Origin: Neopestalotiopsis rosae | Lineage: Eukaryota > Ascomycota > Sordariomycetes > Amphisphaeriales > Sporocadaceae | Length of the DNA stretch: 64,000 bases | NCBI GenBank assembly: GCA_023078685.1 | Contig: JALGAS010000003.1 | Coordinates: 5,146,001 to 5,210,000 of the forward strand | Direction: 5' to 3' | In this document: in pieces, positions 1 to 64,000 of the stretch | Layout: each line of letters opens with the position of its first letter | Position numbering within the stretch: the stretch's first letter is position 1 | Position numbers and translations under genes: made by a program | Notes under the pieces: model-generated | What the model saw: only the letters and a program-made list of their open reading frames with translations | Databases searched by the model: none | Told to the model about the DNA's origin: nothing

Positions 1-838
1 GGGGGACGTGGCGGGACCCATGTCGCCGAAGATGATACTGTGAACTATCGAAAAGGTGAGTCGATGTGGCGAAACCAACAAGGTGAGAGGTGAAAAACTT
101 ACTTTGCGCGTGGGGAAGACCCTCGAGCATGGAGGACATTTGGGCATAGTTGTCAAAGCCGTAGATGATGTTCATGGTCTTGGAGTTGTAGGCGCCAGCC
201 TGCATGTCGCCGATGATGGGGTCGCCATTCTCGTCATTGCCCAGGCCGCCGTTGAACTCGCGCGTGAAGCAGTGCAGGCGATTGCCGACCGTGTTCATAT
301 CCGGCCAGCCCATGGCGAGGGTCAGGTTGGTGTTGGCAAAAGGTCCGTCAACGACGCAGCGCTGGAAGCCGGGGACATCGCTGCCGGTCTTCTTGCCGTC
401 GCCGCCAAAGCCGGTGGCAGCGTCAAAGACGGGCGCGTTGATCGTGTTCAGGGCGTCGGCGTCAATGCTCCAGTCCCAGTAAGGCTGGACGCCAGTATAT
501 CCACACTCGTTGCGAAGCAAATCCTCGTGCAGCTGCACAAACCAGCGATGCCAGGGCAGGAAGTTGGCCACAAAGTGGATTTCGGTGTTTAGGCTGAAGT
601 GGGTGTAAACGAGATCGTCCATGCGGGTAGTGACGGCCTCAATTTCGGCGTATTTCTCCTTGGGAAGCTCGCGCAGACACACGGCGGCGCGAAGGTACTC
701 GGCCTTTTCGGCGCTGTCCAGATCACGCCATTCCTTGCGGACTGCCGGGTTCGTGCAAGTGGTGTCTGCACGGCGGATGGCACTCGCAGCAGAGGTGGCT
801 GCGAGAGCGAAAATGGTGAGAAGCGATTGAGGAAGCAT
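1..838 (-). CDS. secreted tyrosinase-like copper oxidase (5' part; runs off the window)
   Basis: Read on the minus strand from the ATG at 838. Exon 1 is 103-838, then a 58-nt intron (45-102, donor GTAAGT, acceptor ATAG), then exon 2 from 44 to the window edge. The product starts with a signal peptide (first ~20 residues, Ala-rich, ending SAASA). It then has a copper-A-type region with YTHF followed by FLPWHRWF, then QPYWDW, and the start of copper B with PHAQIH across the splice junction followed by FGDMGP. These are hallmarks of the tyrosinase central domain (PF00264), a secreted binuclear type-3 copper enzyme that oxidises phenols; its true substrate cannot be told. About 259 residues are visible; the rest of CuB is outside. 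It is not visible as one open frame because of the intron. Family confidence is high; boundaries are limited by the window edge. Confidence 0.88.
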   Translation of the reverse strand, partial: MLPQSLLTIFALAATSAASAIRRADTTCTNPAVRKEWRDLDSAEKAEYLRAAVCLRELPKEKYAEIEAVTTRMDDLVYTHFSLNTEIHFVANFLPWHRWFVQLHEDLLRNECGYTGVQPYWDWSIDADALNTINAPVFDAATGFGGDGKKTGSDVPGFQRCVVDGPFANTNLTLAMGWPDMNTVGNRLHCFTREFNGGLGNDENGDPIIGDMQAGAYNSKTMNIIYGFDNYAQMSSMLEGLPHAQSKFFTSHLVGFATSTHLFDSSQYHLRRHGSRHVP

Positions 839-2098
839 TTTTGTGAGTTATAAGTCTTAAACGAGTGACTGTGTTGTGATTATGTATAATAGTTTATAGC
901 GAGAGACGACTCAAGTCATGAGATGGGCCAAGACAAAAGAGCCATGAAGATTTCGACGATGCTCGACACTTTATAGCATTCAGCTCGTTCGTTCCACTTC
1001 ACGATGCCTCGGCCGAGTGGCATCGCTTAAGCATGTCAATAAGCATATAATTAAGGAACGTTACCAGCATTTGCTCTCTAGCATATTAGGTGGGCAATGC
1101 GACCAAGCCAGCACTGAGTTGCCAGTACGATGTCTATCTAAAAGCGGTATACGCAAAATGTCCGATTCGCTGGGCTTCAGAGCACTGCCTTCCCGTACGG
1201 GGTGTCCGGCCTCTGCCGGGGTGGGTAGCGCCCCTTAGGGTGCCGCTTCCACTACGACCATTGCCGGTCCCTTGCAATTTCATGCTTCTAGAAGACAAGC
1301 GCGGATCCATCCCCATTACTTAGCACCTTCGTATGCGAAACCGACAGGGATCATCCGAGTCTCTTGGCATGCTCGTATTCTTGACCCGTACGTTTCAAAA
1401 GCCTCTTAACTCCCCATTCCCAGAGTTGCCGTCCAAAACCAGCTCGTGTGTATGCTGGGTAAGCTGAGTCGTGGATGACAAAGGGCCAAGACGCCGTAGC
1501 GCGATGTATGGAAAGAGTTCGAAACAGCATGGATACAAAACGGAAATATAAGCGAAATATTGAGTATTTTCTATTACTTAATACACATGTGAGCACCTGA
1601 GCTGACTTTACATAATTGGAAATAGATGCGCGTTGAGTTATGAGGTTCTGCAAATCAGCGTGCTTTACTGAGATTTCATCATGAAGCGCAGGTGTTTTAT
1701 GCCGTACAATTGGCGGCGGACCAATTCTGCGCGCTACCTGGGGTGGTCAGCCGCCCATGGCAGCATTCGATTGCCGAGCTTGGCACAACTGCGGAATGAT
1801 GTACATAGTGAAGACCTTGCGCGACGCATGCGATGTCTACCGATGTATGAAGCGCACTTCCCACAGCCGTGTATCTATGTAGGTAGCCGTGGCCAAAAGA
1901 GACGCCGTAGACGTTCAGTCGCCGCGGCCCCAAGTAGGACTGGGCCACTGATCTCCCCACTTAGGACCTTTCTCAGGCTTTGACTGATGCGAAGGTCAGT
2001 GGCACGCACAACATTGCTTAAATAGCCTGATGAGCCAACGAATGAATGCGCATTAGTATCGAATCAAGTTGGCAGACATGAGCAGCAGAAGGCTTGTC
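839..2098. other. intergenic region, no convincing gene
   Basis: This 1.26-kb stretch holds only short overlapping open frames on both strands (for example 1681-1983 plus and 1697-1960 minus). None has a recognisable motif or clean splice partners. The part next to 838 should contain the tyrosinase promoter. Confidence 0.6.
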
Positions 2099-5000
2099 TC
2101 AGAACTCCTCAGTGACGTCGTAGAATACGTCTTCATCGCTGCTTGAGTCGCTACTGCTTGCACTCTCTACCATCCAAAGCAGTTCTCGGAACGCTTGGCC
2201 GATGGTAGGATCCTTAGATCCGTACAATCGATGGACTTCCAGAGCTGTTTGCCTCGATGAGTTGCACAAGGTCGTGTCCAGACCAGCCAAGCCGTGATCC
2301 TTCGACACCCTCAACGTTTCTGCATGCCCCATGCGTGCTAGATAGTGCAGGATTGTTTCTCCTTGATCGTCTACTTGAAGATAGTCGGCTTGGTGCGCGA
2401 GTAATAATCGCAAGCATTCGTGATTATTCTTTGCGATGGCCAGTTGAAGCGGGGTCTTGTGTATCATTGGGTCGGCCTCGTTAATATCAGCATTCTCCTC
2501 GATAAGGTATTCCAAGATCTCTGGCCGATTGTTGCGAGTAGCAATCGTCACCGGAATTGGACCACAGTGTCCCAGTTCGGGAGGCCCGAGTTTGCCGCCC
2601 GCCTCTCTTAATCTGCGAACGGTAGATAATTTAGCTGTCCAACACGCTGTTATAAATGGAGTCATTTTGAATTGGTCCACCATATTGACATCAGCTCCAG
2701 CACCAATGAACGTGTCAACCAACATTGTAATATCGGCTGGACTACGATGAATTGCCTGTGTCAGTGGTGTGTAGCTCCCCAAGGCTGCGCGTACATTCAC
2801 GTTCCCACCTGCTTCAATTAGAATGCGAGAAGCAGAGGCATCGTTTCGTGCTGCAGCCCAGTGAAGTGGTGCTCTTCCTGTTTCGTCCAAGCTGTCAAGC
2901 TGTGCAAGGATCAAAGGATCGCGGCTCTGAAGAATGGAATCGAGGCTGGCTGGACATATGCCTATGACTACTTTGGTAAGGAAGCTTAAATCCATGTCGT
3001 TGATGTAGGACGAGATTGGAAGCAATTCGGCAAGCCTGCGACAAATACTTGGAGGTAGCATCTCACGTAATATCATCTGTGTAGCTTTCGAGATTGCCGA
3101 GGGGGTTCCTGGACCTTCTGAGTATGGATCCGCGCCATATCTGAGACAAATCTCTACTCCTTTCATACAACTCACGTGGAGAGCACTGTGCAAAGGAGTA
3201 GCCCCGCTCGAACTCCAGGCATTCACGCATGCCGGGTCATCTCTCAGACATTGCTCCAGTACTTCTATTTTTCCCTGAAGTGCGTAAGCAAACGCGGGAA
3301 AATACTGCAATGGACGTATATCCCATATTTTCAGGCTAACAGTGATACTGCCACGCGACCAGCTGATGAGGATATGTAGAACATAACGCAGGAACCATCT
3401 TGGGAATAGATATGTCAGACGAATTCGCATATAGTCATGTCGAAGGCACTGGCTCTGGTCGCATCCTGATGATATAATAGGATCCCCTTTGTATCCTCCA
3501 AATAAGGTGCCACAGATATTTCTCAGTTGAGGTGGAAGTGAGAACCTCATTTCAAGTGGTTTGCGCCGGTGGCAAGAACACAAGCATTGATCATGACAGT
3601 TCGAGGGTTGACTGAAAACAGCGAAAGCATATGCGTGGGCAGAAATGTGATTTGTTGATTGATACAAAGCTTCCCAAACTTTTGTCTCAAGAGCCTCCAA
3701 ATCACTTGTACCGGATGAATCTGGAAGCTCATCGATGTGGCGGATGAGATTGGGCTGAAACTTGCTAGAACCAGAGGCTCCAAGTCTTTCCTTTCGAATG
3801 GACATAATATTTCTAGCTCCTGAGCCCGTTTTCTGTGTTTCAACATGCTCGACGTGTCTTCCTGTTCCTGGAGGGCGCTCTCCCAAGGATGATCGATTGA
3901 CTGGGCCTGGTTCTCCTTCGACATTCCCAGCTTCGTACATCGGAGCTAGTTCTCTCGTCACCGAAGACTCCTCGTGCAGATCGTGGAATTCTGCACCAAA
4001 CTGGCTGGAGGCAATATTGTGCTTGTAATTCAGCCCATCAAAAATGGACTCGATGGATCCCAATTCGACCTCTGTTTTGCTTGTCTTTGTGCTAGCGTAC
4101 ATGTGATTAGGGCCATTTGCACAACGTAGCGCGGGTTTATCGTTTCTTGGACTTACATGCTGTGAATAATGAGCATATTATTGATTTTGCGACGATTCTT
4201 CCTCAGAGCTTTCAGCAATCGATGAATGTCGTTATCACTCGACGGGAGCTTCAGTCCATCTCTGATGCCTCGTTGTTCTTGAATCTCGTCGAGTAGTTTC
4301 TTAAGTAGCTTCAAATGCACTGCCGTCGTCTCAAAATGCTGTTCTATAACTGGCAGGAGACCCTTGTTTAGGAGTCTTAGCTTAGCCTTTTGATCTTTGT
4401 GAGTAATGTCGAACTCGTGAAGTATAAGTCGCACTTCAGAAACCTCATTGTTCAGAGCCAGCAATGACGAGGGACAGTTCTTCAAGGTCTGGATAGTCTT
4501 GAGAAGGGCTGTGGATATCTTGCCAGCTTCATCCAGCAGCCTAGCCCCGCTCGTGAATGTTGTAAGTATCTGGGAGAAACCTGTATCCTCGTTGGAAGTC
4601 TCGTATCCAGTGTCTTTTGAGTAACACGAGAGAGAACGCAGATCCTCGAACTGGAGTTGCCACTCCTCGACACCATGTGTAAGCTTTGTCGCTTCAGTTA
4701 GGTCGAATAGGTTCTTTGCCTCGATATCATTTTCATGCTCTCTCTCCTTCATGTACTCTGCACCAATTCCAAATATCGCAGCTGCACCATGAAGCATGTC
4801 CATGACCATCTCATCTTTCCGAGACGTTGGTCCAAGGGCCTTTTTGTAGAACCAGTCATGTGCAATCCTGTTGTACATGAAGTCTGAGCAAGTCGTAACT
4901 TGAACCTCGAAAGTGATGACAGGGAGGTCAGATGTCGTTCCCAATGTTACGTGATGATTGTGAGATTCATAGCTTCCAAATTGTGAATCCCAAAGTTCGC

Positions 5001-5496
5001 CGGGCTGGCGCTCGCATGACCAATGGGTGGGGGTCTTGATCGCTCGAAAATTCTGAGAGATAAGGTCATTCACCGTTGCAACGTCTCTTGCGTATTGAAC
5101 GACAACAAGAGAGCCTGCAAGATCATGTATCGTACTGAATATGTCTTCGAGTCCGGAATATGACTTTCCGCGATGTTTCTCGCGACGATCAAGCGACTTC
5201 TGCACAGATTCGGCAGACTTCACTCTGCCCAGAACCAGACAGTCGAATTTCCTGTTTCCAAGCTCCGCACGGAAGTAGCGCACGATCTCATTTACCAGCC
5301 TCTCATAACCTGCATGCAGGCTGGGCCATGTTTCTGAGCAAAAGGCTATCTTGAGCGCCGAGCCGTCTCTGGTTCGAGAAGAGGTTGCTGCAGAGATGAC
5401 AGCCTGCACTTGGCCCTGCACAGCCTCGTAAGTGGACAGTAAGGCTGTGTCATCCACTGCCAGCCGAACCTCTTCCTGTGATGATTGTGATTCCAT
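2099..5496 (-). CDS. RelA/SpoT-like nucleotidyltransferase - helical domain - ankyrin repeat protein
   Basis: Two exons, 4157-5496 and 2099-4091, joined by a 65-nt intron (donor GTAAGT, branch CTAATC, acceptor CTAG). The phases match (2+1), giving about 1110 residues. Residues ~60-220 resemble the RelA/SpoT synthetase fold: RVKSAESVQKSL, then IHDLAG (Asp125) and, after a long insert, FEVQVTT (Glu197) followed by AHDWFYK. Both acidic positions expected for (p)ppGpp-type synthetases remain, but the usual Arg after DLAG is replaced by Ser-Leu. Residues ~310-446 form a helical segment like fungal NLR/HeLo-type N-terminal domains. The second exon starts with a CSCH..GTLFGGYKG Cys/His-containing region, followed by several ankyrin repeats (motifs TPLHSALH, APLHWAA, TPLTQAI, TPLQLAI) and an acidic tail. 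Pairing of an NTase with ANK repeats suggests sensing or regulation; the product nucleotide, if any, is unknown. Fungal alarmone function is not shown. Confidence 0.82.
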
Positions 5497-6181
5497 ACCT
5501 TCTAGGTACGTATGGTGTTGGTTGAGTGAAGTAAGTTAAGTGCATTTATGAATTGCCTCAAGAGCCTAGTTGGAAACGAAATGCTGGGCATGGAAGGCGA
5601 CGGGTGGGTCGTTCGCATGAAGACCTCCATCAAAAGGCTCTGACGCCTTATAAGGCATATTCGACAGAAGCTCGGCGTTTGATGAAGTCTGATCAAAGCA
5701 TATATGCAGACCGAAGTTTTGCATGGATCCAGCCACCCCCAATGCTACCCCTCGCTTAGTGCCCCAATCAATGCTGGAAACAAATTCAGTAATGATACTT
5801 ATGCTTGCTTACTTCTAACCGACTGACCGCCAAGTTGGTGCAATGATTAGGCGGAAGTCCTTCTTCGCCCAGCTACTTGTAGGTGGACCCATTCAGGATG
5901 AACAGGTACGCCCTACGGTATGCGCTGGTCATTATGTCCTTCTTTTCTCTTGCAGACCCCATGTAGACTTGATTCACACGCTCTTATTGGTTACCAGCCA
6001 GGAGTTGCAGGCCCGACTTGGGAGGAAGCCGAATGTCAGACTCGGCTCGATTTTGCCAAGTGAGTGAGTCGGGGCGTCAGATTTGACTTCACATGGTTTA
6101 TTCCCGGTACTGGTCGCGATACGTTCTTGAGAACTATCCACATTGCTTGTCTCTCATTTCTGCTCAAATTAGGGACTCAAT
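5497..6181. promoter_or_regulatory. shared upstream region of a divergent gene pair
   Basis: The 685 bp between the ATG of the RelA-like/ankyrin gene (minus, 5496) and that of the CorA-like gene (plus, 6182) must hold both promoters. No gene is visible. No defined operator could be recognised. Confidence 0.5.
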
Positions 6182-7701
6182 ATGAATCCGTCTTATCGCG
6201 AGTTTGTGGAAGCACAGGTCCATCGAAATCCATGTTTCAGTGAACTTGCTACTTTTCTGTCTCGCCCTTATAAGTCGTTTGATAGTAAGCTTGTTCACTG
6301 TCTTGACTTTCCGCCCCACCTCGACAGAAAAGCAGTACAGAGCACGATGACGCTAGATGCATGTCTCTCAGAGGTATCCTTTGTCGCCAAAGATCCATCG
6401 AGAAAGTGCATCAGACGAGTGATTTGCATAGAAGACATCAGTTCTCAATCAATCGAGCAGCTAGGAGCGGTGATGGACATTAGCCCATTGTTCTTTGCCT
6501 CGTATTTGAGTACTTCATTCAAGGGCATCGATCAGGCACCGTCACCTCCATCAGTTGCACTATTCCCCTCCCAGGTCACTACAAATAACTCGCTACATTT
6601 GCACTACCAACGAGCTATCAAATTTCCTTGTTCATTGGCCTCGAATAGTCCATATGAGTTCAAAAGTTCGGGTAATATACCACGCTCAATTAGGCGCCTG
6701 GCGCCGCTCTCTGGTTTGAAGCCGGGTCTAATTCGGAGTTGCTGTTCTATTCTACTGAAGATTCTTGATGACCAATCTTGGATATGTATGTCCTACACAC
6801 GCCCCAATAATTGTGGTGACAATTGTTAATACTTTGACGGATAGGCATAGTCCTTGTTGATCGTACAGATGCAGATCTGATCATACCTGGCCCCTCTGGG
6901 TCGGATCCAGAACAGTACCCCCAACGGACCCCACAGGTACCTCTACAAGGCGCATTTGAAGACTTTTCAGAATTCCAGAAGTATTCGAAGTTCTGCTCAG
7001 CTACGGACGGCGAAAGTTGCAAAAAAAGAACTTCAACTCTGGAAAGCATCTTACACTACTACCAAACATCACCTCCAAATTTCGATCCAACAAACCCAAC
7101 GGTACTAGCAATTGGCTACTACCTTCTAAGAATAGTCGCAGCTGAATGGATGCTCTACACTCAGCTTATGAGTTGCTATGCCAAGTACTACGAGTATTCC
7201 TTCCGAATCCGCGAGCCCCGCTCCATGGAAAACGATATCATCGATCTACAGCGATGGCGGCGTCGCAGCAGACAGAGTCTTCATAAACTTCAGTTGGTGG
7301 AGCTGTTCCTAGCTAATCACCTCGACCATATGACAGGTCTTGGAAATATCTCTGCATATACAACACTACGAGAGGATTTCGGTTTTCTATCAACGCGAAT
7401 CGAACGTCATGGTCGCTCATTCGAGTCGATACTTCCAGTCGCAGCCACGATCGCACAGCTTACTGACACCCGAATTTCGATCGATGAGGCTGTGAACGTG
7501 CGGTATCTAACCTATGTTGGCCTGGTATTTCTACCACTCACATTCGCTTCAGGCATATTTAGTATGCAGGACCGCTTTTTACCTGGGCAAAGAAGCTTCG
7601 CAATCTATATTTCTGTGGCGGTACCCTTGGTTACGATAGTGCTGATCGTCTCTGTAGTGACCTCCGCCAATTGCAAAGGATGGAGGCAAAAGCTAAATTA
7701 A
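6182..7701 (+). CDS. fungal CorA-like transmembrane protein
   Basis: Exons 6182-6785 and 6845-7701 are separated by a 59-nt intron (GTATGT...GATAG) and encode about 486 residues; the phases agree. The N-terminal half has the fungal CorA-like signature (IEDIS...MDISPLFFASYLS, roughly residues 82-109). The C-terminus has two predicted membrane helices (about 422-442 and 453-473). The loop after helix 1 reads GIFSM, in the place of the GMN motif of true CorA Mg2+ channels. Without GMN, magnesium transport is doubtful; such proteins are abundant in filamentous fungi and mostly uncharacterised. It is transcribed divergently from the RelA-like/ankyrin gene and ends close to the flavin monooxygenase gene, which converges on it. 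Family assignment is solid; substrate and role are unknown. Confidence 0.82.
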
Positions 7702-7964
7702 CATGACGATGATACAGGAACATAAAATGATGATATGGCAATATTTGCCGTTGCCCCGATCCCATTCACTCTCATAGCAACTTTTGTCTACCAGATATTC
7801 AGCTAGGTTATTCCCGTGGATCATTTTTCGTCTTTACATAGAATTCATTTTCTTAATATTGTGTCTGTGCAACGACATGCATTGTGAGAAACTCCGTGAT
7901 CTCACGGCGTCCATCCCGAGGACAATCATACCTCTAAGGTTCTAATACGAAGTACACTTGAATT

Positions 7965-9422
7965 CTATGCTTTATCGAATAGCTCATGCAAAACCTTGTC
8001 TGCGTGCCGCTCTGCATCATGCTGAAGGATCCAATCCTCACGTGGTAGCTTGATGCTGTCTGGATCTTGTTTGGCCTTCTTCCAATCTGCCTTGTGCCAT
8101 CGCTCTCTCGTGGATTCGCCAGTCTTCTGCACGGCGCAAACTCTCTCGTATCTAAATATCATGGAGGGTCAGAAACAATCGGGCACTACGCATGTATGAT
8201 ACTTACCTAATATCTTGAAAGGCCTGAAGCGCTTGAGGGATCCGACCTTTGCCAGCCTTTTGTACACATGCTGCAATAGTCACACCATCTTCCATGGCCT
8301 GCGACGCGCCTTGAACACTGGTAGGGAGGAACGGGTGCGCGGCGTCTCCGATCAAGGCAATCCTTCCGGCGCTGCTTACCCAGTGCGGCAGCGGCTCGCG
8401 GTATACGAGCTTCCAGTCCACGACGGATGGAGTCTTCTCGACAATGGCGCTGCACATGGGATCCCAATCGGCCAGCATCTCGAGGACGTCCTCAATCTTA
8501 CCGGGAAAGGACCACGACTCTTCAATATCATAGGTGTCTTTGTGCGTCAAGACCCATGAGCAGCACTTGCCGCCTTTGAGCGTGGAAAATAGAAAATGCG
8601 CATCGGGTCCAATCCAACCATTGAAGGTATCTCCGTTGATGCAAAACTCGGCGGTCCGAGGATCCTCGGCCAGCTTTTCGCTAGGAAACCTGGCAAAATT
8701 ATTAGCGGACCTCGTCGACGATGTCTCTGCACCAATATGTGTCTACATACCATGCTCTCCAGATAGCATAACCGCTGCTTTTCGGCTTGTCCTCGTAACC
8801 CAAGACCAACTCGCGGGCCTTGGACCGGACGCCGTCGGCACCAATTACACAGTCGCCATGAACCTGCCAAAATCAATTAGTGGCGACCCCCGACAAAAGT
8901 GCTCCCATTTCTTACCTTTTCTCCATTCTCCAATATGATACCAGCGCCGTCGTCTGTTTCAAAGTACTCGGCGGCCCTCTGGCCGAGATGAATAGGAACT
9001 CCAAGTTGGTCCTTGACATAGTTGAAGACAATCTCGTGCAACTCTCCCCGATGTCCATTGAGCGTAGGCGCATCCTTGCTGGGCACCGAAGCCGGCTGTT
9101 GCGCCACCACCTCGCCGGTATCGTACTTGTGGATGCGGAACCCGTAAGTACTCAAGTCGATGCACTCGCGCTTGAGCTTGATGGCGATGCTCTCGTCGCT
9201 GTCCGTCTGTTGCCAGCGGGCAAAAATACGACCGGCATTGGGGCCAAACGAGATTATGTCGCCCAGCACTTTGAGTTCGGGAAAGGCTTCGTAAATTTCC
9301 ACGCGGAGGCCGCGGCGGTGGCATTCGACGGCTGCTGTGAGACCGCCGAAACCCGCGCCTACGATGATGACTTTGGTTTTGTCTCTCGGGACGCTATTTC
9401 CATCACCGGCGGGAACTGTCAT
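7965..9422 (-). CDS. FAD-dependent aromatic-ring monooxygenase (salicylate hydroxylase-like)
   Basis: Four exons: 8916-9422, 8751-8863, 8207-8689 and 7965-8151. The introns are 52, 61 and 55 nt, all GT-AG and phase-consistent, for about 429 residues. The three class A flavoprotein monooxygenase motifs are present: the Rossmann dinucleotide motif VGAGFGG near residue 22, the DG motif GDCVIGADGVRS, and the FAD-ribityl GD motif GDAAHPFLP. This family uses NAD(P)H and O2 to hydroxylate aromatic or polyketide substrates. The protein is probably soluble. It lies 468 bp from the end of a P450 gene on the same strand, so the two may act in one pathway, possibly detoxification or secondary metabolism. 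The substrate cannot be predicted from sequence. There is no sign of damage. Confidence 0.9.
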
Positions 9423-9890
9423 GGTGGGCCAGAGAAAAGTGGAAATACTTCGATCCTAGAACCTATAATCGAATATAAACCGTCACGCAAACTAAAGTAT
9501 CTAAACAGTCTTTGTATATCAATTGAAATAGTTCACCAGTCTGCTGGATTGCTCACTTGATGTATGAAGCCTAAACCCTGCAGCAAGTAGTGCGTGATAC
9601 CCCAGACTGTTTACCCCGCTGATGACCCCATGCTCTCGCGGAGGCCGTTTACCATGGTACTAAACCTCTCTTTCGGTAAATATGCAACTGCCGATATGCG
9701 GGGTGAGTAATCATCGTGGCACTATTGAACGGCTGCTCGAAGTTGTAGCCGAGTAGCGCTGGGCAGGTAGTTGAGGTCAGCCACGATGATTCAAACCGAG
9801 TGCATCCTATGGCCACTCATGTGAATCATCATCTGTGTATATATTGTAGATGCTACGGCTAGGATTGTAAGGTAAACAAGGCATATTTGC
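9423..9890. promoter_or_regulatory. intergenic region upstream of the flavin monooxygenase
   Basis: The 468 bp between the P450 stop and the monooxygenase ATG must hold the monooxygenase promoter and the P450 3' end. No gene or defined motif is seen. Confidence 0.4.
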
Positions 9891-11501
9891 TCATTCAAAT
9901 GGTGAAAAGCTGTCGAGAAAGCGCTCTGCATCTTGCGTCTCCTTCTCTATAATACGTGATCGCTGTTCGTCTCTGACCTCAATCTTGCATTGAAAACTCT
10001 TCGGTCTGATGTTGAAGCCTTCAGTGTAGTCAAATATGTCATATCGTACCCCAGGAATCGCAGAAATGTTAAAAGTCCAGAGCAGTTTAGCCAAAGCAAT
10101 AAAGAGTGAGTTATACGCCAGGTCGGCACCTGGACAGATGCGGCGGCCCCAACCAAATGACGAATGACCCGACTTCGAAGGGTGTGATGCTTGACCTTGG
10201 AACTCCGCCGCCTTCTTCTCACCCCTCTCGAGGAAGCGCTCGGGCTCAAAGACATGCGGGCGGGGATAGTAATCAGGATTCATGTTGATGGCCCACGAGT
10301 TGCCCAGCACGGTAGTTCCTTTCGGAATGAAGAAACCATTGTAGTGGTCGTCCATAGTACTCGCGTGAGGTGTACCGCCAAGGACTGCGACTGGCCTCCA
10401 GCGCAAGACTTCCTTGACCAGAGCCGCTAGATACGGGAGTCTAGGCGCATCGACAAAAGTCGGGCTTCTTTCGGATCCAACCACTGCGTCCAATTCCTCT
10501 TGGGCGCGGCGAGCAGCATCGTGGTGCGTCACAAACGCAAGAATGGCGCTGCACATGGTCGATGCGGTCGTGTCTGATCCGGCGCCAAAGAGAGATGCGG
10601 GTATGAAGGAAAAGTCGCGATCCGACAGTGGGATATTGCCAGCTTCTTGCTCTCGAACTTCGAGCAGCATGCGACACAATGATTTCGGTAGTGAAGCCAA
10701 GTCGCCACTTCTTTTCGCTTTGTCAATATCAGATCGGACGACATTGACAAGTGCCATGTTTGCATCCTCTTCCTTCTTCCCGTGTCTTTCGATATCCGCT
10801 TTCCAAGGAGCCAGAAAGTTGGGCACGTGCTTGAGGGCCGGTATCGATTCAACCATGTATTTCCCTGGGACGTTGAGGCTTGCTGAATACTGCATGAACT
10901 CGAAGCGCTGCTTGATGACGCTTGATCCCATGGAATCAATCCGGTGCCCATATGCAATAGCGAAAACAACACTGCTAGTGAAGCGTTCAAAGAGCGGCTC
11001 CCATTTTTCCGGCTTCTCAAACAGCTGAGAACAGAGGCGAGTCGCTTCGGCTTCCTGGATCGGCAGATATTCTTGTAGCGCCCTAGGCATCAGGGCCTGG
11101 TGAAGCAATTTTCTTCGAATACTCCATTCTTTGCCATACGGCTGAACCAAGATACTCCCGCCTTTCCACAAGAGTTCGCCCATGGCAATCATTCGCGGAC
11201 GCGACGAGTACTTGGCACTCCTCTTCTCCATCAAATCCTGCGCAATGACAGGATCCGATAGCACAATCGTTGGCCGCCTGCCTATCCAGATGGTGAAAAT
11301 TGGTCCAAATGTTCGCGACCACTCCTCAAATTGAACCCAGGGTTTCGTTTTGGGTAATTGATGCTGGTTACCAATGAACGGTAGGGGGCGCGGACCCGGT
11401 GGCATACGCTGCCATAACCGATAATCATTAATCAGGACAGCCACCACCATAGCCGCGATCCCAAATAGCGGATAGATCAAGACATATTCAATGGGCGCCA
11501 T
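9891..11501 (-). CDS. cytochrome P450 monooxygenase
   Basis: A single intronless frame of 536 residues starting at the ATG at 11501. It has an N-terminal membrane anchor (about residues 5-25), a proline-rich hinge PPGPRPLPFIGN, the I-helix oxygen-binding motif FGAGSDTTAS, the ExxR motif in KEVLRWRP, a PERFLER segment and the heme-cysteine motif FGWGRRICPG. All core P450 elements are intact, and the length is normal for a microsomal fungal P450. It should sit in the endoplasmic reticulum and need a P450 reductase. It resembles the broad group often annotated as O-methylsterigmatocystin oxidoreductase, but no specific substrate is implied. It is in tandem with the FAD monooxygenase. The absence of introns contrasts with its neighbours. 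Confidence 0.95.
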   Translation of the reverse strand: MAPIEYVLIYPLFGIAAMVVAVLINDYRLWQRMPPGPRPLPFIGNQHQLPKTKPWVQFEEWSRTFGPIFTIWIGRRPTIVLSDPVIAQDLMEKRSAKYSSRPRMIAMGELLWKGGSILVQPYGKEWSIRRKLLHQALMPRALQEYLPIQEAEATRLCSQLFEKPEKWEPLFERFTSSVVFAIAYGHRIDSMGSSVIKQRFEFMQYSASLNVPGKYMVESIPALKHVPNFLAPWKADIERHGKKEEDANMALVNVVRSDIDKAKRSGDLASLPKSLCRMLLEVREQEAGNIPLSDRDFSFIPASLFGAGSDTTASTMCSAILAFVTHHDAARRAQEELDAVVGSERSPTFVDAPRLPYLAALVKEVLRWRPVAVLGGTPHASTMDDHYNGFFIPKGTTVLGNSWAINMNPDYYPRPHVFEPERFLERGEKKAAEFQGQASHPSKSGHSSFGWGRRICPGADLAYNSLFIALAKLLWTFNISAIPGVRYDIFDYTEGFNIRPKSFQCKIEVRDEQRSRIIEKETQDAERFLDSFSPFE

Positions 11502-12553
11502 GATGACTCTGCTGGCAAGAGTTGAGGCGCAATCGCGGAATGCAGATTTCGATCAACGTAATCAAGGATATTTTATTGACGAGTATGAAAAAAGTCGTGC
11601 TCGGAGATGGTGTTTGACTATCTGCCATGAGACCCCAACATATTGCCGAGGATTTGTTTAGGCGAGGGCTCCAATCCATGGCTATCAGCTGAGCCATGGC
11701 GGGGTAGTACGCTGGCTGCTAGGCGGTCGCAGTGGAGTTTGGATGCTATTATACCTAGCTCCACCATATCGGCAGATGCGAAGCACTCGAGTTTTATTTT
11801 TGCATGATGCATTATCCGTTCAAATATTGTATCGAAATACAAAGACAGATCATCACATACGACCATAGCTCTTAGAGAACTCGGCATCCCGTCCGCTCTG
11901 CCCTAGATAAACTGAGAAGTTTTACGTCCAGGGCATTGTTTATCAGCTATTCTTTTGCGCGTTCGAATTGGTAGTCGTGGCATATGACAGAAGTATAAAA
12001 ACGAACTTGATTGTAGTGGGGGTGGGATGTAGTGGGTGTTGCCGGGTCTAGCGCTTTGAGCCACAGATCTGGCTATCTGGTATGCGAGTTGCGCTTGCTT
12101 TAAGACGCAGCACGGCCGTTACCACTAACGTATCCTGGCCGTTTGGAAGTGGGGATAGGAATGCTGTCCGCTGGCTGCTCTCGCTAGCGATTGAATTCCA
12201 GTTCGTGTAGACCGGCGTAATATGATCGCTGTACGTCCTAAAGCATCCTCTTAGCAATATGGAATACTTATATTTGCGCGACGGGGTGTGTCCACTAGAA
12301 CCTTTTCAGCGTCTACCGTTGCATTGAGTGGGATAAAGATTGTTGCGTATTTTGGCAGGGGACTGAGATATATAGGCCGCACTTGATATCGCTTCTTTTG
12401 CTATAAATAAAATAAAATCCACGTGCCGAACCAGGAAAAAAAAACACGAATAATTATAGAAGCCGATCAGAAGGTAAGACCGAGCTATTCAGAGAGTCCA
12501 CGAGTATCTTAGACACTTCGTGGGTCGTTGAGTTAGAGTGAACTGAGTACGTC
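11502..12553. other. intergenic region, no gene seen
   Basis: The 1.05 kb upstream of the P450 holds the P450 promoter and short spurious frames only. AT content rises toward 12.4 kb. Confidence 0.5.
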
Positions 12554-13070
12554 CTATCGTGAATATCGAGCAAGACAGCTAGCTATTCTAGAGAAGGAAC
12601 TAATAAGTAATCGACCGACGGAAGAAGGGCGAGCATATCCACAATTTTGTGAGAGGAACGATATAGCCCTACGGCTGTGAGTGCACCAAGATCGCACATG
12701 TCCTCTCCGTAACTCGAATTGCGCGAGGAGTAAGACAGTAGCGAGCCACGATATGGCTCCATGCTGCATATTTCGATCATAGCTTGATGTCTGTGATGGG
12801 GTGACAATGATATGATCTCCGCTTTCGGTATTCCTACCAACGGCCTCAAATACTGTGACGAGATGCTCTAGGGCATGTAATGATGATCGATTGCCGATAG
12901 GCTCGGTGCTGCGAGAGAACGAGACATCAAGGGCCGATAATGCTAGAGCAGCGTGGAAAAATGTACAGTCTAGATACTCAGCTTCTAAAACTCCATCGGG
13001 CCCAAGAATTGACAGCAGACCTACGGGCTGCACATCTTGTAGATAGTGGTAATAGATCAAGTCCTGTGGA
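12554..13070 (-). pseudogene. relic of a fungal transcription-factor middle domain
   Basis: An open stretch of about 168 residues without an ATG start (it opens after an acceptor-like CCACAG) resembles the regulatory domain of Zn2Cys6 factors. The features are HAALALSALDVSF, then a predicted helical stretch, then WLATVLLLAQFELRRG followed by a Ser/His/Arg-rich helix. It stops early. The DNA upstream (13.1-13.45 kb) shows only fragments broken by stops in all frames, with no intact Cys6 cluster. It could be the 3' end of a broken regulator, perhaps once linked to the nearby P450/monooxygenase. Assignment rests on pattern similarity only. Confidence 0.4.
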
Positions 13071-13948
13071 ATTATCGCGCACTCTTATAACGCTGCCGGC
13101 GCAACGTGGTCTGGGAGACCCGGACGTGCTAAACATACGTAACTAATAGGATAAGTAGGATGGGCCTGGCCTCCAGAAGCTGACAAAGCCTGTGCGATCG
13201 CATCTGCATTATCTTCCGATTCCTGGCTGGCGAACGGCAGTGGCTCTAAACTTGTACTTATTCAGCTCCGGGCGGTCCTGGTTAAGGAAATCTCGGCTGC
13301 CTGAAGTTAATTGTACCGACGAGTTAATATCGTGCCGCGGGGTCAGGTCCGAGACCGCCTCCAGCAGCGTTCCGTTATCAGGATGGGCTTGGTCCCCGTC
13401 GACGAGCAAGATGCACACCTAGTGGTGGAGTCAGGGCCTCTGCACCAATTAGATCAGCAGACGTACCCAAAGATTCTGAAGCACTAGCGGCTAGCTAACC
13501 ACGGGACTTTCGACAGATTTACGAGTCTGCCTTTTTGACGGTTGCACTGTCTTATGATGTTGATGTCTTTTTTGAAAGATGCAGTCTAATCTTTGAAGAT
13601 AACCTGTCGCAAATAACCACTATATCAAAGACTGAGTCGAGTACACTGTGAGCAGGTGTAAGTGAACCAACCCTACTGCAGCGAGAAAGTCCGTCCGAGG
13701 ATCACTTACGTTTGTAGCACGCTGGCTCCCCCTCGTCGCATTTGAGCTATCGCGCAAGACAGGTTTTGCAGCCTGTACGGTCTCTCGAGATGACGTTACG
13801 CCGGCGTGGTGTATGAGGCATGGACCTGAGCTAGGAGTCATATCCTTCTTTAATATTTCTGTAATAGCGGCCTGCTTGTCTTGGCTAGATGGGCATTTCC
13901 CTAGGAATAAGACAGTACCTAGGTAAACATAAGGTAGGGAAAACGAGA
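13071..13948. other. decayed intergenic DNA beside the MITE
   Basis: Frames are broken in all six readings. Some pieces may belong to the transcription-factor relic. No intact gene is supported. Confidence 0.4.
13940..13948 (+). repeat. left target-site duplication of the MITE (9 bp)
   Basis: The sequence AAAACGAGA here is repeated exactly at 14650-14658 on the other side of the element, as expected for transposon insertion. Confidence 0.85.
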
Positions 13949-14649
13949 GGCTCCCAATTCAGCCACGGGGCCCCGTGGGAATAAAGGTCCACGGGGCCCC
14001 GTGGCTATAAGGGAAAATTACATAAGCGCTCATTTCTTCCAAGAGCTGCGTATCCCGCTATCTTCCTCGCTATAAATGCAATTACCAATTTATCGTAATT
14101 CCCATATTTTCTATCGTCGTATCTCTTATCCTAAATTTTTTGAATTAATCTTACGAGGTATAGCGGTCGTAGTGGGAGAAATTATAATATTAAGCATTAT
14201 TCGTGATAGTGCGCGCTATATTTCGAGTTCTGGCGCTGCGCTATACCACCCATACTACCTATTGCACTGCACCACCCATTGCACTGCACCACCCACTGCA
14301 CTACACCACCCACTATATTATACCACCTATTATACTAAACCACCTAATAAGCTCCCACCTAAATTAACGATACAACTGCTTGCTAACTCCCGATGCAGGC
14401 CGTATTAATAGAACTACGTAAATCAAGTGCATCGTAATTATAATGCATCGTAATTATGGTGCAATATAATTATAATGCAATGCAATTATAATAGTGCAGT
14501 ATAAGAAGTGCAATAGGTGGTGTAGTGCAATAAGTGTCTAATATAGTGGTTTTTGGCTATGTTAGCAAAGGCTTACGTAATTTTCTCTTATATATACGGG
14601 GCCCCGTGGACCTTTATTCCCACGGGGCCCCGTGGCTGAATTGGGAGCC
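13949..14649. mobile_element. 701-bp non-autonomous DNA transposon (Mutator-like MITE)
   Basis: The element is bounded by long terminal inverted repeats. Both ends start GGCTCCCAATTCAGCC, and the match continues for about 80 bp with few mismatches. It is flanked by a perfect 9-bp duplication (AAAACGAGA). Long TIRs with 9-bp duplications fit the Mutator-like superfamily. Each TIR contains two copies of the 16-bp perfect palindrome CCACGGGGCCCCGTGG (one copy slightly altered in the right TIR), 26 bp apart. The interior is AT-rich, with degenerate direct repeats built on TGCACTGCACCACCC on the left and related inverted copies on the right. It has no credible coding capacity; the frame at 14076-14408 is just this repeat translated. 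Mobilisation would need a transposase encoded elsewhere. Confidence 0.85.
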
Positions 14650-14658
14650 AAAACGAGA
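14650..14658 (+). repeat. right target-site duplication of the MITE (9 bp)
   Basis: AAAACGAGA, identical to 13940-13948. Confidence 0.85.
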
Positions 14659-15123
14659 CTGTCGTAGATTACTCATCATCTTTAGTCATAAATAAAATCC
14701 TATTATAAGAGAAAAGATGGTAAATCTAAGTGAGGGATTTATAGAAAGTTAGCTGAAAGTCTTTTTGGATCACCTACGAATCTTAAGTGGGAGCATTTAA
14801 CCTACCTAACCTAGTCTAGATATTAAGCTAATATTAGAGGCTAGCCGCGATTGTTACTTTTTCTAAGGCTTCGTTCTAGCGGTCCTCATACATCAGTAGC
14901 GTTGTGGACCAGTCATGCATGCTGTATCATGCCACCGCCTACTACTAACGGGGAAAAGCCGGAGTTGTGTGTTCATATTGGTATCGCCAGGTACGCTAAT
15001 TAGAACAAAGTTGGTGAATCACTGTCCTTCTGGAATTCACCGTAGACAGCCTCCCCAGTACCAGCCAACTTTCGCCCTTTGAGCGTACCGCTCCATACCT
15101 ATTTTTATTTAATATCCATTAAT
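14659..15123. other. intergenic region upstream of the F-box-like gene
   Basis: AT-rich DNA with no gene. A promoter for the F-box-like gene is expected here but no clear motif is seen. Confidence 0.4.
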
Positions 15124-17064
15124 ATGGGGTTCCTCGTCCTTGCTACGGAGGTCCTCCGCCAGATATTGCAACAGAGTGAGCCGGACGACTTTGAGAGCGT
15201 GATGCTGACCTGCAGGCGTGTGCACAGCGTCGGGCAGGCGTTGATCGTGGAGCACAATAATTGCAAGCGCCTTTTCCGCAATATTCAGTTCAGGGTCGAA
15301 TGGGGCGATGATTCTGAGCTGTGCGGCGCTCTGGTTGAGCTTCTGCGTATCATTGCTGTAAATCCCAGGGCTGCAGCCCATATCCGAAGCCTCACAATAC
15401 ATGACTGCCTGTATGACACACCATGCAGGGACGGCATCGGCCTACGCTTAGCCGGCGAGGAGGGGATTACGGCCGGACTGCAGCTCTCGAGCTGGACCCT
15501 CGTGACAGACATGATTCTCGACACTCCGTGGTTGCAAGCTGCAGGGTGCGACATGCCGGCTTGGATCGCGCTAGTCACTGCAGTACGCGATGCTAACGAG
15601 AGCAAAGGGGGCACTCAAGAAGAAGATTATGAGCGGCGGAAACAAGAAGCGGCACGAGCCGTTTTCCCGCTGTTCATGCTGCTCCTGACGCAGCTCACCC
15701 ACCTTGAGACTTTACACATCAAGTACGACCTCCATATCCCGTTCAGCTACAACGAGGATGAGGGAAGCCCCGTTCTTAGCCAAGCCAAGAAAGTGCTGGA
15801 GCTCATGTCCGTCTGTGTCGGTGACAGCAGTAGCCCTTCGGATAACAAAGTACTTCTCAAAGTTCCAGGCCTACCTCCGTCGCCCCTCGAGCGCCTGACC
15901 GAGCTGAACTACTGTCCACCGGCCAATTTCTATGACGCCACGGACTTGATTACCATGAATCCATTCATCGTTTCACCCAAGCTGCGACGGCTGCGCGCAA
16001 CTAACCTTCGAGCCGCATCCAAATTGGGCTATATTTACACGTGGCCCGCATTACGGTATAGCCCGCTGACAGGTTCGGGCAGTCCGTCGCCTGTACAAGG
16101 CGGTGCTTCTCAGCGCCGATTCCTCGACACTATGTCCTTGCTACTGACCTCACCTGATTACAGCGCAGTAGAGCACCTGGAACTTGTCTCTTGCTGCATA
16201 GATCCGCAGGGCATCGCGCTTCTCCTAGCGCGTATGCCATCACTGACCACGATTCGATATACGCACCAAGCCAAGGGCGGGCGTACTGAGGACGATTTCA
16301 CAGCGGGCTGGGATTTCGATGCAGGCTGCTTTTTGCAGGCAATTGCGCACCGGCGTTGTGGTGGGGGTGTTGATGAGCATCTACACGACACTTGCCAGCA
16401 GAGCGACCAATGTGTTGGTAGAGAGGCGTCAAGAAACAGCCCCAATGCCGACTTGAAAGAGACAGACCTAGCCAGTCGCATCACGGACCTGTCAATTGGT
16501 ATCGAGTCTCTCCTTGGGCATATTGTCACAGGTGTAAGTGGGGCGACTCTTGCACGATTTACGAGTTTGAAGAGGCTGGCGTTGGATGTCCGCGTCTTTA
16601 TTGGTCCTGGCTCTGATAGTGGTGAGAGGCGAGAGGCCGGCACTAATTGGGATCCTGATAATTCCAGCTGGGACCCAGAATCCGACATGCCTCGCCTGAT
16701 TGATGTCTTGCCCTGCTCGCTGGAGAGCTTAGAACTCTTTGTGGAGATGCAGGACACAGACTGGTACGACTTCGATATGGAGCACTGGACTGGGTTGTTA
16801 ATGGGGTTTCGAGAGGGTAGGGAGGAAAGGCTGCCCAATCTGAGGGACTTTGTGGTGAGGGAAAATCCCCTTATGTCTAGAGGTCTTGGGCCTAGTGGTG
16901 TTTATCAGGAAGTCGTGCTTTCTGAGCATACGAAAATGCTGCAAAATCGGCACGCCGTATTAGAAGCAGGGGCTGATTTTGTCTCTGCCAATGGGATCCA
17001 GATGTCGTGGCGCCAAGAGCTAGATAAGACAGAGGCAATCATCTACGCAGGGGGTCATCGATAG
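15124..17064 (+). CDS. F-box-like / leucine-rich protein
   Basis: An intronless frame of 646 residues from the ATG at 15124; the frame stays open 45 nt further upstream but without an ATG. The N-terminus (MGFLVLATEVLRQILQQ..DFESVMLTCRRVHSVG) matches the F-box-like helix set of fungal proteins, in which an L..E(V/I)L..I core docks to Skp1. The remainder is irregularly leucine-rich (LRRLRATNLRA, VEHLELVSCCID, SLESLELFVEM), as in substrate-binding LRR regions. By family it could be an adaptor of an SCF ubiquitin ligase with an unknown target. It ends 3 bp before a damaged frame that may once have belonged to another gene or element. Confidence 0.72.
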   Translation: MGFLVLATEVLRQILQQSEPDDFESVMLTCRRVHSVGQALIVEHNNCKRLFRNIQFRVEWGDDSELCGALVELLRIIAVNPRAAAHIRSLTIHDCLYDTPCRDGIGLRLAGEEGITAGLQLSSWTLVTDMILDTPWLQAAGCDMPAWIALVTAVRDANESKGGTQEEDYERRKQEAARAVFPLFMLLLTQLTHLETLHIKYDLHIPFSYNEDEGSPVLSQAKKVLELMSVCVGDSSSPSDNKVLLKVPGLPPSPLERLTELNYCPPANFYDATDLITMNPFIVSPKLRRLRATNLRAASKLGYIYTWPALRYSPLTGSGSPSPVQGGASQRRFLDTMSLLLTSPDYSAVEHLELVSCCIDPQGIALLLARMPSLTTIRYTHQAKGGRTEDDFTAGWDFDAGCFLQAIAHRRCGGGVDEHLHDTCQQSDQCVGREASRNSPNADLKETDLASRITDLSIGIESLLGHIVTGVSGATLARFTSLKRLALDVRVFIGPGSDSGERREAGTNWDPDNSSWDPESDMPRLIDVLPCSLESLELFVEMQDTDWYDFDMEHWTGLLMGFREGREERLPNLRDFVVRENPLMSRGLGPSGVYQEVVLSEHTKMLQNRHAVLEAGADFVSANGIQMSWRQELDKTEAIIYAGGHR

Positions 17065-17067
17065 AGT

Positions 17068-17480
17068 ATGGAGTCGGCTACTAATGCTCAAGAGAAAACT
17101 CAAGATGCCATTGACGTGCTCAACGAGGCTCTGGAGTCTCTCAAAACAGTGTTAAAGGATACCACAGCACCACAGTCGCAAGCGACAGATCGGGCCGGGC
17201 TAGACTTGTTGCTAGGTGAATACTCCTTCAACGATGGTAATATGCGATAAGCAATGGACCATTACGTACTCGCTGCTGAGACTATAGACTCAGAGCAGCA
17301 GATATAGGCGTAATTCGGTCGTCTACAAGCCGAACTGGCCATTCAGGATGCTGACCAGACGAACAAGATACTTACCGGCATCTTTACCGCGTCGGTCAAG
17401 ATCACGACTGACGAGACTAACGAAGAATGGCCCTTCAGCGTTTGCAGGCAGGCATTTACCCCACATCACCTACATTATAT
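17068..17480 (+). pseudogene. RIP-damaged relic reading frame
   Basis: A frame opens at ATG 17068 (MESATNAQEKTQDAIDVL, helical and charged) and runs 60 residues to a TAA. The same frame continues, interrupted only by TAA (17248), TAG and TAA within the next 80 nt, then runs on to about 17460. Every one of these stops is explained by a C-to-T change in CAA or CAG codons, the classic RIP target CpA. The intact parts are helix-rich (GRLQAELAIQDADQTNKIL). No family was recognised. It may be an old gene or part of a repeated element. Confidence 0.45.
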
Positions 17481-17974
17481 TTACTGATTTGATTGAAGAA
17501 ATTTACGAAATTTGTTCGATGAGTTAATGCGACTGAAAAGAAACCGAGTAGATAGACTGGCTTGGATTGGAAATGTGGTTCCGATAGAAATGTTTGGAAA
17601 GTACGCAACCTCAAAGTTGTATTTAATTCAAGAGAGCTGCAATGTGTATAATAAAAAGGCATCGCATGGACTGACATAAAACAAGAATACACGCTGAACA
17701 GCTTCCTATGTGCAGGGAAATGAAAATCTGTGTTGGCGCTGTGACAGGTCTTTTATCGCTTCAGGCATGGCGTCAAGGATAAGCCAGAGACTGGATGCAA
17801 ACGCCATACGGTTCTTGGCGATTCCTTCGTCGCGACCACTCTTGATCCGACATTCGATACGTGCCCTACAGCAGTACATTCCAGAACAGAAAAGACGAGA
17901 TTTATTCTGCTAAATGCCGCACCTGATTGCAGGCGACGATACGGGTGCACTTTCTTCCTCTGTCGGGTGCATCA
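17481..17974. other. intergenic region, no gene seen
   Basis: About 0.5 kb between the relic frame and the 3' end of the UstYa-like gene. Only short shadow frames are present. Confidence 0.4.
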
Positions 17975-18910
17975 TCACACAACTCCATACGCCTCCTCAA
18001 TCCACTTCGCATGACCTGCCCAATTGCGCTCCTCCACCCACGTCCGAATCGCTTGCGTATCGCGACACTGGTGCCCCGGGTTCTTGGCGAAATGCAGGAA
18101 ATCATTCGTGCCTTGAAGTGTAGTGTCGGCATGGCATAAAACCTGCTGTCGAAGAAAGTCGATACAGTGCAAGCTGTGCACGTCATCGCGGGGCCACGCT
18201 TCCAGGGGAAGTTTGGATATGAGTCGATTACGGATATGATGCTATAAGTTCGGTTATCAAACCATGCTCTGGGGATAAGGTTCTTCCAATGGGGCCCCAA
18301 AGCTTCTTACCAGGCAGTGCAGAGTGGTACATGTCTAGTTGGTAAATGCTATGGCCCGGAGTCTCTGGTGATTCTCTGCTAGGTGAGAACCCAAGCCCAA
18401 GAGCCCATTCCGTGGGCAATGATATTATGCCGCTAGCTGAGAATCCGAATGAGCAAATCGGGCTCAATGTGTTCGTGCGCGATACTCACTGGCCTGCAAA
18501 TCACTCCAGAACTTGCTCGACTCGGGGGATTTCCTCATGAGATCGACATTCTCTGTGAAGTGCACAGTTTGGTTATAATCTTGAAGCCGAAAATCTGATT
18601 TTTCAGTCAATAATTCATTGCATGCGGTACCTCTGTTCGTCCAGCTTTTTGGTGTTTTTGGTTCCTCACATCTCTCAGTAAAGTCAGGGCTCCTTCTTCG
18701 TACTGCTCGACCCCGATCATAGATGAAGAATACGGTGATGAGGATCATTGCTTCGATGACCAAATATATCGCAGTGCGTATGCATTGGGTTCGCGGGGTT
18801 ATGCGCGCCTGTTTCCCGAAGCCAGAACCGTCGCTGGTAACCGCATCCTCTTGAGCGAGGACTTGATACTTCTTTTCGACCCTCGCGAATGGCATCATTC
18901 TGTCGAGCAT
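17975..18910 (-). pseudogene. UstYa-like (DUF3328) oxidase, frameshifted in its first HxxHC motif
   Basis: Three exons: 18490-18910, 18311-18436 and 17975-18241, with introns of 53 and 69 nt (GTGAGT...CTCAG; GTAAGA...TATAG). The N-terminus is cytosolic, followed by a membrane helix (IYLVIEAMILITVFFIYD), the usual topology of the family. Exon 3 carries HHIRNRL, then the second motif VHSLHCIDFLRQ, then CHADTTLQG and HQCRDTQAIRTW, all diagnostic of UstYa proteins. These catalyse oxidative cyclisation of dikaritin RiPPs or related oxidations. At the first motif the exon-2 frame reaches MYH and the remaining LHCL codons (CTGCACTGCCTG) are two bases out of frame. The exon-3 phase also requires two more bases, so a 2-nt loss in exon 2 is indicated (or a sequencing error). 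Without it the protein would be about 270 residues. Confidence 0.8.
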
Positions 18911-19404
18911 TTGATATTTCCACTCTGGTCAACAGAGTGCTGGTGTCAAAAGCGGTCTGAGCGTGGAAATCTCGGGGTTGATTTGAACTCACATTACTTC
19001 GTATAATCATTCCACCCTACGTGCGTGGCAAGATTGAATGTGTTCAAAAGCATATGAACGATTCAAGAGGCGCAGTCCTTGACGTGCATGAAGGATCATG
19101 ATGCCTGTCCCCGTAAGCAGAGCTGAATAGCTGTACAAGTCCTCGTCAAATAAGATCGATGCCTATCCTTCTTCGTGTTGCATTAGTGCGCGCCAACGAA
19201 GCGACTGAGGTCGATATATGCAACATGCTGACACACCCCGTGATGTCAGGGTCCTGTTCTGCACCGTTGACTTGATCATATAGGATGACGGAATGTCCTA
19301 TACAATATCAGTGAGGGGTTGCGACTTGTCACGACACCGTAAAACACCGTTCGACCGATATCGATATAATACATTGATTTATTTGGCAGAAGGCCGCCAA
19401 AAAA
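18911..19404. promoter_or_regulatory. divergent promoter region of UstYa-like gene and repeat precursor
   Basis: 494 bp separate the UstYa ATG (minus, 18910) from the precursor ATG (plus, 19405). An AT-rich TATA-like stretch lies at about 19359-19376, some 30-45 bp before the precursor ATG. No other signal is clear. Confidence 0.4.
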
Positions 19405-19710
19405 ATGCGATCGTCAACCCTTCATATTGTATTTGCATCTTTCCTGTTGAATGGAGCAATATCTGCACCACTGTAGACGGAGGCGACTCGAGAGCTCGAC
19501 GGACTGTACATGATGCGACACGCCGCGGATGATGAGCCAAGCATCGAGCAACGGGAGTCTGACGATGTCAAACTTGACGGACTCTACATGATGGGTTTTC
19601 TCGTCGAGGATGAGGAACCTGTGGATGTGGTCAAGAGAAACGCTGTGGATAAAGACGGACTATACATGATGTGGATACTTGAGGAGGACGAAGAGCCAGC
19701 GGATGAGTAG
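19405..19710 (+). pseudogene. putative dikaritin/KEP-type RiPP precursor with three 26-residue repeats, premature TAG after the signal peptide
   Basis: From ATG 19405 the frame encodes a classic signal peptide (MRSSTLHIV, hydrophobic core, ending AISA-P). It hits TAG at 19474-19476, and continues open in the same frame to the stop at 19708. The downstream part has three repeats starting DGLYMM at 19498, 19576 and 19654, spaced exactly 78 nt (26 residues). Each is followed by an acidic tract ending DEP/EEP and then a basic linker (EQRES, VVKRN); KR is a Kex2 site. Secreted, tandem-repeat, Kex2-cleaved precursors with Tyr-containing cores are the hallmark of UstA-like dikaritin precursors, and a UstYa homologue lies divergently next to it. 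The TAG is one C-to-T step from CAG. A 48-nt intron ending at that TAG is possible but would remove the signal peptide. The product is unknown. Confidence 0.65.
19498..19707 (+). repeat. tandem 78-nt coding repeats (DGLYMM units)
   Basis: Three units with GAC-GGA-CTN-TAC-ATG-ATG starting at 19498, 19576 and 19654. The first two units are full length (26 codons each) and the third ends after 18 codons at a TAG. Beyond that stop the frame still reads KVTRRN, resembling the KRN linker of unit 2, so the last unit may itself be cut short. Confidence 0.85.
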
Positions 19711-20097
19711 AAGGTGACTAGGCGGAATCATGCTTTGTATTCGCAGGCTCTGGACTCTTGGCTCCAACGTCTTCGATACAGAATCTCAGTCGCAGTATGT
19801 CACGGCGGCCATGGTACTAGAAGATATACATGCAAGGTACATATTGTTGATTATATCGCCTGGCCCGATCGCACTTGTGTGTGCGAACGATCTAGCCTTG
19901 ATGTTCGCTGGGCCTTTTCTTTTGTCTACAAGTATTCAAACAATGACTGGAGGATGAGCGAAAGATTGCACGTTCGAATTCAGCATGCTCAATTTGTAGC
20001 GACGTGTATTGCTACTTTGGCAACTAAGAAGTGTGTTCGACAAACGATCAAGCGCAACTTGAGTAAATGAGAGTCCTTCCCCGGTCGACTTTGCTTT
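19711..20097. other. short intergenic region
   Basis: No gene supported. The open frame at 19714-20070 overlaps other frames and has no recognisable feature. Confidence 0.4.
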
Positions 20098-21476
20098 TCA
20101 GATTTTTGAAATCATAAAGAGTTCACCAGACGCATCACTGGTCATGTACAGACGACCCTGCGAATCAAACGCCAACCCAACGGGGCGCACACAAGTGCTC
20201 GCAGTGCAAGTCTGCCCATCGGCGCGCTTGGGCGAAAATACCTTGACGTAGCCAATCTGGTTCCGGGCCGCGGCGGGCGCATAGGAGCCGTCGCTGGCTT
20301 TGACAAAGGGGACGCGCACGACCCCGAAGCCCGTGGGCGGCGAGCGGTCCCAGCTGCCGTGCAGCGTGACCCAAAGGTTCTTGGAGCCGGCTTCGAACTT
20401 GCAGTCGAGCGGCGCCGAGTGCGCGGGGAAGACGAGACGGGGCGGGGTCGACTTTTGAATGCAGGTCGTGTCGTTGAAGGTGCTGCTCGGGTTCGTGACG
20501 AATTGGTCGCCCAGGACAAAGTTTGTCTTGTCCTTGAACTGAGTGGGGTCGCCGACGGTGAAGCAGGTCGGATAGCCGTACCATTGGTTGTTGGGCTTGC
20601 TGACATCGCCCAGGTAGTTCAACTCCTCGGCGGGATTGTTGAAGTGAACGTCAGTGGTGACTCCGTTGGCGGTTCGTGTGAGGTCGTCGGCACTATTTTC
20701 TACACCCCACAACCTGAAATATGCTTTTAGTTTGATTCTTCACGTTGTCTATCGAAATACTCACATGCCGGCACTGTCAAAGTCGAGGCCGACCTCATTA
20801 CGCAGACCGTAACCTGCGTTGTATCCCTGCGTCACATAATCATAACCGCCCGAGGGGACAGAGTTGAGATCAAAGACTTTGACAATGGCCCGTGCGACGC
20901 TTGGGCTGATGGAGGCTGCATCGATATTCGCATTGGAGCCACACGAGACAACCAGAAGATTTGGGTGCTGAGACGGGATCGTCAGGGTTCTGGTAGCATG
21001 GCCACTGTTGCTCATTCCCTTGACTACGATTGTCGAGGTAGTTCCTAGCGCACCAGTGCTAACGTTGTAAGTCCAGCTGTACACGATAGTGGTACTGCTG
21101 GCATATAACCTGTTTTGGGCTGAGTTGAAGTAGATTCCATGATTCAGAGAAGGCATCGACAGTATCGTGACACTCTTGGAAATGCAGCCGGAGGAATTAA
21201 TGGTGTGCTGGCTAATACCCTTGCCTCGCTCGAGAACCAGGACGCGACCTGCCTTGTCGGTGATTACGCCTCGCGGGTTGGCAAGATTGCCAGCGATTTT
21301 GACCGCACGATAGGCTGGGTCAACCGCATAGCCATAGAGGGGAGCGGGTACATTCGGGCATTGAGCGCTCGCTATAAATGATTAGATGCTATAGGCAGAC
21401 GAAATATTAGAGTGATCAATGACAAACCCAACCCAAAAATGGCCCACGCCAGTATGGCAGTACACTGCAAATGCAT
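20098..21476 (-). CDS. secreted quinoprotein-type sugar (sorbosone/pyranose) dehydrogenase
   Basis: Three exons: 21428-21476 (signal peptide), 20765-21371 and 20098-20713, with introns of 56 and 51 nt and matching phases, for 423 residues. The tiny first exon gives MHLQCTAILAWAIFGLASA, a clear signal peptide cleaved before QCPNV. The rest follows the six-bladed beta-propeller family of soluble PQQ-dependent sugar dehydrogenases: NPRGVITDKAGRVLVLERGKGI, LNHGI, NSGHATRTL, GYGLRNEVGLDF, WGVENSAD, NPAEELNYLG, and LWVTLHGSWDRSPPTGFGVVR near the end. Family members oxidise free sugars outside the cell. Typical fungal members also carry cytochrome or cellulose-binding domains; here only the propeller is present. 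Confidence 0.88.
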
Positions 21477-22371
21477 GTTGCAGGATATAGAGGCGGCCAA
21501 AGGACAGTTTTCAAGACGACGGTATGTACTCAGGAGAGGGCAAGTAATTGAGCGTACAGGCCGGGAGTCTCCTCAAGGTTGGGTGAAGGTGATGATATAT
21601 AACAAAAACTATCACCGAGATTGGCGTGGGTGCATACAGTCGCTGCTGGTGGTGGCAAAGCGACTCCAGAGTAACCGCTACCCTCCATCAATAGAACCTG
21701 TGATCAGATTGTGAGACTGTAGGAATGCGAAAAAGAAATTCTCTCCAGAAGGATGCTGAGACTCTTGCTGGAAAATATTCTAATCCTCTTGGCAGTCACG
21801 GCTTGTGTGTCTGCCCGGTGCATGACGCCTTCTCCAAAAATGACTGCCTGTCAAGCTGTGAAATGGGAAACGTGTGGACCAAATCGCTGGCAATGTCTGA
21901 GACTTGACGTTGTGGCTTCACAAAAGTGTCGAATTGAATACTAGTGTGCAAACACTTAAGCGAAGAAAAGCAAGCGAGCTTGTCTCTGGTTGTGAAGAAT
22001 AAGCTTTTGCTATAGCAGAAGCAAGGAGCCTTCAGTTCGCTCCAATTCTCAAATGATACAGCTCAGTGATGCGCATAACTTGGAGTATCTTATACCGGTG
22101 AGAAAAGTAAACTTAAAGTCAGGCAATATAGCGAAGCCATTGATATACTTTGTTCGCTATAATCAATAACATAGTCTAGTGGTGGAGTGTTGATTCGACA
22201 CACGAAATTCTCTATGCCTACGGCAAACTCATCGTACTAGGTTACGAGCTACGAAGCAGACAAAAGCCTCAGTCAAAATTTGGAACAATTTGACGGGAGT
22301 CGAGAAGATGTCCTCAGCCGAGAGATGTAAGGGCCACTGAAGAATTCTCAAAGGCACAGCCGTCGCCAGGC
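21477..22371. other. intergenic region, no gene seen
   Basis: 0.9 kb upstream of the sugar dehydrogenase and downstream of the pseudokinase gene. Only short frames without motifs. Confidence 0.5.
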
Positions 22372-25347
22372 TCACACGAGTACCTGAGTCGTCGCCAGCG
22401 CACCGATTAGCATCGCAGCAAGAAACGTCACCGGCATAAACGCATTCTGTAAGTCCAGCTTGTCCACGAACGAGAGCCAAAAGACTACGAAGGCCAAACC
22501 CAAGGTGTAGCTGACGGCGGTCCACCAGCAAACCCTCCTTAGCGACAGGCCTTGCATGGCATGTAGTCCGTATGCTTCGGTGCCGCGGACCTCTAGCAGC
22601 TGAGGTGGATTTCGTTTCTTGGGTATCTCGTCTGTCAAATGGGTCTCATCTCTACCCGCGCTAGCATCATGAATGCCCCGGAGGACCTCCTCAGCAATCA
22701 TATCCAGGTACGCTTCGAGATGCGCTGCCTGGTGATGGGATTGCGTGTACTCGTACTCAGCATGACCGATTGGCCGCCCAATGCCTAGGGCTTTGACACG
22801 CCTGTTTTTGATAATTGCGAACTTGCACATGTTTCGTTCAGTAAATTCTCTTCGACACAGAAATGACAACTCACTTTGACAAAATTAATCCTTGTGCACG
22901 TTTTCCATGAGAGCATATTCTTGAACCAACCGTTAGAGGTTCGTATGTGTTCCCTCATTCTCATGAACAGAGCCCCATCATCCGTTAAGGTATGAACATC
23001 GAAGATCGGATACAATGTCGTTTCTGGCAGCTCAACGAGAACTTTGTCTACGCAGAGATAAATCTCTTTGGTTTCTCTCTCCGGCAACTCAATTGCTGAT
23101 GGATCTACAGTCTCTTGGACTCTCACATTGTCGCTACTGCCAGACACTCCAGACTTTGGTGCAGCCCGGTCATCTCTGTGGGCAGGTTTGATCATCGGTA
23201 AAAGGGGACTCCCCGTTGGCAAAAAGCCCCGACATTTATCCATCAGTTTTCTTGCGGCGGCCGAAGGGACTAGCTTCGACAGGTGGTGCTTCCCATACTG
23301 GACTTACATTAACATCAAATATCATAGATAATATGAAAGGTAGCCTTACTTTCCAAGTCACTCTCGTTTGGTACGGCCGACATGAGTTTTCCACCTGTGG
23401 CAGTGGTGACCAGTCAATAGGGGATTCGAATCGACGTTCAAGTCCGGCTCTCAGTGTGTCGAACCATGATGGCTGTTTGCATTGCGACGCGGGAGTGAAT
23501 GTGAGAACTCGATGACCATCAGAGAATTGATGACCAGGATTGAGAGGGTATGGATTGAGCGACTGGGGATTATATCAGTGCCACGAACTATTTGCTTGCC
23601 TTTGTAAGCAACTTGCCTTGATAAATGCCTCACAGGCTTGTCGGGCTGTTATTCGTTGCCGGGGTGTGTCTTCGAGCATCCTCGTTATGACTGAGAACGC
23701 CGCTTTGGCAAAAGGTGACGACTTGGAGAAATTTTCCATCCACGCGAATACCTGAGGCTTCACGGCCAGCATTGAACCTTTCACATCGCTTCGAAATTCT
23801 TTGTAGAATGCGTCAGTAAAGATCCTACCATCATCGTCGCCAATGGTGATGTATTTTCGCAGGCCCGCAACCCCTTGGCGGCCATTGACTGTGAATGCCA
23901 CCAGCTCAACAAAAACGCACCCAAGCGTTAAGACATCGTTTGCAAGTATTGTGTCTAATATCCAAATTTGTTTTGGATTGACTTTGGATTGCTCAATGAG
24001 TGTATAGGCGTGACTCAAGTCACGCGATGATGAGAAACTGGCGAGTTTTAGGACAAATTCGGAAGATCCAGGAACCTCGTAAATCAGAATGTTAGATGGC
24101 CGAATGGATCTATGGACAATCATCATTGTCTCGTGCAAGTATGCAAGTGCACTGGCTAGTGCTTCAAATTGGGTGGCTGGAATCTTAGGACCGTTCCACG
24201 AGGGATTGAGGACAAATTGTCGAAGATTGCAGAAAGCCCATGGCGAAACGAAATTCCACGACAACCTTGCGGGATCATCACCTATTTTGGAGAACAGGAA
24301 GGCACCAATCGTCTCGACTAGATTCGGATGCTCCAATCGATTGACCCTGCAAAGACGCCGTTTGAGTTCAGCAAAATTATGGTAACCTGAAATAACATTC
24401 CATTTTTTGACAGCGACTAGCTCAGGCTATTGATAGTTTAGGTCTTGCGTAGATTTCCAAATCTCTTTGGATCAAGACTTGCACCAGCTAGGACATTCGC
24501 TTACCTGGGGGGGGGGGATGGCGTAATCTTTGGGTAGGTGTCAATTCTGCCGCGAAAATCGCTCTGTCCTGATCAGCTCTCATTATCTCTCTATAAAAAT
24601 CGTGAGAGAATTCTGCATTTCTGTGTCGAGGGCGGAGATCTTTCAACCGTAAGGTTGCGATATCGCGGAATACAGGCTCAGATGTCTCTGGTGTACTGGG
24701 TTTCGTCTCAGAAGTATCATCTCTTGGAAACAGCTCAAGCAAATTATTTTCGACGATGATCCTTGGGGACTTTTGGGCCTCCATGGTGATATACTGAACC
24801 TGGGTCTCTGAGAGCGGGCTGAGTGTTTCAAGTAAAAGGACATCTTGGGAAATCTATAAGCGCGTTAGTAAGGTTTTGTCCACTACTCGGCAGTTGGGAT
24901 CACATTGTGACGCTATTTTGACTCACGTTGATGTGATAGGACCTCTGGGGCAAGATCTTCAAAAGGATTACTCTCAAATTTTCCAGATCAATATCCTCAT
25001 GGTCTGGAATCGGAATCTCCAGGGTTGTTCTCGCGGGTTGACTTGCCGTTACCTCGGCTCCATGCAGCCTTTTCTTCGGTTGATTTTGTGCATGAGGGTC
25101 TGTAGACGGATCCCAAGTTGGCATACTTGTGTGACCGCAATGCAAGTCTGCACTGCCTATGGCGACAAGACAAAATTTATAGCCGCCACAACGGCGACAA
25201 CAGCTTTACGCGCCGGTTCGTAGTTTCGTCGATGTGTCCGAAGTCACCGTCAGGGGTACACTGACTCCAGAACAGATTTTGTTCAAGACTTGACAGTTGT
25301 TCAAAGGGCCGTTGGACGCGAGTGAAAGTGTTGGCCACCGTCCGCAT
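22372..25347 (-). CDS. membrane-anchored pseudokinase-like fungal protein, seven exons
   Basis: Exons: 25210-25347 (tentative), 24927-~25157, 24505-24853, 23617-24386, 23350-23562, 22875-23273 and 22372-22821. Phases fit from the third exon on; the first junction is not resolved, so the first ~125 residues are uncertain. The middle has a kinase fold: LEHPNLVETIGAFL, LASALAYLHE, and the catalytic loop IVHRSIRPSNIL, where Ser replaces the catalytic Asp of HRD; the DFG position reads ASF. It is therefore probably catalytically dead. Later come RINFVK and IPKKR segments typical of a fungal-specific family, and two membrane helices at the C-terminus (RRVCWWTAVSY..., MPVTFLAAMLIGALATT). The fourth intron uses a GC donor (AAG/GCAAGT...CCCAG). 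An 11-G run (24507-24517) encodes a proline tract at an exon end. The role is unknown. Confidence 0.72.
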
Positions 25348-25936
25348 CCCGAAATCAGCCTTACGCACCAGACCCGTGCTTGTCGTCACACGTGATTCGC
25401 GACGCTGTGTGATTTGATTGACTGGGGTCTAGCCAGGATTATGTCGCTCAAGGGACAGCCAACCAATGGAGACGTTCTCCTGAGCCAATGCCATATGTCT
25501 TGCGATATCTTATTATTATAGGATTCCATCCCGATAACGATTCAACGTCCAAAATCTCGATTGACACCGCCGCACAACATCTTACGGAATGATAAACGTA
25601 GTTCATAATATGAATTTATGGTTCCGAAACCATTTGCGGCCACGCAAGGCAACGTAGTCTTTGACCATTCTGTCCGCATCGACATGCATCATAAGTCCTT
25701 TGAGAATATAGTATTTCAACTGTGGTAATTTACGTCGAAGACGTCGTCATGTCATGATGAGCTTTCTGCCCTTATTGTCGTTATCCTGGTATTTAGATTG
25801 CTCCTTTCTTCTGCCGAATTACGGAACCAGAACAGAAGCCGTATCGAGATGACCGTAACCATTATGAAATTAATGGCCGTGCCGCGTCCATATCTGCTTT
25901 GGGTAATGTCCTTTTATCCTCGTGTAATTTACCACC
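25348..25936. other. intergenic region, no gene seen
   Basis: Promoter region of the pseudokinase gene and 3' flank of the Tma20-like gene. No coding signal. Confidence 0.4.
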
Positions 25937-26601
25937 TCAATCCGTTCCCAATCTCCAGAGGCCGTCTCCCAGGTAATGTGCATCTTCAATAACGGGTCCC
26001 TTGCCCTTGTCTTTCACGGCCTTGGTACCCTCGACCAGGAAACCGACAGCGCAGGCCTCGGTCTTGCCCTCTGCCCTCACGACAACGGGCTCGCCCTTTT
26101 CCAGCTCGCGGGTCCAACGGTCCTCCTCATCGAGGCCCTCGGGGTCGCCGCCTTTACCGCTGGGGAGGCGACCACCGGGACTCGTCAGACCGGGGGCCAT
26201 GAGGGTCGCGCCCGACAGCACAAAGCGGATGGCGCCGCGGTCGATGCGTATCGAGGGGAAGCCGGCCGGGAAGCGGTGCACCAGCTTGAGGTGGGGGAGG
26301 AGGGTGTTTGTGTCGACCTGGAAGAAGAGGGGTTCGCCGTCGAGCACGTAGAGGGTGGCGCGGTCGGGCAGCTTCATGGCCTCGAGCGAGCCCTTCTTGG
26401 GCAGGATCTCGTCAATGTAGGCATTGAGGAGCGGGTACGTGGTCAGCAGGCTCTGTCGCAAGTTGCGCTGGACCGAGGACTTGAGCTTCGACTTGGGCGC
26501 CGTGGGAAGTCTGTGATTCAGAGGGGTGGTTTGATTAGCTGTGCTGCTTATGAGTGGGAAAGGTAGGCACTCATGGTACTCGCTTACTCCTTCTTGAACA
26601 T
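25937..26601 (-). CDS. TMA20: translation machinery-associated protein 20 (MCT-1/DENR-partner, PUA domain)
   Basis: Exon 1 is only 14 nt (26588-26601, MFKK-E) and exon 2 is 25937-26510. The 77-nt intron runs GTAAGC...CACAG. Product about 195 residues, close to yeast Tma20 (about 180). The N-terminus MFKKE-LPTAPKSKLKSSVQR...L is the MCT-1 N-terminal domain. The later part (LPHLKLVHRFP, IRIDRGAIRFVLSGATLMAPGLTSPGG, GEPVVVRAEGKTEACAVGF) is a PUA RNA-binding domain. In yeast and animals the protein pairs with Tma22/DENR on the 40S subunit and recycles post-termination complexes or helps re-initiation. The open frame extends upstream through the intron, but those residues are non-coding. The assignment is strong. 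Confidence 0.93.
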
Positions 26602-27081
26602 CTTGACGACTTTGTAGGAGCTGTCGGCGTCTAAGATGGGAAATTATTGCCGAGTATAGCGCAAAGTAGAGGTTGGTCGTGTTGTGAGCTCGTGAAAGTT
26701 TGGAGGGGCAATTGGACGACTGGTGCCCCGCAATTGCAGCGAGGGGCTTTGGAGATCTGGGACAGCAGATAGCGGGGCAATCTGCCCGTGATAAGAGCAT
26801 CATCCATAGAGGGGGTCTGCAGGTATGATTCTGATTCTCGAATGCCCAAGTACGAATGAGTGGTGTGAATAAAAATGAATGGATAGGCAAATGTTTGGAG
26901 TATTGTAAAATAAGAGTAAATATTCACACTTCGTCGCAGATGCAGTTCATATAGGTAAATATCGTGTCTCATTGCTCATGTACTATGCGTAGGAAGACTA
27001 GTAACACAAAGGTCGGCTTGCTCGCCATTAAAAATGCTCGTCACTACTGAGTTTGTCTCCTCCATGGTCTGATTCGTTTAT
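26602..27081. other. intergenic region
   Basis: 480 bp upstream of the Tma20-like ATG. AT-rich, with no gene. Confidence 0.4.
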
Positions 27082-27422
27082 TTAACCGTGCTGGACGTGG
27101 CTGACGGTGCCGTCCTCCTTGAGGTGGACATTGAGTCTGTCGGGCTTGAAGTCCTTGGTGACCATCATGCCTGGCTCGATGACACGGCACTCCTCGGGGA
27201 GATCCTTCTTGCAGAAGTTCTGGGAAAGCATTAGCACTTGAGTCCGACGGACAAGATGGCGGGATCTTGTTAAGAAGATGACGGGCCATCGAGAAAAGAA
27301 CCAGGTTCCCTTACCACCTCGTCGGAGGAGCCCTCTGACAGCTTCTTGCCAACAAGCTTGTTGGTCCACTCCTCGGTCTTGTCACCAGAGGTGCCGGTAA
27401 TTCCTGGAACGACGAGAGGCAT
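27082..27422 (-). CDS. small potato-inhibitor-I-like protein
   Basis: Exons 27315-27422 and 27082-27219 (intron 95 nt, GTAAGG...CCCAG, phase 0) encode 81 residues without a signal peptide. The pattern is W-x-NKLVGK near residue 19, ECRVIEPGMMVTKDFKPDRLNVHLKEDGTV in two adjoining segments, and a C-terminal HVQHG. It resembles the potato inhibitor I (I13) fold, where the loop before the T-x-D-x-(R/K)-P-D-R motif binds serine proteases. Here TKDFKPDRL is well kept and the reactive loop would be around EPGMMV. A cytosolic protease inhibitor is the best guess, but fungal members are barely studied and inhibition is inferred only. Confidence 0.75.
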
Positions 27423-30331
27423 GATTGCGGTTGATGATAATCTTGATTGCTTTTGTGGTTTCTGAGGCGGGTATTGACTTGGGGTAAAGTGTTGTTCTAA
27501 AAAGACATCAAGGTGGTTGAGGCTGTTGGACACTCTCTTTATGTAAGTCAACACAGGACCTATGACGTAGGCAACAGTCAATGTCCACGCAGGTTTCGTG
27601 GTCAGTCAAGTATGTATGTATCTAGGCACCGGTCATCTGATGGCACTTGAGTCCCTCCTGCATGCGGCAAGAGCGCCTTTTGCCCATTAATGATTATGAA
27701 AGGTCTTGGCAATTCGCTATGTTTATTGGTGATTCTTTTTTGACGAGTCGGAACGTTACCATGAGGAAATGATTCTCATATGCAAATACTAAATGCCTGC
27801 TAAATGCCGACAGGGGATTATTCGACTACCACCACAATAGCGAAATCAGACACTGGTCCATGCGCAGACCTCGAAACCGGGTTGAATGAATTGCTACAAG
27901 ACACCATGATTCACCCAGGATTTTCAGCGGGAAAGCATCGCAAGATTATAGTATCAGTGTTGAGTACAATTTGTATTCAGTGCATTCCCACCAGTCGATG
28001 TACTTACAAGATGGCCTTGCTGCGTAAATAACAATAGTTTCGAATATTTCCCAAGCGCTCGGCCGCCGTCAGCACAATTCCCAGCTACACTTGCGCTACA
28101 TTAGTTCCTGGTGAAAAGCTATTAATACCTGCTCTAGCATGTTTACAATATGGAACGAGAGGGAAACAAGATAATGGTTTATTCGCAGAAAAACAACAGA
28201 TCATGTGTTGAGAGATTTAAGCATACAAATGCAAAGGTCTTCACTGCACTGAGTGGAAGTGACAAATACCGGGTTCGGGACACCCGCCAGTGTTAACAAA
28301 GAACCTTCATGGATAGGGGCTCTGAGCCGATAGCAGTTTGCGACACGCGCCACGTACCACAACCATGCACGGGCTCAGTTGCCGCGAATCTCGAGGCGAA
28401 CGCAAATGCTATTTGATTGTTTAGCTAGGTAAACATTGGCAAAATTTTATACAATCTTTACTGGAATCGTACTCCCGTAAAGAGATCAACCGATGAGGTG
28501 TTCTACGATGGCTCGATATCCATGGGATGCTTCGTACAATGAAATGAACTGTTGCCCAAGTGGATGATGGACCTGCATATGCGTGCGTCGTCTCTAAAGA
28601 AACTCCTCGACTTGTTCTTTGGCTGCGGATAAAGATGATGGGGACTCAGCCACGATGCCCCAGACTACAGGTGTACACGGTGGGCCATTTGGTAGGAAAA
28701 GCCGGCCGCTCGGTTGGTGCCAGCCAGTCGAGCCAGTCTATGCCGTCTCCACACGATGCTGACCGTCAGCCCCCAACGGGCGCGTCCCAGTCCTAGCTCA
28801 GCTCCATTCGAGAGCAGAGGAAAGCAAAGAAAACAAACAATCTTTGGGCAGAGCAGCTGGAAGGGCTGAGAGAATGTGGCTGCTCAATATTGTTGCCAGT
28901 TGCCAGTTGCCAGTTGCAAGGCGTTACCTCATGTCTGCCGCTGTCACAATTGAACCTTACTCAGCGCACAAGTGCTTGCATATGTACGTACGTTGCTATT
29001 CTACACGAGTCGTTAGGCTAAAAGGAGACAGAGTCTATTGTAGATCTCAATGGCATAAATGGTACAGGTGAAACTACCGAATAGCTTTTCTTTACCAAGA
29101 GGAGCCAACAGTTGTCACCTGCCAGATTTGTTCTCGTCTCTAGTCAATATCGTGCTTACTTTTTTTGGTGTCAAGATTGTGTATACAGTAGCCTGTCGTA
29201 TGTACTTGTTGTTGCTGTGTCTTATTAGGAGACAGACAAAATGTGTGAAGGTCGCAGTGTCAGTGAGACGGCAGAGAGAAGAAGCTGTTCAAGTTCCAGG
29301 GGCTGACGAACCAGAAGGTCCGCCGTGTACCTATTTTGGGCCCATGGCGGGGTCCAATCGTAATCGCGGTCGCGTTGTGGCAGCGGCCAGCTATGCCTTC
29401 TAGGGTCAAGCCAAGAACTAACTCGTCTGCTAAGACAAGGGTGTCGCCTGCTAAGTGGTCATGAAGGCCCCTAGCACTTTTGGCAGTCTCTCTTGTCTGG
29501 TCCCCTATCGTGCCTGAAGCACCAGACAGAAAAAAGTTTGGCGTGTCTTTTCCTTGCAGCAATGCGGCCTCCTAATTGAGTGAATCCTTCCATACACGTT
29601 CTGCGCAGCCTCTCTCCTGTCTGCGTCTTTGCTGTGCCTTTCTGGTTCGTCTGTACGTAGTACCTAGTGCCTTGCTCGCTCCAGTCGCTCGCTCGTGCCC
29701 CCCTGGCGATTCTGACTGTGGCTTGGATGCTTGAACTCCTCTCAACACTCCTCGTCTCTTTTTTTTCTCTTGCCCGTCTACCTCCTGACCCTTTTTACGG
29801 CCGCTCCTCGCTGCATCATCTTGACCGACTTGACTGTCCTCTCACTTGAAACTCTCCCGATCAGCATATCGTACATACACAATTCTGTACATATCTTCTT
29901 TCCCCCAATTCGACTTCAACTTCGATTCCCACTCGGCAATCGAAAGGAGAGGTTTCGTAATCTTAGATTATAGAGATACCCTAGAACATCGGATCGGCGC
30001 AGCAGTACCACCCAGGCCAAGGCCCAAGCCCACCCCCATTTTCTGAAAAAGTTGCACGACCTGCCGACAATCTTACACCTCTTGTCTTCATCATCTTCCG
30101 AAAAAGGTAAACTTCTTTTCTTGCTCTCGGGCGCCAACGCAAGATTCTGCAGCAGTAGAGCAGCAGAGGCAGCAACCAAGTCGCACGCAACCCCCTTAGA
30201 CCCATCGGTCGGCACCGGCACACGAAAACTATATCTGGCACGCCTTGTTGCTGCACACCTCGGCTTGCTACCTGCTTCAGCTCGTTTGGCACCCGATAAA
30301 AACCAACAACAGAAAAAAAAACCCCGTCACA
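27423..30331. other. long intergenic/leader region (2.9 kb)
   Basis: No gene is supported. Only short frames occur. The last ~700 bp before 30332 are strongly pyrimidine-rich (CTCTTTTTTTTCTCTTGCCC-type tracts, then CA-rich just before the ATG). This is typical of a promoter and long 5' UTR of a well expressed fungal gene. An untranslated RNA cannot be excluded. Confidence 0.45.
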
Positions 30332-31459
30332 ATGCGCTCCTCGCTGCCGATGACCCTCTTGGCCCTTGTGCCTACTCTGGTCGCCTCCACCGCGACCCCC
30401 CAATGCATCAACTCCAGGTCCAAGGAGCTTGCCGGAAGGTCGCTATGCGGTGACAAGAAGACCCTGCGAAAGTGCTACGAAAAGGTCTCTGGTGACCTCC
30501 TCGAGGGCGCTCTCGAGCAGTGTCTTACCAAGGCCGGTTGCACAGAGAATGCAGCTGCGGTTGAGGCTAGCTACCTGATCACATTCTGCGAGGGTGAGGA
30601 GGGCGAATTGAAGAGAAGAGAGGGTAAGTGCAAACTCGCAAAGAACTTTACCTGACCTGCAATGTACTGCACAAGCCAATTGAGTTTCCCTGTTTGGAGC
30701 TCAATTTGCCAGGCTGTATACTGGGAATGGAAAGTTTCTGGATGCTTGCTGCCACGAGGCTGCGTCCAGGGCTTACCCCTGACCCCGATACCTACATTCT
30801 ACGCCCAACAGCCGCTCGCTTTTCGCATCAGGAGCCACTTTCGCTAACATTTCAATTCTTCAGTTCGTGTCGCACGCGATTCAGTTGCCTCTGGCACAGA
30901 TTCGACCACGAGCACGGAGACGACGACAACTACCACTGACTCTGCGTCTTCGACAACCACCGATGCGTCAACAGTTTCGACCGGCACCGTCGCCAAGCGT
31001 ACCGACACAACAACTACGGCTGCCACAACCACAGCTGCCACGACCACTGCCGCAACCACCACTAGCAGCAACTCGTGCTCGACCTCTTCCAAGACCAAGG
31101 TCTCGGCCTGTGACTCTGACAATGAGTACAACTGCAGTATGGTCGAAACCGAGACCTTGGTCTGTATCGCTTCCTACTACTGTGACACCGACACGGAAGG
31201 CAACAACTTGTGCATGGTTCGTCAAGACGGCTTGACTACTTCCGGAGCTATCGTGTCCATCTTCCTCGCTGTCTGTGTGACTGGTATCATTGCCGTCATT
31301 ACCTTCCTCTGCTGCAGGGATCGCAAGGAGGCCAAGCGCAACCGAGCTCGCGCTGAGGCCGCTGCTATTGCCAAGGCCAACGCCCCCTCCAAGCCTGCCG
31401 CCCGAAGCGTCAGCCAGAGAACCACTGGTGATGCCCAGCCCAACCCCTTTTCTGGTTAG
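30332..31459 (+). CDS. secreted Cys-motif, Ser/Thr-rich type I membrane protein
   Basis: Exons 30332-30623 and 30864-31459. The 240-nt intron (GTAAGT...GCTAAC...TTCAG) is unusually long for this window. 295 residues. The parts in order are a signal peptide (first ~20), a small region with six cysteines (C-INSRS ... LCGDK ... KCYEK ... QCLTKAGC ... FC), a dibasic KRREV site, a long Thr/Ser/Ala-rich stretch likely O-mannosylated, a second Cys group (NSCSTSS, SACDSDN, YNCS, ETLVCIASYYC, NNLCM), and a transmembrane helix (SGAIVSIFLAVCVTGIIAVITF). A basic cytosolic tail (CCRDRKEAKRNRAR) follows. The layout resembles fungal wall sensors of the Wsc/Mid2 type, but neither domain is clearly recognised. 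The Cys spacing does not fit CFEM. Confidence 0.8.
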
Positions 31460-33231
31460 TCGACAGAAAGGAGAGGTGGGCATGGCCGCCCGAGGCGCGG
31501 TGGCTCAAGGCTGGCATCTGGCTATGCAGGCCGAGTCCCGAATCGATACAACTCGAGCGGGACTGTGTCCAGCGCAGCCAGTCGGCCCATGTGAATAGTA
31601 TACTGCCAATTATTGCAGTATCGCTTTACGATAATCCAAAAACTTGGTTCCGGGGAGAGGATATGCTCAGGACTTCCATCTCTGCAGCATTTCTCTCTCT
31701 TAATCATGGCATGTGAAAAAGGAAGAATAATGCGCCCCCGGGAGTTTTTATGTATGAGAATCAAGAAGAGAAAAAAAGAGATCTTTCGAGTCGATACCTC
31801 CTATTTCTGGCTTTTTGGGAAACGGTGTTCATAGGCATAGGGCGACTGTAATTTTTTCCTGCATCACGAAATCATATTAGTACACAAAATCCACTGTATT
31901 TTGAATCCGTCCTCGATGTTGACTTACGAATATACCCGCATGGTTGACTGGTTTCGAGTTCTTCACAACTCAGCTCAAATCCTGGACACCAAGAACAAGA
32001 GATGCCAGTAAAGGGCAAGAAAAAGGGCTATTCAATTGGCCTTATATACATGTTTGAATCGTGAGACAATCCTCCCTTGATTCGCCAGAGTCCACCAACC
32101 AATTTGACTGAAAACGGGAAAATCTCGTATTCCAAAGCACGCTTGTCGACAAATATGTCCATGCATTGTTAACCATAAAATAAAGACCATGGGGAGTAGG
32201 GAAAAAAGGGAGGTCTAGATTTGAGTCCCGATACGAGGAAAAAAGGACCACCAACCATCTGGGAGTGTCTCCACCCTCAGAACAACAGTAAAAATATATC
32301 ATTTCAAAGACTGGCCTACTTAGCAAAATTTCCAACAAAATGTCCACCTTTTATGTGTCAGGTATATGATCACCCATCGTCGAGCTCCGGCACTAGGACT
32401 TGACCTTGTCCGGTTTGCCGGTGCAAAAAAGGACTGTGAGGCGAAACTAATGGTTTGTCATCTATCGACTATGAATCATAGGATTTCTTATTGCTGAAAG
32501 GCAACGAAATGTCTGAGCCATGGCGTGATGAATCTACATAGGGCAAGTGTACATCGGGCTCTAATAATCGCTACCTCTAACGATTAAGCAGGTGCCTCAA
32601 GTGTATGATTGACATTGGGAAGCTTGACAATGCATAGAATCAAAGTCACTGTTCTGATTTACGGTCACACAATTTTTACAATGGAACGATCAATGACAGT
32701 GTAGTCATCACATGGAATCTCTGTATTCATACTCAATCCATAAAAGGGTCTTGCACTATTGGCCGCTGAAAAGAAAGATGTTTGCTATTTATGGATGTCC
32801 TCACCGACGTCCAGTCAATATCGCTCATTCTGCTTTTCGGGCTCAAGTAGACAAACCACCCTTGAACTAGTCATCCTCATCCCAAGACTATGACAAAGCC
32901 TCGTGACCCGCAGCGAAAACCGAGAATGGTGATTCCATTTTGGAGCATTAAGCTTTTGGAACACTGATCCTGTTGGAAAAGAAGTACAAGAAGAACAAGC
33001 AAGGTAAGAGACCTGAATACACACAGAAACAGGAAATTGTAGCTGCACACCCAGCACAAATCCGTGTTTAGGTGAGCTCCGGTAGAAATAGGAATGAAGA
33101 CGCACACAAACGCCTCGGAATGAATCTCAAGGAGCAAGACTGGCACCCAACAGAAGCCTTATTAACCCCCCTAGAAAGCAGGATTGGCATAAGGAAATGC
33201 ATATGGCGGCATGGAGATTCGGCACTTGCAA
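31460..33231. other. intergenic region between convergent genes
   Basis: 1.8 kb between two convergently transcribed genes, holding 3' ends and non-coding DNA. Short AT-rich frames carry no motif. Confidence 0.5.
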
Positions 33232-36200
33232 TCAGGCACGATTGCTGAATGGTCCTGAAGAGCCAACAATGGGACTGCTCACTTGGCCTGGAGCTCCAAT
33301 GTTGCGCGGCATCGAAGAGGATGCTCCTCCGGTCGGATCATAGCGAATGTTGATCTTGCCCGATTTCTTGTCGTGTCGAATGTCAAAGCTGCCATCTCCA
33401 TTCTGAGGGGTGCCTTCTGTTTCACACATGCTCAAGAGCTCAGACTCGGAAACTCTCTGATCCAAGTGGCTGATGGTCTCAACATGCTCATTCACTATCG
33501 AGAGGTCGATGAATCCATCTGCATCGCCCGCATACTGTCTGAGCTCACCGCAGGCTCTGACAAGCAAGATTCGGACTGCTACTGGTCGTGGCACTCTAGC
33601 CGGGGGTGGACCACCTCCAAACGTAGGGTTTGACGGCCAAGGGGAACTCAGCCCTGGAGCAGGTGCAGAGCTGAAGGCGTTCTGAGGGCCGCCCCAGCCT
33701 CCACCTAGACTCGACGGTCCGAAGATGGTCTCGCCGAAAGACCCTGGGGTGAATGGCATGCTACCACCCGGGGCCACGGTGTGGCGTCGTTGATAGTTGC
33801 TCAAATCATCCAAGGGCTCATCGTTTTCGCCAAGCAGCGCACTGCTACCCAAGTGACTGATGTCGTCGTCGTTTGAGCGTTGACCACGACTGATACTACC
33901 AGGACGACCAATGGGCGAAGGGCGCGCTATGGGCTGAGCGGACGCTCCAGATATCTTGGGTTCCAGAGGGCTGCCATCAAAACTTGCTGACGCCTGTCTC
34001 GAGTGTAGCCCAGGTTGACCCGAGGGCATGGTGTCGTGGACAGGGAAAGGAGGGTTCATCGGCATGCCATCAAAGCTTCCGGGCCAGGCCTGGGGAGCAC
34101 CACCCGGATGCATGGGAAAGCCGCGGCCTAGTGGTCCATTGAATCCAGGAGGTGGATGAGGTGGATAAGCCAGGCCACCAGGAGGTGGTCGAAATGCGCC
34201 AGCCATTGGCGGGAGTGCAGGATTCTGCATTGGACTAAATCCAGGACCCATGTGCATGCCCGGAGGGTATGCCATGCCCATAGGAGACATGCTGGTTGGG
34301 AAGCCAGCCTGTGCAAAGCCAGGAGGACTCTTCATACCGGGATGGGATGGTGATATTGACGCCAGAGTAGGCGTCCCAGCCACACCAGCAGGTGGCCTTC
34401 CCTGGAGACCGATTGGTCCTGGACTCGCATGGGCCGGGGTGAGAGGATGCGGTGATGCGTTTTGGCTCGTTCCTGATCCGGGATGAGATGACTGTGATAC
34501 AGACCTTGTGACTTCCTGAGACGAGTTCCGTGGCTTGAGAGGCACCTTGGGAATGGCTGGAGTCGCAACAGAAATCTGTGGCGAGGCCTGGACTGGTGGG
34601 TGTTGAGGCAAAGCCGGAATCGAGGCTAGATGCTGCTGCTGCTTCTTGGGCTGCGTGGAAACAGGAACGGATGGAGCAAGGGCGGCGGCTTTTTGGGCAG
34701 CCTTTTCCTCCTGCTTTTGCTTCTCCTTGGCATCGCGCTCTGCTTTGGCCTGAGCGGCTCGCTGTTCCTTATCTCGCTTGTCTTTCTCATGCTTCTCGCG
34801 TCGTTCCCGGGTTTCGCGTTCCTTCTGCTCGCGGGCCTCCTTTTCCTTGGCGCGCTGTTCCTCTTTCAGCTTCTTCTCACGATCTTTGGCTTCGCGTACT
34901 TTTCGCTCCTGCTCAGCCTGCCTCTCTTTTGCCTCTAGAGCACGCTTCTGTCGGTCTGCTTCTTTCCGTATTCGCTCTTCCTCCTCGGCCTTTTTCTGCA
35001 GCTCCTTCTTCTTGCGTTTCTCCTCTGCCTTGGTCTTGGCCTCCTCAGCTCGTCGTTGTACTTCGGCTACACGTTCAGCTTCTTGCGCGGCTTTTTCGGC
35101 CTCTTTCCGAGCCTTTTCCTCAGCTTGCGCCTGCTTCTTTTGTGCAGCCTTTTCTTTTCGCTTTTGGGCCTCCTTGGCCTTTTTAGCTTTCTTCTGAGCA
35201 TCTTGTCGACTTTCGTCCTCGAGCTCTTCCAAGAGCTTTGCTTGTCGTTCCCGAGCAACCTTTTCCTTGTAGGCAGTCAAGACTCTCTGTTCGAACATGC
35301 GAGCAGCGAAGATTTGGAACATGCGGCGGCCTTCTTCCATTCGTTGCTCCTCCGTCATGGAATCCTGCAGAGTAGCTTAGTAAATAAAATTCTGCAGCCC
35401 AATGCTCATCATTACCTCTTCTTCGTCATCATAGTCATCGGCCCCGGAGTCGTATTCGCCTTCCTCTCCTTCTTCATCGTCATCCTCATCCTCGTCGTCG
35501 TAATCATCATCGTCGGGCGGAGGAGCATGGTTGTGGGCGTTTAACGGACCACCATTAGTGTGTCCATAGCCATAGTGGTTGTCTTTGGCGTCTTCTTCCC
35601 GAGCCATGCGCCGCTCTGCAAGTTGCTCCATCATTTCAATGAATTTCTTGCCGTCGTTTTTGAGGAGATCATCGGCTACCGTGAGGATGCCACCTAGAGT
35701 GGTTATGCTTAAGTATTTTGCGTAAGCAAAGCAGGAGAGATGGGACCTCATACCCTGTACTGTGAGGCTCTGACCAAAGTTGAAAAGGTCGAGTGCGTTA
35801 TCTTGAGGAATATCCACGGGCTCACCGTCATCGTCTTCCAGATCATCCTCCCCACTATAGTCATCCTCGTCCACATCATCATCCTCGTCTTCGTCCTCGT
35901 CGTTGTCGATATGTTCCACGATGCGGGCTCGCGACGGATGGTGATGGCTCGGATAACTCGAGGGAAGGCTGCCGGGTGGATGTAGGCCGGTCATCTGACC
36001 TAGTCGGCGCGGCGTGCCGCCCAGCATGGGTGGCCCATTTGGGTGGTGATGAGGCTGGTTAGCAAATGACTCTAACTCTTCATAGTAGGCATCGTAAAGG
36101 CCTTCCAGCTCTTCCTCAATCGCAGTCCGTTTACGACCACAAACGGTGCAGCTACACGTGTGCTTCTGTTGCTCCTTCATTTTCTTCAGCACGGCGTCCT

Positions 36201-36942
36201 TCTCGACCTTGACTAATGACTTGCGCTCCTCCTCGCCCAAGCCTAGCCAAAATTGTTTAATCCGTTCCCGCTCCTCTGCAGAAGACGTATTCCATATCTT
36301 TTCGTCCCGTGAGATACCTCTACTGCGCTCCCCCATTTCCCGAGCAAAGGCATCAACAGACGAAGCTAAGGGACCTCTCTGCTTCTTTTTCTTCCTGGCC
36401 GCTTTTGAATGCGAAGCTGAACCGTTAGTCTGGCTGGCATAGAGTTGGCTGCCTTCGTCGCTCTCGGTCATATCATCATCATCCCAAGATCCAGATTCTG
36501 GTGCAGAATGATGCAGTTGTCCTTGAGGCGCAGAAATCATGTCTCGCCGGGATGCGTTTGACGGCGCAGGATGCGAAGGTATGCTGATCGTGGAAGCCGG
36601 GGGGCTGGGAAGACCATTCAGGCCTTGTGTTGTTGTGTTGGCTTCATCTGCCGCAGCAGCAGCTCTCGCAGCAGCCTTTGCGCGACGCTTTTGCTTCTTT
36701 CGATTCACCGTCGGCGCAGAGCTTTCGTCAATGGCGGCGCTGGGAGCGACAGTATTCGCAGAAGAAAGCTCCTTTGGGGAGGTTATCGTTGTCGGCGACG
36801 GCTGGGCCGGCGGGGTAGAGGCCGAAGACTTTGGGATCGTGATGCTCTTGGTTCCATCTTTATTCGTGTACTTTGCAGTCGGGGCCTTTGCAGCTGACGC
36901 GGTAGGCGTCGCAACTGCCTGCTGACGATGTTTGGCTGGCAT
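33232..36942 (-). CDS. NST1: stress response protein NST1
   Basis: Exons 35754-36942, 35416-35693 and 33232-35364 give about 1199 residues, the usual NST1 size. Intron 1 (60 nt) is a multiple of three without stops. Intron 2 (51 nt, donor GTAATG, branch TACTAAG, acceptor TGCAG) joins DDEEE to DSMTEEQRM. Features: a basic low-complexity N-terminus; CTVCGRKR; acidic DEDEDDD runs; the hallmark [28 protein letters not shown]; a very long Lys/Glu-rich coiled coil (about 700-930); a Pro/Gly/Met-rich tail. NST1 in yeast is a negative regulator of salt tolerance and associates with condensates; the biochemical role is uncertain. The tail frame is well supported by the P-x-G composition of the family. 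Confidence 0.93.
35694..35753 (-). other. in-frame 60-nt intron of NST1
   Basis: Starts GTATGAG, has a CATAAC branch-like site and ends CTCTAG. Its length is a multiple of three and it has no stop codon, so retention would add 20 residues inside the otherwise conserved [13 protein letters not shown] segment. Removal restores the family pattern. Confidence 0.8.
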
Positions 36943-39900
36943 CGCGAGGGTTGGTGAGCAGACAGATGCGTTATGTGTCGAAGTTATGACGCATGGGCAA
37001 TTAAATTACGAGGAGCATGGATACAAGGTGCGTAGTCTTCCCGAGCCCGACAGAGGATGTGGCGTCTAGCGATGTCGCCGCCTTGGGTGACTGGGCTGCT
37101 GATGAGGGGCAACAGTTTGCTCTGTATAATCGTTGGCAGTAGTAATAAAATGGGTGCACGTTGTTTTGTATTTCGTGTTTGTTGTCCTCCGAAACCACGG
37201 CTGGCGCTGGCAGGTGAGAAGCGCGGGAAGACGAAAGGCTGCTCGTCGCTGCCCCTCTCACGTTCAACTGTCTGTCAATTCAATGCAGCGTCCGGACGGA
37301 CCATGGGCCCGCGTACCTTTTGGTCAGTATTACTTTTAGGGCACGCAATGGGAAAGCACGACGACAAGACAGACGGATGGGCAGCGGCGCGGGGGCGATT
37401 GTTTCCAAATCGTCAATTGGCAATCGTTAGCTGTCGCGATCCAGCACTCTACACACAAGTCGTGGGTGTCCTCAGTCGCGTGGAGTCAATATGCGAAGCT
37501 TGTTTCGTCGGACATTCGGTGCTTTGAGGGCTGTCGTTTGAGGGCTTGCTTGTCCAAGGTATTGGGTCGGCTGGTGTGGAGGTTTGCCTTGCTAGCCGCT
37601 TCTTGACATGCGGAAATGGAGGTCGGCGTTGAGATTAGGATGGCCCGTAGCGCGGGTTACAAGGGGGCGGGGCCACTCGACCGCTATAAGGTGCCGCAAA
37701 ACCCCAGCGGTCTCGGTGTACAGATGTGCCTGTGGTTTGACCTTCGTTAACAACCTTGGTGGCCCTGCTGCTGGCTTCTGCATCCTCAGTGGCCAGACAG
37801 CTCCGACCTCTCCCAAATGTAGAGATCCTAGCCCACTAACAATCTGCTGAATGGGAGCTGAAGCAGAGGCTGATCTGTGCCTAATCCCACGTGACACCCC
37901 TCCATTGTCGTCACCACAAACGCCTCTTGGATTTCAACCTGGCTTGGGGTGCTCTCGCAAGCTTGGACAGTAAAGGCCAGTTGGTTCAACTTCCAGCTCC
38001 GAAGGTCTCTGGTGAAAGTCTTTCGGGGGTTGATTTCAGCTTCTGCAGGACGCCTCCCGACCCCAATTCCTTCAGTCTCAGACCTACCTGATATTGAGGC
38101 TACTTATCACAGTATAGTCTACGGATATATACTTGGGAGTCTTTACGTACATCGGACTCAACCTACGAATGCTATTCGGGGATTGGAATACATCAAGGTG
38201 CGCAGAACAAATTCCAACTACGATCCAGTAATGAGTGGGCTGGATGGGTCAATATATTAAACACAAGACCATGGGTGCAAACAACACGCGAATACCAGCT
38301 CTTGCTTATTTGGTAATCTGTACCTCAAGGTATGTAGCTAATACAATGCTTCGTTTGCAACGAGCCATCCGCGTCCCACTTCAAAAGCAAAGGATCGGGT
38401 CACCTGATGCCGGCGCCCTTGTGCTTACTATTGACCCGATCGTGACCAATACAGTTCTTGCATCTGTAGGTCTCTAACATTCGCATGATTGAGCTTTGCA
38501 AACGATTAGAGATGGGGAAATTCTTCAAGCATGTATGCTCGATTGCGTGAAAGAATCTGTTTGGCTTCCATGAATCAACAACGTTCCTGAAACCCGACCA
38601 GTATCTGTCAGGATGTACTTCGTAGATCAATTGTGTAACCGCTTCATGGCCGTGTGAGAAAACAACACAATGTGCACTACCAAACCCAAATTCTGTTGTA
38701 TTTGGTCAATCTTCCACGTCGAGACTTAAGAGCCAACCGGCACATCGCAGCGGTAATGGGAATAGCGTCTAGGACGGGTTGACCTTGAACTAATCTTGGA
38801 GCTTGCTGCTCACAATTCTGTCAACGTGTTATAAAGCTGACAGAACAAACTTTGGCACATACACGGTGATGGAAAAGGGAAATGACACTACTATCCGTCC
38901 TGTCATACGACAATTCAGACCCTCAAAACCTATCAGCGACTATATTCTTTGCCAGATGACGGCATAATTCGGCATGTCATGTTGCTCCTAGAGTTGAAAT
39001 GTAACAATGATTGTGGGCGCATCAGTCACCAGCAGTCACACCATGAACCCTTTCATATGTCCATCAGATTTGCTGTTTGGGCATTTGCTCCTTTATGGAG
39101 AAGGAACCTGGCTTGGGCTGGTCGTCGTGGAGTCAGACAAGAGAAGCCTCTCCACAGTGCTCATCATCCGGCATCTCCATGTGGAATGGGGCTTGGCTCT
39201 TCCCTACCTTACCCTTTCTGCTGCCCCCCCCCCCCCCCCCCCGGTCGCAGCCGCGCTTGGGGATTGATTGGCCTCTCTCATCGGAGCAATCTTGAATGCT
39301 TGGCAAAAATTCACAGCCTCGACGCTTCGGATCTCATTCAGCACAGCACGGGGCGCCTCGCTACTGCACAGCATAATCTTCCTGCCCTGGGTTCAAGTTG
39401 TTGTATGGTATGTGGTATTAGGCTGTTGGGTAGGTACAGTAGTAGCTATTTTTCGTCCTGTCAAATCGATTGATAATTGTAACGTGACAACTGTTAAGGG
39501 CATGCATCATCACCATGAACATGTTGGACTTGAGCAAATCCTGGACGAGTGAGATGCTTTTCTCGTTGCCAGCATGCGCCGTACAGCACACGACTGGCAT
39601 CAGATTGCTCATTGCTGGAACGTTGAACGGGCTTTGCACAATACTCTGTACATGCGCTTCTCACTGATTGGTGAGTACAGAGACCACTACTACACAAGTA
39701 CCTACCTAGACACACGGCGACCGCCGTAGATGAAGGGCCAAGTATCATTTATACACGGAGGAGTCCAGTACTCTGTAGAAATTCTCGGCCAGGCCAAAAG
39801 GAAAAAGGCAGAGTGGCGTCTGCGATGACCGTCCCAGCAAATTTTTAGCTTTTCAACGACGCGCAACGCTTTGTCCTGTCTCAAATCTTTATCAAAGTCA

Positions 39901-40730
39901 TACCCTCAAATATATATGTTCCCTTCATCTCATCCGGAACAGAAACGCGACAACACTGGGTCCCGCTGGAAGTTTGCATATGGTGGTAGCCCGCTCATCA
40001 AATCAGCAGCACTTTACCTTAGCAAGCAGGGTCGCTATTAAGGTCTTACCACAGGCGCTGTGGTGCACTAACAAGACCGGGATTCGCGGTTCATCTCTCC
40101 CCTAGGCGTGGCTTTGGTTCTCCAGTTAGCGATACCCGGTTTTTGATCGTCAGATCATTGACCACGACTGGGCTCGCCTCGTATTCCTCCAGCAGAGCCA
40201 GCTACTCTCACCTCTTACCTTACTTACCTACTACACTTTTTTTTACCTTGCCCTTTTTCTCTGGGCGCAGCGCTTTTCCATTCTGTACCTTACCTTAGAA
40301 GACCGAGAAAAAGTTCCCCCAAAAAAGACAAACCACCAGTTTGTTCGATTCCCTCCATTCTCCAGAAACCCACAAGTATCCGCAGCACCCTTTGCCGATC
40401 TACACCAACGACCGGAACATTCGCAAAAGCCCCAAATACGACGTTGCCATTGTCTCCGGCCCGGAAGCGCGAGCAAAATAGAACAACGTAATCGTCGGCA
40501 TCGGTAACCTCTCTTAGCGACTTCACCTTCGGCGTGGAGGCCTCGAGCCCACCGACTCGCTTTTTTTCTTAAGAGATTCGTCTCCCGGCCGCCCGTTTCC
40601 CCCAACTTTTTCATCGGCAAGGCGAAATAGATTAGTTTCACATAGCTATTGCGGGCCCTTTGACGACTACGACGACAAACTATCTCCCGACTACCGTACG
40701 TGTCGAAATACAGAAGCATTATCGTCAACC
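36943..40730. other. 3.8-kb intergenic region between NST1 and Rho2
   Basis: Both flanking genes point outward, so this is a shared upstream region. No gene is supported: frames such as 37057-37527 and 38949-39473 have no motif or splice support. It includes a run of 19 C at 39224-39242. A pyrimidine-rich stretch at 40200-40700 fits a long 5' UTR of the Rho2 gene. Confidence 0.5.
39224..39242 (+). repeat. homopolymer run of 19 C
   Basis: Uninterrupted C tract in non-coding DNA. Length may be imprecise because such runs are hard to sequence. Confidence 0.9.
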
Positions 40731-41814
40731 ATGGCAAATCAAGCCCCAGGAAATGTTATTCGGAGGTACGTCGCTTCCACTTTTTAGGAGTCGCGGGCTC
40801 CATTCCCACGGCTGTGTTCTTCCACACGCAGCTAGCTAGTCCAACTTGGACGATTAGCCTCAAACAAGTCGGATCGTGGGCAGAGCGTCTGCCTGCGTCT
40901 TGCGGCATACGACGCCCCTTGTTCGTATGCCATCTGGGCGTCGCATATTCCGAACATGCCCACGATCGCTTCCTCCTACTCGCATGGATGCAACGACTGA
41001 CACTCTGTCTCCTTTTCCAGGAAGTTGGTCATTATCGGTGATGGAGCTTGCGGCAAGACTTCGCTGCTGAGCGTCTTCACGTTAGGCTATTTTCCAACAG
41101 TGAGTGGCGTTCCCGGTATCTGAAATACATGTATTAGAAGTGTTGCTAACAAGTTAAACAGCACTACGTAAGCAAAGCAATCACTCTTGAAGCGAAACCG
41201 AAGCACTCGCTCGTCGATAACCACGAATCCTAACGCAAAATCATGACTACAGATACCCACAGTGTTCGAGAATTACGTTACAGACTGCAGAGTAGACGGC
41301 AAATCGGTGCAATTGGCATTATGGGATACTGCTGGTCAGGAAGACTATGAGCGATTGCGCCCACTCGCATATGCCAAAGCCCATATTATTTTAATAGGAT
41401 TTTCCATCGACTCGCCAGATTCGCTGGATAACGTCAAGCACAAGGTTCGTCCAAAAGATTGGTTGGGGCAGGGGAAATCTGCGAATCGGCTGCAAAATTA
41501 TGTACTGACACGAAGCGCAACAGTGGATAGAAGAGGCCACGGAGCGGTGTCCAGGAGTGCCCATCATCCTCGTAGGATTGAAGAAAGATCTGCGGGATGA
41601 TCCAGTCGCCATTGAGGAAATGCGGAAGAAGGCCCTCAAGTTCGTTACGCAAAAGCAGGGTGAGGCCATTGCTCAAGAAGTGGGTGCCAAGAAATACCTG
41701 GAGTGCTCGAGTTTGAGCGGCGAGGGTGTCGATGACGTTTTCGAGGCGGCCACCAGAGCTGCGCTGCTCACCTTTGAAAAGGGCGAGGGCGGCGGTTGCT
41801 GCGTTATCCTATAG
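40731..41814 (+). CDS. RHO2: Rho-family GTPase Rho2
   Basis: Five exons: 40731-40765, 41021-41099, 41162-41167 (6 nt), 41253-41444 and 41524-41814, all phase-consistent, for 200 residues. The P-loop GDGACGKTS, switch [15 protein letters not shown], switch [16 protein letters not shown], the insert [24 protein letters not shown], and the C-terminal CAAX box CVIL (predicted geranylgeranylation) are intact. The insert and [17 protein letters not shown] point to the Rho2 branch rather than Rho1 or Cdc42. Rho2 acts at the plasma membrane in cell-wall synthesis and polarity, upstream of protein kinase C. Introns 2 and 3 flank a microexon that supplies the His-Tyr of switch I. The first intron (255 nt) is long. 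Confidence 0.95.
41162..41167 (+). other. 6-nt microexon of Rho2
   Basis: CACTAC lies between an acceptor (GCTAAC...TTAAACAG) and a donor (GTAAGC). It encodes His-Tyr. Skipping it would give [11 protein letters not shown] and lose two residues of switch I that every Rho protein has, so its inclusion is required. Confidence 0.88.
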
Positions 41815-42574
41815 ATGCCCAGAGGACGACAGGAGGAATTTCTGATCAAGCCCAAGAGATGGCTGCAGAATCCCGTCATTGCCGGCCTGGAGATTTACCA
41901 GTGGCTATATGGTCCACATCGAGAAGCGGCCAACAGCGCCAGACCTCGGAATCTCAAAAACGTCGTTTCAAGAAGTAATCTGGAAAAATTTTTGCTTTTG
42001 GTTCAAACATCTGGAGGGGCATCTTGTGTATTACTAGCCCATAGAAGCGTTCAAATCTGTTTTTACCTGTTTTCTGGTTCAGGATATGCTTTTTTTTGAG
42101 GGGAGCAAGCCAGACATAATGGGCATAATCATTGGCGGGTTGTCGGATCGGTGTTTGATATGATTCGGCAGCAAGGACAGCAAGGAAAGTGGTGGGTTTG
42201 GGCAGGTTTTTCCCCATGCCAATGAATCGATAGGAGCCGAATAGCAAGTATAGCAAGCGATGCAAACTGCTAGGATTCAATACATCCGTAATTAAGCATA
42301 CTGTCCGTGTCGATTAAGCAATTTTTTGAATTTTTATATGATTATTCATGCATTCGGCCGATGTGGTCGGGCGTAAAATTTTATACACATGCAGCAGACC
42401 CTCTGCTGCAGATTTTACAGTTTTCCTGGTATACTCCAATGCACAGGGTTTTCGCCTGTATCGTACAGTCTATAACGTCGCAGCAGACGCCCAACAGTGC
42501 CGACCAACGGACAATACGGACCTCCAGCTCTGGGAGGTTCGACACGCCCACACTTCTTCATCGATTGACTCCTT
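41815..42574. other. intergenic region between convergent genes
   Basis: 760 bp between the 3' ends of Rho2 and mL40. No gene. Confidence 0.5.
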
Positions 42575-43251
42575 TTAACGCGTCCATTCGTGGTTCCAAG
42601 CAACTCTGGCCGGCGTCTCGGTCTGTGGCCTTGCGTACTCGATCGGGATCGCATTGTGTCCAAAGAGTCCCTTCTTCTCCATTGCTACACGGTACAAGTA
42701 TCCCTCATCCCTCAATCCCGGTCCAGACGTAATGCGAAGCTCCTCGGCCGTCGAGGCCATGGACTGGTACATTCTAGAATGAGATTAATTGGTTAGCTCA
42801 AATGATTTCTCCCTCTTTTCAGCCTCAACTCTGGAGGAAGAGTAACCAACCTCATCAATTCCTTCTCCTCTCTCTCCCTCTCCTTCCTCTGCCACAGCAG
42901 CCAGGCGCGGTGGATGGTCCAGTGCCGCAGGTGTCGGTTGCGGCCGAAGCGCAGCGGCGCCGGCACCTTGCGCGGCATGCTGAGCTTGAGGTTGCGTATC
43001 CTCGGGTCCGGGGCGTCGCCCTTGTCCTTCTTCTTCTTCTTTCCGGGCTTGTTGCCGCTGCTGGCCTTGCCGCCCGCCTTTGCGGAGGCGCATGGTGTCG
43101 ATGTGAAGGGGCGGACTGCAGAGGCGGGTGTCCTGCTGATGCTGCTGGTGATGGATGTGGCTGTCGCGGCGGGAGTCGAAGATGCAATCGCCCGAGGCGC
43201 TGGCGACACGCGCAGCCTCGAGAAGAGGGCGTTTAGACTAAAGGGACCCAT
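42575..43251 (-). CDS. MRPL28: mitochondrial large-subunit ribosomal protein mL40 (Mrpl28)
   Basis: Exons 42851-43251 and 42575-42773, with a 77-nt intron having an unusual GTTGGT donor and AGCTAAC...TTCTAG, and encoding 199 residues. The N-terminus is a Ser/Thr/Arg/Ala-rich mitochondrial presequence with no acidic residue for some 55 positions. Then comes KKKKKDKGDAPDPRIRNLK, the RNA-contacting LRHWTIHRAW, and, after the intron, MYQSMASTAEELR, GYLYRVAMEKKG, PIEYARPQTETPAR and WNHEW. These match fungal mL40. It is part of the mitochondrial ribosome large subunit. A 323-bp gap to the HET gene, which runs the same way, holds its promoter. Confidence 0.9.
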
Positions 43252-43574
43252 TGTGTGCGGATCTGCTATCTGTGGTTGGGATCAATGGCCCGTCCCGACT
43301 TCGCGAATCGCTGCTGGCGGTGCTGGAGGTTGTAGGGATTGGAAATAATTAGCTGCTGCTTGTTAGTCGGCAGATTTGAAAATGCGCCAGCCGATCGAGG
43401 TAAGGTCCCACTCTGGAATCTGCAGGCAAAGCGAGGGTTCCCCACCGGCACCCGTCCCGATCAGAAGGTCTTGGCATCAATAATCTTGTGCAGTTCGAAT
43501 AGAGACTACATATGTATGAAATACAGTAGTTGATAATTGGCCGCAACTCGAATTGTGGTGCCCGAAATGGATGG

Positions 43575-45824
43575 TCAAATGAGCTCCCAGGACCTAAGCT
43601 CCAGGTTTTCATAGAACTCCTGATGCTTGACCTTTTTGTACATATTTGCATACACAAGACCGATTCGTTCATGCCGTTTATGATCAGCCCGCTGGACAAG
43701 CAAAAACACTACCCTCCCGGGACACTCGTCTCTTCTTTTTTGATGCCTCAGCGCAATCATGCAGTATTTCCCACTCATAAAATCCTCCAGGAACCCAAGT
43801 TGATACAAGAGACTCCTGTTCCCCAAGAACCACTGTGCTTCACATCCCCAAAGCAAAAGCTTATCCTTCTCTATCCTCGAAATAGCGCGATGATGGACCA
43901 GTGGCGCATTGAATATCACAGCTTCAGGCACGCTGAAAAACTCATGTTCTGCAATCGGAACACGCTCTGGTGTGTTTGGTTCAGGCCATGACACGCCATA
44001 CATCTCAGGATCAGGGCAGCTCATAAAAAACACGTCTTGGATCAATGGCATCCAGTCCGCATCCCCGAAGTGCCAGAGCATGGAATGCTTCGATTGCGTC
44101 TTTTGAAGCGGGGTCCAGCCTGCCCAGCACCATGACGGGAAGTTTTCGCGTCGTTGTGAGGAAGATTGAGAGTACCAAGAGAGCCCGTACGCGAACATCC
44201 TGGTGCTTGGTTCCGGAGAAACTGTCTGGTGTCGTAGTAGATGGGGTATTCCTGCTGTGAAGGTCATTCTGCGTTCATGAGTGTCAGGGCCTTTTACTCT
44301 TGCTGTCTCGAAAAGCTCCGCATTCCAAAGAGCCTGTAGCTGGTCGAGGGTAGCAGCGAATGCGTTAATCCCATCCTCCTTGTATGATAGCTGTCGTGGC
44401 CAATACTCATTCACAAGATGCTCGTACTTCTCTCTCGTGTGGTTCCATGTCTGATGGTTTCGTGCGTGTAGTCTGCTATAGAGGCTGAACCATGCCGGGA
44501 GCGGTTTTGTCGAAACCGTCCTAGACCCATAATCATGTATTCCAAACCTTGACGAGTACTTGGCACGTCGACACTCAAAGGACATTTGTCCTGCACCAAA
44601 GACGAGAAATCGTTGCGAGAAATACTGTTCCTGGAAGGTCCAGCCTCGACTAGCCCACACGGAATCCTGGACCTCCAAGTCAATCGGTGCGGCTTCTTCA
44701 GAGATGATGCAGCCATCTATCACGATTGGAGGTCGTGGCTTCTCTTGGGGCCGACCCATTGCTCCTGGCAGGCCAACGTTGGCATCTGAGCCACTGGCGG
44801 CAACCAGTGTTACAATGGCGCTTTCGTAGACCCTTCCCATTGATCGTATCTGCTTATGCCTAGTGGCGCGGTCGTGCTGGTTGACGCAGAACTGATCGAT
44901 CCAAAGATAACGGAAACCCAAATCTTGGGTTACTTGAATAGCATCCGCAAGGGTGCGAGGAAGCGGTGTACTACTATCAAGACTGGAGGCAGACACCCCT
45001 CCCCAGACGTAGCTGAGAGCGACGTATGTCTCCGTACTCTTTGCAAGAACCAACTTTCGTGTGTAGCAATCTATCAGGGATATCTCGACTGGCTGTGCGG
45101 ACAGAGGTTTGTACTTTTGGCATTCGTAGTGGCTCTTTTCGCAGGTCTGTATCGCTCGTGATATGTCGCCAAAGTTTATGGTTGGTTGCTGTGCCGGTAC
45201 AGACCGCGATACATCGGACTCACAATCGCTGAGTCGGCAGGTGAGAAAGCCCCTGGGCTTCGCTTTTTGCATGAGCTGTCCAAAGTCCTCGATATGACGT
45301 GCCTTTGATTGGTCGTCTTCATGTATCGCACCGATAATCACAATGTCTGAAGGAGTACCCCCATAGTTCCATCTCTCCCGCTTTGAAGACCCGTCCAAAT
45401 CCCAAAATGCATCAAAATACGGGAATGCAATCAGGACATCCGCCTGACTTCTTGTGGCGTTGATGCTTGGGGGAATTCGAATACTGGAAAGTAAATTGCA
45501 GAGCGCGCAGTCTTTTGACGGAGGTTGTCTCAACCGTGAGCCCAGGTTCGCCAGAACGATCGCATTGAACTCAAGAACGGTATCATGGTAGCTGCTGTCG
45601 AGCATGGAGCCTTTCACGGAGTCATACGCGTACATCGACCACAATTTCCATCTCAATGATGCAAGTGAGCTCTTCGCAACGTGTAAAAGAAACTCCGGCG
45701 ATCTCGATGAAAGACGCTCGTTGGGCTGTCTGATATGTCTCATCAAGACGTGCCTACCGAATATCTGCATGCCCTGAACAGGTTTTGCGAATTTAATTTT
45801 CCGACATTCATCACACAACGACAT
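43575..45824 (-). CDS. HET-domain protein (heterokaryon-incompatibility type)
   Basis: Intronless, 749 residues from ATG 45824 (MSLCDECRKIKF). The open frame extends upstream but has no ATG there. The HET domain is recognised by YVALSYVWGG, LADAIQVTQDLGFRYLWIDQFCVNQ, and then IRSMGRVYESAIVTLVAASG and SRGWTFQEQYFSQRFLVF. The domain is TIR-related; in Neurospora and Podospora HET-domain proteins trigger cell death on fusion of unlike strains. The start CDECxxI-F is common in fungal HET proteins. No NACHT or repeat domain follows, so this is the stand-alone type; its partner is unknown. No lesion is seen. Confidence 0.93.
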   Translation of the reverse strand: MSLCDECRKIKFAKPVQGMQIFGRHVLMRHIRQPNERLSSRSPEFLLHVAKSSLASLRWKLWSMYAYDSVKGSMLDSSYHDTVLEFNAIVLANLGSRLRQPPSKDCALCNLLSSIRIPPSINATRSQADVLIAFPYFDAFWDLDGSSKRERWNYGGTPSDIVIIGAIHEDDQSKARHIEDFGQLMQKAKPRGFLTCRLSDCESDVSRSVPAQQPTINFGDISRAIQTCEKSHYECQKYKPLSAQPVEISLIDCYTRKLVLAKSTETYVALSYVWGGVSASSLDSSTPLPRTLADAIQVTQDLGFRYLWIDQFCVNQHDRATRHKQIRSMGRVYESAIVTLVAASGSDANVGLPGAMGRPQEKPRPPIVIDGCIISEEAAPIDLEVQDSVWASRGWTFQEQYFSQRFLVFGAGQMSFECRRAKYSSRFGIHDYGSRTVSTKPLPAWFSLYSRLHARNHQTWNHTREKYEHLVNEYWPRQLSYKEDGINAFAATLDQLQALWNAELFETARVKGPDTHERRMTFTAGIPHLLRHQTVSPEPSTRMFAYGLSWYSQSSSQRRENFPSWCWAGWTPLQKTQSKHSMLWHFGDADWMPLIQDVFFMSCPDPEMYGVSWPEPNTPERVPIAEHEFFSVPEAVIFNAPLVHHRAISRIEKDKLLLWGCEAQWFLGNRSLLYQLGFLEDFMSGKYCMIALRHQKRRDECPGRVVFLLVQRADHKRHERIGLVYANMYKKVKHQEFYENLELRSWELI

Positions 45825-47310
45825 GCTGGCATACGAGACTTGACATAAGAAGGCAAGATGGGTAAAAGTGTCTTGCTTTACGTCTGATTGATGTTTGCCA
45901 CGACATACCTCGATTATCTTCGTTTTTGGTGAAGGGGGCTGTACTGATCCCAAAGCTTATGTTTGTACAGTGCGCCCCTGGAAAAGACAGCCGGCGCTGC
46001 ACATCTCAAGTCACGGCTGTGCCTTTCGACCGCGAAAAAGTGACTTGGTCTGTACGTGATGAAAAGTTCCCCCTTTTTGCCATTGCTTTTTAATGCTTGG
46101 CAGTATCAACAAAGTAAATAATCACGTTTTCTCAGGGAAGAAGAACACATGCAATACACACACGACCTACCTAGGTAAGCTTTACACAGACTGATATTGC
46201 TTAGCGAATGTTTTAATCCTCTGATTGATCCAAGGAATAAAACTTCAGTACGTACTCCAAAACGCCACTTTTCCGCAGTCAAAGCAATCCCTTGTAGCCC
46301 GCGAAGTAAACGCCGCACAGGGAGGCCCGGATCGTGGCTTGGGATTGAGAGGTAGAAAACCTGCGGCTGTGTTGACAGGGTCTAGTGATACCAGGGCCGG
46401 GGGCGGGGGACTGGGCCAGATTGCCGAGCACTCTGCCTACATGTCGGTCCTGATCAGGCTGCCACTTTGTGCAACTTGGAAACCATAATGGCTTTTTGTA
46501 CAAGTAATGCATGAATTGAACGATTTGTTTCGACATGGGCGGCTATTTAATTATTGTCAGCCACTCCACGACATTGAATTTATAAAGCTCGAATGACATC
46601 ACACAAATCTGCCCATCAAGGCTGCGACTTCAAGAAAAGGGATTAAAGAGATATAATAGACGAGTTACTCAGACGTAAAAGTCGAATGGTTGAATTCCAG
46701 CATACGTGCTTACGCTGAGTGCAGATTGTTTACGCACTTTTAGGAGGGCCGAATGTTTTAGAATCTTTTCGAAATATATGCAATTCCTCGAAATTGATCG
46801 TCTGAACCCTCTACCCTTAGGCTACTTATTAGAAGAGCCATTGGCAGGATGCAGCTCCAGGCATTCCAGCCTGGTCAAAAAGAAGCTGAGATACTCCTAA
46901 TTGAAGCGCGAGCTCAAATATACAGGAATGAGTCTGCGTGAAGATGGTGGTGCTAGGCCAGCTGGTTAGTGTAATCCACCGGCGCCCAGGTTGGCGGCCG
47001 CATCTCTTCTTCCCTAATCGGGCTATTAGTGGAGACATCCCAAGCTACTATAAGACCTTAATGATGACAGCCGTTATGTTGTCTCGTCCAACAAAGGTAG
47101 GTGATTGCCAAGGGAATTCAGACCTTTCGTAATCTCACTTCAATACAATTCCTGAGCGAACATGCTGTCCGATCGCATTTGTGTATATATTGGCTCTAGT
47201 CCTCCTCTTCTTTCCAGTGAACATTTGACATCCGTCTCAGACAGGGCATATTAGATTTCATCCACATAGACTGTCGTCTTGTTCCTGAAGTGGCTCCAAA
47301 CACGCACATC
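45825..47310. other. intergenic region (divergent promoters)
   Basis: 1.5 kb between HET (minus) and the glycosyltransferase (plus). No gene supported; several short frames only. Confidence 0.5.
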
Positions 47311-48570
47311 ATGTCTGATCTGAGTATTCCGGTCGAATACCAAGACCAGTTAGAACCCGTCACAGTCACAGATCAGCGCAGCGACGACGAGATCCTCCAA
47401 ACCCTCACCCAACATGTCCCCGTGACCTCGGAGAAGAACATTTGGGCCTTTTGGCATTCTGGCGCCGCCAATATGCCAGCCTGGTGTCAGCGCAACGTTG
47501 TCGACTGGATTCGCATCTGCGGCCCCAGCTGGACCGTCCGCATCCTGGACAATGTGCCCGAGTCGCCAAACTATGCGCTCAGGCACCTCTCGGCGGACTC
47601 CTTACCCGAAGCCTTTGTGAAGCGGGAGATGGACGGTCCCTATGTCGGACCTCACAGCGCCGACTTCTTGCGCGGTGCCTGTCTGCTCCAAAATGGAGGC
47701 GTCTTCATCGACGTGGGCTGCGTTCTACTTCGAGACATGGACCGGATCGTGTGGGATACGCTCGAAGATCCAAAGTCGCCTTACCAGATCGCCGTACCTT
47801 TGATGTACGGCCATACCATAGCAAATCACTTTGTTGCCGCCCGAAAAGGCGACCCGTTCATCAAGCGCTGGTGAGTTCCCAAAAGACCTTTTGACTGACT
47901 GAAAGTACAAGACTAAGACAAGGCTTAATCCTGAAGGCATGAATTATTCGTCCACATCTGGAAGGGACACAAGAACCACGAGGGATTGATTGAAAACCCT
48001 CTGGTATCGTTTGGTGGTCAGCAAAGTCTGGACGAATCTCGCGCCAGCAACTTTCACTGGGACATGGTCGTGCCAGCCAAGACAATAATGGAGTACATCA
48101 CCCAAGTCGTCGCCTGGCAGCGCCTGTGCATGCTCGAGGACGCTGGTGATGGGTTCTCCTGCACCGACTACTGGAGTGCCAATGTCTTTTGCTTTGACGT
48201 TCTCAAGGAGGACTGGGCTGCCGAGGACGAGGTTGGCTTTGATGGGCAGGAGCTATTTGACCTCTTGACTCTGAAGCGTGATCCCAATGACACCTCTGAG
48301 CAGCAAAAAAAGGCAGAGAAACTGGTTTGGAGACTTCTCTGCCAGGCGTCAATGCAGAAGATTACACATGGAAAGGGCTTGGTCAGAGGCAAGTCTTTGG
48401 GAAGACTGCTGGACGAGGAAGAAAACATTGGCAAGGACAGAGCGCCGGGTACCTTTGCCGAGTTGCTTCGGTACGGATCGGTGCACTTCAGACAAAAGAG
48501 GAGTAGCATTGTACAGATGGAAGCCCAGAAACCCTCAGAGACTCTGAAGAAGGGAGTGTTGGAGCCATGA
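47311..48570 (+). CDS. capsular-polysaccharide-synthesis-type glycosyltransferase
   Basis: Exons 47311-47870 and 47937-48570 (66-nt intron, GTGAGT...CTGAAG, completing Trp in RW-HELF) encode 397 residues. Elements typical of the Caps_synth / sugar-binding DXD group are KNIWAFWHSG, NMPAWCQRNVVDWIRIC-GPSWTVRILD, then PHSADFLRGACLLQNGGVFIDVGCVLLRDMD. In the last, the sequence GGVFIDVGC replaces the usual DxD by D-V-G, so metal binding may differ. There is no signal peptide or membrane helix. Fungal members are often in secondary-metabolite or cell-wall contexts; donor and acceptor sugars are unknown. Confidence 0.82.
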
Positions 48571-49235
48571 GTTTGGTTGTTCAAACCGAGCTGTGATAGT
48601 GTAAGCAATCATGTGCGCAACCTTGTGATGCCTACCGATCCTCCCGCTGCGACATACCCTCTGTTTTCACGGGGTATTCGATTTTGGGGGTATTCAAATG
48701 TACATAGCATTAGTTCCAATTGATGACTTCTCAGATCCAGCAATTGTAAGTCTTTTTTTCGCATTATTACCTTTGGTACGTCTATCGTTACCGATAGAAA
48801 TGTTGGATGTTTGGTATCTCTAATTAAACTCTGGCAAGAAGCCCCGTCCATCCTCCAAGCTCGGAGAGGTGTGCATTACACAGCCCTTTGACCTCCTATT
48901 CGACAACAAAGCAACAATGGTCGAACAGTCACATTGTCATTTCTTAGCCTGCCATTGAGCTCTTGTCGTCTCGGTCTTTATGTTCGAGTTTTGCTTGAGA
49001 TCAGACAAAGGTGCATTCGGGGTTCTGGATGCTCAATATATGTCATGAGCAACAATGCATCCTTGTAAACCATAGCTGGGAGTGCTCTATAAAGTGATCA
49101 TGGATTTGCCTCATGAACTGTCTTCTGAGTGATTATAGAGTCAAGCACGGTGAAAGAATTAAGAACCTGCCAGGAATCCTTAAGAAAGAAGCTTTAAAAG
49201 ACAAGTCAGGGGACAACCAGTAAACTAACGAAAAT
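48571..49235. other. intergenic region
   Basis: 665 bp with no gene, upstream of the next plus-strand gene. Confidence 0.4.
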
Positions 49236-50225
49236 ATGGCTGATACCTCTGAAGTATATGATACAGCCAATGAGTGGCAAATATTCTTTAAGAACGAAGG
49301 TCTTCCTATGACGGTACGATACCTATTTACACTAACGCGACCAGAGTTCCTGGTCCAAGAGAGCAAGATGCCAGGGACCAAATGGCACAACGACTTTGTC
49401 GACGTAAGATTCCAGGACATTGAGGAGTGGGAGGATTTTAACGAGCGCAACGCCAACAGCGCCTTCCCGTCGGCCATTAACCACGCCGTCCCCTTCAACG
49501 AGCACCTCGAGGTCCCCTTTGAGCGTCTAGACCACCGGCGGCGCATCCACGAGGAAAAGGACGTCGACGACTACTTTCTCGACGTCATCGGTCCCATACT
49601 CGGCCACGCCCTCGGCCACAGCGCCGACAAGCTGTGCGAGGGCACGCAGAACCCGTCGTCGCGCAAGCTGAGGATCCCCTTTGCCAAGGACGCCTCCAAG
49701 ATTGCGCTCCCGCAGCACGCGAGCCCCGACGCCTGGCGGCACGAGAAGAGGCCCAACTTTCCAATCTATCTGCCCGCCAAGTCCATGCCGCGCCTGACGC
49801 CCAGCCGGGACGTGATCCACGTCATTGGGGACTCGGCCAGGACCAGGTCGCTGGACCCGGCGCAGAGCTTTGCCGACGAGGCGGGCTACAAGGGCTGCGG
49901 CCGCAACCACGTCGGCAAGCTGGCCATGTACTGCCGGGGCGCGGGCACGTGTCTGGCCTTTACTATGACTTACGTCGGAGTCACCGTGTTTCGTTTCTTT
50001 GTCGTGGAGGGGACCGGGACTGGCACTTCTTCTTCTTCGCGGCTCGGCGTGCAACAGCGCACTTTTCCTTGGTGCCCCAAGATTGTGTCTTCCAAGGAGG
50101 AATGTGTCATGTCGGGGATCAAGGCCATTTATGTACTCTTGGTCATGTCTCTGTTTCCCGAAGGCCACGCTCTTCAGGAGCGCAGCAAACTGCGGTCGCT
50201 GGCGGATTGGCCAAAGATCAAGTGA
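49236..50225 (+). CDS. fungal protein of unknown function (degenerate nuclease-like region suspected)
   Basis: A single 329-residue frame with ATG in good context. No family was identified with confidence. A segment around VIHVIGDSARTRSLD, GRNHVGKLAMYCRGAGTCLAFTMTYVGVTVFRFF resembles fungal proteins in which a GD(S/T)K motif and a QI-YC-TRYGFILT-E-VV-RF pattern recall a PD-(D/E)XK fold. Here the expected Lys after GDS is not kept, so activity is doubtful. GC content is high at 49.4-49.9 kb compared with its flanks. It lies 204 bp before an Fta2-like kinase gene in the same orientation. These two kinds of protein often occur together or fused in fungi (recollection, not verified). Confidence 0.55.
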   Translation: MADTSEVYDTANEWQIFFKNEGLPMTVRYLFTLTRPEFLVQESKMPGTKWHNDFVDVRFQDIEEWEDFNERNANSAFPSAINHAVPFNEHLEVPFERLDHRRRIHEEKDVDDYFLDVIGPILGHALGHSADKLCEGTQNPSSRKLRIPFAKDASKIALPQHASPDAWRHEKRPNFPIYLPAKSMPRLTPSRDVIHVIGDSARTRSLDPAQSFADEAGYKGCGRNHVGKLAMYCRGAGTCLAFTMTYVGVTVFRFFVVEGTGTGTSSSSRLGVQQRTFPWCPKIVSSKEECVMSGIKAIYVLLVMSLFPEGHALQERSKLRSLADWPKIK

Positions 50226-50429
50226 GACAATATCCCTGCATCCGGCGTACAAGGTCTCCTTTTGAGATGCGGCGCGGGGGGCAACTGGAACAAAGAAAGT
50301 TGAAAGCATAAACTAGATCATTGTACATGTGTGTGTATATCGGAATTAGGTAGTAATTCATTGTAACATTCCGTCAACCGCATCTTCAACTTTGCGTAGT
50401 CGTCTTCAATCAACTTTGCACCAGTGGAA

Positions 50430-51513
50430 ATGCCAGGGCTGCCCAATGTCCCAGGGCCCAAGCTGATGCCTTTTATTCCAGATGGCATCCCTTATGACCT
50501 AGAATTTATCAAACTCCTGGGCAGCGGCGAGCACGGCCATGTATGGAAGGTGACAATCAATGGCGAGATATATGCCTTGAAAATGGTAAAACTGACTCAC
50601 AAAACCCCCAAGTAGTGATACTTGCAAATGACTGACAACGATACAGTTTCGGTTCGACGACCGATTCACACCGACACACTGGTGGGATGTGGACCTGCCA
50701 AAAGAGGATCAGAGGACGTGGCAGTATGCCTTCAATTGCGAGTGTCGGGCTTACGCCAGACTTAAAGAGGTGAAGAAGGAATTTGTAGCCATCCCGTGCT
50801 ATGGCTACCTCATGCTGGGAGAAGAACATCAGAGGGCACTGCGGGAGAAGGACCGGCTCGATTGGGAAGTGGACTGGGGCCGCTCGGAGAAGGACAAAGA
50901 ACAACCACTAGAAGCCCTGGTGAAGAAATTTGTCGATTGGCAGCCCGTCGCATTTGACGACTACGAGGACGGGTTCAATCGTCGAAGAATCAGGTTGGCC
51001 ATCGACTCGGCTGCGACAGCCAGGAAGCTGATTCGCAACATGAAGATTGTTCATCGAGCGGGAATACTGTGCAACGATATCAACAGCAATAATGTTCTCA
51101 ATGGTCAGTTCCTAGAGTTCAGCTCAGCCTTTACAGTTCCACATCCATGTCTATCAACGAAACAGATCGAAAGCCGAGATCACCCTTTCGACTCAGTGGG
51201 GGACTGGGACGCATTCTCAGTGGATGATATGATAAATGATTTCAACAATGACAACCTGCCGAGCGAGTACATTTGGGACCGTGCTAGACCGAACAGACAG
51301 TACCAGGCAAAGCTACGTTCCCATCAGCGTCCTCCAGGCTGGAAAGAAGGGCCGTGGAACTGGGACAGAGGATACAGCCTGCGCCCAGACAAGTTCCGCT
51401 GGGACAAGATCGGAGAGACTAAAGGGAGCGATCCAGAAAAGCTGCACGAGTTGAAGTCGAAGAAAGAAAAACGTAAGAAGAAGAAGAGGCAGAATGCCAA
51501 GGACAAAACATGA
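50430..51513 (+). CDS. Fta2-like fungal kinase-fold protein
   Basis: Exons 50430-50585 and 50647-51513 (61-nt intron) encode 340 residues. The start is the ATG at 50430; an in-frame GTG lies 6 nt upstream. There is a glycine-rich loop LGSGEHGHVWKV and a Lys in YALKM. A catalytic-loop-like GILCNDINSNNVLNG carries Asp and Asn, but the DFG position is EFS. A C-terminal basic tail is KKEKRKKKKR. This pattern is that of the Fta2/kinetochore Sim4 subunit-related kinase-like family, very common in filamentous fungi and rarely characterised; kinetochore function should not be assumed. With DFG altered it may be an inactive or non-canonical kinase. Confidence 0.72.
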
Positions 51514-52100
51514 CATGGGGTTTGACCATCCGGTAAGTGGATCAATTTCAAAATCGAAGTGGTTGATAGAATTCACCCTTTGATTGAAACATATAGTGAC
51601 GAATCATGATATCCATCCGTACATAGCTATGGAGTCCAGATAGTCGGTATACACTGCTTTCCTCGCAACGACGATCCAGAAAGAAAACACTCTCGGTGAG
51701 AAGAAAGTACAGGTACTATTGTAAAGGAATGTATTTGAAGAGGACGATCTAAAAGCGCTGCATATCTCAGCATGGGTATACTTGATAATATCTAGAGATG
51801 CGCTTGTGAATGAATCAATGCCCGAGCCCTCGCTTATACAGAATCAAGTCATGATAACTCCTAATCAATATGCCGGATGCGCACAGTTTCCCCAGAATAC
51901 CGAGAACTCCTTCAAACACCATAATGCCAGAAAAAAGTGAAAAGACCAAACGCCAGGGATTTTGCGACCAGTGAAAGAATGATCTAGTAGCAAAGAATGT
52001 TGAAAAGGGAAAACTGCAAGAAAAAGTCTCGCAGAAGAGAGAACCAAATCATCGGTGGTTGTTGTGTGCTCAGCCCTCAGCACAAGTAAACGCGAAGCAA
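51514..52100. other. intergenic region between convergent genes
   Basis: 587 bp holding two 3' ends. No gene. Confidence 0.4.
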
Positions 52101-54041
52101 CTAGGTTTCGCCATAGCTGTCATGCTGATGCACTGGACAACGCGCATTGCCACGTCGCTGGAACCATTCTATGATGCAGTCGTAATGAAATCGACACCAG
52201 CACTCCAGTCTTGCCATTTTGACGCCTGGTTCGTAGTCTTCAAAGCAAATACCGCACTCCTCGTTTCTGGCACGTTCTTTTTCGTCCGCGATGTAAGAAA
52301 CCAAGCCAGTCGGACGTCGTGGGCGCGGAGGTGTCCCTGTTGGAGGAAATGGGCTGCTGGAGGATTGTTCCCGTCTCGACGAGCTATGCTCTTGGATGCA
52401 TGCCGCGACGTGTTCTTCGCGAAGCCTTTCAGAGTCGTCCATTCCATTTGGAGGCAGCGCGCGATGGCAGATTGGGCAACGGTCCTCCTCTGCAATCGAT
52501 GGCGAGCGAGCACGGGTGTGCTGCGGTGGCGTATGCGGATCACGATGGTGTATTAGCGAATGTCGACGAGATGATCCAGACTCGTCATCATGTGCAACCG
52601 TGAATGGATTTCTTTGGTAGCTGCGACTAATACTAGCCGGTCCAAATCTGCCATAATATCCTCCGGACGTTTGAGATGGCAAGTGATTCTGCTACCAGAT
52701 TAGACTGTATTCACCAATTTCGGTGATATGAAAGAGACTTACGACCGTAGCACTTCGACTTCGAAAAGGTCCAATAACGGAGCCCAAACCAGGGGGCAAC
52801 TGTTGGATCAATGGAGACTGAGACACATTGCTGCGGGATCTTTGATGTCTCGACATTTCTCTCTCCAAATCCGGTGGCAATCTGGAGGACAACCGCTGTG
52901 CCGGCTGCGGTGGCGTGACGTTGGGATCTGGCACACAGGGGTTGCAAAGGCGAACCCTCTCGCCTCCTCCAATATATGGATTAAAGTCGACTAGCGGGCG
53001 TTCTGCTCCATACTCTCCAGCTATCGGGTAGAGATTGGGTTGTTCCCAAGGCGGCCGTACAATATACTCTTTCGGTATGGTTATTCGGTGAGGGGAACAG
53101 CTACTGCAGACCACCCGACCACACTTCCTACAGTGGTGCTTTCTATTAAAGAGACCGAAGTCACGCTGGCATATCGGGCAGCTCGTTACCTCGGCGTCGG
53201 GTTGCCATCGGGGCACCTCGACGACATCTGCTGCAGACGACCGCTGGAGCCATGGTGGCTCGTTTGAAGATGCCCCAGATGCTGCACTCTGCCGTTGCAT
53301 TCGGGCATATTCTGAGAATGTTAACTGGGGGTCGTCGAGAAATGTTGGCCCATATGGCCGCCGCGACGGTGGTCTTGTCCAGTCACCCAGGGTAAGAGAT
53401 GCTACACCACTTTCGGTCGTCGCAACATTGTCTGCGGCGGACTCATTGGAGCCAGGCAAGGTAGTCGTAGTATCGGGGGCAGCGTTTTCCAAGCCAGCCT
53501 CTGCCTGTACATCCCCTTCTGCTGTAGTCTCATGAACAATATTGCTCTCGGTGGTTGGTAGATCAGAGGGACCAGCGTCCTGGGTCTCAAGAGGTGTTTG
53601 GTTGAACATGGCGGCATCTATAGGTAAAGAAGAAGGCGTGGCTTCGACAGGTTCTTGAGTTTGCGAATGAGAAGGAACATCCTCTGGCACATGGCCGGAT
53701 TCGGGCTCTACTGGTGGCTGCTCCTGACTCTCGTGTCGTTCGTCGTCCTCCTCGTCCACCTCGTGCACCTCGTCTTCTTCGCCGTCGTCGGACTGGGCTC
53801 GTTCTATCTGGTGGGTGGGACAGTCGAAAAAGCGGGAGCATTCCTGGTCGTGGAACCGCGAGTCACGATATGGGCAGGCAGGAGTGCTTGGGCCTGCAGA
53901 GGCGGTACCGGCATATGGGCTTCCTGACTCTGACACTGACTCGCCATTCTCAGGCTGGTCGGGTTGGATAGCATGTTGTTGTTGCTGTTCATCTTCGTTG
54001 ATGGCGTCAGGAGGCGAGCCCTCACCATCATGGCTCGCCAT
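52101..54041 (-). CDS. FYVE and RING finger E3 ubiquitin ligase (Pib1-like)
   Basis: Exons 52743-54041 and 52101-52688 (54-nt intron, GTAAGT...TAGCAG, phase 0) encode 628 residues. After an acidic low-complexity N-terminus comes a FYVE zinc finger (CPICQRDFGLFNRKHHCRKCGR, then VVCSSCSPHR, later RLCNPC), with the WxxD-like W-Q-P-D just before it and the basic R(K)HHCRKCG patch that binds PI3P. The C-terminus has a RING: CGICFEDY...LECWCRFHYDCIIEWFQ...CPVH. The order FYVE-then-RING is that of yeast Pib1, an endosomal/vacuolar ubiquitin ligase. The fungal protein is much larger because of the N-terminal disordered region. Confidence is high for domains. Confidence 0.93.
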
Positions 54042-56067
54042 CCTGACCAGTAAAAGACTTGTCGAGGAGTTGGGGAGTTCTTGGACGTAGACGTCGGTAA
54101 CGGGTTATCATGTGGCGATCGTAGACAGCCAGGTTCGCGGGAAGTCGGCGTCCGGTAATCAGAGGGTAAGGCAGGCTTGATGAACGAATGAAGACTGAGT
54201 CGTCTCTGGTCCTATATATTTTCGAAATAAAGGATTGATAAGTCAAATGAGGTTGTACTTGGGAAGATTTGTCCTGGGAATCGCCGGTCGCAAAGAGTTG
54301 TTTTGTTGGTTGTTTGCTGGTATGGAGAGGAAAGTTGCCCTCGTGCTTCCTTGTCCGGGCGGCATCCCGCCTTTCTCGGTCCTGCGAAATGACGGGCGTT
54401 CAAGTAGCGGCTGTATCTTATCTCTTTGGGCGGGCGGCAGGCGCGAGAGGCGGTCTTATCGCGCTAGTGTGGCGCCATCCTTACCATATTGCACCTAAAA
54501 TTTAGTGGACCGCGGACACTGCTGAAACCAACCAGGCGATCCCTGAAATGATCAATTGAAAGTCCATACATTGGCTTTAAGGCCAATATGTCTTGGACTA
54601 TACTAAATATCCAGGTAAGGATTGAGGTCAATGGGTTTTTGAAAAACATACAAGGCAGCATATAGTCTTGAGTCCAAAGTGCCTGGACGCGTCTTATTAT
54701 CGCGTCAACCAAGATTGGTTACGAACACACGGTAATCCATGCTCGACAACCATTCTGCAATACGTCATTTCAGCATTTTATTGATCGCAAATGAGGTACG
54801 TACTTCGGCTCGGGAATGCCGGTCATTAATCCATAATTGGTCGATTTAGATAGGTACATACGATGCACCTACTTTTTCCTTCTTGTCTTCCATCTATCAT
54901 ATCATATCATGAATGCAACCCATTTCCGCATACCTGTCGAAGCAAGCCAAGATGTGTAAAATACCCCATCCTTATTGACAAAGGGTGTTAGGGAAAGCAT
55001 GTGTGGCGTGATCGCGCCCGCAGAATAACTTGAATATTAAATTAAGGCTGTTGTTCATTTTTGGTCACTTGCACAAATCTGCTTATGATATGCCATCCAA
55101 ATCTGAGTCGCACGACAAAGGACATGATGGCACTGGACTTGGATCAGGCTCTGTACCAATTAGAATAGTCTTCAACCTACGCGTATGTTAGGCTTTTGAG
55201 TACCTTGATTGTATTGAAGAAATCTTATTAATATAACTAAAGGATTTTTTCTTTTTTTTTCTTTTTTTCTAAAAAAAAAGAAAAAAAAAAAAAGGAGAAG
55301 CTCTCCGTACAATTCAATCATCAGCCAACACCATTGGAGTATTATGATCAGACCAAAGGTGGCAGGAATGGTGGATATGATGATAAGACCAGTCGAGATA
55401 TTCGACAGACCATGCTGCATAAATCGATCTAAATATGATCATTCTGTAGGCTTTATTTGCCAGAAGGGAAGTCAGATACTATCATACCATGGACCTATTC
55501 TTTTACGCCTATGAGTAAGCATAATCTGATATATGCCGAAATATGTTATATGCCGGCTATCGCATGCTTGAATGGGGTTTTCCTAATTGTCGTTGGCCCG
55601 TATGAAGCCAAGCGTGATGAACATGGGTCCTTTACTGCGAATCAGGCTTACCACGTTTCCTGACCCATCAAGTGGACATTGTTGCCTGCTGGCTCCAGAA
55701 CAATGTATCAGCCGCATATAATCGAGGCCTCGATGCTCAAGCGAAATTATTCCCATGGAGTATCCTTAAACTCATTAATTTCCGCTCAGCATGCTATATT
55801 GATCGCAGGAAGTAGTCAATCATCTTGTCTTTACACCCAGCCCTACACGTAGGCCGCGCCAGATCTACAGCACTATAATCCGGGGAGCGGGATCCACTCT
55901 ACGGACCTAGAAACTCCACTGATTGATGTAATCGCTTGGACTCACTCGCTACTTCCTACTACGACAGCACTCAACGCTTTCAAGTGAACGGGAAACCACC
56001 TGGGAAAAGGTTTAGTGAGATTGAGAACTGCTCCTCATTTATTCACAACCTCAGACCATCCGACACC
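54042..56067. other. intergenic region, 2 kb
   Basis: No gene supported. At 55242-55294 a T-rich tract is followed by an A-rich tract (a TTTTTTTTT-C-TTTTTTT-CT-AAAAAAAAA-G-A... arrangement) that could form a hairpin. Flanking DNA is AT-rich. Confidence 0.5.
55242..55294. repeat. poly-T / poly-A inverted tract
   Basis: Long T runs interrupted by single C, then a short CTA turn and A runs interrupted by G. Self-complementary low-complexity sequence, of uncertain length in any assembly. Confidence 0.8.
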
Positions 56068-57066
56068 ATGGAGGAAGTCTTTCGCAAAGCCGTCGCCCAC
56101 AACGAGGCCTCTAGGAAAACCTCGGTGCACTGGCGGCCAGATCAGCCACACGAACAACCATATTACACCTACGACAAGACAACAAAATCATGGGAACCTC
56201 GCGAGGCCGGGGAGAAGCGGGCCGAGACTTCCACCATCGGCCGTCTGGCCCTCTACGCCTGGAACATTGACTTTATGCTCCCCTACGCAAACTCGCGCAT
56301 GGAAATCGGCCTGCGCACGCTAGGCGAGCTCGTTTCTCAAGTACCCACAGACACGGGCGTGGTCATCTTTCTCCAAGAGTGCGTATACCCGGACCTCCAA
56401 ACCATTGCCAACACGCCCTGGGTCCAGGAGCGCTTCGCCCTCACGGACCTCACCAGCGACAACTGGGCCTCGGGCCACTACGGCACCACGACGCTGGTGG
56501 ACCGGCGCCTGCTACCCCTCGACGCCTTATTCCGCGTGCACTACCTCCGGACGCGCATGGAGCGCGACGCCTTGTTTGTCGACTTCACCATGCTGGGAGG
56601 CAAGAAAGTCAGGCTGGCCAACTCGCACCTCGAGTCGCTGGACCAGATGCCGGCCATGCGCCCGCACCAGGTGGAGATCATTGGGGAATTTCTCCACGAG
56701 GACGGCGTGGATGCGGGTATAGCGGCTGGCGATTTCAACGCCATCCAGGACTTTGATCGGACGCTGCACAGCGACAATGGGCTCAAGGATGCATACCTGG
56801 AGTTGGGCGGCCAAGAGGACAGCGACGAGGGGTATACGTGGGGACAGCAAGCGGCAACTTCACTGAGGGAGAGATATGGATGCTCGAGAATGGACAAGGT
56901 CTTCTTCCGCGGCGCACTGGAGCTCAAGTCGTTTGAGCGGTTCGGTAAAGATGTGCTGCTAGAGGATCCGGAGGAGATAGAGGATATTGTCGATCTGGGC
57001 TTTGACAAACCCTGGATCACTGACCACATGGGAATCAAGGCAGTTTTCGACATTGGTAAATCTTGA
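56068..57066 (+). CDS. TDP2-like endonuclease/exonuclease/phosphatase-family phosphodiesterase
   Basis: 332 residues from the ATG at 56068 (MEEVFRKAVAHN). The open frame extends 132 nt further upstream but no ATG is there. EEP motifs are present in order: YAWNIDFM (metal-binding Asn), FLQECV (catalytic Glu), GHYGTTTLV, ANSHLESL, AAGDFNAIQD (catalytic Asp and Asn) and ITDHMGI (catalytic Asp-His). The spacing and the W-N-I-D / L-Q-E pairing match tyrosyl-DNA phosphodiesterase 2-like proteins, Mg-dependent enzymes that remove topoisomerase II-tyrosine adducts. Whether this one works on DNA-protein adducts, RNA or lipids is not decided by sequence. No signal peptide, so probably nuclear or cytosolic. 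Confidence 0.85.
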   Translation: MEEVFRKAVAHNEASRKTSVHWRPDQPHEQPYYTYDKTTKSWEPREAGEKRAETSTIGRLALYAWNIDFMLPYANSRMEIGLRTLGELVSQVPTDTGVVIFLQECVYPDLQTIANTPWVQERFALTDLTSDNWASGHYGTTTLVDRRLLPLDALFRVHYLRTRMERDALFVDFTMLGGKKVRLANSHLESLDQMPAMRPHQVEIIGEFLHEDGVDAGIAAGDFNAIQDFDRTLHSDNGLKDAYLELGGQEDSDEGYTWGQQAATSLRERYGCSRMDKVFFRGALELKSFERFGKDVLLEDPEEIEDIVDLGFDKPWITDHMGIKAVFDIGKS

Positions 57067-57272
57067 ATGAAAAGGAAAATGTCAGCTGGGTTCACGAAAA
57101 GAATATCGATCGTGTCGTTGGTAGATAGATCGTAAATCAAGAAATCAAAATCAAATATTCGCTCATGCTAGACCAATTCTATGTACAATGGGTATCTATC
57201 TGTATGTTGCTAATTAAGAAATACATCGCTATGCTTGATGATACATCAATTGTGGCCTTTCCACGCTCGTCT

Positions 57273-59445
57273 CTAGTCCAGAGGCACGTAACCCTCGTTC
57301 CTCCAGTCCGTCCCGTTGAACCACACCTCGCGCAACCGGCCCGTGTCCTTCTCCTGGAAGAAACACCGGTTCTTGTCCTGGGACCGCGACACCTGTACGC
57401 CGATGCCCTCCCACGCCCCCTGCGTCAGACACTCGATATCGGTTCCGGGCTCGGCGTCTTTCAGCGCGTCGTAAGTCTCCGGGCCATTCCAGCCGTCCCC
57501 GTCCTGCCACACGACTTGTATCACGTCGCTGCTGTCCTGGTACAGTATATACGTATTGATATCCGACGTAGTATACGGCCGCCCCACGACAAATGCGCCC
57601 ACGGCCGAGTCCTCTCTTATATCGTCCACCGAGGATATGGTGCCGCTCGTCCACGACACGTCGGTCAGGCTCTTGCCGTCGTCATAGTCCTTCATGGCGA
57701 GACCCAGCCCGCCGCCGCTTTTCCTGTAGACGAAGCCGCCGTTCTCTTGAAACTTTTGCGCCACGGGCAGCAGCACCAGCCCCGCGTCGGGGGTGTAGGC
57801 GTCGGCCGCGTCGGCGACGGTGTCGTTTTCCCAAAACTTTTGCGACGGGTTGGACGCGTTTTGCCCCAGCATGCGGGTCCAGCGGGTTTGAGCACCGTCG
57901 TTGGCGTCTTGGGAGACGAGGTAGGGGAAGTAGCACGACAGGCTCGAGTTCTCGGAGGTTTTTAGTGGGTACCAGTTGATGGTGCTGATGGAGCCCTGGT
58001 GTTCCGTGGCCGAGTCGGCAAAGAGGTCCATCCGCTGTCCACGGATTATGGAGTCCGTGTCTATGTAGAAGAACTCGATCAGAGACTTGTGGTTGTATTG
58101 TTAGTAAAGGCGAATCAACATTGTATGAACACGAGCGAAAGAGCCTTACTGGTGAATTATAAATGTACGACCCGGCTGCAATAGAGCCATAGGGTTTGGG
58201 CTTGTATTCGAGTGTGTCGAGGACCGTCGGATCCGTCCAAGTTTCGCCAACACTCGACTTGTCCGTGAAACGCACATTGTGGTCCGGATCTTGGAAGAAG
58301 AGCCGGAGCGTGTAATTTTCGCTAGTCGATCTGTAACCCGAGACTGCCAACCTCGAGTTTTGTCTGATGGTCTTCATCTCATACGCAACCGTACTGTTGG
58401 CCTCTGATGATATGGAGACCGACGAGGATGTTTCATCATGCTTATTTGCGAGCACGCCTGCGAGAACACTGCCCACCAGCACGAGTAGAAATATGCCGCC
58501 GGCAAACAACCATATTCGCTTTTTAGACCATCTAGCAGTCAGCGGCAGCTTTTTGGATGATGAACTAGCGCTATCATTCATCAGTGGCATATCCGGGGTT
58601 ACATGTTGCAACGTCCGTGTGTCTGAGCCATGCGTTTGGACTGAATAATTTCCACCCGAGTACTGCGATGCGACATCCGACGACAAGTGGGAATGTGAGT
58701 GTTGCGGCGAAAAGTGAGTAGACAATTGCCCCCCATTGTATTCTGAGAATTTTGCCCAGTAAGCATGTTTATTTGGGTCAGCCTGCACATCTAGACTTGA
58801 AGGCTGGTAACCATATGGTTGGTACGAAGCCACGGGAGCCAAGTATTGTTGCGCAGATTCCAGGGTAGGCTGTCTATAATGCTGATTTTGTTCTGGCACT
58901 GGTGTATGTGTCCACGAAGGATTGTGCACTTCAGGGTCACTTGCTTGACTCCATGTCGCCTGTTGCTGTTGCTGTTGTTGCTGATGGTGTTGTTGCTCAT
59001 AATTCGTTACTGTCACTTCGGGCTGCGACCACGGCTCCCTCAGTGATGATATGGTTCCTCCGTGACTTTGCTCATCAGACAAATGAAGGTCGCCGGCAAC
59101 ATGTAATGTCGTGGGTGCAGTCACTGCTGGTGGTACTAGTGTAAATGCTCGCCGTCCAGCATCGCTACTTGCTGCTAGCGAGGATGGGCCTGCGTTGGCC
59201 GCGTGCACGGGTAAATATACCGGGGCAATGTTGTTTTCGTATAATCCTTTGATGCCAGAAACATTTTGATGCTGGGCGTACTTTTGTTCGTTTGGCACCA
59301 GTTGCAAACCCGGCGTCCCTTGCTCATCTCTCTCGGCTACCACTTCCAGCCACGGCTGCTGACTCCGCTGCTCGAGGATGGCAGCAGCGCCCTCTGGAAA
59401 GTAGTACTTGTTCTCATCGAACAAGGCGTCCTCGCGGGACGTCAT
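57273..59445 (-). CDS. type II membrane protein with fucose-lectin-like beta-propeller ectodomain
   Basis: Exons 58150-59445 and 57273-58085 (64-nt intron, GTAAGG...TTTACTAAC...CACAAG, phase 0). The first in-frame ATG (59445) gives 702 residues. A long cytosolic region rich in Gln, Ser and Pro, with a QQHHQQQQQQQQ run, is followed by a single membrane helix (KKRIWLFAGGIFLLVLVGSVLAG). The extracellular part has the repeating pattern of the fungal fucose-specific lectin fold: RLAVSGYRSTSENYTLRLFFQDPDHNVRF, SSVGETWTDP, RGQRMDLFAD, QTRWTRML, ENGGFVYRK, and CFFQEKDTGRLREVWFNGTDW at the end. Soluble AAL-type lectins bind L-fucose; here the domain is tethered, so surface recognition or adhesion is a reasonable guess. 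Sugar contacts were not verified. Confidence 0.78.
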
Positions 59446-60117
59446 GACGATGCAATATCGGCCATATGAAAATAAGACGTGCAGATTTGACTTGTCAACC
59501 AAGTAATTATGGAGGAGAGAAAATGAGTCGGGGACTCCCCTGATTTCGAGCAGAGGGCTAGAATTCGGTGCCGCAGGGCTGAGTTGCCCATGGTTGGAGG
59601 AAATTCCTTCCAAGGTCCAGATCTTCTATTTGGGGGCTGTAAACATCCGAAATGGGACATGAGTCCTATTTATATCAGACAAGTCAGGGTCTTGATTGGC
59701 CTGTAGTGCGATGTTTATTCCCATTGGACCATCACGACCCACACACTATTGGTGTAGATCCTGCCGCAGTACCCGGGGGTTCGGGACTAGCTCAACGGTT
59801 GCAACCTTAGCCGAAATAAGCATAATCAAAACATTTTCTGACCTCTTAGAAAGAAGGGCCACACGTGCGAGTCGGGATCTTGAATGTTGTGGCTCTCAAT
59901 ATGTGCTTGGTATTGTTGGTCAAATGATATACTCTAGAAGAACAGAGTCTGGGGTTCCCAAAACTCGAAACACCAAGTCGTCGTCGTTCACACCATCGCA
60001 TGCATCCTTACAGTCCGGTACAGTCTTGGCGGGAAGTGTTTTATGGGGACGCACAGCATCCTCCTTATTCCTTCCGCAAGCCATGAGGTCTCAATCTGGC
60101 TTCAGACTTGCAGCAAC
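59446..60117. other. intergenic region
   Basis: 672 bp between the lectin-like gene and the galactokinase 3' end. The frame at 59696-60226 has no motif and runs antisense into galactokinase. Confidence 0.5.
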
Positions 60118-61734
60118 TCAAACCAGCTTTCCATCATTCAGCTGCAAGACTGCACTGCCGTTCATAGGCCTACTGACGACAATGGCACCTTCCAGGTCTG
60201 TCTTGTTCAGGTTGCGCTTGGAGTAGTACTTGTCGTGGAAAGCCTTCTTGACATCTTCAACCTTGTCAGCGGGGACGAGGTGCACGCTGCATCCACCCCA
60301 GCCTGCGCCAGTCAGTCGGCTACCATAGCTGCCTGCGTCGCGGGCAATCTTGCAGATCTCGTCGATTTCGGGACAGCTGCATTCATACAAGTCCCGGCAT
60401 GAGTCCTGGGTCTGGTTCATCAGGTCGCCGAGCTTCTGGTTATAAGCGGCCGCGTCGCCGGATGTCGTGTGTTGCGACTTGTCTTCCAGCAGAGTCAAGA
60501 AGTCTGTGACACGGGCAGCTTCGGTGAAGACGTGCAGCGCGCGTTGTCTGAGCTTGAAGTACTCTCCACGTACAGGGAAGCTAGACATGAATCTGGACTT
60601 GATGTCATCGACGGTAGTGCCCATAGCAGATGCGACTTCCTCCACAGTATATCCTTCTTCCTTGGTGAGGGTTGACTTTGTCAGCTCAATCAGCTCGGCG
60701 ACCTGCTCAGCTTGCGACTTTTTCGTGTCCTTGAAGTAGTTGGAGTGGAACCCGCGAAGGGAGACTCCAAGGGGGCCCGCATCCTTGGGCAATTCAGTTC
60801 CGGGCACCAACTTGGCGTTGAGCACTGCAGCGGCCATGCTGCATTCCACCACGCGAAGGTTGTAGTGGATCGGTCCAGTGACTTGCTTGTTCGAGGTGAC
60901 AAACGATTGCGCAATGACAAAGACGAGCTCGGGGCTCGTCTTGGGGAAGAAGACTGGTCGCGCGGAAAGAGACGGGAAGAAGTTGACCAGGAGCGCAGAT
61001 CCTCTCTCGGAGAAGACGGACGCAGACTGATCCATACTACTGGAATATCAGTATCTGGTCTTGTGTCCACGAGTATGGGTGGATTCAACTTACCCTCCCG
61101 AATTGACACCAACGGCACGCTCACTGACAATGGCGACCTCGGTCAAGTCCTTCTTGTCCACGTTCTTCTCGCCATTCGCAATCATAACTGCGAGAGCGCT
61201 GGCGCTGACGAATGCAGCACTCGAACTCAGGCCGCCACCAGCCGGGACAGTACCGTCCATGAGCACTTGCATGCTCTTGGGCTTGAAGTCGGCGCCATGC
61301 TTCTTCTTCAAGAGTTGCAGGGCACCTCTGAGACCGGCCTTGAAGTAATTTGTCCACTCGTGTTGCGTCGCATCGATCTCGACTTCGCCATGCTTGACAT
61401 CGAACTCGCGCGTAGGGAATCTCTGGTCGTCGAGGTTGGCGAGCTTGAGCTTGTAGGTGCTTCCGTCACCCGAAGAGGCGCCGTCGAGCTCGGTAGAGAC
61501 GGCAATGATGACGTCGGGGGTGATGCCCATAGGCAGGCACGAGTAGAGCGAGTAGTCGATGTGCTCACCAATGATGTTGACGCGACCTGGCGATCGGGCC
61601 ACGAAATCAGCCGGGCGGCCATAGAGGCTCTGGAACTTTTCGAGAAGCTTGTTCCATCGCACACCCTGTTCCAGCAGCGACTGCTGGGTGTAAACCTCCT
61701 GCAGCGCAGTGACTTCTGGCACTGGTCCCGACAT
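60118..61734 (-). CDS. GAL1: galactokinase
   Basis: Exons 61094-61734 and 60118-61036 (57-nt intron, GTAAGT...CCAGTAG) encode 519 residues. Using TAG rather than the CAG three bases earlier gives NSGGMDQ, the conserved active-site sequence. GHMP-kinase motifs are all present: SPGRVNIIGEHIDYS near residue 48 (galactose site), GTVPAGGGLSSSAAFV (ATP site), GGMDQSASV with its catalytic Asp, and GAGWGGCSVHLVP near the C-terminus. It phosphorylates galactose on C1 as the first step of the Leloir pathway in the cytosol. Length fits fungal Gal1. Promoter elements were not identified. No lesions. Confidence 0.97.
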
Positions 61735-64000
61735 TTTGATCTTTTATAATATATACTGGTCAAGGTGTAATAAGAGTGTCTCTTGTTGAGTACTTTCTGC
61801 TGGTCACGCGCCTTGCTCGAGCTCTCCGTCTTCGTGCTGAGGGGATTCGAGCTTCCTCTGTCCTCGTTCCACCCAAAATGCCCCGCTTGCTCGTGCTTGC
61901 TGGTAGCGAAGTTTGAACCCCGCAGTGCTTGCGACTACACTGACTGACGTCAAGGTTCTGCAATATGCCCGTCGGAGAGCTTCGTGACTCGAGGAGGAGA
62001 AGAGCAAAGAAAGCAGATGCAAATGGGTATCGTATGATGGCAGGCTGATTATTATAACAATACACGCACAAAATATCAAGGGACAGCAAAGAAATACGAG
62101 GGATTTTGTCCGTAACGTGACCCAGACTGGGAACTGCTACTAGGGCCAGGTCTTGTTGAAGCCCCAGGTTCTCCAAAGAATAGTGCACCTTTTTACCCCT
62201 CGCTTGGTCAATTAGTTTTGGGTATTCCGCAACTAACCCGCCAACCTACCCCGCGATCTGCCATTCAGACAAATCTTTAGTTAGTCAAAACTTCAGTCGG
62301 TCCCAGGTAGAGGCTAACCTTGAAAACACCACAAAAATTATTCCCACAGCTGACAGTAAACAAACCCAAGCTCGAGTTGAATGGGATATGGATAGACCAG
62401 AAACCAGTGGTATATAATCCCAATGACTTATTTCTCTTTCTTGATCTTGATCAGCACCTGCGGCGCGCCAGGGCAAGTCAATCCAGAACTGGTATCGCTT
62501 GTCCGTACCCGACCGTGTCCCCTGAACCCAGCCGCTAAGCTTCGCTTACGAAATGAAGCTATCGCTTTCACAAAATAGTCACCGGCGGTGAGAAAACCAA
62601 TAACCAAAATCTTGAGAAGCTTCTTCGGTTAAAGTGTCCAGTGCGCACAATTCGACCAAGATATTGTAAACAGCTTAACAGCCGCCTGGTCTGATGAAGA
62701 TTTCTGATTTATAGCTCACAAGTGCAAGAACACTGCATATGAAATTTTTCCGCTTCTAACAAAACAACTTTACTATTGTCCTTGGTGGGAAGGGAAGGGG
62801 GCGGGGAGGGCGGCGTGAGAACAAGGGAAACAGCCCTTCGAGCTCTGCGGACTTCCAGACACTATATCTTCCCAAATCAAGAATGACCTCGATATGATAT
62901 AGCGCCCGTCCACATAGTCGAATGGAAGAGGTACTATCATGCCACATTTACTCCACGCGTATACCTCACAAAATTATAGTAATTGCGTGCCTTGATAGCG
63001 TGGTGAATGGTGGCTAGCTGTGATTAAGTATTTGCATAGCTCCGCAACGGTCCGTTGATATGATCCCTCTTGAGCACGTACAGCGAAACATCATCCTATT
63101 GCTTTAGTGTCTTTTGAAAATTGTTTTCATTGGTTTATTGCTGCTAATTTGGCTTTCTTCGCGGCTGAGGTTTGCGTGTAGGACATCTTCGTGTTCAGCA
63201 ATCACTATACCCTTCCATCTGCATATTGAGTATGTTTAAAATTCTAATGAGCCCTTATTGATTTTGAAACATATACTCCGCAGCGAGCTTCCACCTTCGC
63301 GTCACTGGCATTATTGATTATGCAACTTTGGACGTAACTTTTGGCTGATTGTCACTGTTTCTGTATGATACAACACAATACGCTTATGCGGCGATCATGT
63401 TGGTAGTCGGCGAATACGGCCAAAACTCACAGAATACTTTGTCTACGGTCCTTCTCTGCCTGAATATTGGCTACCAAGTATATTATGCCTAGTAATCGTG
63501 AACGTGGGATGTGATGTGTGCAGTATATTGTGGCTATGCACAGCCGCCTCTTGTGAGAGGCCAAGTGGTCCGCCTGCATACATAGCCACCCTGTCGTTCG
63601 TCATAGTCTTCAAGACATATACCTGCGCAAGACAGACTTCAATCGAGAATGCACATCTGTACCGTTTCATCTTCATCTCTAAAGCAATATGCTTTACACG
63701 CAGAACCTTGCCGTTCGCAATGCGAATGGCGGCGACAACATCAGACTCTTCAAAATACTGAACAAAAAATCAGAACGCAGTCGAACTATGAAATGTCAAG
63801 TCCAGATGTTTTCGCTTCGACAAGCTCCACGCTATTCAGCATTATCCTATTGCTGGCGAACAGGCGACGAGAGCGAAGCGATCGAATTCCAGGGTTCTTT
63901 ACAGGGCACAAAGATAATCTCTCGCGATCTGATGTCTGCGCTTTGGACATCTCATCATTGGTACAAGAATGAATGGCTTTGGGTGGACGCAATATGTATT
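61735..64000. other. intergenic region to window end
   Basis: 2.3 kb with the galactokinase promoter on the left. The frames at 61760-62188 and 63443-63992 are short, on both strands, and without motif. Nothing convincing is seen. Confidence 0.5.

What the first reader, a model, noticed from the sequence alone, without database searches (positions are those of the whole stretch)
17975..19710. Candidate undescribed dikaritin-type RiPP locus: UstYa-like oxidase gene divergent from a repeat precursor
Seen: a signal-peptide frame with three exactly 78-nt repeats (DGLYMM, acidic tract, basic linker with KR), and 494 bp away on the other strand a UstYa/DUF3328 gene. Known: UstA-like precursors are secreted, tandem-repeated, Kex2-cleaved and cyclised by UstYa homologues on an aromatic core residue. 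Inference: the core would lie around G-L-Y-M-M, a motif I do not recall from ustiloxin (YAIG), phomopsin or asperipin. The UstYa is broken by a frameshift and the precursor by a stop, so this may be a fossil locus whose intact form exists in relatives.
Basis: partly seen in the sequence, partly recalled or inferred. Interest (0 to 1): 0.88.

Follow-up and report, generated by a model that had tools for sequence, protein, structure and literature searches.

The report
Broken fungal cyclic-peptide gene pair
A fungus carries a damaged two-gene unit, a repeat-bearing peptide precursor and the oxidase that would close its peptides into rings, of a kind that is common in fungi and that has an intact-looking cousin in the same genome.

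Summary
On the + strand, 19405-19710 is a secreted-looking frame with three 26-residue repeats (DGLYMM, acidic tract, basic linker), interrupted by a TAG at 19474. On the other strand, 509 bp away start to start, lies a four-exon UstYa (PF11807) gene, 18895-17975, whose frame breaks in its first HxxHC motif. An intact ortholog of the oxidase is annotated in Neopestalotiopsis clavispora (P0001), so the window is probably a pestalotioid fungus. The closest UstYa in the same genome (50% identical over the last exon) also stands head to head with a precursor: a secreted-looking frame with 12 EDLKGM[FL] repeats. Seven of 8 completely fetched UstYa loci hold a Kex2-type repeat frame, and all 8 such frames have a UstYa match diverging from them within 2.8 kb. 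The locus is best read as a recently inactivated ustiloxin/dikaritin-like pair. The arrangement is a known kind (1758 of 7878 surveyed Kex2 repeat proteins have a DUF3328 neighbour). The core motif is unmatched in what I searched, but unique cores are usual. Only one linker is dibasic, so a published KEP definition is not met. No annotated relative of the precursor was found, and splicing around the stop is not excluded.

The parts
17975..18241 (-). UstYa-like gene, exon 4; carries the second HxxHC motif (HSLHC, at 18178) and ends in its natural stop
   Evidence: PF11807 E=1.6e-12; 2 of 87 residues differ from P0001
18242..18310 (-). intron 3, inferred (GTAAGA...TAG, 69 nt)
   Evidence: sequence read by eye against intact P0001
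18311..18436 (-). UstYa-like gene, exon 3; frame breaks between 18321 and 18311, inside the first HxxHC motif
   Evidence: 1 of 38 residues differs from P0001 up to 18321, then the frame is lost; intact motif at this place in P0001 and in the C3 paralog
18437..18489 (-). intron 2, inferred (GTGAGT...CAG, 53 nt)
   Evidence: by eye
18490..18594 (-). UstYa-like gene, exon 2
   Evidence: 1 of 34 residues differs from P0001
18595..18669 (-). intron 1, inferred (75 nt, happens to stay open)
   Evidence: absent from P0001
18670..18895 (-). UstYa-like gene, exon 1: N-terminal tail and one hydrophobic stretch
   Evidence: 12 of 75 residues differ from P0001; 89% identical over 80 residues to P0002; no other copy in the genome at E<=0.1
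18896..19404 (.). 509-bp region between the two divergent start codons, candidate shared promoter
   Evidence: sequence; inference
19405..19473 (+). signal-peptide-like start of the precursor frame
   Evidence: 19 of 2301 ATGs in the window pass the same crude rule
19474..19476 (+). in-frame TAG between the signal-peptide frame and the repeats
19477..19710 (+). repeat frame with three DGLYMM units (copies at 19498-19515, 19576-19593, 19654-19671) and its stop

Best explanation
A recently inactivated, two-gene ustiloxin/dikaritin-like locus. As it would have worked before the breaks: the precursor enters the ER by its signal peptide and is cut after arginine residues in the linkers (one KR, otherwise single R). 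A membrane-anchored UstYa-type oxidase, transcribed from the same intergenic region in the other direction, then cross-links a side chain of the released DGLYMM-containing peptide, most plausibly at the tyrosine. Shown: the repeat, the UstYa homology, the divergent layout, an intact oxidase in a relative, an intact-looking paralogous pair, and the two interruptions in this assembly. Inferred: secretion, cleavage, cyclisation, co-regulation, and that the interruptions are real mutations. The confidence below is for the kind of locus; the first rival concerns only whether it is really broken and shares the same kind.
For: Repeats far above chance. In the six core codons the only differences among the three copies are synonymous (CTG/CTC/CTA); between copies 2 and 3, 6 of 11 differing codons are synonymous and 9 of 14 base changes are at third positions. 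UstYa PF11807 match. Intact ortholog P0001 in N. clavispora with both HxxHC motifs, PF11807 E=1.3e-23. Luminal part nearly unchanged (4 of 159 residues differ) against 12 of 75 in the N-terminal part, Fisher p=3e-4, which suggests that selection acted for most of the divergence and that the break is recent. Closest UstYa in the genome, C3:124788-125033, 50% identical over 82 residues, stands divergent from a 12-repeat frame, C3:122396-123298, that passes the signal-peptide rule in frame and whose linkers are also mostly single-Arg (9 of 11). Eight repeat frames in 7 of 8 completely fetched UstYa loci, each with a divergent UstYa match within 2.8 kb; 7 of these 8 frames have a signal-peptide-like ATG in frame or within 400 nt upstream. 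Literature: UstYa-type genes peak next to Kex2 repeat genes (PMC7329392, section 7).
Against: Both genes are interrupted in this assembly, so no product can be claimed here. The repeat frame has one dibasic site, whereas the eight other repeat frames have 2 to 16. Copies 1 and 2 differ in 19 codons of which only 2 are silent, copies 1 and 3 in 13 of which 3 are silent, so outside the core there is no sign of constraint for copy 1. No relative of the repeat frame at E<=10 in the protein collection nor elsewhere in the genome; the C3 precursor found none either. No transcription data. Nearest neighbours are a frame with a weak F-box match (below cut-off) and an AA12-like dehydrogenase, not RiPP accessory genes. 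The 8 loci were taken from the top of the UstYa ranking plus C3, not at random. For one frame, C3:135615, the nearest UstYa is convergent and the divergent one is second. The frame at C12:5117506 has no signal-peptide-like ATG by my rule.
Confidence: 0.8

Rival explanations
1. The locus is of the same kind but intact in the living fungus; the frame break and the stop are assembly or base-calling errors.
For: One lesion per gene; the luminal part of the oxidase differs from the intact ortholog at 4 of 159 residues. The assembly has 17 contigs, so long reads are likely, and small indels are their usual error (recalled).
Against: Several other long frames of the window are open (a P450 frame of 553 aa matching the whole profile, a 793-aa HET frame and a 714-aa frame). 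Two errors within 1.2 kb, one in each gene of a functional pair, would be a coincidence.
Confidence: 0.25
2. The repeat frame makes a linear secreted peptide (pheromone-like or other signal) and only happens to lie beside a UstYa gene.
For: Most Kex2 repeat proteins (6120 of 7878) have no DUF3328 neighbour (PMC7329392); spacer letters vary more than the core.
Against: A divergent UstYa and repeat frame recur at the paralogous C3 pair and in 7 of 8 fetched loci. The core carries a tyrosine in all three copies, the residue enriched in repeats with a DUF3328 neighbour (65.6% against 38.2%).
Confidence: 0.1
3. Splicing rescues one or both genes: the precursor's stop lies in an intron, or the oxidase is made in altered form.
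For: In five other precursors of this genome the signal-peptide-like ATG lies outside the open repeat frame, with a donor-like site soon after the signal peptide. In the window a GT at 19473 overlaps the stop at about the same place.
Against: That GT is in no donor-like consensus, and the only [CT]AG in 19405-19584 is the one at 19474, so removing the stop with a usual acceptor would also remove the first core and cut into the second. The closest paralog, C3:122396, runs open from its signal peptide into the repeats. No HxxHC is readable at the motif-1 position of the oxidase in any of the three frames, so any product would lack that motif.
Confidence: 0.12

Closest known systems
Ustiloxin / phomopsin / asperipin-2a type RiPPs (dikaritins) with UstYa-family (DUF3328, PF11807) oxidases
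   Same: UstYa-family gene next to a tandem-repeat precursor with a signal-peptide-like start; a tyrosine in each repeat; basic residues in the linkers
   Different: Core DGLYMM instead of YAIG (ustiloxin) or FYYTGY (asperipin) (PMC6514808 passages); only one dibasic linker; only two genes recognised in the immediate locus; both interrupted here
Kex2-processed repeat proteins (KEPs) with a DUF3328 neighbour (Umemura 2020, PMC7329392): 1758 of 7878
   Same: Signal-peptide-like start, three repeats of at least 8 aa, DUF3328 gene next door
   Different: That survey required at least three repeats between KR, KK, RK or RR sites; here one linker has KR and the frame has a stop
Victorin (RiPP host-selective toxin of Cochliobolus victoriae), as described in PMC9233826 passages
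   Same: Multi-core precursor; the C3 paralog's core ends in Phe, and victorin is described as closed between a C-terminal Phe and an internal Leu
   Different: No sequence comparison was made; the resemblance is loose and does not extend to DGLYMM, whose aromatic residue is internal

Membership tests
UstYa family (PF11807) | profile match over the curated cut-off | tested here: met
   48.2 bits against a cut-off of 25 on exon 4; the other window pieces do not match on their own; intact ortholog 84.5 bits
UstYa family (PF11807) | two HxxHC motifs (that two define the family is partly recalled; the PMC12048977 abstract names an HXXHC motif) | tested here: not met
   Second motif present at 18178, first lost to the frame break; both present in P0001 and in the C3 paralog. 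The window copy is a broken member.
Dikaritin-type RiPP locus | UstYa-family gene beside the precursor gene | tested here: met
   509 bp between starts, divergent
Dikaritin-type RiPP locus | precursor with ER signal peptide | tested here: inconclusive
   Crude rule passed, background 19 of 2301 ATGs; no SignalP available; a stop separates it from the repeats
Dikaritin-type RiPP locus | three or more tandem repeats containing a conserved core | tested here: met
   Three copies, 78-nt spacing, 0 of 5000 shuffles
Kex2-processed repeat protein (Umemura rule) | repeats bounded by KR, KK, RK or RR | tested here: not met
   One KR in the frame; rule read
Dikaritin-type RiPP locus | translatable precursor | tested here: not met
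   TAG at 19474-19476 in the unspliced frame; a rescue by splicing is unlikely but not excluded
Dikaritin-type RiPP locus | accessory genes (S41 peptidase, tyrosinase, MFS transporter, methyltransferase) | tested here: inconclusive
   A tyrosinase lies at the window's left edge (2-847), about 17 kb away. No S41 peptidase, MFS or methyltransferase match among the 30 frames scanned, 5 of which belong to the pair itself; the window's other frames were not scanned.
Dikaritin-type RiPP | cyclic cross-linked peptide product | not testable with these tools
   needs mass spectrometry

The most novel reading that the evidence does not exclude
The DGLYMM locus and its intact-looking C3 paralog (EDLKGMF) define an undescribed subfamily of UstYa-RiPPs in pestalotioid fungi. 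It would have Asp-x-x-x-Met cores, mostly single-Arg processing sites, one dedicated UstYa and a divergent promoter as the minimal unit, with a cross-link whose chemistry (for instance Tyr or Phe with a methionine-flanked partner) has not been reported. This window would then show one member of that subfamily being switched off.
Probability: 0.15. Interest if true: 0.6.

Novelty: new member of a known kind. Interest (0 to 1): 0.36.

Why it matters
Precursors of this kind are short and repetitive, and neither precursor tested here had a relative in a very large protein collection, so such peptides are easily missed. One study of Pestalotiopsis genomes reports 1-2 RiPP genes per genome (PMC13237565, passage), whereas this genome has 78 UstYa matches and Kex2-type repeat frames in 7 of 8 fetched UstYa loci. 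The recurring head-to-head layout gives a simple rule for finding more. The locus also shows turnover of such pairs: oxidase and precursor both interrupted while the oxidase's luminal part is still almost unchanged.

Tried and rejected
Rejected: the extra perfect match of the core pattern at C11:73030 is a single copy and is taken as chance (with up to one mismatch the pattern has 15 matches in the genome, and read backwards 12). Rejected: the DUF7485 and DUF4306 hits (E 0.16 and 0.058, below their cut-offs). Rejected as evidence: the P450, FAD/NAD-binding, tyrosinase and weak transcription-factor frames at 2-13 kb; they recall ustiloxin accessories, but the genome has 63 tyrosinase matches and no link was shown. 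An apparent stop in the first exon of the C3 UstYa was not counted as a lesion, because P0001 indicates an intron at that place (by eye). Led nowhere: the protein search with the C3 precursor (7996 candidates scored, none at E<=1); the genome search with the oxidase's first piece (only itself); the paper search for DGLYMM (0 papers); the paper search for six core strings (79 papers hold at least one; the 20 listed hold only 'glymm'); paper searches gave listings, from which I opened PMC7329392 (abstract, sections 7 and 13, passages), PMC12048977 (abstract and outline only), and passages of PMC9233826, PMC13237565 and PMC6514808. Not done: structure prediction, fold search, and a search of random UstYa-free regions of the genome as a control for repeat frames; the only such control is the rest of the window, where I saw, by eye, no other Kex2-type frame among the ten best-scoring frames.

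Full report
What is there. The window is C11:5146001-5210000 of an unnamed 53.8-Mb, 17-contig fungal genome. On the + strand the frame 19477-19707 holds three copies of DGLYMM, each followed by an acidic tract, spaced exactly 78 nt. Its internal similarity (score 112 at a lag of 26 residues) is reached by 0 of 5000 shuffles of the frame; of 15400 shuffled frames of the window none up to 150 aa reaches it (longer ones not counted). Tandem Repeats Finder does not list it. In the six core codons the only differences among the three copies are synonymous leucine codons. Between copies 2 and 3, 6 of 11 differing codons are silent; between copies 1 and 2 only 2 of 19, and between 1 and 3 only 3 of 13, so the spacer varies freely and the case for constraint rests on the core and on copies 2 and 3. 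In the same frame an ATG at 19405 opens a 23-residue signal-peptide-like stretch; my crude rule passes 19 of 2301 ATGs of the window. A TAG at 19474-19476 separates it from the repeats.

The oxidase. On the other strand the piece 17975-18238 matches PF11807 (UstYa) at E=1.6e-12; the other pieces do not match on their own. A protein search with the first open piece found an annotated full-length relative in Neopestalotiopsis clavispora (P0001, 241 aa, E=5.7e-47) and an unnamed 96-aa partial relative (P0002). Read against P0001, the window gene has four exons (18895-18670, 18594-18490, 18436-18311, 18241-17975; junctions by eye), with one frame break between 18321 and 18311, inside the first HxxHC motif. 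The second motif, at 18178, is intact. Piece by piece, 12 of 75 residues differ in the N-terminal part but only 4 of 159 in the luminal part (Fisher p=3e-4). This suggests that the gene was under selection for most of its history and that the break is recent, or is an assembly error.

The same pair elsewhere in the genome. The closest UstYa of the genome is at C3:124788-125033 (50% identical over 82 residues of the last exon; the next best is 44% over 56 residues). About 0.9 kb before its start, on the opposite strand, begins a frame that passes the signal-peptide rule and holds 12 cores EDLKGM[FL]; 9 of its 11 linkers end in a single Arg and 2 in KR. Both HxxHC motifs are readable in this UstYa. 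The C3 region also holds three more UstYa genes, a second repeat frame, two MFS frames and an arginase-family frame. So the precursor-oxidase pair of the window has a paralogous pair in the same head-to-head layout.

Is that layout general? PF11807 has 78 matches in the genome. Seven of the eight loci hold a Kex2-type repeat frame, eight frames in all; the C16:1681361 locus holds none. All eight frames have a UstYa match diverging from them within 2.8 kb; in seven it is also the nearest, while for C3:135615 the nearest is convergent. Seven of the eight have a signal-peptide-like ATG in frame (2) or within 400 nt upstream (5); C12:5117506 has none. The eight frames have 2 to 16 dibasic sites, the window frame has one. 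The choice of loci was not random.

The stop. In the five precursors whose signal peptide lies outside the open frame, a donor-like site follows it closely, so an intron at that place is usual here. The window has no consensus donor between 19405 and 19584, but a GT at 19473 overlaps the stop, and the only [CT]AG in that stretch is the one at 19474. Skipping the stop with a usual acceptor would therefore remove the first core and cut into the second. I keep nonsense mutation (or sequence error) as more likely and give splicing 0.12, raised from 0.07 on these two calls (56, 57).

What it most likely is. A ustiloxin/dikaritin-like two-gene unit: secreted repeat precursor, cleavage after Arg, side-chain cross-linking by a UstYa-type oxidase, now interrupted in both genes. 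The kind is known: 1758 of 7878 surveyed Kex2 repeat proteins have a DUF3328 neighbour, most types are found in one genus, and 2560 have no homolog (PMC7329392; abstract, sections 7 and 13 and passages seen). A single UstYa-type gene suffices in asperipin-2a. Tyr is the cross-linked residue in ustiloxins, phomopsins and asperipin, and each DGLYMM has one; that it is used here is inference. The KEP rule of that survey (repeats bounded by dibasic sites) is not met.

Limits. No relative of the repeat frame turned up among 5.8 billion proteins at E<=10 (which considers only proteins of 0.55 to 1.75 times the query's length), nor a second copy in the genome, so intactness of the precursor in relatives is untested. 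The DNA of N. clavispora was not available. The taxon is inferred from P0001 alone. No expression or chemistry data exist here. That the core is unreported rests on one paper search with 0 hits for DGLYMM and on 20 of 79 listed papers of a second, in a library that lacks most subscription journals and with no access to supplementary tables.

Verdict. The finding is real and its reading as a fossil dikaritin-type pair is mostly right, but its novelty is modest: a broken new member of a common kind. The wider picture, a genome rich in divergent UstYa/repeat pairs while one Pestalotiopsis study lists 1-2 RiPP genes per genome (PMC13237565, passage), is the more useful result.

Noticed in passing
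C3:122396-141954 of the same genome (L029-L031): A region with two repeat frames (EDLKGMF x12; EEAVDGTQIAEGWKR x3), four UstYa genes, two MFS frames, an arginase-family frame and a P450-like frame (the last recognised by eye): a candidate large RiPP cluster.
   Followed up: partly
C14:3878766, C13:1360245, C10:5906269, C13:1110872, C12:2466879, C12:5117506: Six further Kex2-type repeat frames beside UstYa genes, with cores around DAIQEY, VWSNSAIT, WAWTKWED, PLYW, LRSYWP and EPHHKGKGKK; several seem to have an intron between signal peptide and repeats.
   Followed up: partly
window 2-13084: Tyrosinase (2-847), FAD/NAD-binding pieces (8206-9455), P450 (9894-11552) and a weak, below-cut-off transcription-factor piece (12557-13084) within about 17 kb of the pair; gene types that I recall from ustiloxin clusters, but no link shown.
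   Followed up: partly
window 4156-5535: Frame with a RelA/SpoT-like domain (PF04607, E=4e-8), unexpected to me in a fungal genome; next to an ankyrin-repeat frame 2102-4177.
   Followed up: no
C16:1681361-1681909: A strong UstYa match (E=3e-40) with no repeat frame found in the 20 kb fetched around it.
   Followed up: no
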